Source: an uncultured Eubacterium sp. (GTDB lineage: Bacteria > Bacillota > Clostridia > Peptostreptococcales > Anaerovoracaceae). Taken from it: a DNA stretch of 64,000 bases. The DNA is taken from contig CAMNSS010000005.1 in assembly GCA_946555345.1 (NCBI GenBank), positions 1 through 64,000 of the forward strand, read 5' to 3'. A model generated the notes under the pieces. The model was not told the DNA's origin, did no database searches, and saw nothing but the letters and a program-made list of their open reading frames with translations. Positions 1 to 64,000 of the stretch are shown here, in pieces (positions within the stretch are counted from its first letter, which is position 1; every line of letters starts with the position of its first letter). Position numbers and translations under genes: made by a program.

Positions 1-40
1 CCTGTGCGCCCGTCCCCAGCACCAGTATTTTCTTGCCCAT
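1..40 (-). CDS. N-terminus of a Rossmann-fold (NAD(P)-binding) protein, cut by the window edge
   Basis: Only the first 13 codons are inside the window, reading MGKKILVLGTGAQ. The hydrophobic strand followed by GTGAQ is the start of a dinucleotide-binding Rossmann fold, as in saccharopine dehydrogenase-like and other dehydrogenase families; which one cannot be told. The start was chosen because AAGGAG lies eight bases upstream (about 53-58). An ATG two codons earlier overlaps that site too closely. The gene is divergent from the CDF transporter. Confidence 0.6.
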   Translation of the reverse strand, partial: MGKKILVLGTGAQ

Positions 41-541
41 TGGTTCCATCTCCTTACTTTCTACTTTTTCGTTAAAATTAAATTGATAAAGCTTATATAA
101 TTGTACTTGAAAATGCAAAATTTCTCAATAGCCCAATCGGGTGAATCTGAAAAATATGGAATCATATATCTATTTTCGCAAAAAAGTATTATTTTCCAAC
201 AACTTAATCCGCGGCTGTTTTGTCTTTTAGATGCTCTGGCATTACCCGTATGCGATCCGTTTTTGTTTCAGCCCTGCTCGCTTTTCATTGCCGCTCCCTT
301 GCGTTTTGCATCCTTTTATTTAAGGGCTTGCCTCACTCCGCTCAGATTGCGTCTCCAGCCATTGCGTTCTGGAACACCGATTTACTGCCAGCCTGTCCGC
401 AGCTTCCTTTCCATAACCGCCGATTCCCCTGTGCCTCCGTTCTGCCTGCCCGCTCCAGCCCCGCCCTTTCCGCCGCCCATTTACGAAACGAAAAAACTAT
501 GGTACAATAAGCCGTACCGTTCCACGGAAAGGAGTGAAATT
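41..541. other. Divergent intergenic region with a pyrimidine-rich stretch
   Basis: The first 100 bases are A+T-rich and should hold the promoter of the leftward gene. From about 200 to 480 the plus strand is strongly C/T-rich. It stays open in frame with the transporter but lacks a ribosome site and recognisable protein, so it is treated as non-coding. No RNA gene is seen. Confidence 0.5.
480..508 (+). promoter_or_regulatory. Probable promoter of the CDF transporter gene
   Basis: TTTACG (480-485) and TACAAT (503-508) are separated by 17 bp and lie 34 bp ahead of the GTG start. The match to the sigma-A consensus is moderate (4/6 and 5/6). Confidence 0.45.
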
Positions 542-1450
542 GTGGATCAATCGGAGCATTTGCGCTCGGAAAAGCGCATCTTGCGAATCTCTTTTATCGG
601 AAGCCTTTTTTTCTTGCTTGCGGAATGTGCCGCCGTATTTTTCACACGTTCCCAAGCAGTCCTCATCGACTGCATCTATGACCTTGCGGATCTGGTCATG
701 CTGCTTCCGTTCATGATTCTCGTCCCCAAACTATACAAACCTGTCACGGAAAAATGGCCTTACGGCCTTTCCCAGATCGAACCGCTTTTCGTGATCATAC
801 GATGCGGTGTTTTGCTGTTGTTGGACATCCAGTTGATGATCGACAGCGTGCAGATGATCCTGGATGGAGGGCATCTCGTCAATGCGGCTACCGTCGCTTC
901 CTTTGAGTTTGCCATGGCAGTTTCCTGTATCCTCGTATATATTTTGCTGGGGCGTTTATGCAAAAAAGTGATGTCCCCTACCATGGAATCCGAGCTGTAT
1001 GTCTGGAAAGTGGACGCTTACAGCACGGCGGGCGTAGGGCTTGCCTTCCTCGTGCAGATCATCCTCCAAAGCACGCCGCTGTCGTGGATCACGCCTTATA
1101 TCGATCCGGGAATCGCTGTCGTCATGGCAATCATCCTGCTCCCAGAGCCGCTCGGCATGGTTCGCGATTCTGTCAAAAGCCTCATCCTCGCAGCGCCAGA
1201 ACCGGAACTGACCGAGCATATAAGGAAAATCGCCACAGATGCACTTTCCCAATACGGCATCCAAATCACATTCCTCGACATCATCAAAACGGGCCGCAGA
1301 ATCTGGGCTGACATTTATATTACCCAAGAAGATGATCTGCTGCGCATCAGCGCACTAAAGGCGGCGCAGGAAAAAATCCGCAACGCACTCAGCAACGAAT
1401 ATGAAAATATTTCCATTGAACTGATCCCGGAATTGACGGAAGAATCCTAG
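542..1450 (+). CDS. Cation diffusion facilitator (CDF) family transporter
   Basis: About 302 residues. A hydrophobic N-terminal half has several membrane helices. Helix 2 carries the D-x3-D pattern (DCIYDLAD) and a later helix has VDAYSTAG, where CDF proteins place metal-binding acidic/His residues. A conserved-looking loop, KWPYGLSQIEP, resembles the family HPYGHxRxE loop but lacks its histidines. The C-terminal about 90 residues form the usual cytoplasmic dimerisation domain. The family exports divalent metals (Zn, Mn, Fe, Co) by proton antiport; the substrate is unknown and the altered residues make it an atypical member. GTG at 542 is preferred because AAAGGAG ends six bases upstream. The open frame reaches back to 101, but that extension does not look like protein. 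Confidence 0.8.
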   Translation: MDQSEHLRSEKRILRISFIGSLFFLLAECAAVFFTRSQAVLIDCIYDLADLVMLLPFMILVPKLYKPVTEKWPYGLSQIEPLFVIIRCGVLLLLDIQLMIDSVQMILDGGHLVNAATVASFEFAMAVSCILVYILLGRLCKKVMSPTMESELYVWKVDAYSTAGVGLAFLVQIILQSTPLSWITPYIDPGIAVVMAIILLPEPLGMVRDSVKSLILAAPEPELTEHIRKIATDALSQYGIQITFLDIIKTGRRIWADIYITQEDDLLRISALKAAQEKIRNALSNEYENISIELIPELTEES

Positions 1451-1783
1451 CGGAAAAACCTTAATGGACTAGCCTTAACGGCAGCGTCTTTGCAGCAGCC
1501 TGGCTTGCATCCTTTTGTCCCTACGGCGGCCTGGCTTTCCCGCTCTTGGCTTTGCGGCGTTTATGCAACGCCTTGGAGCTCTGCCTTGTCTTCGTTTATT
1601 TGCCCTGCCTATGTCTGGCTGCCCAGCCTGCATCCGCATGCAACCGATTTCAACGGCCTGGCTTTCTTGCATCCGCTTGCAATCGTCTGCATCTGCCTGG
1701 CTTGCCCGCATCCGCCTATGCCTATTTGCAGCGGCCTGGCTTGCCCGCAGTTCCCAAAGCTTGCCCGCTCCGGATCTTTTCCA
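1451..1783. repeat. Degenerate short repeats between convergent genes
   Basis: This 333-bp gap between the ends of the CDF and LuxR-type genes holds at least five imperfect copies of a unit close to CGGCCTGGCTTGCCCGCATC, near 1495, 1527, 1654, 1695 and 1732. Spacing is irregular and copies differ at several positions. Open frames run through it in several phases, typical of biased repeats rather than genes. No T-tract terminator was found. Confidence 0.6.
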
Positions 1784-2791
1784 CTACGACGCCCTTTTCT
1801 CGCCATTAATCAAATGAACCAGCTCCATCCTCGTCGAAACACCGAGTTTTCCAAAGATATTGTGCATATGGCGCTTGATCGTATACTTGGATACGAATAA
1901 CTGCTCTGCGATTTCAGGATTCGTCAATCCCTCATATGCCAAAGCCAGCACCTCGCGCTCCCGCTCAGTGAGCGAATGCGTCTCCGCAATGTAATCCAGC
2001 CGCTGTTCCAAATGATCCGCAGCAGGGTTCATCGGCTCTGTTGTTTTAAAAAGCGCCGTGAAGTCTTCGCAAAAAATCAGGAGTATTGTAAGAAAATTGG
2101 TTGCAAATAGAAAAGCGGAGGTTGGATCAAACCATCTTTCCACCGCAGCATTGATATCATGAAACAGCATATAGATCACAAGGATGCAGTTCCACACCCC
2201 GTTTACCGCCAGAAGAATGGAAATCAAAACGATATAAGTCCTGCATTTCTTCTGTATCGTCTCTGCCAAAGCTTTGGCCATATGGCGGAAATTGAGATAA
2301 GTGAGCATGACAGCGATAAAAACTTCAATAAAGAGCATCGCCGTTGTCGCAAATCCGAGCTTTGCGATATAATAGCCGTCCATCAGAAAACCATATCCGA
2401 TCACCGCTAAGACAAGGCAAACGCCCGTCGCAGCAGCGGAAATATTTCGCAACGCATCACGCCCGCTGTCTTCCCGCATACTCTTTTCGCGCAGGTAAGC
2501 GTTCCAGAAATACACCTGGCCGATAAACAGGCAGATATCCGCAATCCGCATGATTGCATTGGACTGATAAGAACCCGACACAAGCTCTTGATAATCAAAA
2601 TAGAAATACAAAAAATCGATTAAAGCCGTGCAGGCCATAAAATTCCGGATCGAAGCGAGCAACGCTTTATTGCCGGAAGACCAGTGCCGAATCAGAAGCG
2701 CCGCTAGCAAGATCGCCAGAACGCCCGCAAAGCCTGCAAATATGTACATAAAAAAGAACACGCCATCGAACATCTCGTCTCCTGCCATCAT
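1784..2791 (-). CDS. Membrane-bound LuxR-type transcriptional regulator
   Basis: 335 residues. The first about 240 contain roughly seven hydrophobic segments with short loops. The last about 65 are a LuxR/GerE helix-turn-helix (LTEREREVLALAYEGLTNPEIAEQLFVSKYTIKRHM), with the usual invariant residues for DNA binding. No receiver domain is present, so a membrane sensor fused to a DNA-binding output is inferred, as in LuxR proteins of some anaerobic actinobacteria and clostridia; the ligand is unknown. ATG at 2791 has a GGAAAGG site. A second ATG at 2773, with GGAG five bases before it, is an equally good start (329 residues). The probable promoter at 3090-3118 overlaps a perfect palindrome. Confidence 0.8.
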   Translation of the reverse strand: MMAGDEMFDGVFFFMYIFAGFAGVLAILLAALLIRHWSSGNKALLASIRNFMACTALIDFLYFYFDYQELVSGSYQSNAIMRIADICLFIGQVYFWNAYLREKSMREDSGRDALRNISAAATGVCLVLAVIGYGFLMDGYYIAKLGFATTAMLFIEVFIAVMLTYLNFRHMAKALAETIQKKCRTYIVLISILLAVNGVWNCILVIYMLFHDINAAVERWFDPTSAFLFATNFLTILLIFCEDFTALFKTTEPMNPAADHLEQRLDYIAETHSLTEREREVLALAYEGLTNPEIAEQLFVSKYTIKRHMHNIFGKLGVSTRMELVHLINGEKRAS

Positions 2792-3463
2792 TTCGACCTT
2801 TCCCGCATCGCAAACTACGCCCCAAACGGCATTATCTCAAGTTCATGTGTTGCAAGCTGCGCGGTACTGCTTTCTAAGCCATACCGCTCCATGCCGTATG
2901 CCATTGCAGGCTACACCGAATTGTAAAGCACGCCCGCCGGCCAATGCCCGCACGACAGCCCGCAGATCTTTCCAAACCGCACCGCATCGCTTCCCATGCC
3001 GCATCGCATTACAAACCCTGCGATATCCCAGCCCGCATCCCAGGTTGAATCCTGCTTCCTGCACTGCAGCTTCCTATACTATAATTTCTATTATAGTATA
3101 TATGCCTAAATTTGTCGAACCAAAAAAGCAAGGCACGGCAAGACTGCACAGACAGCGGTTCTTCCAAAGCGCAATATGCCCCGCTCCGCCTGCTTCAATC
3201 CGCACGCCCAAGGTCTTGTAACGTACAATCAGCTCCCAGCGCAGCGGCCAATTTTGCAAAAAGCGGCATGACTTGCTTCTTGTCCGTCCCCGATCCGTTC
3301 TGCGGCACACGGCTGATGAGCTTTTGAACACCAATACGCTATTGCCTCCTCCCGCATAGCCAAATCCAAGGGGGCTTGCAATGCGTCGCCTTCTGGCTAT
3401 CCTCCTGTAGCAATTCCCACAAAACACGGCTCCGGTTACCGCAAAAGACAAATCTCCGGCCGC
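2792..3463. other. Long intergenic region: leader of the LuxR-type gene and decayed sequence
   Basis: No convincing gene. Bases 2840-3070 are repetitive, with recurring CATGCCGCATCGC-like words on the plus strand. On the minus strand, about 3200-3340 encodes 47 codons resembling the tail of a real protein (…GADCTLQDLGRAD), but a stop precedes it, so it may be a gene remnant downstream of the VWA gene. The promoter and palindrome at 3075-3118 are listed separately. Confidence 0.4.
3075..3118 (-). promoter_or_regulatory. Promoter with an overlapping 26-bp palindrome
   Basis: On the minus strand TCGACA (3113-3118) and TATAAT (3090-3095) are 17 bp apart. The -10 lies inside a perfect inverted repeat, TATACTATAAT-TTCT-ATTATAGTATA (3075-3100), which has operator geometry. 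The leader to the LuxR-type start would be about 290 bases. Autoregulation is only inference. Confidence 0.55.
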
Positions 3464-4654
3464 TCACCGCCCTTTCATCAGCTTATACATACCTTCTTTC
3501 AGCCCATCTATGGACAGCCGGAACATCGGGAAAACCTTCCCAATCTCAAGGAAGGATTCAGACATCCAAGCAAGGTTTTCTTCTTTTTCCTGCGGGTGAA
3601 ACCAGATAGAATGCGCATACCGTTCCCGAAACCGTCGAAACCACGTGATCCCATCGACGGGCGCGCCGCCCCAGCTTCCATACGAACTGCCAACCAGCTC
3701 GTGTACCGCCATATCAGCATCGCCGACGAAGATAACCTTATAGTCCTTTGCGATATTTTTCAGCACCCAATCCGTTTTGACCGTCTGCGCCGCATCGATC
3801 GACGGCTCCCGGTACAAGTTTTCTTCAAGGCAGTTATGAAAATAGTATATCTTCAAATCCGAAAAAGTGTTCGCCTTGTGAAGCGAATGAAACAGCAGGC
3901 TGCATAACTGTTCATAAGGGCGCATCGAGCCGCCCGAATCGATCAGCACCATCAGCTTTAAGCGGTTGCGCCTGGGCGGCTGCATCCGGATATCGAGAAT
4001 ACCCCCGCGATTGCACGTATGCGCGACCGTCCCGTGTATATCGAGTTCTTCTTCATTCGTTTCCAGCTTGCGGGACAGCTCCCGCAGCAGGCGGAACGCC
4101 ATCTGGAATTGCCTTGATTCGATGGTGCAGTCGGTACGCCAATCCCTGAACCTGCGGTCGCCTTGTGGATGTATAATGCTCTTGCCGCCAGCGCCCTGCA
4201 TCATAACGCCGCTTCCGGCTCCCGGTCCTGCACCCGCCCCCGTGAATGAGCTGTCCTTTGCAGATCCGTCCGCAACGCCCAAATTTTCAGCGCTGCCTTC
4301 TTCCTCCACCGCAAGGCGCATTTCCAGAAGCTTTGCCGCTGATTTCACGTCCAGCCCCCGCCGGTCCATATAGGATGAAAGGACCTTGCCGATCGCATCG
4401 GGATGGTGCAGCAATTCTTCCAGCTCCTTCCGCAACGCATCCGAAGCGGACGTTTTAAAATACTGATAAAACAATTCCTCGAACTTGTCCATATCGGACT
4501 CTGTTTTGACCAGCAACGTCCGGCAAAGAACAAAAAATCCTTTTAACGTCTGCCCGTGCAGCCCCATGCGCATCCCTTCAATAAGCGAAAGCCAGTCGTG
4601 AAACGTCACGCAGAACCCTCCCGCGCGGAGAAAAAGCCAAAAATCCAGAAACAT
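3464..4654 (-). CDS. VWA domain protein, CoxE-like, partner of the MoxR ATPase
   Basis: 396 residues. The C-terminal half is a von Willebrand factor A domain whose metal site begins LMVLIDSGGSM (about residues 235-244), the D-x-G-x-S variant usual in CoxE-like proteins. A Gly/Ala-rich stretch at about 120-158 (GAGAGPGAGSG) separates it from a charged helical N-terminal part. The start overlaps the stop of the MoxR gene by one base (TAATG), so the two are translationally coupled. MoxR-VWA pairs act as chaperone-like machines that mature or insert metal cofactors in client proteins; the client here is unknown. The first about 50 residues are poorly typical, and a later start is possible. Confidence 0.8.
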   Translation of the reverse strand: MFLDFWLFLRAGGFCVTFHDWLSLIEGMRMGLHGQTLKGFFVLCRTLLVKTESDMDKFEELFYQYFKTSASDALRKELEELLHHPDAIGKVLSSYMDRRGLDVKSAAKLLEMRLAVEEEGSAENLGVADGSAKDSSFTGAGAGPGAGSGVMMQGAGGKSIIHPQGDRRFRDWRTDCTIESRQFQMAFRLLRELSRKLETNEEELDIHGTVAHTCNRGGILDIRMQPPRRNRLKLMVLIDSGGSMRPYEQLCSLLFHSLHKANTFSDLKIYYFHNCLEENLYREPSIDAAQTVKTDWVLKNIAKDYKVIFVGDADMAVHELVGSSYGSWGGAPVDGITWFRRFRERYAHSIWFHPQEKEENLAWMSESFLEIGKVFPMFRLSIDGLKEGMYKLMKGR

Positions 4655-5484
4655 TACCGCAAGCCTCCGATGCTTTGCTTTATGGTTTCAAGGTCCTCAT
4701 CCTTCTTAACCAGGAAACTGAGCAAAGGAAGATCCTGCCGCAAACGATCTGTGTCAAGCCCGCTCAGCCTGAGCGCACTGATCCAGTCCAGCAGCTCGCT
4801 GGTGCTTGGCTTCTTCTTTAATTCAAAAAAGCCGCGCACATAGAAGAAGGCATCCAGCGCTTGTTCGACCAGCAGATCTTCAATGCCTGGATAGTGGGCA
4901 AGTATGATATCACGCATCAGCTCCTTTTCGGGAAACTCGATGAAGTGAAAAGCACAGCGGCGCAGGAATGCGTCCGGCAGCTCTTTTTCAGCGTTTGAGG
5001 TGATGACGACGATCGGCGGATTGTTTGCCCGGATCGTTTCGTCGGTTTCCGGGATGAAAAACTCCATGCGGTCAAGCTCCCAAAGCAAATCGTTGGGAAA
5101 TTCCAGGTCGGCCTTGTCGATTTCGTCGATAAGAAGCACGCACTGCTCCTCTGCGGCAAAAGCTTCGCCCAGCTTTCCCAGCTTAATATAACGGTTAATA
5201 TCCTCCACGCCTTCGTTTCCGAGCTGGCTGTCGTAAAGGCGGCGGACCACATCGTACTGGTAAAGGCCATCCTGCGCCTTGGTGGTGGATTTAATGCTCC
5301 ACACGATAAGCTCCTTGCCCAGGGCTTTGGCGACTGCTTCTGCCAGCGCGGTCTTGCCCGTTCCCGGCTCGCCCTTGACAAGCAGCGGTTTATTCATTTT
5401 AATCGCAATATTGACCGTCAACATCAGGTCTTCGGTTATGATATAATCGTCAGTTCCCTGGAATGGGTGAATGGCTTTCGTCAT
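4654..5484 (-). CDS. MoxR family AAA+ ATPase
   Basis: 276 residues, full length for the compact MoxR type. Walker A is GEPGTGKT (38-45), Walker B is VLLIDEID (116-123), and ITSNAEKELPDAFLRRC holds sensor 1 and the arginine finger. The C-terminal lid follows. It hydrolyses ATP to remodel a client together with the VWA protein encoded directly downstream. GGAGAGGAAACG precedes the ATG, and a promoter with 17-bp spacing lies 155 bp upstream. Confidence 0.9.
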   Translation of the reverse strand: MTKAIHPFQGTDDYIITEDLMLTVNIAIKMNKPLLVKGEPGTGKTALAEAVAKALGKELIVWSIKSTTKAQDGLYQYDVVRRLYDSQLGNEGVEDINRYIKLGKLGEAFAAEEQCVLLIDEIDKADLEFPNDLLWELDRMEFFIPETDETIRANNPPIVVITSNAEKELPDAFLRRCAFHFIEFPEKELMRDIILAHYPGIEDLLVEQALDAFFYVRGFFELKKKPSTSELLDWISALRLSGLDTDRLRQDLPLLSFLVKKDEDLETIKQSIGGLR

Positions 5485-5638
5485 CGTTTCCTCTCCTTGC
5501 TTTTCCGTTTCAGTATTTTCAATTCAATCGAACGCCAAATGGAGTTTGATCCATTTTTGTTTTTATGCCAGCGTTTTATGTACCAGACCGTATGATAAGA
5601 TTCCCTAAGGCTGATATGATAAAATTCCTCAAGACTGA

Positions 5639-5667
5639 ATTGTAGCATGGATTTTGATTTAAGACAA
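5639..5667 (-). promoter_or_regulatory. Promoter of the moxR-VWA operon
   Basis: On the minus strand TTGTCT (5662-5667) and TACAAT (5639-5644) are exactly 17 bp apart. The leader to the ATG would be about 150 bases. Nothing else is recognised between 5485 and 5638. Confidence 0.6.
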
Positions 5668-5824
5668 TGCGGGAGGGAAAAAAGAGATGAGATTATGCCA
5701 AATCTCCCATGAAAGCGACGATGAGGCAAAATAGAATTAGGGTTCTTGCTTTACTGGCCGCTAAATCTATAAAGCCTTGCTCCGAATTGATGTGAAAGGA
5801 CGGCAGGCATATCGGCAAAACCCG

Positions 5825-6107
5825 CAAACTCTGTATATTTCGCCGTTTTTACTGCAAAAATGCAGCGTTTCTAAAGGCACAAGGGCGCCATGCAAGTGAT
5901 TATCGAGAACTTATGTGCGTGTTTGCTGTATCGCAGAGAGATCCTGTATTTGTTTGTCGTATGGAAGAGTAATTTTGTATTTGTTTGCTGATATGCCCGC
6001 AAAATGCCTAAAAACCCGTATTGTTTCGCCCGCAGGGCAAAACAGTAGATGTTCAACAAAAAAACTCTGCATAAATGGCGTGGAATTTGCCATTTATGCA
6101 GAGTTTG
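5825..6107. repeat. MITE-like repeat element, copy 1 (283 bp)
   Basis: Bounded by perfect 9-bp terminal inverted repeats CAAACTCTG (5825-5833) and CAGAGTTTG (6099-6107). The right end is a strong hairpin with 18-bp arms (6062-6079 and 6089-6106) that repeats the terminal motif. A second copy with similar left and right ends lies at 26252-26497; their middles differ. It has no credible coding capacity. The family could be a non-autonomous mobile element or a structured RNA. Confidence 0.55.
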
Positions 6108-6153
6108 TAAAGTTTTTCCAGTCATTCATCCCATTTCCGGTAATCAAATTGAC

Positions 6154-6181
6154 TGCGCCCCTGCCACAAGGCAGGGGCGCA
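6154..6181 (-). terminator. Strong hairpin after nfnB
   Basis: A perfect 12-bp stem (TGCGCCCCTGCC, 6154-6165, with 6170-6181) and a 4-base loop lies 38 bp after the nfnB stop. On the minus strand it is followed by TCAATTTGATT, not a clean T-run. It may be an imperfect terminator or an mRNA 3'-end stabiliser. Confidence 0.5.
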
Positions 6182-6219
6182 CGGCATGAAGCCGCATGAA
6201 CATGAAACGTGCATTCCGT

Positions 6220-7662
6220 CTATTCGCCCAGATATTCATCGATGCTGGCGGCAGCCGTCTTGCCGGCGCCCATCGCCAGGATGACCGTGGCCGCGCCCGT
6301 TACCGCATCGCCGCCGGCAAAGATGCCTTTCCGGTTCGTGGCTGCGCCCGTATCCGTACCGATGCCCCCTCTGTCGTTGGCTTCCAAGTTTTCCGTGGTT
6401 TCCAAGATCAGCTTATTGAGCTTCGTACCGATCGCCATGATCACGCAATCCACATCCAGCACGAAATTAGAACCTTCCTTTGCCACCGGACGCCTTCTGC
6501 CGGAAGCATCCGGCTCACCCAGTTCCATTTCCACGCATTCCAATCCCGTTACATAGCCGTTTTCATCACCCACGACCGCAACAGGGTTTTTCAGAAGCTG
6601 GAAATCGATGCCCTCTTCGATCGCATGGTGGATTTCTTCCGCCCTTGCAGGAATTTCATCCATCGAACGGCGGTATACAATATAAACCTTCTCCGCACCC
6701 ATCCGCTTCGCGCATCTTGCCGCATCCATGGCAACGTTCCCGCCGCCGACGACCGCAATCCGCTTCGCTTGCTGGACAGGCGTATCATACTCAGGCAGGT
6801 ATCCTTTCATCAGGTTGATGCGGGTCAGGTATTCGTTCGCAGAGCAAACGCCCAGCAAATTTTCGCCCGGGATGTTCATAAACGACGGAAGCCCTGCGCC
6901 CGTTCCGACGAAGACCGCTTCAAAACCGTCCTCCAACAGTTCGTCTACCGTCTCGGATTTGCCGATGACCGCATTGTTGACGAACTTAACGCCTCTTTTT
7001 TCCAGCTTGCTCACTTCTGCCGCCACGATATCCTTCGGCAGCCTGAATTCAGGGATGCCGTAAGCCAGTACGCCGCCCGGCTTATGCAGGCTTTCAAATA
7101 CTGTAACCTCATAGCCCTTAGCAGACAGGTCTCCCGCGCAGGTAAGCCCCGCAGGACCTGCCCCGACGACTGCGACCTTCCTGCCATTGCTGATTACCAT
7201 ATCGCTGTCAAGCAAGGATTCGAGCGACTCATCGTCTTTCTCTATGCTGTCCAAAGCAGCCTGCGCTGCTTCTTCCTCCTGCGCGGCATGCCAGTCGGAG
7301 ACGAAGCGTTCCAGCCTGCCGATGGCGACAGGCTCGCCGTGAGCGCCCTGTACGCAGAAGCCCTCACACTGGTTTTCCTGCGGGCATACCCTGCCGCAGA
7401 TACGCGGCAGCGCATTCGTCCCGCTGATGATCTGGTACGCCTCCTCGAAATCACCTTCGGCAACCTTTGCCACAAATTCAGGAATCCTCACCATGACAGG
7501 ACAGCCCTTCGTGCAAGGCTTCTTCCTGCATTTGAGGCATCGCATGGCTTCATTGATCGCCATTTCAGCCGTGTAGCCGCCTGCAACCTCTTCAAAATTG
7601 CCCGCCCTTACGATCGGATCTTGCTCGGGCATCGGATTCTTTTCCTTTTTCAGATTAATCAT
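6220..7662 (-). CDS. nfnB: NADP-binding subunit of ferredoxin-dependent transhydrogenase (NfnB), GltA-like
   Basis: About 480 residues. N-terminal cysteines C42, C45, C50 and C54, and a second set (RICGRVCPQENQCEGFC), bind two [4Fe-4S] clusters. An FAD-binding GAGPAG motif and an NADPH-binding GGGNVAMDAARCAKR motif follow, as in the glutamate synthase small chain. Alone it would be called gltA, but it is coupled directly to an NfnA-type gene, so the bifurcating NfnAB (NADH + reduced ferredoxin with NADP) is the better call. ATG at 7662 is chosen from the AGGAGG site 11 bases upstream; it overlaps nfnA by 8 bp. A GTG at 7674 abuts that site and is unlikely. Confidence 0.85.
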   Translation of the reverse strand: MINLKKEKNPMPEQDPIVRAGNFEEVAGGYTAEMAINEAMRCLKCRKKPCTKGCPVMVRIPEFVAKVAEGDFEEAYQIISGTNALPRICGRVCPQENQCEGFCVQGAHGEPVAIGRLERFVSDWHAAQEEEAAQAALDSIEKDDESLESLLDSDMVISNGRKVAVVGAGPAGLTCAGDLSAKGYEVTVFESLHKPGGVLAYGIPEFRLPKDIVAAEVSKLEKRGVKFVNNAVIGKSETVDELLEDGFEAVFVGTGAGLPSFMNIPGENLLGVCSANEYLTRINLMKGYLPEYDTPVQQAKRIAVVGGGNVAMDAARCAKRMGAEKVYIVYRRSMDEIPARAEEIHHAIEEGIDFQLLKNPVAVVGDENGYVTGLECVEMELGEPDASGRRRPVAKEGSNFVLDVDCVIMAIGTKLNKLILETTENLEANDRGGIGTDTGAATNRKGIFAGGDAVTGAATVILAMGAGKTAAASIDEYLGE

Positions 7663-8503
7663 GGTAACGCACACCTCCTGTCAAGCGGCATATATGCGCC
7701 GCGTCTTCTGCTTCCTGCTCTTTATAGAAGGCATTTCTCCTGATCAGCTCATCCCAGTCAACCAAGCTCCCGTCAAATTCCGGACCGTCAACACAGACGA
7801 ACTTGTTCTCCCCGCCGATGATGGCCCTGCATCCGCCGCACATGCCCGTGCCGTCCACCATATAAGCCGTCAGGGAAGCAACCGACGGAATGCCGTAATC
7901 CGCCGCAATCTTGCAGACGAACTTCATCATCACAGGAGGTCCCACGGCAACGATTTCATCGTATTTGTTTCCGGCCTCGATGAGTTCCTTCAATTTATCC
8001 GTCGTAAACCCCTTTTCTCCGTAGCTGCCGTCATCCGTCGTAAGATAGAGGTGATCCGTCCCCGCTTTAAATTCGTCTTCCAAAATCACCATATCTTTAT
8101 TTTTAAATCCGGCGATCATATCCACTTTAATGCCCGCCTTATGCATACCTGTCGCCAGCGGGTAAGCCAGGGCATTTCCCGTACCGCCGCCTACCACGGC
8201 AACGCTCTTTAAGCCTTCCATCTCGGTCGGCTTGCCCAGGGGTCCTACCACATCGGCCAGCGCATCGCCTTCTTCAAGCTGATCCAGCAACATCGTGGTC
8301 CTGCCAACTGCCGCATAAATGAGATCGATCGTGCCTTTTGCGCTATCGTGTCCCGCCATCGTGAGAGGAATCCTTTCCCCGTATTCATCTGTACGCAGGA
8401 TGATAAACTGGCCTGGTTTCGCCTTGCGCGCTACCATCGGCGCATCGATGACAAGCCATGTCATCGTATCGTTCAGTTTTCTTTTGCTCACTATTTTATA
8501 CAT
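7655..8503 (-). CDS. nfnA: FAD/NAD-binding [2Fe-2S] subunit of ferredoxin-dependent transhydrogenase (NfnA)
   Basis: 282 residues of the ferredoxin-NADP reductase/dihydroorotate dehydrogenase electron-transfer family. RIPLTMAG is the flavin site, VAVVGGGTGNALAYPLA the nucleotide site, and MCGGCR…FVCVDG (C222, C225, C237) the [2Fe-2S] site. With NfnB it forms a complex that couples NADPH to ferredoxin plus NADH by flavin electron bifurcation. It lies 17 bp after PFOR with a strong AAAGGAGGG site. The location next to PFOR suggests it uses ferredoxin reduced by pyruvate oxidation. A sulfide dehydrogenase subunit is the alternative name for the same architecture. Confidence 0.87.
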   Translation of the reverse strand: MYKIVSKRKLNDTMTWLVIDAPMVARKAKPGQFIILRTDEYGERIPLTMAGHDSAKGTIDLIYAAVGRTTMLLDQLEEGDALADVVGPLGKPTEMEGLKSVAVVGGGTGNALAYPLATGMHKAGIKVDMIAGFKNKDMVILEDEFKAGTDHLYLTTDDGSYGEKGFTTDKLKELIEAGNKYDEIVAVGPPVMMKFVCKIAADYGIPSVASLTAYMVDGTGMCGGCRAIIGGENKFVCVDGPEFDGSLVDWDELIRRNAFYKEQEAEDAAHICRLTGGVRYHD

Positions 8504-8520
8504 CGAAATCCCTCCTTTCC

Positions 8521-11500
8521 CTACTGCTCTTCAAAGCGTTTCTGCTGTTTTTTCAAATTCCTGTACCGCTGCATTGCGATATTTTCCGCCTGCTCAAATA
8601 GCATCTCCGCCCTGTCAGGGTCTTTGAGCTGGAGCGAATTGTACCTTACCTCTCCCATAATGAAGTCATTGAAGCTTTCCGTAGGCGGAGCGCTGTCAAC
8701 CGACAGCGGATTTCTCTTCTGTGCCACGAGGTCAGGGTTATAGCGGAGCAAATTCCAATATCCTGCCCGCACTGCCTTCTTCATCTCCAGCATTGCGCGG
8801 TTCATGCCCGCTTTCACGCCGTGGTTGATGCAAGGCGCATAAGCGATGATGAGGGACGGTCCGTCGTAAGCCTCCGCTTCCTTGATTGCCTGAAGTGTCT
8901 GCTGCGGATTCGCGCCCATTGCGATCTGTGCCACATAGACATATCCATAAGCCATGGCAATCTGTGCCAAATCCTTCTTTCTCACCGCTTTTCCACTGGC
9001 CGCAAACTGCGCCACCGCACCAGTCGGCGTAGCCTTGGATGCCTGCCCGCCTGTATTGGAATATACTTCCGTGTCGAACACCAGCACGTTCACGTTCTCG
9101 CCGGAAGCCAGCACATGGTCAAGACCGCCGTAACCGATATCGTAAGCCCAGCCATCGCCGCCGAAGATCCACATGGACGGCTTACTCAGCATATCCGCAT
9201 TTTCCACGACATATTTGGCATCCTCGATCACCGTATAATCCTTGCACAGCGCAACCAGCCGCTCGCCCAGCTTCCCAGCATTCTCCGCATCGTCCATATG
9301 CGCAAGCCATGCTTTCGCATCCTCGGTAAAGCGGATATCCGCCATCAGTTTTTCCACGTGGGATTTCAGTTCATTTCTTCTCGCCTTGACGGCCACAGCC
9401 ATCCCGTAACCAAATTCCGCATTGTCCTCAAAGAGGGAATTGGACCACGCAGGACCCTTGCCTGCTTTGTTTACGGTATACGGCGTGCTCGGCGCACTGC
9501 ATCCCCAAATCGAGGAGCAACCCGTCGCATTGGCGATATACATCCGGTCGCCGAAAAGCTGCGTCACCAGCTTCGCATACGGCGTTTCCCCGCAGCCAGG
9601 GCAAGCGCCCGAGAACTCTAAGAGCGGCTGCTTGAACTGGGACTGCTTCACCGTTTCCGCATTACCGGAAAGTCCATTGTTATCGATTGTTTCAAACAAA
9701 TAATCGTAATCACGCTGCGCCTTCTCAGCGGCATCTTCCGCCATTACCATTTCAAGCGCCTTCTGCCTTGCCGGGCAGACATCGGCGCATGACCCACAGC
9801 CCGTACAGTCAAGAGCCGAGATGCCGATGGTGAAGAATTTCTCCCCATCGCCCTTGAATGAAACAACATCCGCCTCCGTTTCCTCCGCCTGTTTTTGATC
9901 CAGCACAAACGGCCTGATTACGGCATGTGGGCAGACATAGGAACACCAGTTGCACTGCATGCACTTTTCCGCATCCCACTTCGGGATTTCAACGGCAATG
10001 CCGCGCTTTTCATAGGCAGCCGTGCCAGCAGGAATCACCCCGTTTGCCGTATCGACAAATACCGATACCGGAATGGAATCCCCTTCCATGCCATTGGTCG
10101 GCTTCAGGACTTTGTTGATGTAGTCCGTATGCAGCTTATCCCTTCCCTGCGCCTGCTCCCTGGCAAGGCTTCCGTCTGCTTCTGCCCAGTGCGCCGGAAT
10201 TTCCACCTTATGTACACTGTCAATACCGGCCGCTACAGCCTGGTAATTCATGTAAACAATTTTCTTTCCCTTGTTGCTGTAAGTCTTCTTGATGGCCTCC
10301 TTCATGTATTCCGCTGCATCGTAAACAGGCAGGATGTTGGCCAGCTTGAAGAACGCCGCCTGCAAAACCGTATTCGATCTGCCGCCAAGCCCCAGCTCCC
10401 TTGCGATCGTAACCGCATCGCAGGTATAGAAGTTAATCTTATTTTCCGCAATATAACGCTTCACATTGCCTGGAAGCTTTTCCTCCAGTTGCTCCTGGTC
10501 CCAGGAACAGTTGAGCAGGAACGTGCCGCCCGGCTTCACATCTTCAACCATGCTGTACCGGTTGATATAAGCGGCATTATGGCAGGCTACGAAATCAGCC
10601 TGTTTCACATAGTAGGACGATTTGATCGGTGTATCACCAAACCTTAAATGGGAAATGGTAACGCCGCCGGATTTCTTTGAATCATACTGGAAATACGCCT
10701 GTACGTACTTATCCGTATTATCGCCGATGATCTTAACGCTGTTCTTGTTTGCGCCGACCGTACCGTCTGCGCCAAGCCCCCAGAATTTGCAGGCAACGGT
10801 TCCTTCCTGCGCCACATCAGGCCGTTCGCTGGCCTTCAAGGAAAGCCCGGTCACATCGTCCTCAATCGAAATCGTAAATTCCTTCTTCGGGTTTTTCTCC
10901 CAAAGGTTTTCATACACGGCCAGGATATCCTCCGGCTGCGTATCCTTCGAGCCAAGGCCGTAACGCCCGCCTGCCAAGAATACCTTGTCAAGCTTGCTGT
11001 CTTTGAGCGCTGCCGCAACATCGAGGAAAAGCGGCTCGCCAATCGAACCAGGCTCTTTCGTCCGGTCTAACACAGCGATCTTTTTCACCGTCCCAGGAAT
11101 CACCGCAAGCAGGTGCTTTGCCGAAAACGGCCTGTAGAGATGCACGCTGACGACGCCCGTCTTTTTGCCCTTTGCATTGAGGTAATCGACGATTTCCTCT
11201 GCCGCATCGCAAACCGAACCCATGGCGATGATGATCTCCGTCGCATCCTCCGCCCCATAGTAATTAAACGGCTTATAAGATGTCCCCAGCTTTTCATTTA
11301 CCTGCTCCATGCACTTGATCACCGTGTCCACGGTTTCCTCATACGCTTTATTGCAGGCCTCCCTGTGCTGGAAGAACGTTTCCGGCTGCTCGGCAGACCC
11401 CATGCTCTGCGGATGGTTTGGATTGAGCGCCCTGTTCCGGAATCGCTTCAGCGCATCCCAGTCCACCATGCTTTTCAGCTCGTCGTAATCCCAAGTCTCG

Positions 11501-12048
11501 ATTTTCTGCTGCTCATGGCTCGTGCGGAATCCATCGAAGAAATGGAGCATCGGCACTTTGCCCTTGATCGCCGACAAATGCGCGACTGCCGCCAGATCCA
11601 TGACCTCCTGCGGGTTTCTCGATGACAGCATGGCAAAGCCCGTCTGCCTGCACGCCATAACGTCGGAGTGATCGCCGAAGATGGAAAGCGCATGGGTGGA
11701 AACCGCCCTGGCCGCCACATGGAGAACCGTAGGCGTTTCCTCCGCCGCCAGCTTATACATATTCGGGATCATCAGCAAAAGCCCCTGGGACGCCGTAAAG
11801 GTGCTGGTCAGCGCACCCGCAGTCACCGCACCGTGAACCGCGCCGGCCGCGCCGCCTTCCGACTGCATCTCAACGACCTTTACCTGCTCGCCGAATATAT
11901 TCCTGCGGTCTTCACTCGTCCATTCATCTATGTTCTCTGCCATGACCGATGAAGGAGTGATGGGATAAATGGCCGCTACTTCTGAAAATGCATAGGCAAC
12001 GTGAGCGGCAGCCGTGTTGCCGTCCATTGTTTTCTTGTTCCTCATCAT
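8521..12048 (-). CDS. nifJ: Pyruvate:ferredoxin (flavodoxin) oxidoreductase, single-chain
   Basis: About 1175 residues, the usual length of the homodimeric fused enzyme. The N-terminal domain has YPITPSS (pyruvate binding). The middle holds a 2[4Fe-4S] ferredoxin domain (CMQCNWCSYVCP and CTGCGSCADVCP). The C-terminal domain has an additional cluster (CPGCGE) and the thiamine diphosphate motif GDGWAYDIGYGG…NTGGQ. It converts pyruvate and CoA to acetyl-CoA, CO2 and reduced ferredoxin. The ATG shares one base with the stop of the upstream polyferredoxin gene (TAATG), with AAGGAAG before it, so the two are coupled. Confidence 0.97.
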   Translation of the reverse strand: MMRNKKTMDGNTAAAHVAYAFSEVAAIYPITPSSVMAENIDEWTSEDRRNIFGEQVKVVEMQSEGGAAGAVHGAVTAGALTSTFTASQGLLLMIPNMYKLAAEETPTVLHVAARAVSTHALSIFGDHSDVMACRQTGFAMLSSRNPQEVMDLAAVAHLSAIKGKVPMLHFFDGFRTSHEQQKIETWDYDELKSMVDWDALKRFRNRALNPNHPQSMGSAEQPETFFQHREACNKAYEETVDTVIKCMEQVNEKLGTSYKPFNYYGAEDATEIIIAMGSVCDAAEEIVDYLNAKGKKTGVVSVHLYRPFSAKHLLAVIPGTVKKIAVLDRTKEPGSIGEPLFLDVAAALKDSKLDKVFLAGGRYGLGSKDTQPEDILAVYENLWEKNPKKEFTISIEDDVTGLSLKASERPDVAQEGTVACKFWGLGADGTVGANKNSVKIIGDNTDKYVQAYFQYDSKKSGGVTISHLRFGDTPIKSSYYVKQADFVACHNAAYINRYSMVEDVKPGGTFLLNCSWDQEQLEEKLPGNVKRYIAENKINFYTCDAVTIARELGLGGRSNTVLQAAFFKLANILPVYDAAEYMKEAIKKTYSNKGKKIVYMNYQAVAAGIDSVHKVEIPAHWAEADGSLAREQAQGRDKLHTDYINKVLKPTNGMEGDSIPVSVFVDTANGVIPAGTAAYEKRGIAVEIPKWDAEKCMQCNWCSYVCPHAVIRPFVLDQKQAEETEADVVSFKGDGEKFFTIGISALDCTGCGSCADVCPARQKALEMVMAEDAAEKAQRDYDYLFETIDNNGLSGNAETVKQSQFKQPLLEFSGACPGCGETPYAKLVTQLFGDRMYIANATGCSSIWGCSAPSTPYTVNKAGKGPAWSNSLFEDNAEFGYGMAVAVKARRNELKSHVEKLMADIRFTEDAKAWLAHMDDAENAGKLGERLVALCKDYTVIEDAKYVVENADMLSKPSMWIFGGDGWAYDIGYGGLDHVLASGENVNVLVFDTEVYSNTGGQASKATPTGAVAQFAASGKAVRKKDLAQIAMAYGYVYVAQIAMGANPQQTLQAIKEAEAYDGPSLIIAYAPCINHGVKAGMNRAMLEMKKAVRAGYWNLLRYNPDLVAQKRNPLSVDSAPPTESFNDFIMGEVRYNSLQLKDPDRAEMLFEQAENIAMQRYRNLKKQQKRFEEQ

Positions 12049-13340
12049 TACCACTTCCTTTCATCTGAATCTGCTTTATCCAATTTTAATGCATCTATCT
12101 GCATATAGGTATATTCCGGAACGATACGCTCTGCAATGAGTCCCCTTGAGCATACATAAGAACATACGCTGCAATTTTCGCATTTTGCACCGTCTATAAC
12201 AGGATTTCCCGCTACCATTTCGATTGCGTCATTCGGACAGTTGCTGGCACAATCGCCGCAACCGATGCAGCCTACATCGCAAACCTTGAGGCGCTCGTCT
12301 TCATCTGCCCTGGAATTGCATGGCACGCGCTTCACGCCCCTGTATGGGGCGATCACGATCATGTCGCGCGGACACGCCCTCATGCAGTCGCCGCAGCCGA
12401 CGCACTTATCCAGGTCAACCAAGGCGACGCCGCTTTCCACGGAAATCGCATCATACCTGCAAACCTTCGTGCAGTTCCCGAATCCGACGCAGCCGTATTC
12501 GCACAATCCCATCGCGCTCATGCTGATATCGGCAGCGTCTTTGCAATTTTCGATTCCGAGCGCTTTCAGCTTCGCATTCGCCTTCGCACCGCCGACGCAT
12601 TTTACAAATGCGATTTCTTCCTTCACCTTCGCCAGGTCATGTAATTCATCCACGATGATCTTCTTTTTGCACTTGACCGTACACGCCACGCAGCCGACGC
12701 ATTTATCGTAATCGATTACCGCACAGTTGTCGATTACCTTCACCGCTCCTTGCGGACAGACGTCCTCGCATTCACCGCAGCCGATACATCCATGGCCGCA
12801 GGTCCGCAGCGTCATCGCCTCGTAAGCCTTAGATGAACATGGGATGAAATTGGTCGCATCCTTTGGAACCATGCTGATCAGGCTTTGCGGACAGGCGTTC
12901 ATGCAAGCCATGCAGCCCGTACATTTTTCTTTATCGATGATGATTTTCCCATCTTCGGCCCGCATCGCATCAAATTCACACTTTTCAATACAGCTGCCAA
13001 TGCCGATACAGCCCCATTGGCACTCGCTATGTAAAAAACCTGCCTTTTTCGCCTCTTCGCAGCTTCCAAGACCGGACAGCCGGCTCTTTCCGGCCGCATC
13101 GCCTGCACACCTGATAAAAGCGGCCTTTTGTTCCACTTCCACCGGCGGCACGCCCAGCGTTTCTGCGATCGCAGCGATTGCATCGTTGTCACACGCAGGG
13201 CACAGGGTGATGTTTCCCGTGTCGGCAATCGCTTTGGCGCAAGCCTCGCAGGTTTTGTACCCACAGCCGCCGCTGCCGCCGCAATCGACGCCCGGAAGCA
13301 AAGCCAGCACTTGTATCGCCCCTTTTAGAAGATTATTCAT
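12048..13340 (-). CDS. RnfB-like soluble polyferredoxin with duplicated ferredoxin core
   Basis: 430 residues, very Cys-rich. Residues about 20-50 match the 4Fe-4S domain found in RnfB (GCGYKTC…LCPAC). The remainder is two similar halves, about 75-225 and 243-395. Each holds four Cys motifs in the same order: C-x3-C-x5-C-x3-C, CxGCxxCxxxCP, C-x3-CIGCGxCxxxCP and CxxCxxCxxxC. That predicts up to eight [4Fe-4S] clusters plus one. Unlike RnfB it has no N-terminal membrane anchor. As first gene of the PFOR-nfnAB operon it is inferred to be an electron carrier between them. GGAGG lies seven bases before the ATG. A truncated Rnf subunit is the alternative, but no other rnf genes are near. Confidence 0.85.
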   Translation of the reverse strand: MNNLLKGAIQVLALLPGVDCGGSGGCGYKTCEACAKAIADTGNITLCPACDNDAIAAIAETLGVPPVEVEQKAAFIRCAGDAAGKSRLSGLGSCEEAKKAGFLHSECQWGCIGIGSCIEKCEFDAMRAEDGKIIIDKEKCTGCMACMNACPQSLISMVPKDATNFIPCSSKAYEAMTLRTCGHGCIGCGECEDVCPQGAVKVIDNCAVIDYDKCVGCVACTVKCKKKIIVDELHDLAKVKEEIAFVKCVGGAKANAKLKALGIENCKDAADISMSAMGLCEYGCVGFGNCTKVCRYDAISVESGVALVDLDKCVGCGDCMRACPRDMIVIAPYRGVKRVPCNSRADEDERLKVCDVGCIGCGDCASNCPNDAIEMVAGNPVIDGAKCENCSVCSYVCSRGLIAERIVPEYTYMQIDALKLDKADSDERKW

Positions 13341-13550
13341 GTGTCGTCACCTCCAATTATAATCGCATTATTACATACATTGCTTGAAATACACGATTTG
13401 AAATGCATGATTTAAAATATGCCGCTAAAAATACGCTATTCAAAATATGCTGCCAGAATTGTATTTCGTATGTTTTTTTATGCAGTATTTATAATATTGT
13501 ATACACAATACTTTTAAAAACATAGGTCATTTTCACGACCTTGCGAAATT

Positions 13551-13579
13551 ATTGTAACACTCTTGTTATCGGCTTTCAA
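13551..13579 (-). promoter_or_regulatory. Promoter of the polyferredoxin-PFOR-nfnAB operon
   Basis: On the minus strand TTGAAA (13574-13579) and TACAAT (13551-13556) are 17 bp apart. The leader is about 200 bases, A+T-rich, with several loose near-repeats of ATAC/AAATCATGCAT-like words and no recognised riboswitch. An additional palindrome, TATTGT-N4-ACAATA, lies within the leader at about 13494-13509. Confidence 0.6.
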
Positions 13580-13620
13580 TAAAATCACGACGAATTTCTT
13601 GTTTTTTTTTGCAACCAATA

Positions 13621-13640
13621 TTGTACATTTTTTTGTACAA
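13621..13640. promoter_or_regulatory. Candidate operator palindrome upstream of the PFOR operon
   Basis: TTGTACA-N6-TGTACAA (13621-13640) is a perfect 7-bp inverted repeat with a T6 centre, about 42 bp upstream of the -35. Its position suits an activator or a redox-responsive regulator. It does not match the Rex consensus, where TTGT and ACAA flank 8-10 bp. The regulator is unknown. Confidence 0.4.
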
Positions 13641-13792
13641 CAATGGCAAAAATCGCTACCATGCACTAACACGCGTACTCCCTTTCTCGCTTTTTGCGGG
13701 CGGTGCGCTTTGCCGCATACCCCAAATGGCGATAGGGCGCCCACAGCTTTCCCGATGCGGCACATGAAAAGCCAAAATTTGCCGAGAGTTTC

Positions 13793-16105
13793 CTAGCGGT
13801 AATAATCGTGCAGCACGTCTGCCTTGATCAAGGAGTCCGCCATTTTCTTGCTGCCCAGCACCCACAACAGATCGCCCTGCTGGATCAAGGTATCGATGTC
13901 CGGGTTGACGATCGGGAGATTCCCCCGCTCAATGCCGATGATGCTGCCCCGGTATTTTTCCCGGATCTTGCAGTTCTTGATGGACTTCTTCAAAAATTCC
14001 GAATCGGAATCGACGCTGATCGGACAGCAGATCAACTGCTGCTCCGGCTTGATGCCGTAAAAGACCTGTTCATAAATATAATCCTTGAGCATAACATCAT
14101 CCCGCTCCGTGTACTCGATGCATTCCTCCTTCTCCAAAAGAAGCGTGCAGGATTCTATCTCATCCATCGTTCCCAGCATATGGAGGATATCCCCCTCCTG
14201 AACCGGCTCGGAAGATTTCGGCATATTGATGTATTCATCGCCCCTGATGATCTTGATGATCGTAACCATGAAGCCCCGCCGCTTTGCAAAGTCATAGATC
14301 GTCCGGTTCTCTATGGTATCGGTTACTTGGAACTCCGCAACGAAAAGGGATTCGTTGAGCCAGTGGTACTCGCCCTTGATGCCCCGTTCTTTCTTTTCCC
14401 GCGCCAGCGTCCGCTCCGAAAAATTGGACATGAACCGCATTTCCAAATTGATCGTCTTCCCGTTGATGTAATCCGAACGGATGATCAAAATGATCGGAAC
14501 GAGTGCGATCAGCACCAAAAGGACGAGCGGAATGCGGAAGATCTGCCGCAGCACCAAAGCGATAAAGCAAGCCGCGATCAATATCCTGATGGCTTTCAGC
14601 GTCAACAGGGCCATCCTGTTCGAGCGATGCCGCAGCCACAGCTTGGTAAACAGCGCATTGTTCGTCCCATGCATGAAGCTGACGAACGGCACCATTGCGG
14701 CAATCATGACGATCGCTGTCACGGCATTTGCCGCCATCCGGGAATGCATATATTGCCCGATCCATGGCTCTGCATACTTAATTCCCGCCCAATAAATGAT
14801 AAACATCATGATCGAACACATAGCCGTCCTGATCACGACCTTCTTGATGTATTCAAACCAATCCTTGTCCTTATCCGTGTTGCCTCGGTTTTCCGAAGTA
14901 TTCTTGCGGATAAACACCCACAAACCGTCCGGGATCTTATCGTCGATAAACCGGTACACCCGTTCCGAATTTTTGATGAAGACCGGCGTCGTAAAGGAAG
15001 TGATCACCGATACGCAGACGATGATCGGGTAGAGAAAATCGCTGATGACGCCCAGGCTATTGCCCAGCGCCGCCACGATAAACGAAAATTCGCCGATCTG
15101 CACCATGCTGAACCCGCCCCTGACAGCCGTATGAAGGGACTGCCCGGATAGCAGCATGCCCACGGTGGCAAACAACATCTGCCCTGCTATGGTGACAACC
15201 GTGATGATTAAAATCGGCTTTATATACTCGACGAGAAGCGATGGAACGATCAGCATACCGACGGAAACAAAAAAGATCGCGCCAAACAAATCCTTGATCG
15301 GCTTCACCAGATGCTCGATCCTCACCGCCTGCACAGTTCCCGCCAAGATCGACCCAGCCATGAACGCACCCAGCGCCGACGAAAAGCCGATGATGTTTGC
15401 GATCACCACCATCCCCATGCACAAGCCTACGGAAAAGATAACCACCATTTCATCGTTCAGCAGATCCGCTATTTTGTTCAAAATACTCGGGATCAGGTAA
15501 ATGCCCAGAACCAGCCAAATCGTCAGGTAAATCAGCATCAGGCCGATTTCCGTGAACATGGCGAAACCCGATACGTTCTGGCTGACGGAAATCGTCGTCA
15601 GGATGATCATCATAAAAATTCCCGCAATATCTTCTATGACAAGCGTGCCGAGAACAATCTGCGCAAATTTTTCTTTTTTTAAATCGTATTCCTCATAAGC
15701 CTTCAAAATAATCATCGTGGACGACATGGAAAGCATCCCGCCCAGGAAAATGCAGTCCATTTTCCCCCATCCCAGAAGGCTGCCAACGCCCGTTCCGATC
15801 AAAAGCATGGCGCTCATGACGCTCAGTGCGATGACAAAGGCGCTGCCGCCTACCGTTGCGATTTTCTTAAAGCTAAATTCAAGCCCGAGGCCAAACATCA
15901 GAAAAACGACGCCGATATCCGCCCATACATGAAGGTCCGCCTCCTCCACAACGGTAGGCAGATACACGAAATTAGGGCTGATGAGAAAGCCCGCTACAAT
16001 ATACCCCAGCACGACCGGCTGCTTGATCTTTTTAAAGAGCAGCGTGGCGACTGCCGCCACGATCAGGATTAACGCTAAATCTGAAATCAAATATTCAAGA
16101 TGCAA
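13793..16105 (-). CDS. CPA2-family cation/proton antiporter with two RCK-C domains
   Basis: 770 residues. The first about 390 are a 12-helix Na/H (or K/H) exchanger domain of the KefB/GerN type, with GFLISP, FLMFGLGLEFSF and GAFMAGSILA motifs. A second membrane block of about four helices (about 430-545) is unusual. Two TrkA-C/RCK-C domains (about 590-670 and 690-768) probably bind a nucleotide or another gating ligand. It exports Na+ or K+ for ion and pH homeostasis. The start is TTG at 16105 with GGGGAG just upstream. It follows the histidine kinase by 18 bp, so it may be cotranscribed with the two-component genes. Confidence 0.85.
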   Translation of the reverse strand: MHLEYLISDLALILIVAAVATLLFKKIKQPVVLGYIVAGFLISPNFVYLPTVVEEADLHVWADIGVVFLMFGLGLEFSFKKIATVGGSAFVIALSVMSAMLLIGTGVGSLLGWGKMDCIFLGGMLSMSSTMIILKAYEEYDLKKEKFAQIVLGTLVIEDIAGIFMMIILTTISVSQNVSGFAMFTEIGLMLIYLTIWLVLGIYLIPSILNKIADLLNDEMVVIFSVGLCMGMVVIANIIGFSSALGAFMAGSILAGTVQAVRIEHLVKPIKDLFGAIFFVSVGMLIVPSLLVEYIKPILIITVVTIAGQMLFATVGMLLSGQSLHTAVRGGFSMVQIGEFSFIVAALGNSLGVISDFLYPIIVCVSVITSFTTPVFIKNSERVYRFIDDKIPDGLWVFIRKNTSENRGNTDKDKDWFEYIKKVVIRTAMCSIMMFIIYWAGIKYAEPWIGQYMHSRMAANAVTAIVMIAAMVPFVSFMHGTNNALFTKLWLRHRSNRMALLTLKAIRILIAACFIALVLRQIFRIPLVLLVLIALVPIILIIRSDYINGKTINLEMRFMSNFSERTLAREKKERGIKGEYHWLNESLFVAEFQVTDTIENRTIYDFAKRRGFMVTIIKIIRGDEYINMPKSSEPVQEGDILHMLGTMDEIESCTLLLEKEECIEYTERDDVMLKDYIYEQVFYGIKPEQQLICCPISVDSDSEFLKKSIKNCKIREKYRGSIIGIERGNLPIVNPDIDTLIQQGDLLWVLGSKKMADSLIKADVLHDYYR

Positions 16106-16123
16106 GATACTCCCCCATTCCGT

Positions 16124-17083
16124 TTAACTGCTGTTTTGGTTCTCTTCCGCATTAAAAATCACAAAAAACGTAGCCCCCCTGCCAATCTCGCTTTCCACCT
16201 TGAGCGTAGCGCCCAGCAAAACGGCAATGTGCTTGACAATGGAAAGCCCCAGTCCCGTGCCGCCGGCTTTCTTTGACCTGGATTTATCAACCCTGTAAAA
16301 GCGTTCAAACAGCCGTTCATGATGCTCTGGCGCAATCCCGATGCCCTCATCTTTTACGCTGATGATGGTCTTGCCCGATTGCCGCTCCTTTTCCGCCTTG
16401 ACCCATACGCGGCCGCTATCATTGGAATATTTGATGGCGTTCTCTATGAGATTGACCATCATCTGGCAAAACCGGTCCGCAGAACCCCTGATCCGAAGGC
16501 CGCCTTCAATATCCAGCATAATGCCGATGTTCCTTTTGTCCGCAATCGGTTTTAGCGTCTCCACCGTATCCTCGACTGCTCTTTGCACGCTAAATTCCGA
16601 AAAGTCCGAATCCCTTTTGTTCTCTATGTCGGAAAGCACCAGCAAATCCTGAATGAGACGTTTCAGGCGGGCCGTTTCAATCGCAATGATGTCGATGAAT
16701 TTCGTCCGTATTTCGGGATCTTCCGCCGCTCCGTCCTGCAACGTCTCGATAAATCCCGAAATGGATGTAAGCGGCGTCTTGAGTTCATGGGTCACGTTCG
16801 CCACAAATTCCTTTCTGATTTGCTCCGCCTTCTGGCTTTCTTCGGCGGCAGCCTCCAACTCCTTGATTTTAATGGAGTAAGGCCGAATAATGCAGAAATA
16901 CCCTTGCAATCCGATCAGCGCCATGATAACAAGATATACGAGAATGAATGCCCATATGCCATGGTCTGTGAAAATCCGGCTGCCGGAAGCTGGCGGCGCG
17001 CTATATAAATTCCACAGAATGATCCATGCCGCCGGATTGATGATTACCGCTTCTGCGATTAATATGGCAAACCTGTTTTTCAT
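16124..17083 (-). CDS. PhoR-like sensor histidine kinase
   Basis: 319 residues. Two helices (about 5-27 and 43-65) flank a very short outside loop. HisKA has the phosphoacceptor His99 in NVTHELKTPL. HATPase_c boxes follow: NLIENAIKYS (N), DEGIGI (G1) and GGTGLGLSIV (G2). There is no PAS or HAMP domain. The start overlaps the response-regulator gene by four bases. The Pho-box-bearing phosphate transporter next door suggests that the pair senses phosphate limitation; that role is inferred. Confidence 0.88.
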   Translation of the reverse strand: MKNRFAILIAEAVIINPAAWIILWNLYSAPPASGSRIFTDHGIWAFILVYLVIMALIGLQGYFCIIRPYSIKIKELEAAAEESQKAEQIRKEFVANVTHELKTPLTSISGFIETLQDGAAEDPEIRTKFIDIIAIETARLKRLIQDLLVLSDIENKRDSDFSEFSVQRAVEDTVETLKPIADKRNIGIMLDIEGGLRIRGSADRFCQMMVNLIENAIKYSNDSGRVWVKAEKERQSGKTIISVKDEGIGIAPEHHERLFERFYRVDKSRSKKAGGTGLGLSIVKHIAVLLGATLKVESEIGRGATFFVIFNAEENQNSS

Positions 17084-17769
17084 CTCATCTTATATCCTTT
17101 TCCCCGGATGGTTTCAATATGCTGTTCATCATCGCCAGCCTCCGACAGCTTCTGCCGCAAATGCCTGATATGCACATCGACCGTCCTGGTCTCTCCTGCG
17201 TAATCGATGCCCCATACGTTATTGAGAAGCTGATCCCTTGTAAATACGCGCCCTCTGTTTTCAGCCAGGTAACGAAGCAGCTCAAACTCTTTCAACGTCA
17301 GTTCCACCGGAATGCCGCCAACGCTCACCTCATGCCGTTCCACATTGATATTCAGGTCTGCGGCAGCCAGCACGGTATCCTTTCCTTCTTCCGCATCGGA
17401 CGTCACTTCATACCGCCTGAGCACGGCTTTGATTCTCGCCATCAATTCCCGTATCCCGAAAGGCTTCGATAGATAATCGTCTGCGCCGCTTTCCAGCCCC
17501 ATGACCTTATCCATCTCCTCCGTCTTCGCCGTGATCATGATAATCGGCGTATTGTCGCCTTCCGCGCGAAGCTCCCTGCATATCTCATAGCCGTTCTTTT
17601 CCGGAAGCATGAGATCCAGCAAAATAAGATCCGGCTTTTCCCGATGCACCATGGTGATTCCCATGATCCCATCTTCCGCTGCAATGCCGTCGTAGCCGTT
17701 GGTTTTCAAATTGTAAAGCACTAGTTCCCTTATATTCGGCTCATCCTCTATGATCAGTATCTTCTTCAT
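17080..17769 (-). CDS. PhoB/PhoP-like winged-helix response regulator
   Basis: 229 residues. The receiver domain has the acidic pair E8-D9, phosphoacceptor Asp52 (LILLDLMLP), T81 and K103. It is followed by an OmpR/PhoB winged helix (FELLRYLAENRGRVFTRDQLL…RTVDVHIRHLRQKL). It is the DNA-binding output of the kinase encoded directly downstream. AGGAGG precedes the ATG, and a 17-bp-spaced promoter lies 47 bp upstream. The three-repeat Pho box at 19886-19913 is its probable target. Confidence 0.92.
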   Translation of the reverse strand: MKKILIIEDEPNIRELVLYNLKTNGYDGIAAEDGIMGITMVHREKPDLILLDLMLPEKNGYEICRELRAEGDNTPIIMITAKTEEMDKVMGLESGADDYLSKPFGIRELMARIKAVLRRYEVTSDAEEGKDTVLAAADLNINVERHEVSVGGIPVELTLKEFELLRYLAENRGRVFTRDQLLNNVWGIDYAGETRTVDVHIRHLRQKLSEAGDDEQHIETIRGKGYKMR

Positions 17770-17815
17770 GCCTTGTGCCTCCTTGTAGTTGTCAGAGAAT
17801 TCACTTTACAGATTC

Positions 17816-17844
17816 AGTGTAACATATTTGCTGCTTTTTCACAA
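17816..17844 (-). promoter_or_regulatory. Promoter of the two-component operon
   Basis: On the minus strand TTGTGA (17839-17844) and TACACT (17816-17821) are separated by 17 bp. It would transcribe the response regulator, the kinase and possibly the antiporter. Confidence 0.55.
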
Positions 17845-18020
17845 CTAATTTGACTATTAAATTTTAAAACGATCCCTATAACCCCATCAAGACCAAGCTT
17901 CCCCCAGGCCAAACTTACATCTGCCGCCTAAATCCGTTCTTTCATCCCAAATAAAGTCCCCGATTGCCGCCTGTATATGCCCTTTTCATCAATTCAGCCT
18001 TGCGGTATTTCCCATGCCAT

Positions 18021-18047
18021 AAAAAAGCGGCGAAACCATTTCGCCGC
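18021..18047 (-). terminator. Rho-independent terminator of the Na/phosphate symporter gene
   Basis: Perfect 9-bp stem GCGGCGAAA/TTTCGCCGC with a 3-base loop, followed on the minus strand by T6 (18021-18026). It lies 22 bp after the stop codon. Confidence 0.9.
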
Positions 18048-18068
18048 ACTTTCCACGATCACCGCCGC

Positions 18069-19748
18069 CTAATTTTCCTCAATGTCTTTAAAATTAACAT
18101 TATCCAAAACCGCATTGGCAATGTTTTCACAGCTATCCCCGATACGCTCTATATTATGGATCACGTCCATGTAAATTACCGTAAATTCAGGGGAACATTT
18201 CTTGGCATCCAACCGTTCCATATGCTTGAGCCGCAAGGAAGCTTCCAGTTCGTCCAAGTCTTCCTCCTGTTCTTTGACGATCCTGGCCAGCGTCGTATTT
18301 CCCGAACTCAACGCCTGGATGGAATTATGCAGCATCTTGCTGCTGTGGTCAAAACACTGATAGATTTCCGCACAAGCCGTATCAGAAAATACATATCCGT
18401 TGCGGATTTTATCCTGTGCAAAGCTGGCAATATTCTTGCAATTATCGCCAATATGCTCGATATCAGCTACGACGTGCATCAAGCCTGAAATCGTCAATGC
18501 CTGATGCTCCGTTACCGACTCAGATGAAAAAATAGAAGATAGGTACTTTATGATGATATCCCGCAGATGATTCACCAGCCGCTCTTTCGCCATGACTTCC
18601 TCGGCAGCGTTTGTATCATTTCCCAGAAATGCTTTTTTAGAATCCACAACCATATTAGCCGCAATTTCAGCCATTCTGGAGAGTTCCTGTGTTGCCAGGT
18701 GAATCGCCGCAAACGGCCGTTCCAGCAAATTATAGTCCAAGTAAAGCGGCGCCATCGGGTCTTTGATTTCTTCTTTATCCGGGATAATTTTGGTTACAAT
18801 TTTGACGAGAACGCCAATGAGCGGCAGGAATACGATAGTCGTCGCCACATTGAAGCACAGATGCGCATTGGCAATCTGCCTGGCGATCGCATGCAGCTCG
18901 CCGCCGCCTGGCGAAATAAACTGGATAAAACGGGCAATATACGGCGTGAACCAGATAAATAACAGCGTGCCGCCCACGTTGAATATCGTATGCGCAATCG
19001 CTGCGCGCTTTGCGTTGATCGTGCCGCCGATGGACGCCAGCAAGGCCGTGATCGTCGTGCCGATATTCGTACCGAAGAGAATTGGGATCGCACCGGCTAG
19101 CCCGATGATGCTCGTAACACCGTCCGGTCCTGCCGTACTAGCGAGATTTTGCAAGACCGCAATCGAAGCGGAACTGCTCTGTACAACCGCAGTCAGCACT
19201 GCCCCTACGATGACGCCCAATGCCGGTATGTCGGCAACCTTCAACATCAAAGCAGCAAACTCCGGCGTCTGGGATAGCGGTTCCATGGCGGCTCCCATGA
19301 TGTTAAGCCCGACGAACAGCACCCCGAAACCAAAGATAACTTGTCCCACTTCCATGACCTTTTCCTTGTGGGAAATGAAGAAAAACATGATAAACCCGGC
19401 AATGACGAACCCCCATGCGTAATCGCCTATTTGAAACGCAACCAACTGCGCCGTAATGGTCGTTCCGATATTTGCACCCAATATGATGCTGATCGCTTGC
19501 GGCAAATTCATCAGGCCTGCCGAAACAAACCCGATCACCATAACCGTCGTCGCACTGCTGCTCTGGATCACCGCAGTGACCAACGCTCCGGCGAGAACGC
19601 CCACAAAAGGATTTTTCGTCAGCATCGCCAGCACATTTTTCATCTTCTCGCCCGCCGCTTTTTGCAAGCCGTCGCTCATCAAATTCATTCCGTAGATAAA
19701 CAGGGCCAGCCCGCCAAACAAAGTCAGCGCAATTTGCAATCCTTCCAT
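18069..19748 (-). CDS. Na/phosphate cotransporter (PNaS/NptA type) with PhoU-like C-terminal domain
   Basis: About 559 residues. Two Na/Pi cotransporter repeats have the duplicated signature QSSSATTVM (about residue 62) and QSSSASIAV, each followed by ANIGTT/TNIGTT. The last about 220 residues are two PhoU-like helical bundles (IEHIGDNCKNI, IERIGDSCENI). It imports phosphate with sodium; the PhoU part probably gates or signals. ATG at 19748 is chosen for its GGGAG site; the open frame runs 20 codons further upstream. The upstream Pho box indicates induction under phosphate limitation. Confidence 0.9.
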   Translation of the reverse strand: MEGLQIALTLFGGLALFIYGMNLMSDGLQKAAGEKMKNVLAMLTKNPFVGVLAGALVTAVIQSSSATTVMVIGFVSAGLMNLPQAISIILGANIGTTITAQLVAFQIGDYAWGFVIAGFIMFFFISHKEKVMEVGQVIFGFGVLFVGLNIMGAAMEPLSQTPEFAALMLKVADIPALGVIVGAVLTAVVQSSSASIAVLQNLASTAGPDGVTSIIGLAGAIPILFGTNIGTTITALLASIGGTINAKRAAIAHTIFNVGGTLLFIWFTPYIARFIQFISPGGGELHAIARQIANAHLCFNVATTIVFLPLIGVLVKIVTKIIPDKEEIKDPMAPLYLDYNLLERPFAAIHLATQELSRMAEIAANMVVDSKKAFLGNDTNAAEEVMAKERLVNHLRDIIIKYLSSIFSSESVTEHQALTISGLMHVVADIEHIGDNCKNIASFAQDKIRNGYVFSDTACAEIYQCFDHSSKMLHNSIQALSSGNTTLARIVKEQEEDLDELEASLRLKHMERLDAKKCSPEFTVIYMDVIHNIERIGDSCENIANAVLDNVNFKDIEEN

Positions 19749-19847
19749 TTCCTCTCCCATCTTAAAAAAGCCAAAATGATAATAATACAGGTGAATTGCA
19801 GGCGGCATTCCGCCGATACAACAATGGACTACGATCGTCCGTAGTCC

Positions 19848-19913
19848 ATTATATTGTCAATTCTTGATGAAAGAAAGCGCAGGAATGTTAAACTTATGTT
19901 AAGTTAATGTAAA
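19848..19913 (-). promoter_or_regulatory. Pho box with three 11-bp-spaced repeats and -10 element
   Basis: On the minus strand TTTACA, TTAACA and TTAACA (19908-19913, 19897-19902, 19886-19891) recur with an exact 11-bp period, matching the PhoP/PhoB box of Gram-positive bacteria. TATAAT (19848-19853) lies downstream with no good -35, as expected for an activated promoter. Immediately after the -10 is a hairpin with 10-bp arms, ATGGACTACG (19824-19849). Bases 19914-20218 hold nothing recognisable. Confidence 0.7.
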
Positions 19914-20218
19914 TTTTTCAAAACGCCGCCCTGCCACGCCGCCTTGCCCTTCACAGCTTCGCATATCTTCCCAAATGTTGAAACGCCAAGGTTTTTGTTT
20001 TTTACAGCTTCTATGAATCCACGTACTTTTTCATGAATTGTTACGCAAATGGTGTAAAAATGGTATGCGGTTGGCGCGAGCCTATTTATGTGCTGTCCTG
20101 TATGGCTTTCTTTTTCTGAAAATCCACATTTAATCCCATTCGCATCTTGGAAATTTATATTTTCCCGCTGTTTCCGAAAATCGATTTCCATTTGCAAACG
20201 GATTGGGTGCAAGCCAAA

Positions 20219-21436
20219 TTAGCGGATTCCGTATTTTTCAATGATATAATCTACGTCCTTATCCCCGCGCCCGGAAAGATTGATCAGGATCGAACCCTTG
20301 CCCATCTGCTTTGCCAGCTTCATCGCATAGGCGACGGCATGCGAGCTTTCCACGGCAGGGATGATTCCCTCCAGCCTGGACAGCTTGAAAAAAGCATCGA
20401 CGGCTTCCTCATCCGATGCCACATCGTATGTTACCCGCCCGATTTCATGGAGGAAAGCATGCTCCGGTCCTGACGACGGATAATCCAAACCGCTGGCGAT
20501 CGAATATACCGGCGCCGGTTCGCCATTTTCGTCTTTTAACATGATGCTATTAAACCCATGCATAATGCCCTCTTCCCCGTATTGCAGGCTTGCCGCATGA
20601 TCTCCCAGCGCTTTGCCCTTTCCAAGCGGTTCTACCCCGTAAATGTCAACAGGATCATTGAGAAATCCCGCAAACATCCCGGCAGCATTTGAACCGCCGC
20701 CTACACAAGCTACGACAGCGTCGGGAAGCTCCCCGGTCATGCCGACAAACTGTTCCCTCGCTTCTATGCCGACTACGCTTTGAAAATCGCGCACCATCAT
20801 CGGGAACGGATGCGGACCCAAGACAGAACCGATGCAATAGATCGAATCCTTGTAATCCTTTGCATATGCTTCAAAAGCCGCATCCACTGCTTCCTTTAGC
20901 GTCGCCAGGCCATGCGTTACCTCCACCACGTTTGCGCCCAAAATCTTCATTCTGGCAACATTGGGAGCTTGCTTTGCGATATCGACAGTTCCCATATAGA
21001 TGTCGCATTCCAGCCCAAAATATGCCGCCGCAGTCGCCAGGGCAACGCCGTGCTGTCCCGCTCCAGTCTCCGCAATCACTTTTTTCTTGCCCATATACTT
21101 TGCCAGCAACGCTTCGCCCATGCAGTGGTTCAGCTTATGTGCGCCCGTATGGTTCAAATCCTCTCGTTTCACGTAAAATTGCACGTTCCCGAGTGCGCCT
21201 GAAAGCCGCTCAAGGTGCGAGATCGGGGTAGGCCTTCCCTGAAATTCCCTGCGAATCCTGCGAAGCTCGCTGATGAATTTTCGTGATTTGCAAATGGTGA
21301 AATACGCCTCCGTGATCTCCTCCATCGCCTGTTTGAGTTCCTCCGAAACATAAACGCCGCCATACTTGCCAAAGAATCCGCCCTCGTCCGGATAATTCTT
21401 AAAATAGGTTGCAAAATCGATTTCATTGTGTTTCAT
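20219..21436 (-). CDS. trpB: Tryptophan synthase beta chain, stand-alone
   Basis: 405 residues, the length of the classical TrpB. The PLP lysine is K101 in [10 protein letters not shown], the phosphate loop is [10 protein letters not shown], and TGAGQHG is conserved. It condenses indole with serine to form tryptophan. No trpA or other trp gene is next to it, so indole may come from elsewhere or from outside the cell. ATG at 21436 is preferred because GGAGG spans the earlier in-frame ATG. The upstream leader is a tryptophan T-box, which makes expression respond to uncharged tRNA-Trp. Confidence 0.95.
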
Positions 21437-21587
21437 TTTTCTTTCCTCCATGCTTCTTTATTCTTGCGTTTGCAGTGCGTTATTTCCGTACAAGTATCAC
21501 AGAGTGAATCCAGCCTCGCCATTTTTTAGAAACAAGCTTTATTCCAGTCCTGAATATCAACTGGACATTCGAGGCAGCCCTCAGAAG

Positions 21588-21650
21588 TTCACCGACCATT
21601 GCGAACAAATCCAGAGAGTTGCCGGCCATTGCGAACAAATTCAGTACTCC
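21588..21650. repeat. 30-bp imperfect tandem repeat in the trpB leader
   Basis: The word CC(G/A)(A/G)CCATTGCGAACAAAT occurs twice with a 30-bp period, between the T-box terminator and trpB. It lengthens the leader to nearly 300 bases after the terminator. No leader peptide is apparent. Confidence 0.5.
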
Positions 21651-21732
21651 TCTTAGGCATCCCGAATAAATCCAGATGTTTGCTGGATGTTCAGGACAAA
21701 CGAAAATATCGAAAACGATATTTCCTGCACAT

Positions 21733-22025
21733 AAAAAGTCCTTGACGGAAATAATTCCATCAAGGACGAATAATCTTTTATCCGCGGTGCCACCTTGTAT
21801 TCACAGAAACTGCCCTGTGCGCTTAGCAGGATACTGTCATATCCCCGGTAACTGACGTATACCTTCACGTTGAAGAATACTCAGCATATATCACGATATG
21901 CCTTTGACTTCACCCTCAGCGGTCCATTTGACAGTTTGTTTCTTACCCGGCTCTCAGCAACGCGGGCTCTCTGTAAAGGCATCCCTGCCGTTATCTCCGC
22001 TTCAACGGTTTCTTTTATTCAGATA
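21733..22025 (-). promoter_or_regulatory. T-box riboswitch, tryptophan-specific
   Basis: On the minus strand the T-box core AAGGTGGCACCGCGG (21782-21796) is followed by a terminator stem (21738-21746 with 21759-21767) and a T-run. Stem I elements (AGAGAGCC, GCTGAGAGCCGGG) precede a candidate specifier TGG (21924-21926, context AAATGGACC). The antiterminator bulge TGGC would pair with GCCA, fitting the G discriminator of bacterial tRNA-Trp. The specifier and the bulge therefore point to the same tRNA. It controls trpB. Confidence 0.9.
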
Positions 22026-22031
22026 CTTTAT

Positions 22032-22061
22032 TTTATACCACCGTTATATGCCGTTTGTCAA
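22032..22061 (-). promoter_or_regulatory. Promoter of the T-box-trpB transcript
   Basis: On the minus strand a perfect TTGACA (22056-22061) and TATAAA (22032-22037) are 18 bp apart, starting transcription a few bases before the T-box. Confidence 0.75.
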
Positions 22062-22177
22062 GGATATCTTTTCATTCCGGATATCTTTTCCATTCTGGTT
22101 GTCTTTTCGCCTTGAAGGTTTTTCATTTCTTCTCAATTTGGCTTTGGATATTTTGCTTCGGCTTCTTTTCACTCCGG

Positions 22178-24352
22178 TTATTTCGCCGCCCTTCTTTTTT
22201 TGATAAATACCCCGCATATGCCGATTGCCGATAAAAGAATCAGGTTAATGGCAACGATTGCTTCCCAGGGAAAGAGATCCCCTGTTTCGGGGAACGAACC
22301 CCCATGCTTGACATCCTTCACAACGACTGGATTACTGATCCGGACAGTCTGTTTTGTGTTATTGATGTCTTCGTGGACTGCGGCAAGCACTCCATCTGTA
22401 TACAAGCGTTCAAATACGACCAAATCCTCTCCGCCAAGCGCCGAAGCATCAAAATGAAATGGGATATCGATAGATCCGGCCTGCTCTTTCGGCGTAAATT
22501 CCACGCTGCCCTCGACCTGTTTTCCATCCACGACAAGCGGCTTTCCCGTGCTTTTTACATACACCGTGCCTTTTGCGGTATACGCCCTGCCGCAAGTAAG
22601 GCCTTCATAATCCAGCTTGTCCACTAGCACAAAATCAACGCCCGCCAAAGCCTCCTTTTTCCCAGTCTCTTTATCGCTGGCGGAAGTTTCAATCTGAATC
22701 ACATTATCCGTCACTGTGCCTAAATTGACGGTTACATTATGCTTATATACCACGACCTCAACTCCTTGGATAAGCGTCAGCCCTACATTAGCTTCGCACG
22801 GCTGTTCATCCAAAATGTAAGTATCATAAGGCAATGCCCCCAGCGAATCATTCACCTGCTCCATATTGCCAAACCACACGCCTGCTGTTTCACTGCCTTG
22901 ATTTGTCTCTGTACCATGGGAATTCCAGCCTGCCGCAGTTGATGCGTACCCATTGGCGTCGGTTATCAGCGTATGGCTCTCTCCCGTGGACTTGCTTGTC
23001 AGCGTAAAAGGCACATTTGCAAGCCTTCCCAATGAATCCCCTTCTACCTTAATCAGTTCAATATCGCCCCGGATGATCTGCTCCTGATGCAGCGGTACGG
23101 CATATGTATCTACCGCCTCCACTGTTCCCGCCGATGTCACCTGGCGCACATGGACGGTGTCGTCAAGCACGTAACCTTCTGGCGCTTTCACCTCTTGTAT
23201 AGTAACCGTCCCCAACGGCAGGACAGTTTGTCCATCGGAAGAATAATAAAAGGGATCGCCTGATACGAGCTGTGCGTCATTTAATGAAGCTTGTCCGCTT
23301 GCATCGGTCCTAATTTTCCATGAACGAAGCGGTATCATTTTGCTGAAATCCGTTGCATCAGGATAATAACCATCGTAATAATTGACCTGATAATGTGCAT
23401 TTTCAAGACTCGCTGCAAATTGGGCCGTATTGTCAGCGCTCCAGCCGTCATGGGTTTCCCGATCCGTTTTATGGATCATCATCGTGACCGGATTTGCCTG
23501 CGGCTGTTCCGTCACATCCTTCATCGTTACAGCCGAATCGACGTGAATGTCATAGGCAGTAAGATCCACGGCATACCCCGGGCTTGCGGATATCTCCTTG
23601 AGCGTATAAGATCCGTACGGAATGTTTTCCAAGGAAGCCTTGCCGTTGGCATTGGTCGTCAAAGTCCCTACCAAAGCCTCACCCTGATACAAGCCGTATT
23701 TTGCGCCAGCAAGTGAATAACAGTTATTCCCATCGGTGATCCCCTGGTTTGCCGATGCCTTGGTTATCGTAACCGACCCCGTGGATTGCAATCCTCTGTA
23801 TACCCTGTACCTGTCGCAGTTTTTATCCGCATCAGGCCATGACATCCATTCTGAAAGCGTCGGTGCAGCTACAACGCCGACGGAAGACCTGGCATGGTAC
23901 AAAACGCCGCCCTCCCCCAAAATCGCACAGTGCGTCCCGTCCGAGCCCTCGCTGAATATGACGATATCGCCCGGTTTCATGTTTGAAGCGATTGTTCCCG
24001 ATGTGCCTTCTGCCACTTTGGTGATTCCCGCATTGATCAACTTCGCTTCCAGTCCTTCTACTGGTGAATTTGTTCCCCAGTCAACACCATAAGCGTTGGC
24101 CAAACACCAATATACATACCCGGTGCATTTTCCCGCCTCTTGATATCCCGTTCCGATCTTTTGCTGGATAACGGACTTTACATCGGTCCAGGAACGGTTG
24201 CTGATAGCGGTCTCGGATGCTGCATCAGCCCTTACTGCATGAAATATGTATGGCGCTAAAACGCTTATCAATGCTACTGCGCACGCAATCACAATCCAAA
24301 TATGTTTGTTGATTCGTTGCCTGTTTTTGTTCATTCCCCTTGTTCTCATCAT
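22178..24352 (-). CDS. Sortase-anchored surface protein: NlpC/P60-CHAP-like domain plus SpaA/Cna_B repeats
   Basis: 724 residues. A basic N-terminus and hydrophobic segment (about 18-42) form the export signal. Residues about 55-170 look like an NlpC/P60 or CHAP-type fold, with Cys76 in GKCTGYVYWC and His141 in GTHCAILG as probable catalytic residues. At least two SpaA/Cna_B-like beta domains follow (YGLYQGEALVGTLTTNANG…YTLKEISASPGY; NVPFTLTSKSTGE), then a domain ending …FHFDASALGGEDLVVFE. The C-terminus has FPETG (687-691), a hydrophobic helix and KKRRAAK, a variant LPXTG sorting signal. It is probably an exported cell-wall-linked hydrolase or adhesin. It lies 51 bp after the TadZ-like gene and has an AGGAGGG site. 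Confidence 0.85.
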   Translation of the reverse strand: MMRTRGMNKNRQRINKHIWIVIACAVALISVLAPYIFHAVRADAASETAISNRSWTDVKSVIQQKIGTGYQEAGKCTGYVYWCLANAYGVDWGTNSPVEGLEAKLINAGITKVAEGTSGTIASNMKPGDIVIFSEGSDGTHCAILGEGGVLYHARSSVGVVAAPTLSEWMSWPDADKNCDRYRVYRGLQSTGSVTITKASANQGITDGNNCYSLAGAKYGLYQGEALVGTLTTNANGKASLENIPYGSYTLKEISASPGYAVDLTAYDIHVDSAVTMKDVTEQPQANPVTMMIHKTDRETHDGWSADNTAQFAASLENAHYQVNYYDGYYPDATDFSKMIPLRSWKIRTDASGQASLNDAQLVSGDPFYYSSDGQTVLPLGTVTIQEVKAPEGYVLDDTVHVRQVTSAGTVEAVDTYAVPLHQEQIIRGDIELIKVEGDSLGRLANVPFTLTSKSTGESHTLITDANGYASTAAGWNSHGTETNQGSETAGVWFGNMEQVNDSLGALPYDTYILDEQPCEANVGLTLIQGVEVVVYKHNVTVNLGTVTDNVIQIETSASDKETGKKEALAGVDFVLVDKLDYEGLTCGRAYTAKGTVYVKSTGKPLVVDGKQVEGSVEFTPKEQAGSIDIPFHFDASALGGEDLVVFERLYTDGVLAAVHEDINNTKQTVRISNPVVVKDVKHGGSFPETGDLFPWEAIVAINLILLSAIGICGVFIKKRRAAK

Positions 24353-24403
24353 CTCTTTCCCTCCTGTTATGAAAATGCGCCGCTTTATTCCGGCTCCGTC
24401 GTC

Positions 24404-25513
24404 TTATTCCGGCTCTGTCATCATTTTCGCCAAGTTGCTGATATCATCGCCGAACGCGCCTTCTAATAAAATCTTCTTTGTTTTCCCTTCCTTTGCAACA
24501 ATGCCGCATCTGTTGATATCCATATAAGCATCTATCATCCCCTCCCCTGCATCATCCTCCCGAACACCGCCTTTTGGCATCAGATTGAAGACCTTTACAA
24601 ACTTTCCCAAAATATCCTCCCCGCAATAACTAACCATATGGCTGATATACTGCTCCTCCCGAATGCCACTATCCCTGTGGGAGGCCACGAGACAGATCCG
24701 TTCCGCCATTTCCAGGCATGAAAGGCTCACCTTGGACAGCCAGTTTCCCAAATCCATCAGGATCACGTCATACCTGCCGCTATCGATCAGGGATGATATA
24801 AACCTATGCAATTCATCCGTATTCAATTCCCGTAACGGATTTCGCCCCTGCACGGGTGCAAAAGCCTCCATGCCATAATCATCCCTTACCATATACCCGT
24901 CTAAAAATGGCAATTTCTTTTGCTGGGAATCCTGCCCGCACCATTTGATCCTGTCAGGCTTCAACAAGTGATATAGATATACACCCGCACCTTTGATTCC
25001 TAAATCATATGAAATGAAATCCCCTGTTGATTCGATTTCCTCAAAAGACAAATACAATATGTGTTTTCCCTGAAATCGGCACAGCTCCTGTCCAACCGCC
25101 ATGGCAATCGTCGTACAGCCTGCGCCTCCCAGCGGTGATGCGAACGCAAAAAGGCGTACATCCTGCCGCCGCAGATTTACTGCGCGCCGTCCCGTTAAAG
25201 CTTCATAGATTTCAAACACGGAAGCTACCATACAAGCCGCTGTACTGTACTTATACAGGCAAAACCGTTTTCCCGGCAGGTTCTTTACCGTATCCGAAGA
25301 TTTTTCTGCAAGATAAACGATCCTTCCTCCATAAGACAGCTTCGCTTCCTCTCCATCCCATAGGATTACGTCTGCCTGGCACTTCTGGCCAAAAAACGCT
25401 TCAGCGGTGAAAATCTTAATGATAAAGCTCCTGCATATACTGAGCATAGCCAAGCTCAACGCCCTGCCATATTCTTTATCATCCGTAACGATTGCCAGAA
25501 ATATGTTTTCCAT
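24404..25513 (-). CDS. TadZ/CpaE-like pilus-assembly protein with degenerate P-loop
   Basis: 369 residues. An N-terminal about 110-residue receiver-like domain without the usual Asp is followed by a MinD/ParA-like ATPase domain. The P-loop reads SPLGGAGCTT (126-135): the catalytic lysine position is Cys, as in atypical TadZ-type proteins. DVILMDLGNW is the switch/Walker B region. TadZ proteins localise type IVc (Tad) pilus machinery at a pole. No tadA, tadB, tadC or pilin is nearby, so the partner here may be the surface protein encoded 51 bp downstream. A good promoter lies about 285 bp upstream. Confidence 0.7.
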   Translation of the reverse strand: MENIFLAIVTDDKEYGRALSLAMLSICRSFIIKIFTAEAFFGQKCQADVILWDGEEAKLSYGGRIVYLAEKSSDTVKNLPGKRFCLYKYSTAACMVASVFEIYEALTGRRAVNLRRQDVRLFAFASPLGGAGCTTIAMAVGQELCRFQGKHILYLSFEEIESTGDFISYDLGIKGAGVYLYHLLKPDRIKWCGQDSQQKKLPFLDGYMVRDDYGMEAFAPVQGRNPLRELNTDELHRFISSLIDSGRYDVILMDLGNWLSKVSLSCLEMAERICLVASHRDSGIREEQYISHMVSYCGEDILGKFVKVFNLMPKGGVREDDAGEGMIDAYMDINRCGIVAKEGKTKKILLEGAFGDDISNLAKMMTEPE

Positions 25514-25797
25514 CCATCCCGCCTCCTATCTCAAAAATTGAAATTCACTTATGCAGGTTCTTATTATCATGTAGCTCCTGATGATTATACAAATGCTGAT
25601 TGTCATGCAGGTCCTGATGATCCCTCACCTGCCGCTATCCATTAGAACTGGTAGGTTTTTGCCAGCTTGGCCAATGCTTTCTTGTTTTTGAATCTGCGAA
25701 AACAAATTTCTGCTAAACTTGCACTGGCATGGATCTCGTTAATCCAAATTCGCACTGGTTTGCGTTCATGCTTATGGCAATTATTTCCTTTTGGTTT
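25514..25797 (-). other. Long 5' leader of the TadZ-like gene
   Basis: About 280 transcribed but non-coding bases. Near 25570-25620 the phrase TCATG(C/T)AG(G/C)TCCTGATGAT appears twice, an imperfect tandem repeat. Several short stems are possible, but no known riboswitch class was recognised; a c-di-GMP aptamer was considered and not supported. Confidence 0.4.
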
Positions 25798-25826
25798 AAA
25801 ATATCACAATTTCCTTATTTTGTCAA
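25798..25826 (-). promoter_or_regulatory. Promoter of the TadZ-like/surface protein operon
   Basis: On the minus strand a perfect TTGACA (25821-25826) and TATTTT (25798-25803) are separated by 17 bp. Confidence 0.65.
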
Positions 25827-25953
25827 TTATTATTTTGAAATTTTTTCCTTTTTTTGTTCTTATTGGTTATTTAGTGGGGGAATCGTACAAAACAGATGAA
25901 ATCCGTACATACAAAGCGCAAAATTAATGCCGATCAGAGCCGTTTATATTAAA

Positions 25954-26098
25954 TTTCACCGTTTTGAGAGTCAAAACCAGATGAAACGGTGAAACAAAAA
26001 ATGAAACCAAACAAAACTATCACGCCAACCAAAACGCCACACTTTCCCGCCCGCAAACTTTCACCGTTTCCATGGCATTTCAAGACCGAAACGGTGAA
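25954..26098. repeat. ACCGTTT inverted-repeat family, locus 1 (two units)
   Basis: Two 40-bp units, 25954-25993 and 26059-26098. Each has left arm TTTCACCGTTT and right arm AAACGGTGAA separated by exactly 19 bp of differing sequence. Three more units with the same geometry lie at 51987-52245. The region 25830-27013 has no credible gene. Confidence 0.75.
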
Positions 26099-26251
26099 CG
26101 ACAAACAAAAAAGATCTGCACGTTTTAGCACAGACCCTATCAAAACATGAAAAATCAAATAAACGGACAACTTCCTATATTTCCTCTCATTTGAAGCTTC
26201 GTGAGTGAAATGGAATTTGCGCCGCCCACTACGCTTGATTGTTAAACCATG

Positions 26252-26497
26252 CAAACTCTGTATATTTTGGCTTTTTCGCAGAAATCATGCAGGATTTATC
26301 AAAGCGGTACATTTTCACAACAAAACACTTTGTATAAAGTTACAGCTTTAAAAAATAAGCGCTACACTAATTTGCTATTTTATTCAAAGAAGATCTGGCC
26401 AAAGAATGTTTTTTTGTCCAATCAACCTGAAATGACAAGTTCAGAATTGAAAAACTCTGCATAAATCGAGTAAAAATTTTCATTTATGCAGAGTTTT
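26252..26497. repeat. MITE-like repeat element, copy 2 (246 bp)
   Basis: The left end CAAACTCTG (26252-26260) and right end CAGAGTTTT (26489-26497) match copy 1 at 5825-6107. The right-end hairpin is conserved (arms 26451-26466 and 26482-26497, AAAACTCTGCATAAAT). About 50 bp are similar at the left end and about 60 bp at the right, with a divergent middle. Confidence 0.55.
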
Positions 26498-26700
26498 CAA
26501 AAATCTACAATTTTTCAACCCATCAGCCTGATTTTTAATTTTACAAATAAACCGATGCGAAAAAAGCGTTAAAATTTTTCCCTTCGTCCTTTTCTCCAGC
26601 CCCCGCCCGATACTCACCAATGCCTCGCTCATACACTGCGCATAGCCACATTTCATCAGCTTCAGTTCTGCAAACAAATCAGTGCGGCGAAGCCCATGCT

Positions 26701-26852
26701 GCTTGAACCCCATGCCGCCCAAACTAGATTTGTTTTTTTTTCAACGCCATGCCGCTCAATCTACATCTTTGTTCCCTTTCAGTGCCATGCTGCTCAATCT
26801 GCACCTTTGCTCTCTTCCACTGCCATACCGCTCGCTCTGCGCCTTTGTTCTT
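26701..26852. repeat. Four 38-bp imperfect tandem repeats downstream of tepA
   Basis: Units start at 26701, 26739, 26777 and 26815. Each has a GCCATGC(C/T)GCTCAATCT-like core followed by CTTTGTTC-like sequence. The period is exactly 38 bp with many substitutions, most in the first unit. Confidence 0.7.
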
Positions 26853-27048
26853 TTCCAGCCCTCCGCCAGCATCAATCTGGCAGCCTCTGCTTCGCTCCGC
26901 CGCAGCCGTCACTGTCCTTCCGCCCCTTCCTGCTTTTCAATCCGCGCCTTTGCTCTTTTCCAGCCCTCCGCCAGCATCAATCTGGCAGCCTCTGCTTCGC
27001 TCCGCCGCAGCCGTCACTGTCCTTCCGCCCCTTCCTGCTTTTCAATCC
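26839..27048. repeat. 105-bp tandem duplication spanning the 3' end of tepA
   Basis: 26839-26943 and 26944-27048 are identical except for one base near 26849. The second copy includes the last 11 codons and stop of tepA (stop at 27014). The first copy is therefore a duplicate of that gene end plus its flank. The near identity shows a recent event. Confidence 0.9.
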
Positions 27049-27724
27049 GCGCCCTAAGCTCTTTGAGAGCCTGGGAAACGCCGCCAACCTCATCGATAAT
27101 GCCGATATCGACCGCCTCTTTTCCGAACAGGATCGTGCCGACATCGTTAGACATATTATCGTTGCTATTCATCAGGCTGATGACTTTATCCCGATGCGCT
27201 TTGGAATGTTCCTCGATGAAATTGACGACCCGCTCCTGCGTCTTTCTCATATAAGCAAAAGTCGTTTCCGAGGTGATCACAAGCCCCGTCGTCCTGATGG
27301 GATGCAGTGTCATCGTAGCCGTTTTTGCAATAAAGGAATAATCCGTCGCAACCGCAAGGGGAATGCCAATGCTGTGGCCGCCGCCCAGAACCAATGATAC
27401 GGTCGGCTTGGAAAGCGTCGCAATCATCTCCGCCAATGCAAGCCCCGCTTCCACGTCGCCCCCCACCGTATTCAGGACCACTAAAAGACCTTTCAATTTC
27501 GGATTTTCTTCCACGGCAATGAGCTGCGGAATCAAATGCTCATATTTGGTCGCTTTATTGTCCGCCGGCAATATGCTATGCCCTTCCACACTGCCAATGA
27601 TATTGATGTATTGCAAATCGCTTTCAAAATCCGTCCCGGTCGTAAGAAGGCCAAGCTCCTTGATTAAATCCTTGGTGCTATCTTCTTCCGCCGCTGTCTT
27701 TTTCTCAGTTTCCTGTTCTTTCAT
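27014..27724 (-). CDS. tepA: ClpP-like serine protease TepA
   Basis: About 236 residues of the S14 family. GGGHSIGIPLAVA holds the active Ser and TMTLHPIRTTG the active His. LNTVGGDVEAGLALAEMI and DVGTILFGKEAVDIGIIDEVGGV are typical of TepA. In Bacillus subtilis TepA aids protein export and germination by degrading small acid-soluble proteins, so a sporulation-linked role is possible. ATG at 27724 is chosen for AAGGAG nine bases upstream; an ATG at 27730 is an alternative. The last 11 codons are part of a 105-bp tandem duplication. It is divergent from ylmC. Confidence 0.88.
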   Translation of the reverse strand: MKEQETEKKTAAEEDSTKDLIKELGLLTTGTDFESDLQYINIIGSVEGHSILPADNKATKYEHLIPQLIAVEENPKLKGLLVVLNTVGGDVEAGLALAEMIATLSKPTVSLVLGGGHSIGIPLAVATDYSFIAKTATMTLHPIRTTGLVITSETTFAYMRKTQERVVNFIEEHSKAHRDKVISLMNSNDNMSNDVGTILFGKEAVDIGIIDEVGGVSQALKELRARIEKQEGAEGQ

Positions 27725-27788
27725 TTTCATATTCTCCTTCATTGTGTAATAAATATTATTAATAGTATTTGCGTTTAAGGAGTGTGTT

Positions 27789-28040
27789 ATGCGATTAAGT
27801 GAAATCGGAAACAAAGAAATCGTTGATCTTTCAACGGGAAGCAATCACGGGCAGTTATGGGATGCAGATATGTTATTTGACAAAAAAAGCGGCAAAATAA
27901 AAGCGGTGCTTGTCCCGTCATTGCAAAGCACCGGCCTTTTCAAAAAAAACTTTAACGATATGTGTGAACTCCCTTGGGGAAACATCGTCATTATCGGGGA
28001 AGATATGATCATTTTCCAGTCACAGCCTTCCAGCATATAA
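27789..28040 (+). CDS. ylmC: YlmC/YmxH family PRC-barrel sporulation protein
   Basis: 83 residues, full length for the family, beginning MRLSEIGNKEIVDLSTGSNHG. A single PRC-barrel-like beta fold is expected. Members are conserved in spore-forming Firmicutes, and ymxH is expressed in the mother cell; the molecular role is unknown. AAGGAG lies seven bases before the ATG. The gene is divergent from tepA, and its stop abuts the stop of mtnA with no gap. Confidence 0.9.
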   Translation: MRLSEIGNKEIVDLSTGSNHGQLWDADMLFDKKSGKIKAVLVPSLQSTGLFKKNFNDMCELPWGNIVIIGEDMIIFQSQPSSI

Positions 28041-29537
28041 TCATTCCATCATTTTAGCCCGCCGCAGGCTTTCCGTAAACGGCGGCCTGCAAATGCCCTT
28101 GTCCGTTACGATCGCTGTAATCAACCTATGGTCTGTCACATCGAACGCCGGATTATAGCATTTTACATCGGAAAGCGCCATCGGCGTTTGATAAAATTTT
28201 TCCTTGATTTCCTGCGGCTGGCGAAGCTCGATCGGAATTTCTTCCCCGCTCGTGCAATTCAAGTCAATGGTGGAGACAGGCCCCAACACATAAAACGGGA
28301 TTCCATAATGCTTAGCCAGGATCGCAACGCCTGACGTTCCGATTTTATTGGCAGTATCTCCGTTCGCAGCCACCCGGTCGCAGCCGACAAAGCAAGCCTG
28401 CACCCAACCGTTTTTCATCACCATGGACGCCATATTATCGCAGATCAGCGTGACGTCCACGCCTGCTTTTTGCAGTTCATATGCCGTAAGGCGCGCCCCT
28501 TGCAAAAGCGGCCGTGTCTCATCCGCAAAGACTTTAAAGTCCATGCCCCGCTCTTTTCCCAAAAGAATCGGCCCGAGCGCTGTCCCGTACTGCGAGGTTG
28601 CTAATGGACCAGCATTGCAATGCGTCAGAATCCCATCTCCATCCCGGACTAACGTCAAGCCATATTCCGAGATCGCCCGGCACATTTCGATATCTTCACG
28701 GTGTATCTCGAACGCTTCCTGTTTGATTGCTTCTGCCAGATGCGTACAACATCCATGATCTACACCCTGCACACAATCTGCATAGGCGGCATCACTGCCA
28801 GGCACATGAACCGCACGACCACCAAGCGCATTGTTATTATGCGCCTCTGCGGTCCGATCAATTCCCGCCACATTGCCGCCAAGCACATCTGCCCCGCCGC
28901 CTGCAATACAAGTGCTGCGAGCGCTGCAATCCATTTGCAGCGCATCCTGCGCAGCCGCCAAAACCCGGTCTACCGCCCAAGCTAAGTTGACAGCCGTCGG
29001 GCGGGAAGATTTCAGGTATTCGCCATAGCGTTCCATCTTCTCTAAAAATACTGCACTTTTACGGTCAGGATTTCTTGCCTCGTCGCCACCGTCTGTCCCG
29101 CTACCTCCAATGTCCAATCCATGATTTGATCCATCGCCAGCGCTTGCTCCAGCGGCAAAATCTCCAACAGCGCCAGCCACACTGCCGGCTTCCCCCGGTC
29201 CCTGGCGAGCCACGCATGATTCTCCGCCTGGTTCCTGACAAGCTGCACCCAGCATTGCGCTTGATGCCTGACAAACTGCACCTAGCGTCCTGCCTGACTG
29301 CCCGCCGGAAACCTCCGCAGCCGCCAAAACCGCCATACAGTAAGCGGCACAGATCCCAATCGCAGGAGCGCCGCGAACCCGCAAATGAAAAATCGCATCA
29401 TGCATCTTCTCCAGCGTATCCAGCTCTATATGCTTCGTTTCCCCCGGAAGCAAACTCTGGTCAATGATGATGACCGCCCGCCCGTCTTCCCGCAGCTTTA
29501 CATTATCCGCATTTATGATTTGGCCCACTTCACTCAT
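28041..29537 (-). CDS. mtnA: S-methyl-5-thioribose-1-phosphate isomerase with two low-complexity insertions
   Basis: 498 residues against about 350 in the family. The conserved blocks are present: [44 protein letters not shown] (catalytic Cys), DNMAS and [17 protein letters not shown]. It isomerises methylthioribose-1-phosphate in methionine salvage. Two Gly/Ala/Asp/Cys-rich insertions sit in loops, at about residues 78-158 and 203-264. The first contains an 11-residue repeat ([22 protein letters not shown]) from a 33-bp DNA repeat near 29232-29300. The frame stays open, so the protein is probably still made. The start ATG is preceded by GAAAGGAAATCT. Confidence 0.9.
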
Positions 29538-29579
29538 TAGATTTCCTTTCGCTCACTGCATCCTATTCCGCCCATCGAA

Positions 29580-29660
29580 CCATGAATCACATATGCCCTT
29601 CCATCGGCATTCATGGTTCAATGAACGCCCTCCTTGCGGCAACGCCATTTTGCCAATCAC
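29580..29660. repeat. CATGAAT/TTCAATGAACGC element, copy I
   Basis: Contains CCATGAAT…ATTCATGG arms, then TTCAATGAACGC and TCCTTGCGGCAACGCC. It lies 43 bp upstream of mtnA. Copy II (31151-31236) has the arms ATCATGAAT…ATTCATGAT, so the stem is kept by paired changes. A third, partial copy is at 51826-51858. Confidence 0.6.
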
Positions 29661-29737
29661 ATTCCATTCCGTCCATTGTATCGCTCGCCGAATTTTATTT
29701 TTTCCATCCCATGCCGCCCATCATGCCGCACGTCCCT

Positions 29738-31111
29738 TCATCGCTGTTCCTTTCCCCGCTGCGATTTGTCCGCCAGCATACCAAACAGCAAAATAACTAC
29801 AAAAACAATCAAATAAAAGAATACATCCATTTTATGGGACAGGATCGCCGCAACGATCATGATCACACAGCCCGCAATGGACAAGACCGGCATCACAAAA
29901 CGCTTGAAAATCCCCCACTCGGTTTCCCGCTTCATCAGCATCAAGAAAATAGGGATATAAAACCCGTAAATCGTAATGATCGGAAGCTCCGAGCTGTCGA
30001 AGCAAAACGGGCCGAACCAGCCATCCGTCAAATTAGCGCCGTAGAAATACATGAGCCAGAAAGCACACGCTAAAACACCGATTACCCCGGAATTGGAAGG
30101 CATATTCACGACCGGGTCGACCTGCCTGAAAATATCGGGGCGCGGGCCTTCATTCCTGGCCGCAACAGCATACAAAGCCCTGACGCTCGCCAGCATCAAG
30201 CCGTTTAACGTCCCCAAGCAAGATACCACGATGAAGACAAACAGAGCCGTTCCGCCGATCGTGGAAAACACATTGGTAAACGCAATTTTTGCCCCTTCTT
30301 CCCCGCCAGCCATTATCACCTGGTTTTCGACCGCTCCCGCAAGACCGATATAATACAGCACATAAACCGCCATCACGATCAACGTGCCGATTACCAGCGC
30401 TTTTGGCAACGTCCTTCTCGCATCCTTCAGTTCCGCATTGATTGTCGTAGCGATAATCCACCCTTCGTAAGCAAAGACGGTCGCACATACGGCCGTGAAC
30501 AACACGGTTCCCGTGCCACCCAGCTCTTCGGCAGGAACAGCCACCTGCGTAAAATTTTCCAGCATCAGGCCGCTGGCAAGACCCTTGAGCGTTCCAATAA
30601 CAGCCATGCAGAACAACGGAATCAGCTTAATAACAGTAGCCGACACCTGGAATTTTCCGGCCAGCACAGGCGACATGACGTTGAGTGCGTAACTTCCCAC
30701 TAAGCAAAACCCTGCAATGGCCATGCAAGAACCACCCGTGATGTCCCAGCCAACCAATACGCAAAAATACCGCGCCGACAGCCATGCCAGCACGGACGTC
30801 ATCGCCGGGTAATAAATCACCGCCATAAACCAGCCTAAATAGTATGCATACTTTTCACCGACCATGGCCTCCGCATAGTCAACGACGCCGTTAACCTTCT
30901 CATATTTCGTCGCCATGATCGCAAAGGTATACGCACACACCACCATAATACAACCGCCGATGATCCACGCCGAAATCCCGATCAGCATGTTCCCGCCGGT
31001 ACTGTTGAGGATCTTTTCTGCCTTGAAAAAGACCCCGCTTCCGATTACGATGCCGACAACCATTGCAATCGCTGTAATGAGCCCGTAACGCTTGTGTAAC
31101 GTATTTTCCAT
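29738..31111 (-). CDS. APC-family amino-acid permease (LAT-like)
   Basis: About 457 residues with twelve hydrophobic helices. The N-terminal GIVIGSGVFFKAEKIL is the unwound helix-1 substrate motif of the APC superfamily, and FAYEGWI in helix 6 is characteristic of LAT-type and related bacterial exchangers. It imports or exchanges amino acids; the substrate is not predictable. ATG at 31111 has GGAG nine bases upstream; an in-frame start seven codons earlier overlaps that site. It is followed by mtnA in the same direction, with a 200-bp gap holding copy I of a repeat; copy II lies at its promoter. Confidence 0.88.
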   Translation of the reverse strand: MENTLHKRYGLITAIAMVVGIVIGSGVFFKAEKILNSTGGNMLIGISAWIIGGCIMVVCAYTFAIMATKYEKVNGVVDYAEAMVGEKYAYYLGWFMAVIYYPAMTSVLAWLSARYFCVLVGWDITGGSCMAIAGFCLVGSYALNVMSPVLAGKFQVSATVIKLIPLFCMAVIGTLKGLASGLMLENFTQVAVPAEELGGTGTVLFTAVCATVFAYEGWIIATTINAELKDARRTLPKALVIGTLIVMAVYVLYYIGLAGAVENQVIMAGGEEGAKIAFTNVFSTIGGTALFVFIVVSCLGTLNGLMLASVRALYAVAARNEGPRPDIFRQVDPVVNMPSNSGVIGVLACAFWLMYFYGANLTDGWFGPFCFDSSELPIITIYGFYIPIFLMLMKRETEWGIFKRFVMPVLSIAGCVIMIVAAILSHKMDVFFYLIVFVVILLFGMLADKSQRGKEQR

Positions 31112-31144
31112 TCTTCTTCTCTCCAAAACCATTTATTCCATAAT

Positions 31145-31236
31145 ATTATATCATGAATCACATCTGTCCTTTTCATCCAAATTCATGATTCAATGAACGC
31201 TCCTTTGCGGCAATGCCGTACCAATCATTGTACCCC
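31145..31236 (-). promoter_or_regulatory. Extended -10 promoter of the permease with CATGAAT/TTCAATGAACGC element, copy II
   Basis: On the minus strand TGATATAAT (31145-31153) is an extended -10 without a good -35. Directly upstream is the element: ATCATGAAT/ATTCATGAT arms (31151-31159 and 31181-31189), then TTCAATGAACGC and CCTTTGCGGCAATGCCG. Copy III at 51796-51858 has the same arrangement of core and TATAATATTATGG. Confidence 0.55.
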
Positions 31237-31274
31237 AAACGCAAATGCTCCCGCCACGGGAATGCCTAGCATAG

Positions 31275-31380
31275 CTTCTTGCAAAACGCAGAGCATCCAG
31301 CGTGCCTTCTTGTAAAACATAGAACGTCCAGCGCATCTTCATGTAAAGCGCACAAAACCGGTTCACCGCTAGCGGGCCAC
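31275..31380. repeat. 31-bp degenerate tandem repeats downstream of the lipoprotein gene
   Basis: Units of CTTCTTGCAAAACGCAGAG type start at 31275, 31306 and 31337, an exact 31-bp period. The rest of 31237-31602 is C/A-rich with GCAAAAATGCCCAA-type words occurring twice. No gene is supported here. Confidence 0.6.
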
Positions 31381-31602
31381 CGCAAAAATGCCCAACGCAT
31401 CCGCCGCAAAAACGCTGCAAAGAATCTAATGCCGCTCCGCCCTGCCAAAAATGCCCAAGTGGAGCGTCTCGTCCACCGCATTGCTGCATTCGTTCGTTAA
31501 TCGCACATTCTCGAAAAAACCACGGCCACAAAGCCCCAGCGTCCGATATGCTGCTGCTATCCACCGCCAAAACGCTGCAAAGCGTCCAGCGCATCCACCG
31601 CC

Positions 31603-32472
31603 TTACGAAAACGGCTTCGCATAAACCGTAACGCTGTCGCCTATCGTATCCACCGACGGAAACCGCACCTGGCAAGCCTCATCACGGTATAAGATATAAT
31701 CCTCCTCGCCCAACACAGCAATCCCGCATCCCTTTGCCACGTCCAGCGTACGGATTTCCTCGTTATCACTGCCTGGGTTTACCACAACGGTCACCTCGCA
31801 TTGATCAGCCTTTTCAGAAGCCGTAATCGCTTTCCATGCGCTTGTGTCCGGCTCTTTGCTGCCGTTGCGAGCAACCGTCATCGCCCGTATGCTGGTTTTA
31901 AATCCCTTTTCATCATAAGTGGCAATCTGTACCCGCTTGATTTGCAAGGTATCCGCATCTACATAATAACTGCCGCCCATCGCAGCATTATCTTGCGGAT
32001 CTTCAAATTCCGTCTCTACGAGAATCTCATCCTTTTCATCCATCGCCTTTACAGATGCGAGTTTTTCGCCAGCAGACGGAAAAAACGGCATCATGCCTTT
32101 AATGCGTTTTTCATATTCTGCCGCCGGAACGATGGTTGCATTCATTGCATCCCCGTTCAGCTCATACAATACGCCGCTGCGGGCATTGACAACCATTTTC
32201 TGTTCCCCTGCTTTGGTCCATGTATCTACAGCAGCTTGTCCGTCCTCCATCCTGAAATCCCAATATGCGGTACTATAAACGTCTCCATTGATGTTGATGC
32301 GTTCTTCTTTAATGGAAATGTTGTCACAGTCCTCCATCAGCGTTTTGAACCGATTCGCATTTTTCACATCGCCAAGGCTTATGTCCGTCTCCTCCTGTCC
32401 TGATCTGTTCCCGCATGCACAGAAACAAAACACGCCTACCATCACCATTGCCAATGCAATCAACTTCTTCAT
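31603..32472 (-). CDS. Putative lipoprotein of unknown function
   Basis: 289 residues. A lipoprotein signal (MKKLIALAMVMVGVFCFCAC) ends at Cys20, so the protein should be membrane-anchored outside the cell. The mature part is soluble, with beta-rich segments such as YYVDADTLQIKRVQIATYDEKG, reminiscent of LolA/LppX-like outer proteins of Gram-positive bacteria. That resemblance is weak and no function is assigned. The gene is monocistronic. AGGAGGG precedes the ATG. Confidence 0.75.
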   Translation of the reverse strand: MKKLIALAMVMVGVFCFCACGNRSGQEETDISLGDVKNANRFKTLMEDCDNISIKEERININGDVYSTAYWDFRMEDGQAAVDTWTKAGEQKMVVNARSGVLYELNGDAMNATIVPAAEYEKRIKGMMPFFPSAGEKLASVKAMDEKDEILVETEFEDPQDNAAMGGSYYVDADTLQIKRVQIATYDEKGFKTSIRAMTVARNGSKEPDTSAWKAITASEKADQCEVTVVVNPGSDNEEIRTLDVAKGCGIAVLGEEDYILYRDEACQVRFPSVDTIGDSVTVYAKPFS

Positions 32473-33032
32473 AAGCCCTCCTGTATCACCATCGGCAGTT
32501 TTCCCAAATTATCACCAACAAAAACCATTCCCTTTGAAATAACCGCCACTTGTTAAACAAAAATTCCAATCAGGGCGGCCTCAGCAGTACGCTGTCCTGC
32601 CATATCATGATCCCGCATCCCTGCCATACCATTATCTAACATCGAGCAAGAAAAATCAAGAAATTATCCCGATCTTCCCTTGCCCATACCGAAAGCCGCT
32701 TGTTTTTTTAATAAGCAGGATTATAATAATAGACAAAATTAAGATAAAATAGACGATTTATATGAAATTTTTAACAAAATTGATGCTACTACAGTTTTTA
32801 GGCTAGCGCAAGTAACGCCGGTTACCAGCTTGATGCAATCACAGCTTAGCCGCACCAATGCCAGCGAAATCTGTAATCAACTTGTTGCCATCATGGCTTC
32901 ACCGCTCTGGCACGGGCAGAATCTGCTAAAACGAGACCACTTCAACACAAGCGGATTCTGTCATCACCCCAACGCCATTACAGCTTGGCAACTCTGGCGC
33001 AGGCAGGATCTGCCACCTGTGCCAAAGCCCGC
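32473..33032. other. Intergenic region with degenerate repeats
   Basis: A+T-rich near 32640-32790, with a possible leftward -10 (TATAAT near 32732) for the lipoprotein gene. From 32810 to 33020 there are diverged copies of about 77 bp, visible as CTCTGGC(A/G)C(G/A)GGCAG(A/G)ATCTGC at about 32914 and 32990. No gene is seen. Confidence 0.4.
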
Positions 33033-33061
33033 TTGTGTTCCTTTGCATACGAGATTATAAT
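33033..33061 (+). promoter_or_regulatory. Promoter of the truncated cupin/AraC-type gene
   Basis: TTGTGT (33033-33038) and TATAAT (33056-33061), spacing 17 bp, lie 30 bp before the ATG. Confidence 0.55.
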
Positions 33062-33090
33062 ATAGATATTGTAGAAAGGATTTCAAAGAT

Positions 33091-33370
33091 ATGCTGGCAG
33101 TAAGCACCCCCATCGTTTTCGAGCAAAATACGCAAAACACGCAAATCACTAGTTCCGTCTGCAAAATCACGCATCAAGAGGCGCATTTTCATGAAAATGC
33201 CATCGAGCTGATCCTCGTCCCCAAAGGAACGATACAGATGCGCGCATCCCACCGGCACGTGACCTTGCAGGCAGGCGATACCTTTTCCATGGACCCAAGC
33301 GACATACACTACATCTATGCGGATGTGGATAACCTGGTGCTGATTCTTCACCAGAACGTCACAAACCGCC
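33091..33370 (+). pseudogene. Truncated AraC-type regulator: cupin sensor domain only
   Basis: The first about 92 codons encode a cupin-like AraC N-terminal domain (HQEAHFHENAIELILVPKGTIQM…AGDTFSMDPSDIHYIY). Promoter and AAAGG site are intact. After about 33370 the frame runs on for 75 codons antisense to the M28 peptidase relic, and the expected AraC helix-turn-helix domain is missing. The 3' part was therefore lost by a deletion or rearrangement. A short fusion protein of 167 residues could still be made. The alternative, a stand-alone cupin, is less likely given the unrelated tail. Confidence 0.65.
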
Positions 33371-33371
33371 G

Positions 33372-34055
33372 CTATTCGCAGAAAAGAATGTATAACTGCT
33401 TTTTTGCGTATGAAACGCAGAATGCGAAAAGCCCGCTTCCCTCGTCCGCATACAGCATCCGCATTTCCGGCTCTCCCGTCAAGACGATCTGGTTGTCTTC
33501 ATCTAGGTGCATCTCCTGTGCCACGTGCTCGATCGCAAAATCGGCGATGATATGCTCGCCTGCGTTTTTACGGTTTTCCAAAAAGCCCGCATGACCTTCA
33601 TAATCCGTATAGTGCGAATCCGTGGCGACAAACAACAGCGTTTTTTCCCGCAGTGATTCGGGAGCTTTGGCGAAGAAATCCGCCAGCGCAAAAACCTCCG
33701 ACATCCCGCTGGCATCCTGCACTGCACCCCGGTTCACAGCATCATGATGGAAATGGATCACGATAATATCATCGCTCTTTCCTGCGAGCCTTCCGCTTAC
33801 GGGCCGTGTTTCTTCTTCCGCATAAACCGTATGGACGGTCAAATCCGCCGTTAACGGCTTGCACCCACATCCCTCGGTCTGCTGCTTCCGTCCACATTCC
33901 GTCGCCAGCTCCTTGCGGCCGCATTCCTTTTCCAGCCGCCTCCGCCTGCATTCCGCCGCCAGCTTCACCCCGTCCTCACGGGAAATCCACACGGCCGGCA
34001 TTTCCATATAACCGCCAGTATTTACGATATCGATATAATCCTCAATGATAGCAAA
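33372..34055 (-). pseudogene. Relic of an M28-family metallopeptidase with PA domain
   Basis: The open frame retains a PA-domain piece (MEMPAVWISREDGVKL) and a zinc peptidase core (IIVIHFHHDAVNRGAVQDASGMS…LLFVATDSHYTDYEGHAGFLENRK). The usual metal-site His and Asp are recognisable. Frame-consistent residues extend upstream of the first ATG to about 34055, where a stop occurs, so the N-terminus with its export signal is gone. The C-terminus is lost at the junction with the truncated AraC-type gene. A 25-30 residue repeat (ECGRK…LATECGRKQ) has been inserted between the two domains. No ribosome site was found. Confidence 0.7.
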
Positions 34056-34167
34056 AAAGACAACTAATCAAAACCATCATGCCACGTATATGCGTATTTC
34101 CCTCTCTGAACGGCGTGAACCGCCCGCTGCTGATTGCGCCATCATGCCCACGTATACGCATATTTTC

Positions 34168-34284
34168 CTCTACGCTCCGCCAATCTTTTCACAGTTCTCT
34201 ACGCACCGCTAATCTTTTCATAGCCTTCTGCGCCCTGCCAATTTCTCACAGTCCTCTGCTCCCCTCCAGCTTTCCTCACACGCC
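34168..34284. repeat. 28-29 bp degenerate tandem repeats after the DUF4317 gene
   Basis: Four units of CTCTACGC(A/T)CCGCCAATCTTTTCACAG type begin near 34168, 34197, 34225 and 34253, running up to the stop codon. A separate pair, CCACGTATA(T/C)GC(G/A)TATTT, is at 34082 and 34149. Confidence 0.65.
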
Positions 34285-35436
34285 TCATTCCTCGCCAGTT
34301 TCCTCGACATTGATATCGATTCCGTTCACTTCAACGCCTTCTCCCACGGGGATCAGGATATACTTGCTTCCATCTATAATCTTTGTCCTGATGCTATATG
34401 TATGTGCCGGATCGACGCTGATCTTGACCTCCGGCGTTTCCAACTCAAATTTTTTGCTTTCAATGAGATTATTCGGATTCATCACTGCACTTTCCCCAAA
34501 CTCTTTGTGGCACAATTCATGGAACGCGCTAATTTTTCCGTCCGTAACACCGCTGTTTTTCAAGATATCATCGACCTCTTCAACGTAAATCTCAGGGACT
34601 TCAGGATCTTTGCTCTCCTTGTGAAGCTCCAGCCGCTCCCTGATCTGCCCGTGAACAGCCTTTACTACTTCGAGGCTGCATTCGTCGCCAAGGGATTCAC
34701 AGAGAATCCCGCTAAATACGTTTTTCTGTGTACCAGCGGACAGCGGCACTTCTTCCGCATTGAACACGGCTGCAATAAATTCCTCATGGATATCCGACAG
34801 GCTTCTGCTGTAATATAAAGCATTGTAAATATTTGCGCCCCGCTCGTCAAAGGCGGGGAACATAAATCCCAGCTCCGGGTTTGCCAGCACATGGCCCGCA
34901 TTCGCGCCCCGGAAGCTCTTTTCTTCAGCGTAATACCGCAAGGTGGATTTGGAATCCTTCACCGGGCAGATACAGCAAATGATATAGTCAAAGACATCGC
35001 CAGAGCCCTCCTCCCAGATTTCATCATCGCTTCCCTTGAAGGGAACGTCATAGGAATCGGAAGCCAGCAGGATCGCATAGCTGTCCTCCCCCATATCAAC
35101 GGATTCTATGATTCTCTGATAAAACAGATCCCGCATATCTTCATCCCGCAGATGGGAAAGCCTGAGTGCTTGCAAAAGCTTGTGCTCGTCGCTTTCCTCC
35201 ACCTGCTTGACCGAAAATTCGATATCGAGCAAATTTTTTCCCAGTGTCCCCGATAAGCTTTTTTTCAAAAGCTTCATGTACATTTCCGCTTCTTCCGGCT
35301 TCATCAGCCCCACGGGCATATCCATCCGCGCCACCACTTCCCGCGCCGCATTGACATAACAGCCGTACACATGGCTGATGCTGTCTTTTTCTGGTTTAAA
35401 GCGTTTTCTTATTTCCCGTAGCTCTTTCTCATTCAT
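34285..35436 (-). CDS. DUF4317 family protein
   Basis: 383 residues matching what I recall of the DUF4317 family, common in Clostridia and without known function. It opens with MNEKELREIRKRFKPEKDSISHVYGCYVN and has YIICCICPVKDSKSTL and FMFPAFDERGANIYNALYYSR in the middle. It is soluble and acidic, with no signal peptide or membrane helix. ATG at 35436 has AGGAGG eight bases upstream; the ATG two codons earlier is too close to it. Monocistronic. Confidence 0.8.
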   Translation of the reverse strand: MNEKELREIRKRFKPEKDSISHVYGCYVNAAREVVARMDMPVGLMKPEEAEMYMKLLKKSLSGTLGKNLLDIEFSVKQVEESDEHKLLQALRLSHLRDEDMRDLFYQRIIESVDMGEDSYAILLASDSYDVPFKGSDDEIWEEGSGDVFDYIICCICPVKDSKSTLRYYAEEKSFRGANAGHVLANPELGFMFPAFDERGANIYNALYYSRSLSDIHEEFIAAVFNAEEVPLSAGTQKNVFSGILCESLGDECSLEVVKAVHGQIRERLELHKESKDPEVPEIYVEEVDDILKNSGVTDGKISAFHELCHKEFGESAVMNPNNLIESKKFELETPEVKISVDPAHTYSIRTKIIDGSKYILIPVGEGVEVNGIDINVEETGEE

Positions 35437-35547
35437 CTCCATTGCCTCCTATTCTTTTCAAAGCAAAGATTATTATATCGCACCGCCAGGGAAAAATCTA
35501 TCGCAAAATCGAGGATATTGCCAAGCGGGAAAACCAGGAAACCTTAT

Positions 35548-35579
35548 GATGCAAGCTGGCAAGGCGAGCCGCTTGCATC
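35548..35579. other. Hairpin in the DUF4317-XRE divergent gap
   Basis: Perfect 9-bp arms GATGCAAGC (35548-35556) and GCTTGCATC (35571-35579), no T-run. The rest of 35437-35895 holds only the extended -10 at 35715 and A+T-rich sequence. Confidence 0.35.
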
Positions 35580-35714
35580 CTGCGGTTCATGTCTGAAAAG
35601 CGGCTTAAAACAGGACGGATTGTCGCTCAAAAGCACAGGACTGAAACAGGTAGAATATTACAGTTATCCTTGTTCATAGGTTTCTTTTTTACCAGGGTAT
35701 TCCACAAGGCATCA

Positions 35715-35723
35715 TGCTATAAT
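35715..35723 (+). promoter_or_regulatory. Extended -10 element upstream of the XRE gene
   Basis: TGCTATAAT lacks a recognisable -35 at the proper distance. It would give a leader of about 165 bases. Confidence 0.35.
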
Positions 35724-35895
35724 ACAGTTAAGCAGAGAAAGAATAAAAGGAAAATGATTCAGTGAATAGATCGGCAGTGCATTCAATTTTTGCCCTGGCA
35801 AGCGTGCCAGACCCAAAAATACGGTATTTTCTCACTTTATGTCGTGTAATCCGGCGGGCTTTTAATATATTCTGCTAAGCAAGGAGGGATTGTGA

Positions 35896-36570
35896 ATGGA
35901 TCAGAAAAAAATAGGCCAGTTCTTGAAAACGCTGCGCAAAGAAAAAAAGATAACGCAAGAAATGTTAGCGGAGGCACTGCATGTGTCCAACAGGACAGTA
36001 TCCAGATGGGAAACGGGAAACAATATGCCCGATATCAGCTTGCTGGTTGAACTATCGGAATTCTATCAAGTCAGCATCCCTGAAATCATTGAGGGAGAAA
36101 GGAAACGTGAGAAAATGAACCAAGAGGCAAAGGATACGGCGGTAAAAATGGCAGAGTACAGCAAAAATGAATCCAGCACAAAGAAAAGGAAAATAACAAG
36201 CGTTCTCCTCATAATCTTTGGCGGATTTATCATGATGTCTGCTTTCGCAATATTTCCAAACGAAAGCAGCTGGGGAAGCATTTATGCAATCATTGGCGGA
36301 TTCATATTGGCCGCAGGGACTTATTTCAGGATGAAGCCTGTGTTATTGAAAAAAGGCGCGCGAATGTTGGGCGCTATTGGATGCATCATCGCATTATTTG
36401 GAATTTTTATGATTTCCGATTATGTTGCGGTTTCACAATTTCAACAAGCTCCCCGGTTTTCTTATGAAAAATCCTATGGCGAAAACATTGTCGAACACAA
36501 GACATTGTTTTACACGGTCATCCAAGAAAATCCAGGCACTGCAAAGCAACGGATCGAAATCGTAAAATAG
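35896..36570 (+). CDS. XRE-family regulator with membrane C-terminus
   Basis: 224 residues. An N-terminal HTH_3 domain (ITQEMLAEALHVSNRTVSRWETGNNMPDI, about 19-47) binds DNA. It is followed by a charged linker and about three hydrophobic helices (about 100-122, 127-146, 155-176), then a short outside tail. The layout suggests a membrane-tethered regulator of the kind often found beside transporters. No transporter is next to it; the neighbour is a helicase relic. AGGAGG precedes the ATG. Confidence 0.85.
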   Translation: MDQKKIGQFLKTLRKEKKITQEMLAEALHVSNRTVSRWETGNNMPDISLLVELSEFYQVSIPEIIEGERKREKMNQEAKDTAVKMAEYSKNESSTKKRKITSVLLIIFGGFIMMSAFAIFPNESSWGSIYAIIGGFILAAGTYFRMKPVLLKKGARMLGAIGCIIALFGIFMISDYVAVSQFQQAPRFSYEKSYGENIVEHKTLFYTVIQENPGTAKQRIEIVK

Positions 36571-36607
36571 CTTAGGGTAATCCCTGCATAATGCAAGCAA
36601 GGCCGCT

Positions 36608-37450
36608 TCAAGTTAGGGACGAATCCAAAATTCCCGAGGCTTCCGCATTCGTAAACTTCTTCAACAGCGTTGCTGCGGATTTTGCACCGCCGGTCAGGCA
36701 TCCCCGATCGCCAAACACGAGAAAGGAATCTTTCGCCCTCGACACTGCAACATTCATCAGGCTTTCGTTGTTATTGATAAAAAAGCATCCTTCGCCGCTT
36801 CCGTATACGCTTAAAAAAATGATTATGTTCCGTTCTGCGCCTTGGAATGTATGTACCATGCCGACGGAAATCTCATGCTTGTACGCAGGCCGCGCCGTTT
36901 TTAATTTTTTCTCTATCAGTTTCTTCTGGCTTTTAAACGGCGTGATAATGCCTAACATTCCTTCTGCGTTAAAATTTTCTGCACCGTTCGCTTCAAGATA
37001 CCGCTGTTTCAAAAACGGATAGTTTGCCTGAAGCCATGCGATGATTTCATTTGCCTCTTTTTCGTTCTGCCTGCTCGTCCCTGCTCTCCGGGAAATTCGC
37101 ATTTCCACATGGTGATGCCCCATCGGCGGCAACATTCCATGCAAAGCGCACGTTTCATCATCCGTTGCATTCCCCCTAAGCGGCAAAAAGAAGACGGATG
37201 TCATTTCATCGATGTCTTCTTCGTCCATAGAGACATCTGTAAACTCAGCAGCGATTGTTTTAAGGGAAATGATCATGTTGATGAAACCACGCTTCTAGCC
37301 ACGGAAAATTGCTCCCGCTACATCGCCGTTTAATTTTCCTGATGCAAGCTCATTCGATGAGATCGTATAAAATTCCCGGTTTTTATAATCGACGCTGCTT
37401 TGAACGCTGCAAGCAACTGCGTTGCGAAAATAATCGGTTACTGTTCTCAC
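36608..37450 (-). pseudogene. Relic of a superfamily 1 helicase (AAA_11/AAA_12 type)
   Basis: A GTG at 37450 with an AGAGG site opens 51 codons (…SVQSSVDYKNREFYTISSNELASG) that end at an in-frame TAG (37295-37297). The same frame then continues with the C-terminal helicase domain: GIITPFKSQKKLI (motif IV-like), VGMVHTFQGAERNIIIF (motif V) and NVAVSRAKDSFLVFGD (motif VI). The P-loop domain and several hundred residues of the middle are missing. This is an internal deletion plus nonsense mutation. Confidence 0.7.
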
Positions 37451-37609
37451 AATAGCATACCTCTGTATCTTGATTCATTATAGTCTTTTTATTTTAACAT
37501 AATTTACCAAATGATGTCGCTGCGATATTCACAGACTGGCCGGAAATATCGTAAATTTTGTCGAAATGATTTAAATAAGGAAGGCTTCTCACCCATATCA
37601 CGCCAAATT

Positions 37610-37643
37610 AAAAACACGGTGAGGATGACAAGCATCCTCACCG
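37610..37643 (-). terminator. Rho-independent terminator of ppdK
   Basis: A perfect 11-bp stem (CGGTGAGGATG, 37617-37627, with 37633-37643) and 5-base loop is followed on the minus strand by GTGTTTTT. It lies about 70 bp after the stop. Confidence 0.85.
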
Positions 37644-37712
37644 CATCTATATATCTATGTGTTTATTCAATTCTCCGCAAAACTTATGGCAAAAGCCCAG
37701 AATGGTTTTCGC

Positions 37713-40334
37713 CTATCTCTGCGATATCGCCGCCTGTGCCGCTGCAAGCCTTGCGATTGGCACTCTAAACGGCGAGCAGGATACATACTGCAAGCCGATA
37801 GCATTGCAGAAGGCGATCGACTTCGGATCGCCGCCGTGTTCGCCGCAGATCCCGAGCTTGATGTTCGGCCTGGTCTGCTTGCCGAGTTCTACCGCCATCT
37901 TCACCAGCTTGCCTACGCCGACCTGGTCGATGCTCTGGAACGGATCGTCCTCGAAGATATTCTTATCCCTGTATTCCTTGATGATGTTTCCGGTGTCATC
38001 CCTGGAGAACCCGAACGTCATCTGGGTCAGGTCGTTGGTGCCGAAGGAGAAGAATTCAGCTTCCTGTGCGATCTCATCCGCCGTGAGCGCAGCCCTTGGG
38101 ATTTCGATCATCGTACCGATGAGGTAATCGAAGGAAACGCCTTCACGCTCCATAACAGCCTTGACCGTCTTAACGACCGTCGCCTTCACGTCTGCCAGCT
38201 CTTTGATCATGCCAACGAGCGGAATCATGATCTCAGGAACGATATCAAGACCTTTTTCTTTTCTCACTTCGATCGCAGCCATGATGATGGCTTCTGCCTG
38301 CATCTCTGCGATTTCAGGATACGTTACCGCCAGACGGCAGCCCCTGTGTCCCAGCATTGGGTTGAACTCGTGCAGTTCTTCCGCTTTCTTGGCAAGCTTT
38401 TCATAAGGCACGCCGATCTGTCCAGCCAGTTCGTGAAGCTCTTCATCCGTATGCGGAATGAACTCATGGAGCGGCGGATCGAGCAGCCTGATCGTTACCG
38501 GCCTATCGCCCATCGCTTCGTAGATGCCCTTGAAGTCGCCCTTCTGATACGGCAGGAGGGACTTAAGCGCTTCCCTTCTCTCCGCTTCCGTGTCAGCCAT
38601 GATCATCCTTCTGATCGCAGGGATTCTCTCTTCCTCAAAGAACATATGCTCCGTCCTGCAAAGCCCGATGCCCTCTGCACCAAATTCCACTGCCTGTTTT
38701 GCATCCCTCGGATTGTCGGCATTCGTCCTCACTTTAAGCGTCCTGATTTCGTCTGCCCACGACATGATCTTGCCGAAGTCTCCCGATAATTCAGGCGGCA
38801 CTGTCTTTACCTGTCCCTTCAGCACTTCTCCGGCAGTACCATCCAGCGAAATGTAATCGCCTTCCTTGAATACGTACGAGCCGATCGTCAATTCCTTGCC
38901 TTCTTCATCCACTTTGATTTCCGAGCAGCCCGATACGCAACACTTGCCCATGCCTCTTGCCACGACCGCAGCGTGGGAGGTCATGCCGCCTCTTGCCGTC
39001 AGGATGCCTTCTGCCGCTACCATGCCTGCCAAATCCTCTGGGGAGGTTTCCAGCCTTACCAGGATCACCTTATCGCCGCCCTCTGCCGCTGCTTCTGCAT
39101 CAGCCGCATTGAAGTAAATCTTTCCCGTTGCAGCGCCAGGTGAAGCAGGAAGCCCCTTCGTCAGCTTTTCTGCCTTCGCCAGCTCGTCTGCGTCGAACAT
39201 CGGATGGAGAAGCTGGTCGATCTGTGCCGGTTCGATGCGCATTACGGCAGTCTCTTTATCGATCAAGCCTTCGGCTTCCATATCAACGGCGATTTTCACA
39301 GCCGCAGGAGCAGTCCTCTTGCCGTTTCTGGTCTGGAGCATATAGAGCTTTTCCCGCTCTACGGTAAATTCCATATCCTGCATATCCTTGTAATGGTTTT
39401 CAAGGAGTTCTGCGATTCTTACAAATTCTTTATATACGTCAGGGAAGGTTTCCGCCATTTCGGAAATCGGCTGCGGCGTCCTGATTCCGGCAACCACGTC
39501 TTCACCCTGTGCGTTTACCAAAAATTCGCCAAACAGCGCCTTTTCGCCGTTGGCTGCATTTCGCGTGAACGCTACGCCCGTTCCGGAGGTATTTCCCATA
39601 TTTCCGAATACCATGGACTGTACGTTTACTGCCGTACCGATGCTGTCAGGAATTTCATTGAGCTTTCGGTAGAGGATCGCCCTGTCGTTGTTCCATGAGC
39701 GGAACACCGCCTTGATTGCTTCCATCAACTGATCCTTCGGCTCCTGCGGGAATTCCCTTCCCATTTCCTGCTTCACCAGCGCCTTGTAACCAACGATGAT
39801 TTCCTTCAAATCATCGGTATCCAGGTCAACGTCGGACTCCACGCCCTTCTCATCCTTCTTGCCGTCAAAGATCGCATCGAATTTGCTCTTGGAAATCTCC
39901 ATTACGACATCGCCGAACATCTGGATGAACCTTCTGTAACTGTCATAGGCAAAACGAGGATTTTCAGTAAGCCTTGCCATGCCTTCAACCGTTTCATCAT
40001 TCAGCCCCAGGTTCAGGATCGTATCCATCATGCCAGGCATCGAGATTTTAGCGCCCGAACGAACGGAAACGAGCAATGGGTTTTCTACGCTGCCGAACTT
40101 CTTGCCTGTTACGTTTTCCAGCTCTTCCAGCTTTTCGAAGATGGATGCCACGATATCGTCGCCAATCGTCTTATCTTCCTCGTAATATCTGTTGCAAGCT
40201 TCAGTCGTTACGGTAAATCCAAACGGTACAGGCAGGCCGATCTTCGTCATTTCCGCCAGGTTGGCGCCTTTTCCACCCAAAAGGTCTTTCATATCCTTTG
40301 AGCCTTCGTTAAATGAATAAACAAACTTTTTCAT
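37713..40334 (-). CDS. ppdK: Pyruvate, phosphate dikinase
   Basis: 873 residues, the family length. The N-terminal ATP-grasp part is followed by the swivelling phosphohistidine domain with catalytic His454 in GGMTSHAAVVARGMGKCCVSG, then the PEP/pyruvate TIM barrel with GTNDLTQMTFGFSRDD and GICGEHGGDP. It interconverts pyruvate + ATP + Pi and PEP + AMP + PPi, usual in anaerobes that save ATP in glycolysis. It is the last gene of the leftward era-recO-glyQS cluster, 17 bp after glyQS, with GGAGAG before its ATG. Confidence 0.97.
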   Translation of the reverse strand: MKKFVYSFNEGSKDMKDLLGGKGANLAEMTKIGLPVPFGFTVTTEACNRYYEEDKTIGDDIVASIFEKLEELENVTGKKFGSVENPLLVSVRSGAKISMPGMMDTILNLGLNDETVEGMARLTENPRFAYDSYRRFIQMFGDVVMEISKSKFDAIFDGKKDEKGVESDVDLDTDDLKEIIVGYKALVKQEMGREFPQEPKDQLMEAIKAVFRSWNNDRAILYRKLNEIPDSIGTAVNVQSMVFGNMGNTSGTGVAFTRNAANGEKALFGEFLVNAQGEDVVAGIRTPQPISEMAETFPDVYKEFVRIAELLENHYKDMQDMEFTVEREKLYMLQTRNGKRTAPAAVKIAVDMEAEGLIDKETAVMRIEPAQIDQLLHPMFDADELAKAEKLTKGLPASPGAATGKIYFNAADAEAAAEGGDKVILVRLETSPEDLAGMVAAEGILTARGGMTSHAAVVARGMGKCCVSGCSEIKVDEEGKELTIGSYVFKEGDYISLDGTAGEVLKGQVKTVPPELSGDFGKIMSWADEIRTLKVRTNADNPRDAKQAVEFGAEGIGLCRTEHMFFEEERIPAIRRMIMADTEAERREALKSLLPYQKGDFKGIYEAMGDRPVTIRLLDPPLHEFIPHTDEELHELAGQIGVPYEKLAKKAEELHEFNPMLGHRGCRLAVTYPEIAEMQAEAIIMAAIEVRKEKGLDIVPEIMIPLVGMIKELADVKATVVKTVKAVMEREGVSFDYLIGTMIEIPRAALTADEIAQEAEFFSFGTNDLTQMTFGFSRDDTGNIIKEYRDKNIFEDDPFQSIDQVGVGKLVKMAVELGKQTRPNIKLGICGEHGGDPKSIAFCNAIGLQYVSCSPFRVPIARLAAAQAAISQR

Positions 40335-40351
40335 TTTTCTCTCCTCGATAA

Positions 40352-41755
40352 TTAAAATACTAACCTTTGTTCTATATATTCTCTAACCTGACTGACAGGT
40401 ATTCGAATCTGATCCATGGTATCTCGATCCCTGATCGTTACGCAGCCGTCTTCCTCCGTTTCAAAATCAACGCAGATGGAAAACGGCGTACCGATTTCAT
40501 CCTCTCTCCTGTAACGCTTGCCAATCGAACCCGTCACATCGTAATCGACAGGGAAATGCTTGCAGAGTTCTTCATAAATAGGCTCTGCCACAGGGCCCAG
40601 CTTCTTCGCCAGCGGAAGCACCGCAGCCTTAAACGGCGCAAGCGCTGGATGAAGCCGCAGGACCGTCCGCACATCTTCCTTGCCCTTGCTGTCCGTGAGA
40701 ACCTCTTCATCGTATGCATCGACGAGAAATGCCAGGAGCATACGCTCTACGCCGACGGACGGCTCAATGCAGTACGGCACGTATTTTTGGTTCGTTTCAG
40801 GATCTAAATAGCTCATATCCTGCCCCGACGTCAGCTGGTGCGCCTTGAGGTCAAAGTCGGTCCTGGATGCGACGCCCCACAGCTCGCCCCAACCGAACGG
40901 GAACTTGTATTCAATATCCGTCGTCGCATTGCTGTAATGGGACAGCTCTTCCGGGTCATGATCCCGCAGTTTGATATTTTCTTTCTTGATGCCAAGCGAT
41001 GTCAAGAATCCCTCTGCGTAATCCTTCCAGTAGGAAAACCACTCAAGCTCAGTTCCTGGCGCACAGAAAAACTCAAGCTCCATCTGCTCAAATTCCCGCG
41101 TCCTGAAAATGAAGTTCCCCGGCGTGATCTCATTGCGGAAGGATTTCCCGATCTGCGCGATTCCGAACGGGATCTTTCTTCTTGAAGTCCGCTGCACATT
41201 TTTAAAATTGACGAATATTCCCTGAGCAGTTTCCGGCCTTAAAAAGATCTCCGCCTGGGAATCCTCCGTAACGCCCTGGAAGGTCTTGAACATCAGGTTG
41301 AACTGCCTGATGGACGTAAAATCAGCCTTCCCGCATTCCGGGCATTTAATCCCCTTTTCGGCGATAAAGGCCTCCAGCTTTTCATTCGGCCATCCATCCA
41401 CCGGCGTATCCCCTGCGCCCTGCTCCGAAAGCCAGCCTTCCACCAGCTGGTCCGCCCGGAATCTCGCCTTGCAGCTCTTGCAGTCGATCAGCGGATCTGC
41501 GAACCCGCCCACATGACCCGATGCCACCCAGGTTTGCGGATTCATCAGGATCGCCGCATCAAGGCCTACATTATACTTCGATTCCTGCACAAACTTTCTC
41601 CACCAGGCCTGCTTGATATTATTCTTGAACGCCACGCCCAGCGGACCGTAATCCCATGTGTTGGCAAGCCCTCCGTAAATGTCAGAACCGGGATAGATAA
41701 ATCCCCTGTTCTTCGCCAGCGCCGTAAGCTTTTCCATTGTTACTTCTCTGCTCAT
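40352..41755 (-). CDS. glyQS: Glycyl-tRNA synthetase, single-chain dimeric type
   Basis: About 467 residues. Class II synthetase: the N-terminal [23 protein letters not shown] block, motif 2 ([26 protein letters not shown]) and motif 3 ([13 protein letters not shown]). The C-terminal anticodon-binding domain ends the protein. A zinc-binding set (CKSC…CPEC) is present. It charges tRNA-Gly and replaces the two-subunit bacterial enzyme. ATG at 41755 fits the usual N-terminus; ATG at 41773 is also possible. No T-box precedes it. Confidence 0.95.
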
Positions 41756-41785
41756 AATTTTCTGCTTCTCCATCGTCAAAATTAT

Positions 41786-42457
41786 TTATTTTTCGTCTTC
41801 CGTTTTTTCCTCGTCTTCTACTTTGATTTCAATTTCATCGTCATCCTCTGCAAAGCATTCGGAAAAGTCAAATTCGCTGTCATCCTTCTTGAGCTTGTCT
41901 GCGGCCTTATCCATGACGTCCTCGGCTACGTCCTTGCCCTTTTCGTAAAGCTCGCCCGCCTTTTCCTTGCCTTTATTATAGAGGCTGGCGCTCTTTTCCT
42001 TCACGTCTTCAAAAACGTCGCTGCTCTTTTCCGCTACGCTGCCCATGGCGTCCGTCACGGCGTCGCTCACGTCGATGATCGTGCCGTCATCCTTGATTAC
42101 TTCGATCGTACACTTAAAGCCGAATGCCGCAACTACGCCCACAACGGCTGCAAGCGGTGCAATGACCACGCCCACGATTCCCACGTTTACCGGGACATTC
42201 AGCACCATTTCGCCTTCCCGCTTTACCTGGATGCGCGACACGTTGCCCTTCTTCACCAGCCCTTTGAGGCTTTCAAAGAGCGCTTCGCCCTTCTTGCCGA
42301 AGCCCCTGCCCTTCTGTCCGGCGTTGATGGTTTCTTCAATTGCAATGATGGCATCGACTACGCTTCCATCCGCTTCCTCCAGCGCGTCCTTTGCCTCTGC
42401 ATAAGTTACCCCTGTTCTATCCTTCACCAGTTCAATCTTCTCTAACGTAATTTCCAT
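41786..42457 (-). CDS. DUF4342 protein with UBA-like N-terminus and acidic helical tail
   Basis: About 223 residues. The first about 45 (VKDRTGVTYAEAKDALEEADGSVVDAI) resemble a UBA/EF-Ts-like three-helix fold. A DUF4342-like domain with a hydrophobic Gly/Ala/Val segment follows (about 90-117). The tail is repetitive and helical (KGKEKAGELYEKGKDVAEDVMDKAADKLKK), then strongly acidic (DDDEIEIKVEDEEKTEDEK). Function unknown; a membrane-associated or stress role is a guess. ATG at 42457 has GGGAGG nine bases upstream. It is inserted between recO and glyQS. Confidence 0.75.
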   Translation of the reverse strand: MEITLEKIELVKDRTGVTYAEAKDALEEADGSVVDAIIAIEETINAGQKGRGFGKKGEALFESLKGLVKKGNVSRIQVKREGEMVLNVPVNVGIVGVVIAPLAAVVGVVAAFGFKCTIEVIKDDGTIIDVSDAVTDAMGSVAEKSSDVFEDVKEKSASLYNKGKEKAGELYEKGKDVAEDVMDKAADKLKKDDSEFDFSECFAEDDDEIEIKVEDEEKTEDEK

Positions 42458-42481
42458 TTTCCTACCTCCCATTATTTTGTT

Positions 42482-43228
42482 TCACATAAGCTTTTCGCTT
42501 TTGAGATCCGAAACATCCAGATAATATGCCGCATATTCACGCATGATCTGTTGCAGCAGCTTTCCGGCGTCCTCTTTCAAAGCAAGGTTTTCAATGCTTT
42601 TCAGAGGATGGTTCGCAAAATACCTTAATATACTAACTATACCAAATTTAACATCATAAATCAACGCATCCCGCTGTGAATTTTGCATATTTTGGCTGCA
42701 ATCGCCGCAAACAATGCCCCCGTCCGCTATGCTGAACAAGGCCGCCTGCCGCTTCTGCCCGCAGATCGCGCAGTTTTCCAGCTGTGGCATCACCCCGAGG
42801 GACTTCAAAAGCTTGGCCTGGTAAGCCAGCACCAGCGTGCCGATCCCTTTCTCCCTGTTTTCCAGCAGGTCAAAAAAGTCCGCCAGCAGGTTAAAAGCGG
42901 AAACAGAAGGCGCTTCCTCCGGCAAAGCCTTTTCGGTAAATTCCAGCACGTAAGCGCCGCTTATGTACTTATCGATATCCTCCCCGATTTTGTAATGGCT
43001 TCTGATGATTTCCGCACCATTGATATTGTAGCTGTCCCGGTTCTTGTAAAGCTCATAGCGGCCATAAGTAAAGGGCCGTAACGGAAGCGAGCTTTTATTT
43101 TTGCCTTTTTCGCTGATGCTTGTCCCTGCGCTTATTTTGCCATATTTTTTGGAAAACAACAGGATCATCCGCCTGCCGTATGAAATTTTCGTCTGCTTCA
43201 GCACGATGGCTTCCGTATCCGTCAGCAA
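42482..43228 (-). CDS. recO: DNA repair protein RecO
   Basis: 248 residues. An N-terminal OB fold (TEAIVLKQTKISYGRRMILLFSKKYGK) is followed by a helical domain and a four-Cys zinc site, CAICG…CGDC (about 151-175). RecO anneals DNA and loads RecA together with RecR and RecF. It lies 9 bp after era, the usual neighbour in Firmicutes. Confidence 0.93.
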   Translation of the reverse strand: MLTDTEAIVLKQTKISYGRRMILLFSKKYGKISAGTSISEKGKNKSSLPLRPFTYGRYELYKNRDSYNINGAEIIRSHYKIGEDIDKYISGAYVLEFTEKALPEEAPSVSAFNLLADFFDLLENREKGIGTLVLAYQAKLLKSLGVMPQLENCAICGQKRQAALFSIADGGIVCGDCSQNMQNSQRDALIYDVKFGIVSILRYFANHPLKSIENLALKEDAGKLLQQIMREYAAYYLDVSDLKSEKLM

Positions 43229-43237
43229 ATCCTACAC

Positions 43238-44137
43238 CTATTCCTTGTATCCAAAATTAGAAAGGGCAATATCGCTATCCCTCCAGTTTTCCTTCACCTT
43301 CACCCACATCTCAAGGTAGACCTTCGTCCCCAAAAGCGCTTCGATTTCCCCGCGGGCGCTCTTGCCGATCCCTTTGAGCTTCCTGCCGCCCTTGCCGATG
43401 ATCATCCCCTTATGGGACTTTTTCTCGCAGTATATGACTGCGCTGATCTTCGTGATCTCCCGTTCCTCCTGGTAACGCTCAATTTCCACCGCCACGCCAT
43501 GCGGTACTTCATCCTGCAAATACATCAGTACTTTTTCCCGGATGATCTCGCTGACGATAAACCGTTCCGGATGCTCCGTTACCATATCGTCAGGGAAAAA
43601 CACCGGGCCGTCTTCGAGAAATGCCGATACGGAGCGGATGACCTTTTCTATGTTCTTTCCTTCCTTCGCCGATACGCCGATGATGTTTTCAAAGATTCCC
43701 AAGGCGTCGTATTCCTTGTATACTTCTTCAAAAGCTTCCGGTTCTATCTTGTCGATCTTGTTGATGACCAGGATCTTCGGCGTGGTAATCTCATCCAAAA
43801 GCTCCGCAATGTACTGGTTGCCTGGACGTCCTGAAAGCTTATCATCCACGATAAACACGATGGCATCCACTTCCTTAAATGTGCCGATAGCCGAAGCGGT
43901 CATGTACTCGCCCAGCTTCGTCCGCGGCTTATGGATTCCCGGCGTGTCGATGAACACGACCTGCATATCTTCGTTGAGGCGATCGTCCGCATAATGGGTA
44001 TATATGCCGCGTATGGTGTTCCTCGTCGTCTGCGGCTTGTCGGTCGTAATCGCGATCTTTTCTCCCAGTACCGCATTGAGCAATGTGGATTTGCCCACGT
44101 TCGGCCTGCCTATGATGGCTGCAAAGCCTGTCTTCAT
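43238..44137 (-). CDS. era: GTPase Era
   Basis: 299 residues, full length. G1 GRPNVGKST (10-18), G3 DTPGIH and G4 NKID are present. The C-terminal KH domain has VIYCEKKSHKGMIIGKGGRKLKGIG. Era binds 16S rRNA near its 3' end and aids small-subunit assembly. Tightly packed, 9 bp after cdd and 9 bp before recO, with AGGAGG at its start. Confidence 0.97.
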   Translation of the reverse strand: MKTGFAAIIGRPNVGKSTLLNAVLGEKIAITTDKPQTTRNTIRGIYTHYADDRLNEDMQVVFIDTPGIHKPRTKLGEYMTASAIGTFKEVDAIVFIVDDKLSGRPGNQYIAELLDEITTPKILVINKIDKIEPEAFEEVYKEYDALGIFENIIGVSAKEGKNIEKVIRSVSAFLEDGPVFFPDDMVTEHPERFIVSEIIREKVLMYLQDEVPHGVAVEIERYQEEREITKISAVIYCEKKSHKGMIIGKGGRKLKGIGKSARGEIEALLGTKVYLEMWVKVKENWRDSDIALSNFGYKE

Positions 44138-44146
44138 GTCGTCCTC

Positions 44147-44569
44147 CTATTTTTCCAGTCTAAATCCCAGTGGCAATAACTGCTCCAGCGTCCTGATGGA
44201 AAGCGCGTCTGCGCTCGTCCCGGTGATCACCTTGATGTCCGGCGCAAATTCATACATGAACTGCCTGCAAATCCCGCACGGCAGGGATTCCTGCACATCC
44301 CCTGCCGATACCGCAATGGCGGCAAATTCCCGCTCTCCCTCCGAGATCGCTTTGACAAAGGCCGTCCGCTCGGCGCAGATTGTCGCGCCAAATGAGGAAT
44401 TTTCCACATTCACGCCCGTATAAATCTTTCCGTCCGCCGTTAAAAGCGCCGCCCCGACCGAAAATCCGGAAAAAGGAACATACGCATTCCCCCGCGCCGC
44501 ATCCGCTAGCCGATACAATTTTTCCGCCATGCCGTTTTCCCAGCCCGCATCCTTCTTTAAATCATCCAT
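44147..44569 (-). CDS. cdd: Cytidine deaminase
   Basis: 140 residues. The zinc and catalytic site reads CAERTAF and PCGICRQ, the standard homotetrameric Cdd pattern. It deaminates cytidine and deoxycytidine for salvage. ATG at 44569 shares one base with the ybeY stop and has GGAG six bases upstream. In many Firmicutes dgkA lies between ybeY and cdd; it is absent here. Confidence 0.95.
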   Translation of the reverse strand: MDDLKKDAGWENGMAEKLYRLADAARGNAYVPFSGFSVGAALLTADGKIYTGVNVENSSFGATICAERTAFVKAISEGEREFAAIAVSAGDVQESLPCGICRQFMYEFAPDIKVITGTSADALSIRTLEQLLPLGFRLEK

Positions 44570-45027
44570 CAAGCTCTCCTTTCCAAATCCAAAACCGCCA
44601 TGATTTCTTCTTCCCTCTGCCGCATCCTGCGCTTGTCCGCTTCGTTCATATGGTCAAACCCCAGCAGGTGGCATACGCTGTGGACGAACAGATATACGAT
44701 CTCCCGCTCCACAGAATGCCCGTATTCCTCCGCCTGCGCCCGCGCCTGCTGCAAGCAGATCACCACGTCGCCCAGCATATAGTCTCCGCCTGGCGCAATC
44801 TGCTCAAAGTCTTCAATAAGCGGAAAAGACAACACATCGGTATGGTTGTCTATTCCCCTGTAGTCATTATTCAGCTTCCTGATCTCTTCCCTGGACATGA
44901 AAGTCAGGCTGATCTCCGCCCCGTCCGGACCCAAGCCTTCTTTTTCGACGCATAAGGCTGCCGCCTTGGCAAGCTTTTTCTGCATGGATTCATCGAAAAG
45001 GCCTTCTTCACTGTATAGGATTCTCAT
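44569..45027 (-). CDS. ybeY: Endoribonuclease YbeY (rRNA maturation factor)
   Basis: 152 residues. The zinc site is H-x3-H-x5-H in VHSVCHLLGFDHMN; family members usually start this motif HGxLHL, so Gly and Leu are replaced by Ser and Cys. It takes part in 16S rRNA 3'-end maturation and ribosome quality control. Its ATG overlaps the phoH stop by four bases. Confidence 0.94.
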   Translation of the reverse strand: MRILYSEEGLFDESMQKKLAKAAALCVEKEGLGPDGAEISLTFMSREEIRKLNNDYRGIDNHTDVLSFPLIEDFEQIAPGGDYMLGDVVICLQQARAQAEEYGHSVEREIVYLFVHSVCHLLGFDHMNEADKRRMRQREEEIMAVLDLERRA

Positions 45028-46013
45028 CGCTCCTCCTTATAATACGCATCATAGGCGTTTATGACCTTCTTCACCAGCTTGTGGCGCACCACGTCTGCGT
45101 CCTTCATATAACAAAAGCCGATTTCCCCGATATCCGCCAGCACCTTGGCCGCTTCCACAAGGCCTGAGCGTTTTCCCGCAGGCAGGTCAATTTGGGTGAT
45201 GTCGCCTGTCACGACCACCTTTGATCCAAACCCCAGCCTCGTCAAAAACATCTTCATCTGCTCCGGCGTCGTATTCTGCGCTTCATCCAAAATGATGAAG
45301 GAGTTGTCCAAAGTCCTGCCGCGCATATAGGCCAGCGGCACGACCTCGATCGCTTCCTTTTCCTTTAGGCGCATCGCACTTTCCCTGCCCAATATATCGT
45401 AGAGCGCATCGTACAGCGGCCGCAGGTACGGATCGACCTTTTCCTGCAAATCGCCCGGCAAAAACCCCAGCCGCTCCCCCGCTTCCACGGCGGGCCTTGC
45501 GAGGATGATCTTCTGTATCTCCTTGTTCTTAAACGCACGGGCCGCCATCGCCACTGCGAGATAAGTTTTCCCCGTCCCGGCAGGCCCGATGCCGAATACG
45601 ATATCCTTTCGCCTGATAGTTTCCACGTAGCCCTTCTGGCCGATGGTTTTGGCTTTCAGCGGTTTTCCCTCATGGGTAAAGCATATGATATCTTTGCCGA
45701 CATTTTCCTTGCTGTAGGAAACGCCTTTATCGTTTAAATCCACGACGTAATTAATCTTCTGTTCATCGAGCGCCTCGCCCTTTTCTAAAATGCATATCAG
45801 TTCCCGCAGCGCTTCTGCCGCCTGCAAGGAACGCTCTCCCTTTAAAATGAGCGCATTATCCCGCTGAATGATATCGACCTTGTATTTTTCCTCGATCACC
45901 TTGAGATTGTTGTCAAGGCCTCCGAAAAGCTCGCCCCGGTCGATGGTCTCGCTGATGGGGACGTGCAGCAGGTCTCCTGCGCCGCCCGTGTGATTTTCTC
46001 TTTCGCTGCCCAA
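45024..46013 (-). CDS. phoH: PhoH-like ATPase (PhoH/YbeZ)
   Basis: 329 residues. Walker A is GPAGTGKT (143-150) and Walker B IILDEAQN, with ARPAVEAGE and [10 protein letters not shown] typical of PhoH. It is an NTPase and probable RNA helicase that works with YbeY. The start appears to be TTG at 46013 with AAAGGAG seven bases upstream. The leader contains a rightward terminator-like hairpin. Confidence 0.93.
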
Positions 46014-46046
46014 CCAAAAGCTCCTTTATCTTTTTATTTTTTTGTT

Positions 46047-46076
46047 CCGGCCGTATGCCCGGCCGGCGTTTTTTTT
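46047..46076 (+). terminator. Terminator-like hairpin pointing rightward, in the phoH leader
   Basis: CCGGCCG-N6-CGGCCGG (46047-46066) is followed on the plus strand by CG and T8. No plus-strand gene leads into it, while the minus-strand genes run through it. It would stop antisense transcription into yqfD, or the fold may matter in the phoH mRNA. Confidence 0.55.
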
Positions 46077-46206
46077 GTCAGTTTTGCCAGTTTCGTTGCC
46101 TGTTCCATTTCCAAAAATGAACCGGCCGCCATCTGCGGCCTTTGCCGCATTGACCGATAACTGCGCAATTAGCCGGCCTGCACCCTTTGCCGCTATCCGT
46201 GTTCCC

Positions 46207-46262
46207 GGCCGCCAGCATTTTAACTGGATTGACCGCCAGCAGCATTTTAACCGAATGAACCG
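46207..46262. repeat. 24-bp imperfect tandem pair downstream of yqfD
   Basis: G(G/A)CCGCCAG(CAG)CATTTTAAC(T/C)G(G/A)AT occurs at 46207 and 46231. The surrounding 46090-46200 also repeats GGCCGCC/CGGCCT-type words. There is no gene in the 297-bp gap between yqfD and phoH. Confidence 0.5.
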
Positions 46263-46310
46263 TCTCTCTCCATTATATTTTCTCACCGGTAAAATTTCAA
46301 ACCTTTTATT

Positions 46311-47555
46311 TCAGGAAGTTGTGTTTTCTTCCGTTGTTTCATCCTTATTCTTATGCTGTTTCTTCACTTTGATTTTCTTTTCTTCCCCGATGTCTTCCAG
46401 GATCTCCAGAAAAACGTCCGCCTTGATTAAATTCTCGCTTTCCTCATACTCGATGGACTGGCTGATGATTTCTTCGCCCGGCTTCATCGCCTCTTTTTGG
46501 TACTGCCGCAGCGCCGCCGCTAAAATCTTTTCGGCCTGTTGCGCATCCCGCCGCAAATCTTCCAGTTCAACCTCTTCAATTTTCAAGATGCTTACCGTAA
46601 TCGGAAGCGGGCGCATCGTTTTCAGCAACGCCGTTTCATGCCGCACCGCTGCTTCGTACTTGCAAAGACCGCCCGCCGTATCGATCTCCACATCGCCAAA
46701 GCGGATAAAAATCCCCCAGACAGACCGCCCGGTCGGCGTTTTTTTCCGTTCATTTTTTTCCATGTAAAATGTTACCTGCCGCGGCACTTTCGCCAGCGCC
46801 TGCCCGCGGGCGTGGCTGTACATGATATAAAAATCGTCTCCCCTGCTGTAATCCGTGCTTTGGTATTTGTACTTGCCGCTGATCAGCACATCGCCTTTGT
46901 TGACGTAGTCGCCTTTCTGCACACGGGCATTCCCTTCCAGAGGCAGGATTTTCTCGATCATGCCAGAACGCGCCGCCACGATGTTTACAGGCTTTTCCCT
47001 GCCGCCTGCCGCCGTCTCCTGCCGTCCCGCTTCCGCGATATGCACCTTGATGAGCCTGCCGTCCGCATATATGCTGACCCAGGTTATTTCATCATGTTTT
47101 TCATAGAGAGCCGCCTTGACATGGCTGTAATCATCTTCTTTTTTCGCGCCTTCCACAAGGCCTGCCTCGGCCAGCGTCTGCCGGATGGATGCTTCCGAAA
47201 GGCTTTTGTAGCCGTCCACCCTGATCTCAGCAACAAACAGGCTCTGGTAAAAGAGCAATGCGCCTAATAAAAAAGCGCCCGCAATCGTCAGCAGGCTAGC
47301 TTTCATGCTGCGGAAAAGCGGAAGGGCTCCGCCTTCCTTCAAAACGGTCATTTTATAAGAATGCCCCGCCGCTTTTTTCAGCCTGTCGAAATCATCGCCT
47401 TGTATCTCCACGGTGGATTCCAGCGGGTTTTTCCAACGCAAATCCTTGAGGATAATGCCGTTTTTGATGCATTTGTTGACGATATGGCTCAGATTGATTC
47501 CTTCAATCTTTATCTTCCTGTAGTGCCGTAAAAAACCGAATTTCCTCGACCTCAC
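46311..47555 (-). CDS. yqfD: Sporulation protein YqfD
   Basis: 414 residues. A short N-terminal cytoplasmic domain (IKIEGINLSHIVNKCIKNGIILKDL) is followed by one membrane helix (about 86-106), a POTRA-like part and a long outside region, then a Lys/Glu-rich tail. It is needed for sporulation in Bacillus (the SpoIV locus region) and is widely conserved in spore-formers; its exact role is unclear. The start is GTG at 47555, 53 bp inside yqfC, implying coupling. Confidence 0.9.
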   Translation of the reverse strand: MRSRKFGFLRHYRKIKIEGINLSHIVNKCIKNGIILKDLRWKNPLESTVEIQGDDFDRLKKAAGHSYKMTVLKEGGALPLFRSMKASLLTIAGAFLLGALLFYQSLFVAEIRVDGYKSLSEASIRQTLAEAGLVEGAKKEDDYSHVKAALYEKHDEITWVSIYADGRLIKVHIAEAGRQETAAGGREKPVNIVAARSGMIEKILPLEGNARVQKGDYVNKGDVLISGKYKYQSTDYSRGDDFYIMYSHARGQALAKVPRQVTFYMEKNERKKTPTGRSVWGIFIRFGDVEIDTAGGLCKYEAAVRHETALLKTMRPLPITVSILKIEEVELEDLRRDAQQAEKILAAALRQYQKEAMKPGEEIISQSIEYEESENLIKADVFLEILEDIGEEKKIKVKKQHKNKDETTEENTTS

Positions 47556-47766
47556 CTGCCACCAGCATCCTTTCCTCTTTTAGCTGCGTAATCACAAAAC
47601 CGCGGCCCTTGACGGAAGTATAACGCTGTCCGTTGAACACCACGATCTCGCCATCGGTCAGGAGCATGACCTTTTTCACGTTATCGAGTACTGTCGTCTC
47701 GCCCGTCACCAAGATCCTGGGCATATTGATGGAAAAATCAAAAAGAAGCTCTTCCCTGATGGACAT
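47503..47766 (-). CDS. yqfC: Sporulation protein YqfC
   Basis: 87 residues of the YabP/YqfC family (NMPRILVTGETTVLDNVKKVMLLTDGEIVV…GRGFVITQLKEERMLVAGEVEEI). A small beta-rich protein, expressed in the mother cell in Bacillus. It is the first gene of the leftward yqfC-yqfD-phoH-ybeY-cdd-era-recO cluster. Confidence 0.92.
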   Translation of the reverse strand: MSIREELLFDFSINMPRILVTGETTVLDNVKKVMLLTDGEIVVFNGQRYTSVKGRGFVITQLKEERMLVAGEVEEIRFFTALQEDKD

Positions 47767-47828
47767 CGTACATCTCCCGCCGCATATTTGCTGACAACTC
47801 GCACAGCATGATAAAGTATATTCAAATT

Positions 47829-49790
47829 TTAGGAAAATATCACAGCCATTATGCGCTCGGCTGCCTTGATCCCGTCCACAGCGGCGGACATGATGCCGCC
47901 TGCATATCCTGCGCCTTCCCCAGCGGGATAAACTCCTTGGATTTCAGACTGCATCGTTTCATCCCGCCGAATCCGCACAGGGGAAGAACTTCTCGTTTCC
48001 ACCGCCGTCATGGCGGCGTCTTCTGCATCAAATCCTTTTAACTTCCTCCCTAAATGCGGCATCGCTTCTATAATCGCATCCGCCGCAAATTCCGGCAGGC
48101 TGTTCCGCACCCGGTCCGTTTGATCGTCCCTAAACCCGCGGTAACTGGTCTTCGGCAGTCTTCCCTGTCCGTTCTCATAAGCGAGCCGTTCGTATTTTCG
48201 CTGGAATTCCACGCCGGCCAAGGGATGCGCAGAAGCGAAATCCGCCGTGCGCACGTCTACCAAAAGCCCGCTGTTGGCGTACTTCCCATCCCTGGCGCTG
48301 TTGCTCATGCCGTTCGTCACCGCCGTCTGCGCCTCGGAGGCCGCATTGATCACGCTGCCGCCGGGACACATACAGAAAGTATACACGCCCCTGCCGTTTT
48401 CACAACGATGGTTCAGCTTATAGTCAGCTGCACCCAGCTTTTCTGCAAGTTTCGCATCGCCGTACTGTACCCGGTCAATCATCTCCTGCGGATGCTCAAT
48501 CCGCACACCGATGGAAAAAGGCTTTTGCTCCATCGGAATGCCTTTGTCGTAAAGCATCTGAAAGGTATCCCGCGCACTGTGTCCGATTGCCAAAATGAGA
48601 CAATCAGTCTTGATATGCGATATGCGTCCTTCGGCGGCGGCAGTATCCGCCGCACCAGCAAAACTATCTGCAGCGGGATTTGCCGTGCCGCCGCCATTAC
48701 AATTACCCGCCGCTCCAGCAGCGGCAGGGCCTGCCGCAAAATCTATCTCAACGCAACGGCTTGCGGCAGAACTTGCCGTGCCGCTACAACGACCGGCTGT
48801 ATTGCCAGGACTGCCCGCCACGCCTGCAGCATTTGCATTGGTTGCAGTATCGCTTGTAAAATCACCCGCAAAAGCTCCTGCATCAAGAGCCGCTGCCCCC
48901 TGTGCAGCAAAACCCGCTCCAGCAGAGCCATCGGCAGAATTTGTGCCAGATATGGCTGCGCCCGTCCTATGGTCTTGTCCATGCGGCTGCCCTCCGCTGT
49001 GCGGCTTTCCTTCCCTGCGCCTCGCTTTAACCCCTTTGAGCCTGGCTGCGCCATCGCATTCCTCCGTTATAATATCCGTAAGGCACGTATTGAAATAAAT
49101 TTCCCCGCCGAGCGATTCTATCTTCCGGCGGATATTTTTCACGATGCTTCGAAGCTGATCGGTTCCGATGTGCGGCTTCTGCTTATACAGGATACTGCTG
49201 TCTGCGCCCGCCTCTGCAAATTCCCGCAAGACCTTCGAGATCCGTATGTCTTTGATACCCGTCGTGAGCTTTCCGTCCGAAAAAGTCCCCGCCCCGCCTT
49301 CGCCAAACTGGACGTTCGACTCAGTATCCAAGACACCTTCATGCCAGAACCGTTTCACCGCAAGAAACCGCTCGTCCACGGCCTGCCCCCGCTCCAAAAC
49401 AACGGGACACAGCCCTGCTTCCGCTAAAACGAGCGCCGCAAACATCCCGCACGGCCCGAACCCTGCGATCACCGGCCGAATCGGCCGTTTCGCAGAACCG
49501 CTTTTACCAAGCGCTTTTAACGCATTCCTATACTGTCGCATGGTCTTTGCCATCTGCGAATCGTAATCCGCCGCCTTTGCTTCCTCGAGGGGCAATTTCT
49601 CATCACAGGAAAAATCCAGCGTGTAAACCAGCTTAACAGCAGGCTTTTTCCGCGCATCAACGGATTCCTTGACGATTTTAATGTCGCGCACCGCAAGGCG
49701 TTTCTTCTTTAATTTTTTTCGGATGGCTGATGCAAAATCATCATGCCCTTGATCCAGATCCAATTTTATCTGGTGGATTCGATATCTCAT
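47829..49790 (-). CDS. FAD-dependent dehydrogenase (COG2509 type) with a 130-residue low-complexity insertion
   Basis: 653 residues; homologues are about 520-540. The N-terminal about 100 residues are the family's alpha/beta domain. FAD binding starts VIAGFGPCGMFAAL (107-120) and continues with SNVQFGEGGAGTFSDGKLTTG. The C-terminal part has PFSIGVRIEHPQ, FCMCPGG and GVYPAGEGAGYAGGI. Residues about 258-387 (DNA 48630-49019) are an Ala/Gly/Ser-rich insert with an open frame and no domain. The substrate is unknown. The gene overlaps the next flavoprotein gene by four bases. Confidence 0.87.
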   Translation of the reverse strand: MRYRIHQIKLDLDQGHDDFASAIRKKLKKKRLAVRDIKIVKESVDARKKPAVKLVYTLDFSCDEKLPLEEAKAADYDSQMAKTMRQYRNALKALGKSGSAKRPIRPVIAGFGPCGMFAALVLAEAGLCPVVLERGQAVDERFLAVKRFWHEGVLDTESNVQFGEGGAGTFSDGKLTTGIKDIRISKVLREFAEAGADSSILYKQKPHIGTDQLRSIVKNIRRKIESLGGEIYFNTCLTDIITEECDGAARLKGVKARRREGKPHSGGQPHGQDHRTGAAISGTNSADGSAGAGFAAQGAAALDAGAFAGDFTSDTATNANAAGVAGSPGNTAGRCSGTASSAASRCVEIDFAAGPAAAGAAGNCNGGGTANPAADSFAGAADTAAAEGRISHIKTDCLILAIGHSARDTFQMLYDKGIPMEQKPFSIGVRIEHPQEMIDRVQYGDAKLAEKLGAADYKLNHRCENGRGVYTFCMCPGGSVINAASEAQTAVTNGMSNSARDGKYANSGLLVDVRTADFASAHPLAGVEFQRKYERLAYENGQGRLPKTSYRGFRDDQTDRVRNSLPEFAADAIIEAMPHLGRKLKGFDAEDAAMTAVETRSSSPVRIRRDETMQSEIQGVYPAGEGAGYAGGIMSAAVDGIKAAERIMAVIFS

Positions 49791-50875
49791 TTCCGTTCCC
49801 TAACTTTCCGGCTAGCCGCAGCCGCCGCTTTCAGCCCTGTTTCCCAGGCGTTTTGCAGATTAAAGCCGCCGCAAGGGCCTTGCCTGTCGATCAGCTCTCC
49901 TGCAAAGTACAAGCCTTCCTGCAAGCGGGACTCCATCGTCCGCAGGTCGATTTCATCGAGGCAAACCCCGCCCGCCGTACACTGGGCGTCCTTCCAACCC
50001 TTCACGCCTTGTACCGGAAGCTTCCATGCCTTGATTTCCGCCATGGAAACCCTGCGGGACAGCTTATCCGGCAAAATACCGAACGAGCTTTCCCGCCCGG
50101 AAAGCTCCTCATCCGTAAAATCAGGCGCCAAGTCCAGCTCCAGATGATATCGTTTCAATGCACGCTCCAGCGGTTCTCCATTTTCCGATACGATATACGG
50201 CGTAAGGTTCATCACGCAAATCCCCGAAACCCCGTCCGCCGTAAACTGGATCTCCCCGGTTTCTGCGGCAAGCAAGAGGCCATCCCGGTAAAGGCTTGCC
50301 CTGCCCTTTGCCCGCACGCCTTTTATATCAGCAAAACAACCGCACACAAGCCCTGTTAAAATAGGATATACCTTATTGATTCTATGTCCAAAGGCTTTTG
50401 CAAACCGATATCCGTCGCCTGTCGTCCCAAACTGTGGGGCCGCCTTGCCGCCGGTAGCGAGCAAAAGGCTGGAAGCGTGGATCTGCCTGCCATCCTTGCA
50501 AAAAACAACGAAGGTTTCCTCGTGATATTCTGCTTTTACAGCCTCAATCCCTGCCATGATGGACACGTCTTTTTTTTCGATTCGCCGTACAAGCGCCTTT
50601 GCCACATCTGCCGCTTGGTTGGAGTAAGGATAGTACCTGCCTTCCGCATCATGATAGGTTTCAAGCCCGATGGATTTAAAAAATTCCAAGGCCATATCCT
50701 TGTGCGCACAAGCGGCGTTCGTTATATTACACCGCCCGCCGCCTGTTGCCATGATCTTCCGCCCTGGAATTTCGTTTTTTTCCAATATGCATCCCGCCAT
50801 ACCGCTATGCAGGGAAGCGGCCGCGCACAAACCAGCCGCACCGCCGCCTATGATGCAGATATCATATTTTTTCAT
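49787..50875 (-). CDS. HI0933/YhiN-family flavoprotein
   Basis: About 362 residues. The FAD site is ICIIGGGAAGLCAAASL at the N-terminus, then GRKIMATGGGRCNITN, a signature of the family. The C-terminal GLYFAGELIDRQGPCGGFNLQNAWETG is the second FAD contact. Members are NAD(P)/FAD-dependent oxidoreductases of unknown substrate, possibly acting on RNA or on quinones. ATG at 50875 lies 14 bp inside the upstream gene. Confidence 0.9.
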   Translation of the reverse strand: MKKYDICIIGGGAAGLCAAASLHSGMAGCILEKNEIPGRKIMATGGGRCNITNAACAHKDMALEFFKSIGLETYHDAEGRYYPYSNQAADVAKALVRRIEKKDVSIMAGIEAVKAEYHEETFVVFCKDGRQIHASSLLLATGGKAAPQFGTTGDGYRFAKAFGHRINKVYPILTGLVCGCFADIKGVRAKGRASLYRDGLLLAAETGEIQFTADGVSGICVMNLTPYIVSENGEPLERALKRYHLELDLAPDFTDEELSGRESSFGILPDKLSRRVSMAEIKAWKLPVQGVKGWKDAQCTAGGVCLDEIDLRTMESRLQEGLYFAGELIDRQGPCGGFNLQNAWETGLKAAAAASRKVRERK

Positions 50876-51545
50876 GGATGCCCGCTCCCGCATTGAATAT
50901 GGCTTCTTCTTTTGCCTTCTCCCGTTCTTCTAAACGCTGTGCGATTTTCTCCGGCGTTTCTTCCGCTTCGGTAATCTTGACTGCTTCACGCTTCCTCTTA
51001 TAAATCCGCACATAGGATTTCTTCTCATGCGGCATATTGATGCCTAGCTCTATGATATTGATGCCCTGCATCAGCATGAACACCCCTAACAGGACGGCGA
51101 TGCTCATCCAGCCCATCATTGGATTGATGAACCCGAACACACCGATCAGGACGGTCAGGATTCCCGTTGACAGGGTCGTGACAAAATTCACCTTCTTTTT
51201 TGCCGGATTGATATGCGTGCTTGCTTCGATCCGCAGGATTCCCGAAACCAAAACCCACATGCCGAATACCATCGGAATCGCAATATCAGCCACGAGCTGG
51301 TTGCATAAAATCAAAATTCCCAAAAGAAGCGTGATAAGCGCATCCGTCAAGATCCATCCGTTGTTATCTCCTTTGTTGTGCAGCCCCCTGCCGATAAAAT
51401 AAGCGAGCGCATGGATCAGCCCGTTTATCACCATTACCATGCCGACGATAAACGCCAGCACCAGGAATGTTTGTCCCGGATTCATAAAACAAAAAGCGCT
51501 CGCCAGCACCATCAGAATCCCGCTTATGATCGTTAATATTCTCAT
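50862..51545 (-). CDS. HdeD/DUF308 family membrane protein
   Basis: 227 residues with six hydrophobic segments in the first about 180 (LTIISGILMVLASAFCFMNPG; GILILCNQLVADIAIPMVFGMWVLVSGI). A cytoplasmic tail rich in Lys and Glu follows (ERE-KAKEE), probably a coiled coil. HdeD proteins are linked to acid resistance in enterobacteria; in Firmicutes the role is unknown. It overlaps the flavoprotein gene and follows a small membrane-protein gene by 15 bp. Confidence 0.82.
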   Translation of the reverse strand: MRILTIISGILMVLASAFCFMNPGQTFLVLAFIVGMVMVINGLIHALAYFIGRGLHNKGDNNGWILTDALITLLLGILILCNQLVADIAIPMVFGMWVLVSGILRIEASTHINPAKKKVNFVTTLSTGILTVLIGVFGFINPMMGWMSIAVLLGVFMLMQGINIIELGINMPHEKKSYVRIYKRKREAVKITEAEETPEKIAQRLEEREKAKEEAIFNAGAGIHEKI

Positions 51546-51560
51546 ATGATTGCTGCTCCT

Positions 51561-51710
51561 TTACCAAATATCATCAAATTCTTCCCGCTGAAAGCCTTCC
51601 CCGAACAGTTCTTTTTCGGTTGTCTTTTTCTCTTTTAATTTAAAAATAACGCAAAGGCCTCCCAAAATCAGCACGATGTATCTTAAAATTCTGTTCAGCT
51701 TTACCAGCAT
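51561..51710 (-). CDS. Small single-pass membrane protein
   Basis: 49 residues. One hydrophobic helix (YIVLILGGLCVIF, about 10-22) is followed by a Lys/Glu-rich tail ending REEFDDIW. AAAGGAACGGTT precedes the ATG at 51710. The frame stays open further upstream without features. It is probably cotranscribed with the HdeD-like gene from the extended -10 promoter at 51796. Function unknown. Confidence 0.6.
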   Translation of the reverse strand: MLVKLNRILRYIVLILGGLCVIFKLKEKKTTEKELFGEGFQREEFDDIW

Positions 51711-51795
51711 AACCGTTCCTTTCCCTTCTTTTTCTGTAGTTTTATCGAGCGCCTTCTCCTTCTCGTTTGCCGTGTGCAGCGTACAATCCCATAAT

Positions 51796-51858
51796 ATTAT
51801 ACCATGCAAAGCCCGCCGCAGTACGTTTCATTGAATGCTTCCTTGCGGCAACGCCGTT
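51796..51858 (-). promoter_or_regulatory. Extended -10 promoter with TTCAATGAACGC-like element, copy III
   Basis: On the minus strand TGGTATAAT ends at 51796, directly followed by ATTATGG as in copy II. Upstream is CGGCGTTGCCGCAAGGAAGC then ATTCAATGAAA (51826-51858), matching the core of copies I and II. The CATGAAT arms are absent or decayed. Confidence 0.5.
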
Positions 51859-51986
51859 AGAATGCCCAGCGTTTATTATAACACAACCCCTACTACCCTG
51901 TCACCTTATATCTCGTTTCGCTTCACCCCGCAAAAGCGCCATATCAAATATAACCATCAGACAGCGATAAACCGTGATAATGCACG

Positions 51987-52245
51987 TTTCACCGTTTTGC
52001 AGCTTAATCACGACCAGAACGGTGAATGAAAAACCAAAAAGCAACGCTCCAGTGCTAAATCCAACGACTCCACACCCTTGTGCCAAACCCTTGCACCAAT
52101 CTTCACCGTTTTTAAAGCTAAAACCAAGCGAAACGGTGAATCAATCAGAAAAATACGGTGAAATTGCCAAACGGGTTAGACTGCTGTACGTTCCTGCTTA
52201 TCGTATTTCACCGTTTCTATAAAATTTCAATGCTAAAACGGTGAA
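51987..52245. repeat. ACCGTTT inverted-repeat family, locus 2 (three units)
   Basis: Units at 51987-52026, 52101-52140 and 52206-52245, each with arms TTTCACCGTTT and AAACGGTGAA (one arm mismatch in the first two units) and exactly 19 bp between. A half-site ACGGTGAAA lies near 52155. The whole 51859-52676 gap has no gene. A TATAAT at 52449-52454 may serve dinB. Confidence 0.75.
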
Positions 52246-52676
52246 GCAACAAAAGAGGCCTCTACGCACGTTGACATTCTATTGATGACAGCCGCCCCAG
52301 GTTTTACTGGCTAACAAACAGGTTTCAAACAGAGATTTTTCAGCAAACAGCCCATACGCACCCTTGTTTTACCTGCACTTTCCTTTCCACGCCTTTCGTT
52401 TCCTTCACCTGCCAATAGATTTCTTATAGGAATCCACAAATAATATTGTATAATAGATGGTAGGTATTTTGGCATAATAATTTGGCAGGTTCAGCTAATG
52501 CAAACGCGCACTGGGCATGCTTATCCACTTGGTGCAATCTGTGCAACCCAGCGCTGCACGGTTCGGTGTCTAACCAGCTTGCGCATCCAGCGCATTCCGC
52601 CGATGCGCAAGACAACCACAATCGATGTTCCGCACAAACATTCGCCAAACGCCCGCCCAAAACAGGAGGACAAACG

Positions 52677-53876
52677 ATGAACAGGATCATACTTCATTGC
52701 GATATGAACGGGTTCTTTGCCTCGGTGGAGCTGCTCGATTACCCAGAGCTGAGAAACCAGCCCATGGCAGTCTGCGGCAGCCCCGAAAACCGCCACGGCA
52801 TTATACTGGCGAAAAACGAAATCGCCAAAAGCTACGGCGTCGTTACAGCCGAAACGCTATGGCAGGCAAGGAAAAAATGCCCCGGCCTGCAAATTGTGCC
52901 ACCCCATCACGAAAAATACAGGCATTACAGCAAGCTGATCAATCAAATCTACCTCCGTTTCACCGATATGGTCGAACCGTTTAGCGTGGATGAATCCTGG
53001 CTGGACGTGACCGCAAGCCAGAACCTCTTCGGCACGGGAAAAGAAATCGCCGATGCGATCCGCAAGACCGTAAAAAAAGAACTGGGGCTTACCTTGTCCG
53101 CTGGCGTCTCTTTCAACAAGATCTTCGCCAAAATGGGCAGCGACTACAAAAAACCTGACGCGACCACCGTTATAACGAAGGAAAATTATAAAACCATCCT
53201 CTGGCCAATGGATATCCGCTCCCTCTTCTTCGTCGGGAAAGCGACCGCCAAAAAGCTACAGGAGTACGGCATCAAAACCATCGGCGAGCTGGCTCTGTCG
53301 GACAAAAAAACGGTTTCCGCCCTGCTCGGCAAGCAAGGCAGCGTGATTCATGACTATGCCAACGGGCTGGACATGACGCCCGTGCTTCGTTATGGCCAGA
53401 TGGAAAAAGCGAAATCAATCGGAAACGGCACGACCTTCCGCCGCAACCTGCAAAGCACGGATGACATTCACGCCGCCGTCACGGGACTATCCGACACGGT
53501 AGCCTCGCGCCTCCGCAAACATAAGATGAAAGCCTTCGGGGTCAAGGTCGATATCAAAGACCCCGATTTAAAAGTGATTTCGAGACAGCAGCAGCTCGAT
53601 AACCCGACAAACCTAGCTGAAACCATTGCAAACACAGCCATGCAAATCATCAAGAAATCATGGAAGCTCCGCAATCCGATCCGCATGCTGACGATCACAG
53701 CCATCAACCTGTGCGACGAAAACCAAGCACAGCAGCTTTCCCTCTTCGCAAGGGAAAACATCCTCACGGAAAAAGGCGAAAAGGTCGAACGCGCCATGGA
53801 TGCAATCCGGGAGAAATTCGGCGATGAAGCCATCACCTTCGGGTCGGTGATCAACAACGACATCGGGCTGGATTAA
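52677..53876 (+). CDS. dinB: DNA polymerase IV (Y-family)
   Basis: 399 residues. Catalytic acids are D9 (LHCDMNGFFASVE) and D105-E106 (FSVDESWLD). The little-finger domain fills the C-terminal half, with a clamp-binding QLSLF motif. It copies past DNA lesions at low fidelity. ATG at 52677 has AGGAGG seven bases upstream; the open frame reaches back to 52482. No clear LexA box was found. Degenerate repeats follow its stop. Confidence 0.93.
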   Translation: MNRIILHCDMNGFFASVELLDYPELRNQPMAVCGSPENRHGIILAKNEIAKSYGVVTAETLWQARKKCPGLQIVPPHHEKYRHYSKLINQIYLRFTDMVEPFSVDESWLDVTASQNLFGTGKEIADAIRKTVKKELGLTLSAGVSFNKIFAKMGSDYKKPDATTVITKENYKTILWPMDIRSLFFVGKATAKKLQEYGIKTIGELALSDKKTVSALLGKQGSVIHDYANGLDMTPVLRYGQMEKAKSIGNGTTFRRNLQSTDDIHAAVTGLSDTVASRLRKHKMKAFGVKVDIKDPDLKVISRQQQLDNPTNLAETIANTAMQIIKKSWKLRNPIRMLTITAINLCDENQAQQLSLFARENILTEKGEKVERAMDAIREKFGDEAITFGSVINNDIGLD

Positions 53877-53907
53877 ACGGCTCAAATGCAGAAAAACGCC
53901 TGAAAAA

Positions 53908-54062
53908 TCAACAACAGAAATCAAGCGGCAACGTAAAGAAAGGACGCCCCGACAGTCGATATTGCGACCCTTTGCAACAACAGAAGTCAAATGCCAGCGT
54001 AAAGCAAGCAGCGGTCAAATACTACAAGTCAAGCGCCAATGCAAAGCAAGCTGCAGTACAAG
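53908..54062. repeat. Degenerate tandem repeats downstream of dinB
   Basis: Three diverged units near 53908, 53976 and 54021 share ACAAGTCAAGCGCCA(A/G)(C/T)G(C/T)AAAGCAAGC. On the coding strand they are purine-rich. The 286-bp gap has no gene. Confidence 0.5.
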
Positions 54063-54162
54063 CCGAACAGCAACCAAAAAAAACGCTAGGCGGCACGAAC
54101 CACTAGGCCAGAAGCACAAACGAACCGCCAAACCGCAAGAAATGCACAGGAAGGAAACCACA

Positions 54163-55059
54163 ATGCCGGAAAACAGATTATTTAAAATCGTCTATTACCT
54201 GCTCGACAAGGGACAAGCTACCGCCCCGGAACTGGCGGCAAAGTTTGAAGTATCGGTCCGGACAATCTACCGGGATATCGACGCCCTGAGCGAAACGGGC
54301 ATTCCCATCTACACGGAAACAGGCAGAAACGGCGGCATTCATTTAATGGATGGCTTTATCCTCGATAAAGCCATGCTATCCCAAGAAGAAAAACAAGAAA
54401 TCCTCACCGCATTGCAAAGCATAAATACTGCGCAAAACACCAACGACAGCCAGACACTGCAAAAACTGTCCGCATTGTTTCAAGTAAATGCAGGAAATTG
54501 GCTGGAAGTGGATTTTTCCAGATGGGGAAGCCCTGCGCTTGACAACGAAAAATTTGAATCGCTGAAATCGGCAATCATCCAGCGGCGGAATCTCCGAATC
54601 CATTACGCCAGCGCCAACGCAGTAATCAGCGAACGGACCATACAGCCGCATAAACTCTCCTACAAAGCAAACGCATGGTATTTAAAAGCGTTTTGCACGG
54701 AAAAGCAAGACTGGCGGACATTCAAATTAAACCGCATTTTGGATTGGAAAATCTTAAAAGAGAACTTCCTTCCCCGCAGCCTCCCCGAAGCAACTAACAA
54801 TCAAGCAGCAGGCCACCATCAAATCACGCTGCGCTTTCCAAGGGAAATGGCATACCGCGTGTACGATGAATTTGATAAAACGCAAGTCGAGCAGCAGGAA
54901 AACGGCGATCTGGTCGTTTCTGCAAAGATGCCCGAAGACACATGGCTGACGGGATTCCTGCTATCGTTTGGCACACAGGCAGAAATCTTGTCCCCAGCTT
55001 ATCTGAAGGAAGAACTCGCACGACAGGCAAAAATAATCTATGAAAAAAACAAACCATGA
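54163..55059 (+). CDS. YafY-type regulator: HTH_11 plus WYL domain
   Basis: 298 residues. An N-terminal winged helix (GQATAPELAAKFEVSVRTIYRDIDALSETGIPIYTE) is followed by a WYL domain, where the motif reads AWYLKAFC (about residues 172-179), and a WCX-like C-terminus. WYL proteins sense nucleic acid or nucleotide ligands and often respond to DNA damage or phage. It is cotranscribed with a zinc-ribbon protein, a common pairing. AAGGAAACCACA precedes the ATG; the longer frame back to 53962 includes the repeats. Confidence 0.9.
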   Translation: MPENRLFKIVYYLLDKGQATAPELAAKFEVSVRTIYRDIDALSETGIPIYTETGRNGGIHLMDGFILDKAMLSQEEKQEILTALQSINTAQNTNDSQTLQKLSALFQVNAGNWLEVDFSRWGSPALDNEKFESLKSAIIQRRNLRIHYASANAVISERTIQPHKLSYKANAWYLKAFCTEKQDWRTFKLNRILDWKILKENFLPRSLPEATNNQAAGHHQITLRFPREMAYRVYDEFDKTQVEQQENGDLVVSAKMPEDTWLTGFLLSFGTQAEILSPAYLKEELARQAKIIYEKNKP

Positions 55060-55174
55060 CAAAGGGTGTCAAGGTATGCGTGCTATATTGGAAAAGAACA
55101 CAAAGAACGGTCCAAAAGACCGTCACATAAAGCGATTGCAAACGGCGGCTACGAAAGATTTTGCCAACAGCGAC

Positions 55175-55400
55175 CGTAAGATAATTGTAAACGGCGGCTA
55201 TGGGAGTTCCACAAGCATCAGCCGTAAAAATAGAGCAACCGGCAACAGCGGGAGTTCCGCAAGCATCGGCCGTAAGATAATTGCAAACGGCGGTTGCGGG
55301 CGATCTGCAAACATCAAGCGAAAAGAGCGTACAGCGGCAGAATATGATGCATATCTGCTTTGTGTGAAAGAGCTGCAAACATCAAGCGAAAAGAGCGGCC
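55175..55400 (+). repeat. 48-bp tandem repeats downstream of the WYL regulator
   Basis: Three 48-bp units start at 55175, 55223 and 55271. If translated they give RKIIVNGGYGSSTSIS, RKNRATGNSGSSASIG and RKIIANGGCGRSANIK. The word CTGCAAACATCAAGCGAAAA then occurs twice (near 55308 and 55374). A 132-codon frame (55040-55438) covers them, but it has no ribosome site and overlaps the previous stop, so it is probably not a gene. Confidence 0.7.
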
Positions 55401-55465
55401 GCAAAGGACAATCTCCAAGCACGAATGAAAACGTTTAACACACATAAAAAATGGAGGAAATGAAA

Positions 55466-55750
55466 ATGAAAATGAAAACAAACGAGATGAACCAAGCATT
55501 TTGCCAGAGCTGCGGTATGCCGATGGGCGATACGGACGAGCTGTATGGAACAAACGCCGATGGCAGCAAAAATGAGGAATATTGCAAATATTGTTTTGAA
55601 AACGGCGCGTTTACCTTTCAAGGAACAATGGAAGAAATGATCGAGATCTGCGTCCCCCACATGGCAAACGCCCATTCAGGGATGAGCGAAGAAACGGCGA
55701 GAAAAAATATGCTAGAATGGTTTCCAACATTAAAACGCTGGCAGAAATAG
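55466..55750 (+). CDS. Small zinc-ribbon protein (zf-ribbon_2 type)
   Basis: 94 residues. Two Cys pairs, CQSCGMPM and CKYCFENG, flank the conserved LYGTNADGSKNEEY, which defines the putative zinc-ribbon family. The C-terminal helix (MEEMIEICVPHM) is also typical. It is often encoded beside WYL/YafY regulators, as here; the role is unknown. GGAGG stands eight bases before ATG 55466; ATGs at 55451 and 55460 overlap the site. A terminator follows. Confidence 0.85.
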   Translation: MKMKTNEMNQAFCQSCGMPMGDTDELYGTNADGSKNEEYCKYCFENGAFTFQGTMEEMIEICVPHMANAHSGMSEETARKNMLEWFPTLKRWQK

Positions 55751-56254
55751 CTGCGCCGCCAGGCAGCAAAGAACAATGATGCGGCCGGGCAAACAGTGAA
55801 AGCTTATGCGAAGTTTTATGCAAGAACATATCATATAATGGATGGATAAGCGAAGCTTTCCAGAATGTGATCACATCTTATACGGATTATACGGACACAG
55901 AATATACGGCTTGCGGGACTTGCTATAGGAAGATCCGCAAGCCGTTTTGCTCTTGCATCACGCTATGGCATACATCATTGAAAACAGACAATATAAGGCT
56001 TACGTAACACCATCTTCAAATCATGCACAACGGTCCTGGAGAGCTTTCCCGGCTACGCTTTTCGCATTTCCCATATCACCTGCATCCCCCGCATCTTTTA
56101 TACAAACCTCCCCTTGCATTTTCCGCCGCTTACGCAGTTTTCCCGCCAAAAAATTTAAGCTCCTGCGCAAAGTTCACGTACTACTTTTCGCCTCTCCATC
56201 AAAACACCACAAAAGCATCAATAAAAAACCATGCTAAGCCATATTATATGGTAC
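55751..56254. other. Intergenic region ahead of the phosphorelay operon
   Basis: Apart from the terminator at 55906 it holds C-rich and A-rich non-coding sequence. No ORF with a ribosome site, repeat or RNA was recognised. Confidence 0.4.
55906..55948 (+). terminator. Rho-independent terminator of the yafY-zinc ribbon operon
   Basis: An 11-bp stem ACGGCTTGCGG (55906-55916) with CCGCAAGCCGT (55935-55945) and an 18-base loop is followed by TTTT. It is 155 bp after the last stop. Confidence 0.75.
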
Positions 56255-56309
56255 TTGATTTTACCATCAACCTATTTTAAAATAGGCTTCGCAGGGGATT
56301 TTAAAATCC
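56255..56309 (+). promoter_or_regulatory. Promoter of the phosphorelay operon with two perfect palindromes
   Basis: TTGATT (56255-56260) and TAAAAT (56278-56283) are 17 bp apart. CCTATTTTAAAATAGG (56271-56286) covers the -10, and GGATTTTAAAATCC (56296-56309) lies just downstream. Both share TTTTAAAA, with centres 24 bp apart. The layout suggests a repressor binding two sites on nearly the same DNA face. Confidence 0.55.
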
Positions 56310-56353
56310 TCGCATCATAAATCAATTAGAATATAAACAAGGAGGTCTGCTCT

Positions 56354-56716
56354 ATGAGAAAGCGCATTTTAGTAGTAGATGACGACATGATGAATTTAAA
56401 GAGGACAGAAATAGTCCTCAACAAGCAGTATGAGGTAACACTTGCCAAGTCGGGCAAAGAGGCGCTTGGTTTGCTGGAAAAGAAAAAAATCGACCTGGTT
56501 CTTTTGGACGTCGCAATGCCGGAGATGGACGGCATTGAAACTTTTAAACGCATGAAAGGTCGCTACGATAATATCCCAGTCATTTTCCTCACGGCATCAG
56601 GAGAAGTGGACGACGTGGTGAACGCCATTAAGCTGGGGGCTGTCAATTATCTGAAAAAACCTTTCGTTCCGCGTGATTTGCTGGATCGTGTTACAAAGGA
56701 GTTTGAAAAGCAATGA
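56354..56716 (+). CDS. Single-domain (CheY-like) response regulator
   Basis: 120 residues, receiver only. Acidic triad D9-D10-D11, phosphoacceptor Asp52 (LVLLDVAMPEMDG), T80 and K102 are all present. There is no output domain, so it acts as a phosphotransfer intermediate or by protein contact. AAGGAGG lies eight bases before the ATG. Its stop overlaps the start of the hybrid kinase gene by four bases. Confidence 0.93.
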   Translation: MRKRILVVDDDMMNLKRTEIVLNKQYEVTLAKSGKEALGLLEKKKIDLVLLDVAMPEMDGIETFKRMKGRYDNIPVIFLTASGEVDDVVNAIKLGAVNYLKKPFVPRDLLDRVTKEFEKQ

Positions 56717-59313
56717 AAGCCGAAATACAGACAAGCACTCATCTGATTATGGCGATTGCCGCCACGATATGCAGCATGATGCTTATTGTGATCATTCCGG
56801 CAATGTCTTGGGAACTGTGGATGATCCCGCTGGCCATCGCTGGCAATAGCATTATATGGTTTCTCCACATCGGAAGGCTTGGTTCAGCAACGCTTTACGA
56901 AAACCTGTGCGCCGCAGTGATGGTCATCGAATTTTTTTTCTTTAGCATTCACAGCACCAGCCTCTTTGACATCCCTCTCATCGCCTGCATCCTGCTTCTC
57001 GTCTTTTCCCTGCCGGACAGAAGGATGCTGCTTTATCTCACGGTCGCCGCATACGGGCTGTCGTTGCTCTATCACGGCCTGTTTCTCGATACTATTGCCT
57101 CCGGCATCGGAATCGAGCTCATGACGCACCTGATCCTTGGCGCAGCGGTAACCGCAGGCGTGCTTGGGATTTCAATATACCGCCTCAACAGGCGAAGGGA
57201 AGCATATAAAAAACAAAGCGGAGTCCGCACAGAGCTGGAACTAGCCAGCCGGCAAAATGCTGAATTTCTATCAAATGTATCCCACGAACTTCGCACGCCT
57301 ATCAACATGGTGCTGGGAATTAGCGAGGTTGCCCTGAATAAGGATATTACCCCTGAAATACGGGAAGATATGCATTCCATCCAGCTGGCAGGCAAGCGCC
57401 TGTCCAGTGAAATTAATAATATCCTCGATTATACAGAAAGCGTGGAAGGTACACTGACGGCGGTGAACGAAGAATACATGATCACATCCGTCATTAACGA
57501 TGTTATCACGACAGTCACCATGCAAAACAGCAAACCACAACTTGAACTGGTATTTGACATCGACCCTAAGATCCCACTAGTCTTAATCGGCGATGCGGAA
57601 AAAATTTCCCATATATTGAAAATCCTCCTCGATAACTCCATCAAATTTACGGAACAGGGAGGGGTCAACATTTGCGTTGGATTCCGAAAAGAAAAATATG
57701 GGATCAACCTGCTCATCGATGTCTACGATACCGGTATCGGCATGACACCTTCCCAGCTTGCCCAAATCCACGATGATTTTTACCAAGCGGATTCCGGCAG
57801 CGATCGGTTCGCCGGAGGATTAGGGCTTGGCATACCCATCGCACGCGCCCTGCTCCAAGCCATGGGTGGTTTTGCCCACTTTACAAGCGTCAAACAAGAG
57901 GGGTTGCAAATACATATTACCATTCCGCAGGGAGTGGCAAACAATACGCCGGGGATCGTCATCCCGCATGTGGAGCAGCTTTGCATCGCATGTTATTTCA
58001 AACCGGATCGCTACAATTCCGATGAAGTCAAGAAGTATTATGACAAGATGATTTTTCATTTGGTGAACGGTCTTGGCATCGAAGGATACCAGGTCCACAC
58101 CTTTGGAGAATTTCTCAAAATAAAGGAAAAGCATAACCTGTCCCATCTATTTATCGCACAAGCTGATTACATGGAAAACGCCGATTACTACGAGAATCTG
58201 GCGAAGAGCATCCGGGTCGTGGTAATCGCAGACAGGACATTATCTTTACACAAGGACAGCAAACTGCTCATAATCCGCAAGCCGCTCTTTATGCTTTCCG
58301 TTGTAAACCTGCTCAACGGCGAAATCCATCGAAATCATGCGGAAGAAGAACAAACCGTCGTCCACAAGCAATTTTCCTGTGTAGGCGTCCGCGTTCTGGC
58401 TGTCGATGATGAAGAGATGAATCTCGTGGTATCCAAAGGCATTTTGGGCAGCTACGGGATACAGGTGGATACCTGCCTCAGTGGAAAGGAGGCAATTGAA
58501 AAATGCCGCAACATGTCCTATGACCTTGTATTTCTGGATCATATGATGCCAGGGATGGACGGAATAGAAACCTTGCGGCGCATCCGCGAAATCGACAGCG
58601 GCATTTACAAGGAACTGCCGATCATCGCACTGACCGCAAATACGGTCAGCGGTGCGCGGGAAATGTTTAAAAGCGAAGGCTTTACGGAATTTGTGCCGAA
58701 ACCAATCGAACGCACGATTCTGGAGCGAGTGCTGCGCCGAGTGCTTCCAGAACACTGCATCCGTTACAGCGACCAATATGAAACATTCCTTGAACTTGAC
58801 AACGGCTCGCTAAGCAAAGCAGACCCGCCAGACAATACATCCGTAAGCCAAAGCGCCCAACAAGCGTCCACAGAGCCTGAAAGCGGTTCACTCCCAGCAG
58901 AAGAGACGGTGACAAATCCATCCACTCCTGCGCCAAATAGTCCATTGCCTTACGAAAAGCTTTCCGATATCGGTCTCAACGTAGAAACAGGGCTGGAATA
59001 TTGTTGCGGGGAAGATGGTTTTTACCGTGAAATGCTGCAAATGTTTTATGGACAGGGCAGCGAAAAGAAAAAAGAACTCACCGCCTTGTATGAGGCAGCA
59101 AACTGGGCAGATTATGCAGTCAAAGTCCATGCGCTAAAAAGCACGGCTCTGACCATCGGTGCAGAAGAACTTTCGACCCGCGCGAAAGCATTGGAACAAG
59201 CGGGAAAAAAAGAAGATGCAGTGTATATCAAAGAGAATCACTCGGCAATGTTGCATATGTACGAGGAACTCTGCGAGAATCTTTCCAGATTAGTGGGAGA
59301 GGAGGAATGTTAG
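56713..59313 (+). CDS. Hybrid sensor histidine kinase with receiver and HPt domains
   Basis: 866 residues. About five membrane helices (about 10-155) form the sensor. HisKA has His191 in NVSHELRTPIN, followed by HATPase_c (DNSIKF, DTGIGM, GGLGLGIPIA). After a stretch that looks like a degenerate receiver (about 415-545), an intact receiver has Asp609 in VFLDHMMPGMDG. A Ser/Pro/Thr-rich linker (about 700-745) leads to an HPt domain with His806 in VHALKSTAL. The order implies a complete internal phosphorelay. The output is not in the operon. Confidence 0.92.
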   Translation: MKAEIQTSTHLIMAIAATICSMMLIVIIPAMSWELWMIPLAIAGNSIIWFLHIGRLGSATLYENLCAAVMVIEFFFFSIHSTSLFDIPLIACILLLVFSLPDRRMLLYLTVAAYGLSLLYHGLFLDTIASGIGIELMTHLILGAAVTAGVLGISIYRLNRRREAYKKQSGVRTELELASRQNAEFLSNVSHELRTPINMVLGISEVALNKDITPEIREDMHSIQLAGKRLSSEINNILDYTESVEGTLTAVNEEYMITSVINDVITTVTMQNSKPQLELVFDIDPKIPLVLIGDAEKISHILKILLDNSIKFTEQGGVNICVGFRKEKYGINLLIDVYDTGIGMTPSQLAQIHDDFYQADSGSDRFAGGLGLGIPIARALLQAMGGFAHFTSVKQEGLQIHITIPQGVANNTPGIVIPHVEQLCIACYFKPDRYNSDEVKKYYDKMIFHLVNGLGIEGYQVHTFGEFLKIKEKHNLSHLFIAQADYMENADYYENLAKSIRVVVIADRTLSLHKDSKLLIIRKPLFMLSVVNLLNGEIHRNHAEEEQTVVHKQFSCVGVRVLAVDDEEMNLVVSKGILGSYGIQVDTCLSGKEAIEKCRNMSYDLVFLDHMMPGMDGIETLRRIREIDSGIYKELPIIALTANTVSGAREMFKSEGFTEFVPKPIERTILERVLRRVLPEHCIRYSDQYETFLELDNGSLSKADPPDNTSVSQSAQQASTEPESGSLPAEETVTNPSTPAPNSPLPYEKLSDIGLNVETGLEYCCGEDGFYREMLQMFYGQGSEKKKELTALYEAANWADYAVKVHALKSTALTIGAEELSTRAKALEQAGKKEDAVYIKENHSAMLHMYEELCENLSRLVGEEEC

Positions 59314-59314
59314 C

Positions 59315-62068
59315 GTGTACAAACTCGTGTACAAAAAATGGATCAAAACTATCTTCGATCACACAATCAGCCTGCGGGAACGTATGTTCCGCGTGGTTAC
59401 GGCGATTACCATGATTTCTTTGACCTTTATATTGCTCATGGGAGGACAGCTTTCCAATATCATTATCTTGGCGGGAAGCCTTCTCTTCATGTCCATTGTC
59501 GTAAAGTACAGCATCCAAAAACAGTCCATCAATACGGGAGCGACCCTGATTGTCATATGGTTGCTCATGATTTTTCCCGTTAGTTTTTTTACGCCGGGAG
59601 GAATTTACGGCGGCGCATCCGAGTGGTTCGTCATCTGTTTCATCTATATCAGCTTGACGCTGAAAGGAAGACGCATGCCTGTGTTTTTTCTGCTCTGTGC
59701 AGCGGAAACACTGCTCTGCTATTACATTTCCTTTCACTCCCCCGCCTACGTAGCACAAACCTCACCAGATTACTCCTATTTTGGGGCGGCCAACGCCGTC
59801 ATTCTGGCAGGCGTGCTGACCAGCATACTGCTCCTATTCCAAAACCATCTTTATGAAGAAGAATACAAGCTGTCTGAAAAGCAAAAGAAGGAAATCGAGG
59901 AGCTGAACCAAGCGGAGAACAACTTTTTCTCCAGCATGAGCCATGAAATCCGCACGCCGATCAATACCATCATCGGACTAAACGAAATGACCTTGCGTGA
60001 AGATGTTCCCAGCGAGATCGAAGAAAACGCCCGCAATATCCAAGCCGCCAGCAAGATACTCCTTTCCCTCATCAACGATATCCTCGATCTTTCCAAGATC
60101 AAATCCGGCAAGATGGAAATCGTAAATGCTTCTTACGAAACCGGCGAGCTTTTTTCGGAAATCGTAAACATGATCTGGATCAAAGCGAAAGAAAAAGGGC
60201 TAGACTTCCGGCTTCGCATCGATCCCTCCATTCCCAGCATGCTCTGCAGCGATGAAGTACGCATCAAACAAATTTTAATCAACCTGCTGAACAATGCGGT
60301 AAAATACACGAGCAAAGGCTCCGTCACTTTGTCCGTCCGCTGCGAACGCCTGACTCTCAACAGGGTACGCGTCTGCTATTCTGTAGAAGACACGGGACTA
60401 GGAATAAAAAAGGAGAATATGCCTTATCTGTTCAACGCATTTAAGCGAGTAGACGAAAAAAAGAACCGCCACATTGAGGGAACCGGCCTGGGGCTTAATA
60501 TCGTCCGCCAGCTAGTCGAGCTGATGGACGGAAAAATCAGCGTCAACAGCGTTTACACGAAAGGCTCCACTTTCCTCGTCGAGCTGGAACAGGATATTGT
60601 CAATGATACGGAGCTGGGAACTTTTACGCTGGCTTCCCGCACCAAAATACATGAAAGAAAACAATATAAGCAAAGCTTCGAAGCGCCCGATGCACATCTT
60701 TTAATCGTGGATGATAATGAGATGAACTTGCTGGTTGCCCGCAAGCTCCTTTCGGATACAAAAATCCAGATCGATACAGCCCCAAGCGGCGCAGAATGCT
60801 TAAAAATGACACAAAACCAACATTACGACGGAATTTTAATGGATCACCTGATGCCGGAAATGGATGGCATCAAATGTTTCCATGCGTTGCAAACCCAGCC
60901 TGGAGGGCTTTGCCAGGACGTTCCAGTCATTGCGCTGACGGCCAATGCCGGAAGCGACAACCAGCAACTCTACCGAAAAGAAGGATTCAGCGGTTACTTG
61001 GCAAAACCAGTCAGCGGCACATTGCTGGAAGCAGCCGTGTTACGCATCCTGCCAAAAGAGCTTGTGACACTGACGGAAGAATCCGAATTATCTGAGATCG
61101 GGAAAGATATCCTGCTCTTTGAACAAACGAAAAAAATGTCCATCATGGTCACAACGGACAGCGTATGCGACCTGCCTCAGTCTTTAAAAGACGAGTTTGG
61201 CATTTCTGTATGCCCTTACTATGTCTGCACGGATCAAGGGCGTTTCCTGGATGAAAATGAACTATGGCCTGACGAACTGCTGGCGCATATCATGCAAGGG
61301 AACGATGGATTTTCCCAGCCTCCTGACGTGGAGGATTATGAAAGGTTTTTTGCTGAAAAATTGACTGACGCGCAAAACGTAATCCACATCACGATGGCAA
61401 AACACGTCAGCGATGGCTATGAACATGCCGTGGAAGCAGCGAAATCCTTCGAAAACGTTACTGTCATCGATTCCGGGCATCTTTCCAGCAGCATGGGGCT
61501 GGCGGCGCTGTATGCCGCCTCCATGGCGGAAAACCATGCGACAAAGGATGAAATCGTCGAAACCATAAACAAGCTGTCGCACCAAATTTCCTCCGCCTTT
61601 ATCGTAGACAGCACCCAAATGCTGTGCCAGGCGGGGAAAATACCAAAATATGTTAAAACGCTCTGCGATACATTGCTGCTGCATCCGATCATCGTACTGC
61701 GGAAGAGTAAAATGACAGTTGGCAGCATGGCGGTTGGCAACTTTACCCGCATGGCAAAACATTACGTCCGCAGGATATTCGCTAATGCGGCAAACATCGA
61801 CCGGCGCATCCTGTTTATTACCTATGCGGGAATGGACGACCAAAAGCTCCGCTACATCCAAAGCCTGGTTAACCAGTACTGCCCATTTGAAAGGGTATAC
61901 CTGCAAAAAGCATCTTCTGCTATTTCCAGCAACTGCGGACCGGGATCCTTCGGCCTGCTGTTTATGAAAAAAAACGATGCGGTGATTTCTTTTGCGCAAA
62001 TGGCACATTCGCAGACCGCACAAACAGCACAAGCGACACAAACAACAGCGCAAAACGAACCAAGCTGA
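59315..62068 (+). CDS. Membrane histidine kinase-receiver-DegV fusion protein
   Basis: 917 residues. About six membrane helices (about 22-185), a short coiled coil, HisKA with His210 in SMSHEIRTPIN, HATPase_c (NNAVKY, DTGLGI, GTGLGLNIV) and a receiver with Asp510 (ILMDHLMPEMDG) come first. From residue 608 the chain is a DegV/FakB domain of about 285 residues: TTDSVCDLP, SQPPDVEDYERFF, VIDSGHLSSSMGL and GPGSFGLLF. DegV proteins bind fatty acids, usually as partners of fatty-acid kinase. The usual LSGTY loop reads VSDGY here and GGRI reads AGKI, so ligand contacts may differ. The tail SQTAQTAQATQTTAQ is repetitive. GTG start with GGAGG nine bases upstream, one base after the previous stop. Confidence 0.92.
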   Translation: MYKLVYKKWIKTIFDHTISLRERMFRVVTAITMISLTFILLMGGQLSNIIILAGSLLFMSIVVKYSIQKQSINTGATLIVIWLLMIFPVSFFTPGGIYGGASEWFVICFIYISLTLKGRRMPVFFLLCAAETLLCYYISFHSPAYVAQTSPDYSYFGAANAVILAGVLTSILLLFQNHLYEEEYKLSEKQKKEIEELNQAENNFFSSMSHEIRTPINTIIGLNEMTLREDVPSEIEENARNIQAASKILLSLINDILDLSKIKSGKMEIVNASYETGELFSEIVNMIWIKAKEKGLDFRLRIDPSIPSMLCSDEVRIKQILINLLNNAVKYTSKGSVTLSVRCERLTLNRVRVCYSVEDTGLGIKKENMPYLFNAFKRVDEKKNRHIEGTGLGLNIVRQLVELMDGKISVNSVYTKGSTFLVELEQDIVNDTELGTFTLASRTKIHERKQYKQSFEAPDAHLLIVDDNEMNLLVARKLLSDTKIQIDTAPSGAECLKMTQNQHYDGILMDHLMPEMDGIKCFHALQTQPGGLCQDVPVIALTANAGSDNQQLYRKEGFSGYLAKPVSGTLLEAAVLRILPKELVTLTEESELSEIGKDILLFEQTKKMSIMVTTDSVCDLPQSLKDEFGISVCPYYVCTDQGRFLDENELWPDELLAHIMQGNDGFSQPPDVEDYERFFAEKLTDAQNVIHITMAKHVSDGYEHAVEAAKSFENVTVIDSGHLSSSMGLAALYAASMAENHATKDEIVETINKLSHQISSAFIVDSTQMLCQAGKIPKYVKTLCDTLLLHPIIVLRKSKMTVGSMAVGNFTRMAKHYVRRIFANAANIDRRILFITYAGMDDQKLRYIQSLVNQYCPFERVYLQKASSAISSNCGPGSFGLLFMKKNDAVISFAQMAHSQTAQTAQATQTTAQNEPS

Positions 62069-62098
62069 TCTCTTCTGATTCTTTGTTGGCAAACTAAA

Positions 62099-62206
62099 AG
62101 GGCTGCTGCTTACGGAAAACGAACCGCAGGATATGGAAAAACGAATGAAATACATGATTCCATTCTCCTGCGTACGTTATCCGAAATGCGAAGCAGCCCT
62201 CTTTTT
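62099..62206 (+). terminator. Terminator with long branched hairpin after the DegV-fusion gene
   Basis: AGGGCTGCT (62099-62107) pairs with AGCAGCCCT (62192-62200), then CTTTTT. An inner stem CGCAGGA/TCCTGCG (about 62126-62132 with 62165-62171) supports a folded arm. Bases 62207-62383 hold nothing recognised. Confidence 0.6.
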
Positions 62207-62383
62207 ATGAAACAACAACCTTCCTTCGCCAAACATGGAAGCTTCTCCATGCAATGGCAATATGGTATTTCCCCTATTCAGCAAAGGAAGGCTTTTATCG
62301 TTCCAAGCCTTCCCCTCCTGCAAATTGCTACACATTCCGTCCCCATGCGAACCGGCCTGTTTTGTATCTGCCTTACGTCCGTC

Positions 62384-63343
62384 TCACGATAAAACCTCCG
62401 CCAGCTCGTAAATATCACGTCCAAAATCCCGCTTGATCTGCAAAGCATCCGCCAAATCATACGCCACGATTTCACTGCCGCAGATTCCGATTGCCTTGCT
62501 GCTTTCATCGTTATACAAAAGCTGCACAGCCTTCGTCGCCATCAAGCTCGCTAAAAACCGGTCCCTGCCGCTCGGCGTTCCGCCTCTTTGGATATGCGCC
62601 GGAACGACTGCGCGGGCTTCCCGCCCCGTCCGTTCCTCGACGATCTTCGCCAGCTCTTCCGCACCCATTTCAACACCTTCCGCCTTGACGATAATGCTAT
62701 GCAGCTTTCCTGATTGTTGCCCCCTTAAAACCTTTCGGCAAACGAGATTGATATCCAACGGCACTTCCGGCACTAAAATTACATCAGCGCCGCCGCCAAG
62801 CCCAGCATGAAGCGCAATATCCCCACAGCGGCGCCCCATCACCTCCACGATGGTCGTCCGCTCATGGGCAGAAGCTGTGTCCCTGATATTTGAAACGAGC
62901 GACAATACCGTATTGACAGCCGTGTCAAAGCCGATGGTATAGTCCGTATAACCCAGGTCATTATCGATCGTTCCCGGAACGCCCATCACCTTGATGCCCT
63001 TTTTCGCAAGCGCAAGCCCGCCCCGGAAAGATCCGTCGCCGCCGATGACCACGAGGCCTTCTATACCAAAAGTGTCCAGCATCATTGCGGCATGCGCCTC
63101 GCCTTCCTTCGTGTTAAAGCGTTCGCTTCTGGCCGTCCTTAAAATCGTCCCGCCCCGTTGCAGGATATCGCCAACGGATTTCCATTCCATCTTTTTAATA
63201 TCGCCGTCCATCAAACCTTCATAACCGCGCTCAATCCCGTAGACATCCATCCCCAGGGAAAGCCCTTTCCTCACTGCTGCCCGCACAGCCGCATTCATGC
63301 CGGGCGCGTCCCCGCCGCTTGTCAGTACGCCTATTTTTTTCAT
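62384..63343 (-). CDS. pfkA: ATP-dependent 6-phosphofructokinase
   Basis: About 319 residues. GGDGS at 101-105 with Gly104 marks the ATP (not pyrophosphate) type. GTIDNDLGYTDYTIGFDTAVN holds catalytic Asp127 and Asp129, and MGRRCGDIA binds fructose-6-phosphate. It catalyses the committed step of glycolysis. ATG at 63343 fits the family N-terminus. It follows dnaE by 17 bp, the common dnaE-pfkA order in Firmicutes. Confidence 0.96.
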   Translation of the reverse strand: MKKIGVLTSGGDAPGMNAAVRAAVRKGLSLGMDVYGIERGYEGLMDGDIKKMEWKSVGDILQRGGTILRTARSERFNTKEGEAHAAMMLDTFGIEGLVVIGGDGSFRGGLALAKKGIKVMGVPGTIDNDLGYTDYTIGFDTAVNTVLSLVSNIRDTASAHERTTIVEVMGRRCGDIALHAGLGGGADVILVPEVPLDINLVCRKVLRGQQSGKLHSIIVKAEGVEMGAEELAKIVEERTGREARAVVPAHIQRGGTPSGRDRFLASLMATKAVQLLYNDESSKAIGICGSEIVAYDLADALQIKRDFGRDIYELAEVLS

Positions 63344-63360
63344 AATCCTACGCCACCTCA

Positions 63361-64000
63361 CTATCCTTTATAATTTTCTTCACCTACTATATTAACGATT
63401 TTATGCCGGAATCCGGCGTCCGGATTCACCCAAAGATCAGAATCCGTGCGGAAGGATTTGCCGCCTGTCATGTAAATGATCACCTGGCAATCCCCCTTGT
63501 GCTGCTGCATAATGCGCTTGATGCTTTCCAAAATCGCTTGCGCATTCCCTTCGGGCAGCTTGATCTTCACGATTCCCGCAGGCTCCTTGCGCTCATGCAG
63601 CGCCCCGATCTCCTTTAACGATACGATCTTGTCCGCCAAAAGCTTCGGCATCTCCTCTTCCTTGAAGTTGATCGTCCCAGCGATGGACACGACTTTATCC
63701 TCTTCTACCAGGTTGCTGAACCGTTCGTATATGTTTGGAAATACCACTACCTCCGCCGTACCCATCAAATCCTCCAGCCCCACGAAAGCCATCATCTTAT
63801 TATTCTTCGTGATCAGCGTTTTCTTCGACGTTATTATGCCCGCCATCACTGCGCTCATACCATCCCGCACGAAGCTGTGGGTTTCGCCCCGCTGTTCACT
63901 TTCCAGCACGTCAGCCAAATCCTGCGAAGTCACCGTAACGTGTGCGGCGATCTGTTCCTCATATTCACGCAGCGGATGGTCGGTGATGTAAACGCCCAGC
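63361..64000 (-). CDS. dnaE: DNA polymerase III alpha subunit (DnaE), C-terminal part, cut by the window edge
   Basis: The last 213 codons are visible. They begin within LGVYITDHPLREYEEQI, the conserved join to the OB-fold domain, and continue with the OB fold (VMAGIITSKKTLITKNNKMMAFVGLEDLMGTAEVVVFPNIY) and a C-terminal domain. It is the replicative polymerase of the DnaE type. The gene is complete at its 3' end and continues past 64000. Confidence 0.95.
   Translation of the reverse strand, partial: LGVYITDHPLREYEEQIAAHVTVTSQDLADVLESEQRGETHSFVRDGMSAVMAGIITSKKTLITKNNKMMAFVGLEDLMGTAEVVVFPNIYERFSNLVEEDKVVSIAGTINFKEEEMPKLLADKIVSLKEIGALHERKEPAGIVKIKLPEGNAQAILESIKRIMQQHKGDCQVIIYMTGGKSFRTDSDLWVNPDAGFRHKIVNIVGEENYKG

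Follow-up and report, generated by a model that had tools for sequence, protein, structure and literature searches.

Three genes on the forward strand form a compact cassette near the end of the window, by which we mean the whole stretch of 64,000 nucleotides analysed here. They encode a lone CheY-like receiver, a membrane hybrid kinase (HK1) and a second hybrid kinase with a DegV tail (HK2), and they lie between a dinB gene on the left and pfk on the right (Table 1).

Table 1. Features of the cassette and its flanks, in positions of the window.
Feature	Position	Strand	Basis
DinB-type polymerase gene (dinB), left flank	52482..53876	+	Pfam; beside pfk in G127
Ribosome-binding-like AAGGAGG ahead of receiver gene	56339..56345	+	Direct sequence reading
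Lone receiver, CheY-like, 120 aa	56354..56716	+	Pfam Response_reg, 110.5 bits
HK1, membrane hybrid kinase HisKA-HATPase-receiver-Hpt, 866 aa	56713..59313	+	Pfam
Shine-Dalgarno-like AGAGGAGG within the HK1 end, 9 bases ahead of the HK2 GTG	59298..59305	+	Sequence reading
HK2, DegV-tailed hybrid kinase, 917 aa	59315..62068	+	ORF list, Pfam, NCBIfam, relatives
HK2 membrane region, residues about 24-179	59384..59851	+	Kyte-Doolittle hydropathy scan
HK2 HisKA, residues 201-265	59915..60109	+	Pfam; SHEIRTP in 72/72 aligned rows
HK2 HATPase_c, residues 313-426	60251..60592	+	Pfam; GTGLGL in 72/72 aligned rows
HK2 receiver (Response_reg), residues 463-575	60701..61039	+	Pfam; phospho-Asp motif in 68/72 rows, strict pattern
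HK2 DegV domain, residues 610-885	61142..61969	+	Pfam, NCBIfam, PDB relatives
6-phosphofructokinase gene (pfk), right flank, yardstick of vertical descent	62384..63361	-	Pfam

HK1 starts four bases before the end of the receiver gene, and one base separates its stop codon from the GTG of HK2. Because of this overlap, the one-base gap and the Shine-Dalgarno-like AGAGGAGG, the three genes probably form one operon with coupled translation, and the position of the last element within the end of HK1 suggests that HK2 would be translationally coupled to it. Pfam revealed neither a c-di-GMP gene (GGDEF or HD-GYP) nor a Che gene in the window's cassette, which has the lone receiver instead, likely the end acceptor of a relay. 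A genome-wide search of the window's genome gave three GGDEF and six MCP matches above the cut-offs, so that partners of either kind are present. Farther away in the window, the minus strand encodes a surface-type protein that combines CHAP/NlpC-like, SpaA and T-Q ester bond domains (22178-24352).

The HK2 frame runs from its GTG start over 917 codons with no internal stop. A sequence-only reading of this DNA had proposed that a single frame joins a membrane histidine kinase, a receiver and a full DegV domain, and this was borne out by Pfam, NCBIfam and hydropathy; the frame holds neither a stop nor a frameshift between its receiver and DegV parts, so the fusion stands. Judged by its phospho-histidine box, ATP-binding G2 box and receiver aspartate, HK2 is a hybrid histidine kinase. 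It shares a HisKA-HATPase-receiver core with intact motifs with TorS, BarA and ArcB, but it scores far under the equivalog cut-offs of these kinases and carries DegV after the receiver. By sequence, the C-terminal domain is a complete member of the DegV family above both curated cut-offs, with 134.1 bits for PF02645 (cut-off 27; profile positions 2-279 of 280) and 147.0 bits for TIGR00762 (cut-off 99.7), and FakB1 and further DegV proteins are among its relatives in the PDB (best 2dt8, 90 bits). In contrast to known DegV/FakB proteins, it is joined to a membrane hybrid kinase and has glycine and asparagine in the columns of Arg205 and His270, respectively. The altered loops VSDGY and AGKI pointed out in the earlier reading are present in the window, but not all of their residues are typical of the 72 close rows, which comprise the window and its 71 full-length close relatives and underlie all 72-row motif counts: the first loop has V in 45/72 and S in 71/72, the second A in 37/72, with K in 15/72 and R in 37/72.

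The kinase-receiver-DegV fusion is real and widespread. A scan of the species-genome collection yielded 99 relatives of the HK2 DegV part in 109 candidate stretches, and the best 80 loci were kept, including the near-identical pairs L040/L041, L078/L079 and L050/L055. Homologues keeping the fusion, on which the earlier reading had made its proposal depend, were found at full length and aligned with the window in 71/80 of these loci, which rules out a frameshift or misassembly as the source of the fusion; the other nine are L063, with an 899-aa frame present, and eight contig-cut or fragmentary loci. The order receiver-HK1-HK2 is complete in 70/80 loci (tblastn), with mean identities to the window of 66% for the receiver, 59% for HK1 and 72% for HK2. 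Among the ten incomplete loci, eight are cut by the contig end just upstream, L017 is without a receiver gene at the expected position, and L051 is a fragment.

The cassette appears to have been acquired horizontally, because the corresponding site is free of it in the same-genus genome G127 and because the fusion tree mixes host labels. In G127, dinB and pfk adjoin with 15 bases between them; in G068, of the same genus, about 5 kb of other genes separates the two, the cassette is likewise absent, and neither genome gave a DegV match. Compared with G127, dinB of the window is inverted relative to pfk and a WYL-domain regulator lies between dinB and the cassette; the insertion was therefore not a clean single step, and the site was also rearranged. 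The flanks of the cassette are mostly unlike across the loci, with common flanks in a few close pairs.

With pfk as the yardstick, identity to the window amounts to 71% in G059 (locus L002) and 64% in G119 (L036), both from the same family, and to 43-54% in 25 of 27 further carriers; G176 and G179 gave a distant match alone (40-41%). From these identities and the record labels, the 27 further carriers are taken to lie outside the window's family. The fusion itself is 81-82% identical to that of the window in L002, 71-72% in L036 and 69-76% in the 27 further carriers. In the fusion tree, the sequence of the window, L002 and L003 form one group (support 1.0), which lies next to a Lachnospiraceae-labelled group and is nested among Lachnospiraceae-labelled sequences; L036, from the window's own family, falls within a mostly Oscillospiraceae-labelled group (0.999). 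Horizontal acquisition with repeated transfer between hosts is the simplest reading of these data. As to possible vehicles, phage and plasmid carriage were both dismissed: a viral scan, sensitive to no more than close relatives, confirmed no relative, and 18 plasmid records matched, of which the ten listed all show 27.0% identity or less. To judge by the record labels, many carriers seem to be isolates or metagenome bins from the gut. Cultured carriers include Acetatifactor muris and Sporofaciens musculi.

Apart from this clade, more distant fusions exist. When 391 genomes of the class were searched with the DegV of the window as query, three such fusions came up besides the window (38-44% identity). 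In a phylum-wide search, 22 of 398 genomes matched and frames of at least 700 aa occurred in three only, all of them from the window's class, so that no fusion was seen beyond this class in the 398-genome sample. The DegV of one distant fusion, used as query, matched in 38/250 genomes of one family, where 36/51 rows lie in frames of 885-930 aa and 7/51 in frames of 1128-1166 aa, and in 68/188 genomes of another order. Sixty neighbourhoods were inspected, namely 40/51 rows of the first family and 20/68 rows of the other order, the latter from two genera and hence not independent; domains were called with few-sequence queries, and Pfam was run on a sample.

All but a few of these 60 fusions keep the kinase motifs under strict patterns (H-box 59, G2 box 60, receiver Asp motif 54). 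An HK1-like kinase-receiver precedes the fusion in the gene run in 57/60 neighbourhoods and is split (L143), partial (L136) or contig-cut (L153) in the remaining three. Strict patterns detected the H-box in 55, the receiver Asp in 43 and the Hpt motif in 36 of the 57 HK1-like partners; Hpt is absent in some of them, and that of L140 falls under the Pfam cut-off. Six fusions of 1123-1152 aa have a kinase-receiver-DegV-Hpt layout (L148, L153, L154, L156, L158 and L160; Pfam for L156 and L158), each with a kinase-receiver beside it except the contig-cut L153. On a single contig, L138 is permuted: its DegV domain is N-terminal, and the membrane segments, the kinase and the receiver come after it. 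In L097 (172-3263), a receiver gene is followed by the DegV kinase with no HK1 between them, and a thiamine pyrophosphokinase gene lies downstream.

Genes for c-di-GMP regulators are part of the gene run in 37/60 neighbourhoods, encoding GGDEF plus HD-GYP in 18, HD-GYP in 10 and GGDEF in 9; a further 7 have CheA/CheW/MCP genes, 4 a lone receiver and 4 a longer receiver with no assigned output, and no output gene was seen in 8. By origin, c-di-GMP domains occur in 19/40 and Che genes in 7/40 neighbourhoods of the first family, and c-di-GMP domains in 18/20 of the other order, from the two genera. The regulators largely retain their motifs (GG[DE]EF 26/27, HDxGK 26/28, HHE..GYP 28/28), and Pfam, which was also run on L156 and L158, confirmed HD in L098, GGDEF in L099 and CheA, CheW and MCP in L140. 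As ten carrier genomes have only 2-9 GGDEF matches each, DegV kinases and c-di-GMP genes seem to adjoin much more often than a random order of genes would give. Relatives with such genes resemble c-di-GMP phosphorelays of the REC-GGDEF and REC-HD-GYP type, from which the window's clade differs by its lone receiver. The neighbourhoods with Che genes are like known CheA-CheW-MCP clusters but have two hybrid kinases, one of them with DegV, after the MCP gene. Of the seven MCPs next to DegV kinases, six share a C-terminal tail that ends in FGKY and might tether an adaptation enzyme (L140 7979-9331, L134 8054-9409, L127 8071-9447, L159 8051-9394, L130 2480-3823 and L139 2467-3822); the exception is L141. 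In L147, a flagellar hook-type gene, FlgE by Pfam (8737-10275), lies two genes ahead of the HK1-like kinase.

According to passages in two reports on Staphylococcus aureus FakB1, its carboxylate network consists of Thr62, Ser95, Ser171 and His270, Arg173 serves catalysis, Arg205 serves binding of FakA and of the membrane, and both arginines are termed completely conserved in FakB proteins (PMC8892158; PMC9136124). We compared 135 fusions (72 of the window clade and 63 of a broad set) with 20 standalone DegVs, 19 from carrier genomes and one from the window's family, a set biased to high-scoring DegVs; the FakB1-numbered columns were set by motif, FakB1 itself being outside the alignment. The Arg205 column, assigned to FakA docking in these passages, holds Gly in 134/135 fusions (Gly808 in the window) versus Arg in 18/20 standalone proteins, and the Arg173 column, assigned to catalysis, holds Arg in 55/135 fusions (Lys775 in the window) versus 20/20. 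In a midpoint-rooted tree, all fusion DegVs fall into one clade (135/135, support 0.84), separate from the 20 standalone DegVs and from three Dak2-FakA_M-DegV proteins.

In the window's genome (G000, 96% complete), the fusion is the sole DegV detected; FakA-like_C was not found there, and the lone Dak2 match is a standalone protein of 209 aa. FakA-like_C is present in 36/40 carrier genomes and was not found in the other four (G000, G148, G170 and G171); coupling of DegV to FakA would thus be possible in principle in most carriers. Since the fusion is the single DegV in three of these four genomes (G000, G148 and G170), DegV can probably function without FakA. Given the roles that the cited passages assign to the two arginines, Gly808 and Lys775, together with the lack of a detected FakA in the genome, speak strongly against the HK2 DegV as a working FakB subunit.

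Any DegV match at all was found in only 17/148 genomes of the window's own family. This family also contains Dak2-FakA_M-DegV fusions (Pfam; L093 1-1641, L094 1032-2879 and L095 41-1813), and the notion of the sequence-only reading that DegV normally acts alone needs qualifying in this respect. Frames of about 600 aa with DegV in G073, G061 and G035 of this family, considered as further kinase fusions, proved to be Dak2-FakA_M-DegV proteins. Such proteins share with HK2 a covalently joined DegV, but they join it to FakA-like parts and HK2 to a histidine kinase. In these proteins Arg205 is absent but Arg173 is kept (3/3), and the absence of Arg205 is as expected if a tethered kinase needs no docking.

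Because c-di-GMP or Che genes adjoin the kinases so often, the output would lie in the neighbouring genes and DegV would provide the input. An input role is favoured over an output role by these effectors and by the permuted L138, and for the same reasons ligand-gated phosphotransfer, one of two options offered earlier, fits better than control of lipid loading by phosphorylation, the other. The glycine in the Arg205 column and the lack of a detected FakA or other DegV in G000 were likewise counted for an input role. Against it counts that the order histidine kinase-receiver-X often marks X as an output domain. A ligand-coupled signalling protein is our best reading of the fusion. More specifically, and with confidence evenly divided, we propose that HK2 is one of two hybrid kinases in a self-contained phosphorelay with DegV as its ligand-sensing input. 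A cytosolic DegV domain, descended from the fatty-acid-carrier fold and severed from fatty-acid kinase, would sense a ligand located in the cytosol or at the membrane. This ligand would probably be a fatty acid or another amphiphile of that kind, and its binding would shift the kinase/phosphatase balance of HK2. Phosphate could then pass from HK2 to the Hpt domain of HK1 and on to the separate receiver, which would act on its targets. This terminal receiver would often be a c-di-GMP enzyme in distant relatives and a lone CheY-like protein in the window's clade, and in some distant relatives the kinases would work beside a CheA-CheW-MCP cluster. In this scheme we infer the directions of phosphotransfer, the ligand, the location of DegV in the cytosol and what the lone receiver acts on.

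DegV could also be an input whose pocket has been retuned for a metabolite other than a fatty acid, which we regard as unlikely, although several pocket columns have changed. The His270 column holds Asn in 131/135 fusions (72/72 in the window clade; Asn873 in the window) versus His in 15/20 standalone DegVs, Arg173 is not kept, and new residues, Cys618, His790 and Cys874, are invariant in the window clade (72/72) and occur in 28, 33 and 45 of the 63 broad-set sequences. However, carboxylate-network positions persist in the window clade, with Ser replacing Thr62 in 72/72 (Ser667 in the window) and Ser95 kept in 71/72 (Ser699), and the neighbouring genes hint at no alternative ligand. Compared with the network described in the cited passages, Ser667, Ser699 and Asn873 are thus polar yet altered. 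The polar anchor is not family-wide, since the broad set has Ser in the Ser95 column in 26/63 and Ser or Thr in the Thr62 column in 40/63.

That DegV instead acts as an output, with receiver phosphorylation governing lipid binding or delivery, would agree with the domain order, which resembles that of hybrid kinases with C-terminal output domains, but appears quite improbable in view of the separate effectors within the same gene run (37 c-di-GMP and 7 Che of 60), the N-terminal DegV of L138 and the near-universal loss of the arginine to which the cited passages ascribe FakA docking. We give little credence to the view that DegV binds no ligand and serves as a structural module in oligomerisation or in docking to HK1: docking between the kinases is conceivable, as an HK1-like kinase adjoins in 57/60 neighbourhoods, but the pocket anchors are invariant or nearly so in the window clade and the domain is complete (278 of 280 profile positions). 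Finally, the fusion might supply fatty-acid kinase as a FakB tethered to the membrane and signal only incidentally; this would suit the 36/40 carriers with FakA-like_C but is highly implausible given the four genomes in which it was not found and the state of the Arg205 (Gly 134/135) and Arg173 (Arg 55/135) columns, both arginines being needed for Fak according to a passage in PMC8892158.

Returning to DegV as a ligand-sensing input, this family of DegV-tailed kinases is apparently undescribed in print. In keeping with the sequence-only reading, which named no described system of this kind, no description of a kinase-receiver-DegV protein was found in open-access full text among the matches listed, although domain databases may list the architecture; likewise, no open-access paper on DegV together with c-di-GMP was found among the matches listed. 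To our knowledge, many DegV proteins still lack an assigned role other than that of FakB. A passage in one paper places DegV genes next to hemolysin III genes (PMC3146951). Another paper, with DegV in a deleted region together with a response regulator, was considered and set aside, the DegV in the passage concerned being a standalone protein grouped with predicted regulators (PMC12688256).

Beyond the initial proposal for this frame, the present analysis adds two partner genes, transfer between hosts, and relatives with c-di-GMP and chemosensory genes. As a tentative view that we hold at less than even confidence, we suggest that Clostridia harbour a widespread and so far undescribed family of hybrid kinases that sense lipids. 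In these kinases, a DegV domain freed from fatty-acid kinase would signal a lipid from inside the cell or from the membrane to c-di-GMP and chemosensory control, and one branch of the family would travel between host families as a mobile three-gene cassette. A DegV domain built into a kinase, and natural carriers in which FakA was not detected, make the question of whether this fold can serve as a sensor directly testable. The DegV kinase may offer bacteria a route to sense a fat-like molecule inside the cell and, if this view is true, lipid status would be linked to c-di-GMP or chemosensory signalling in Clostridia by a system that spreads between families.
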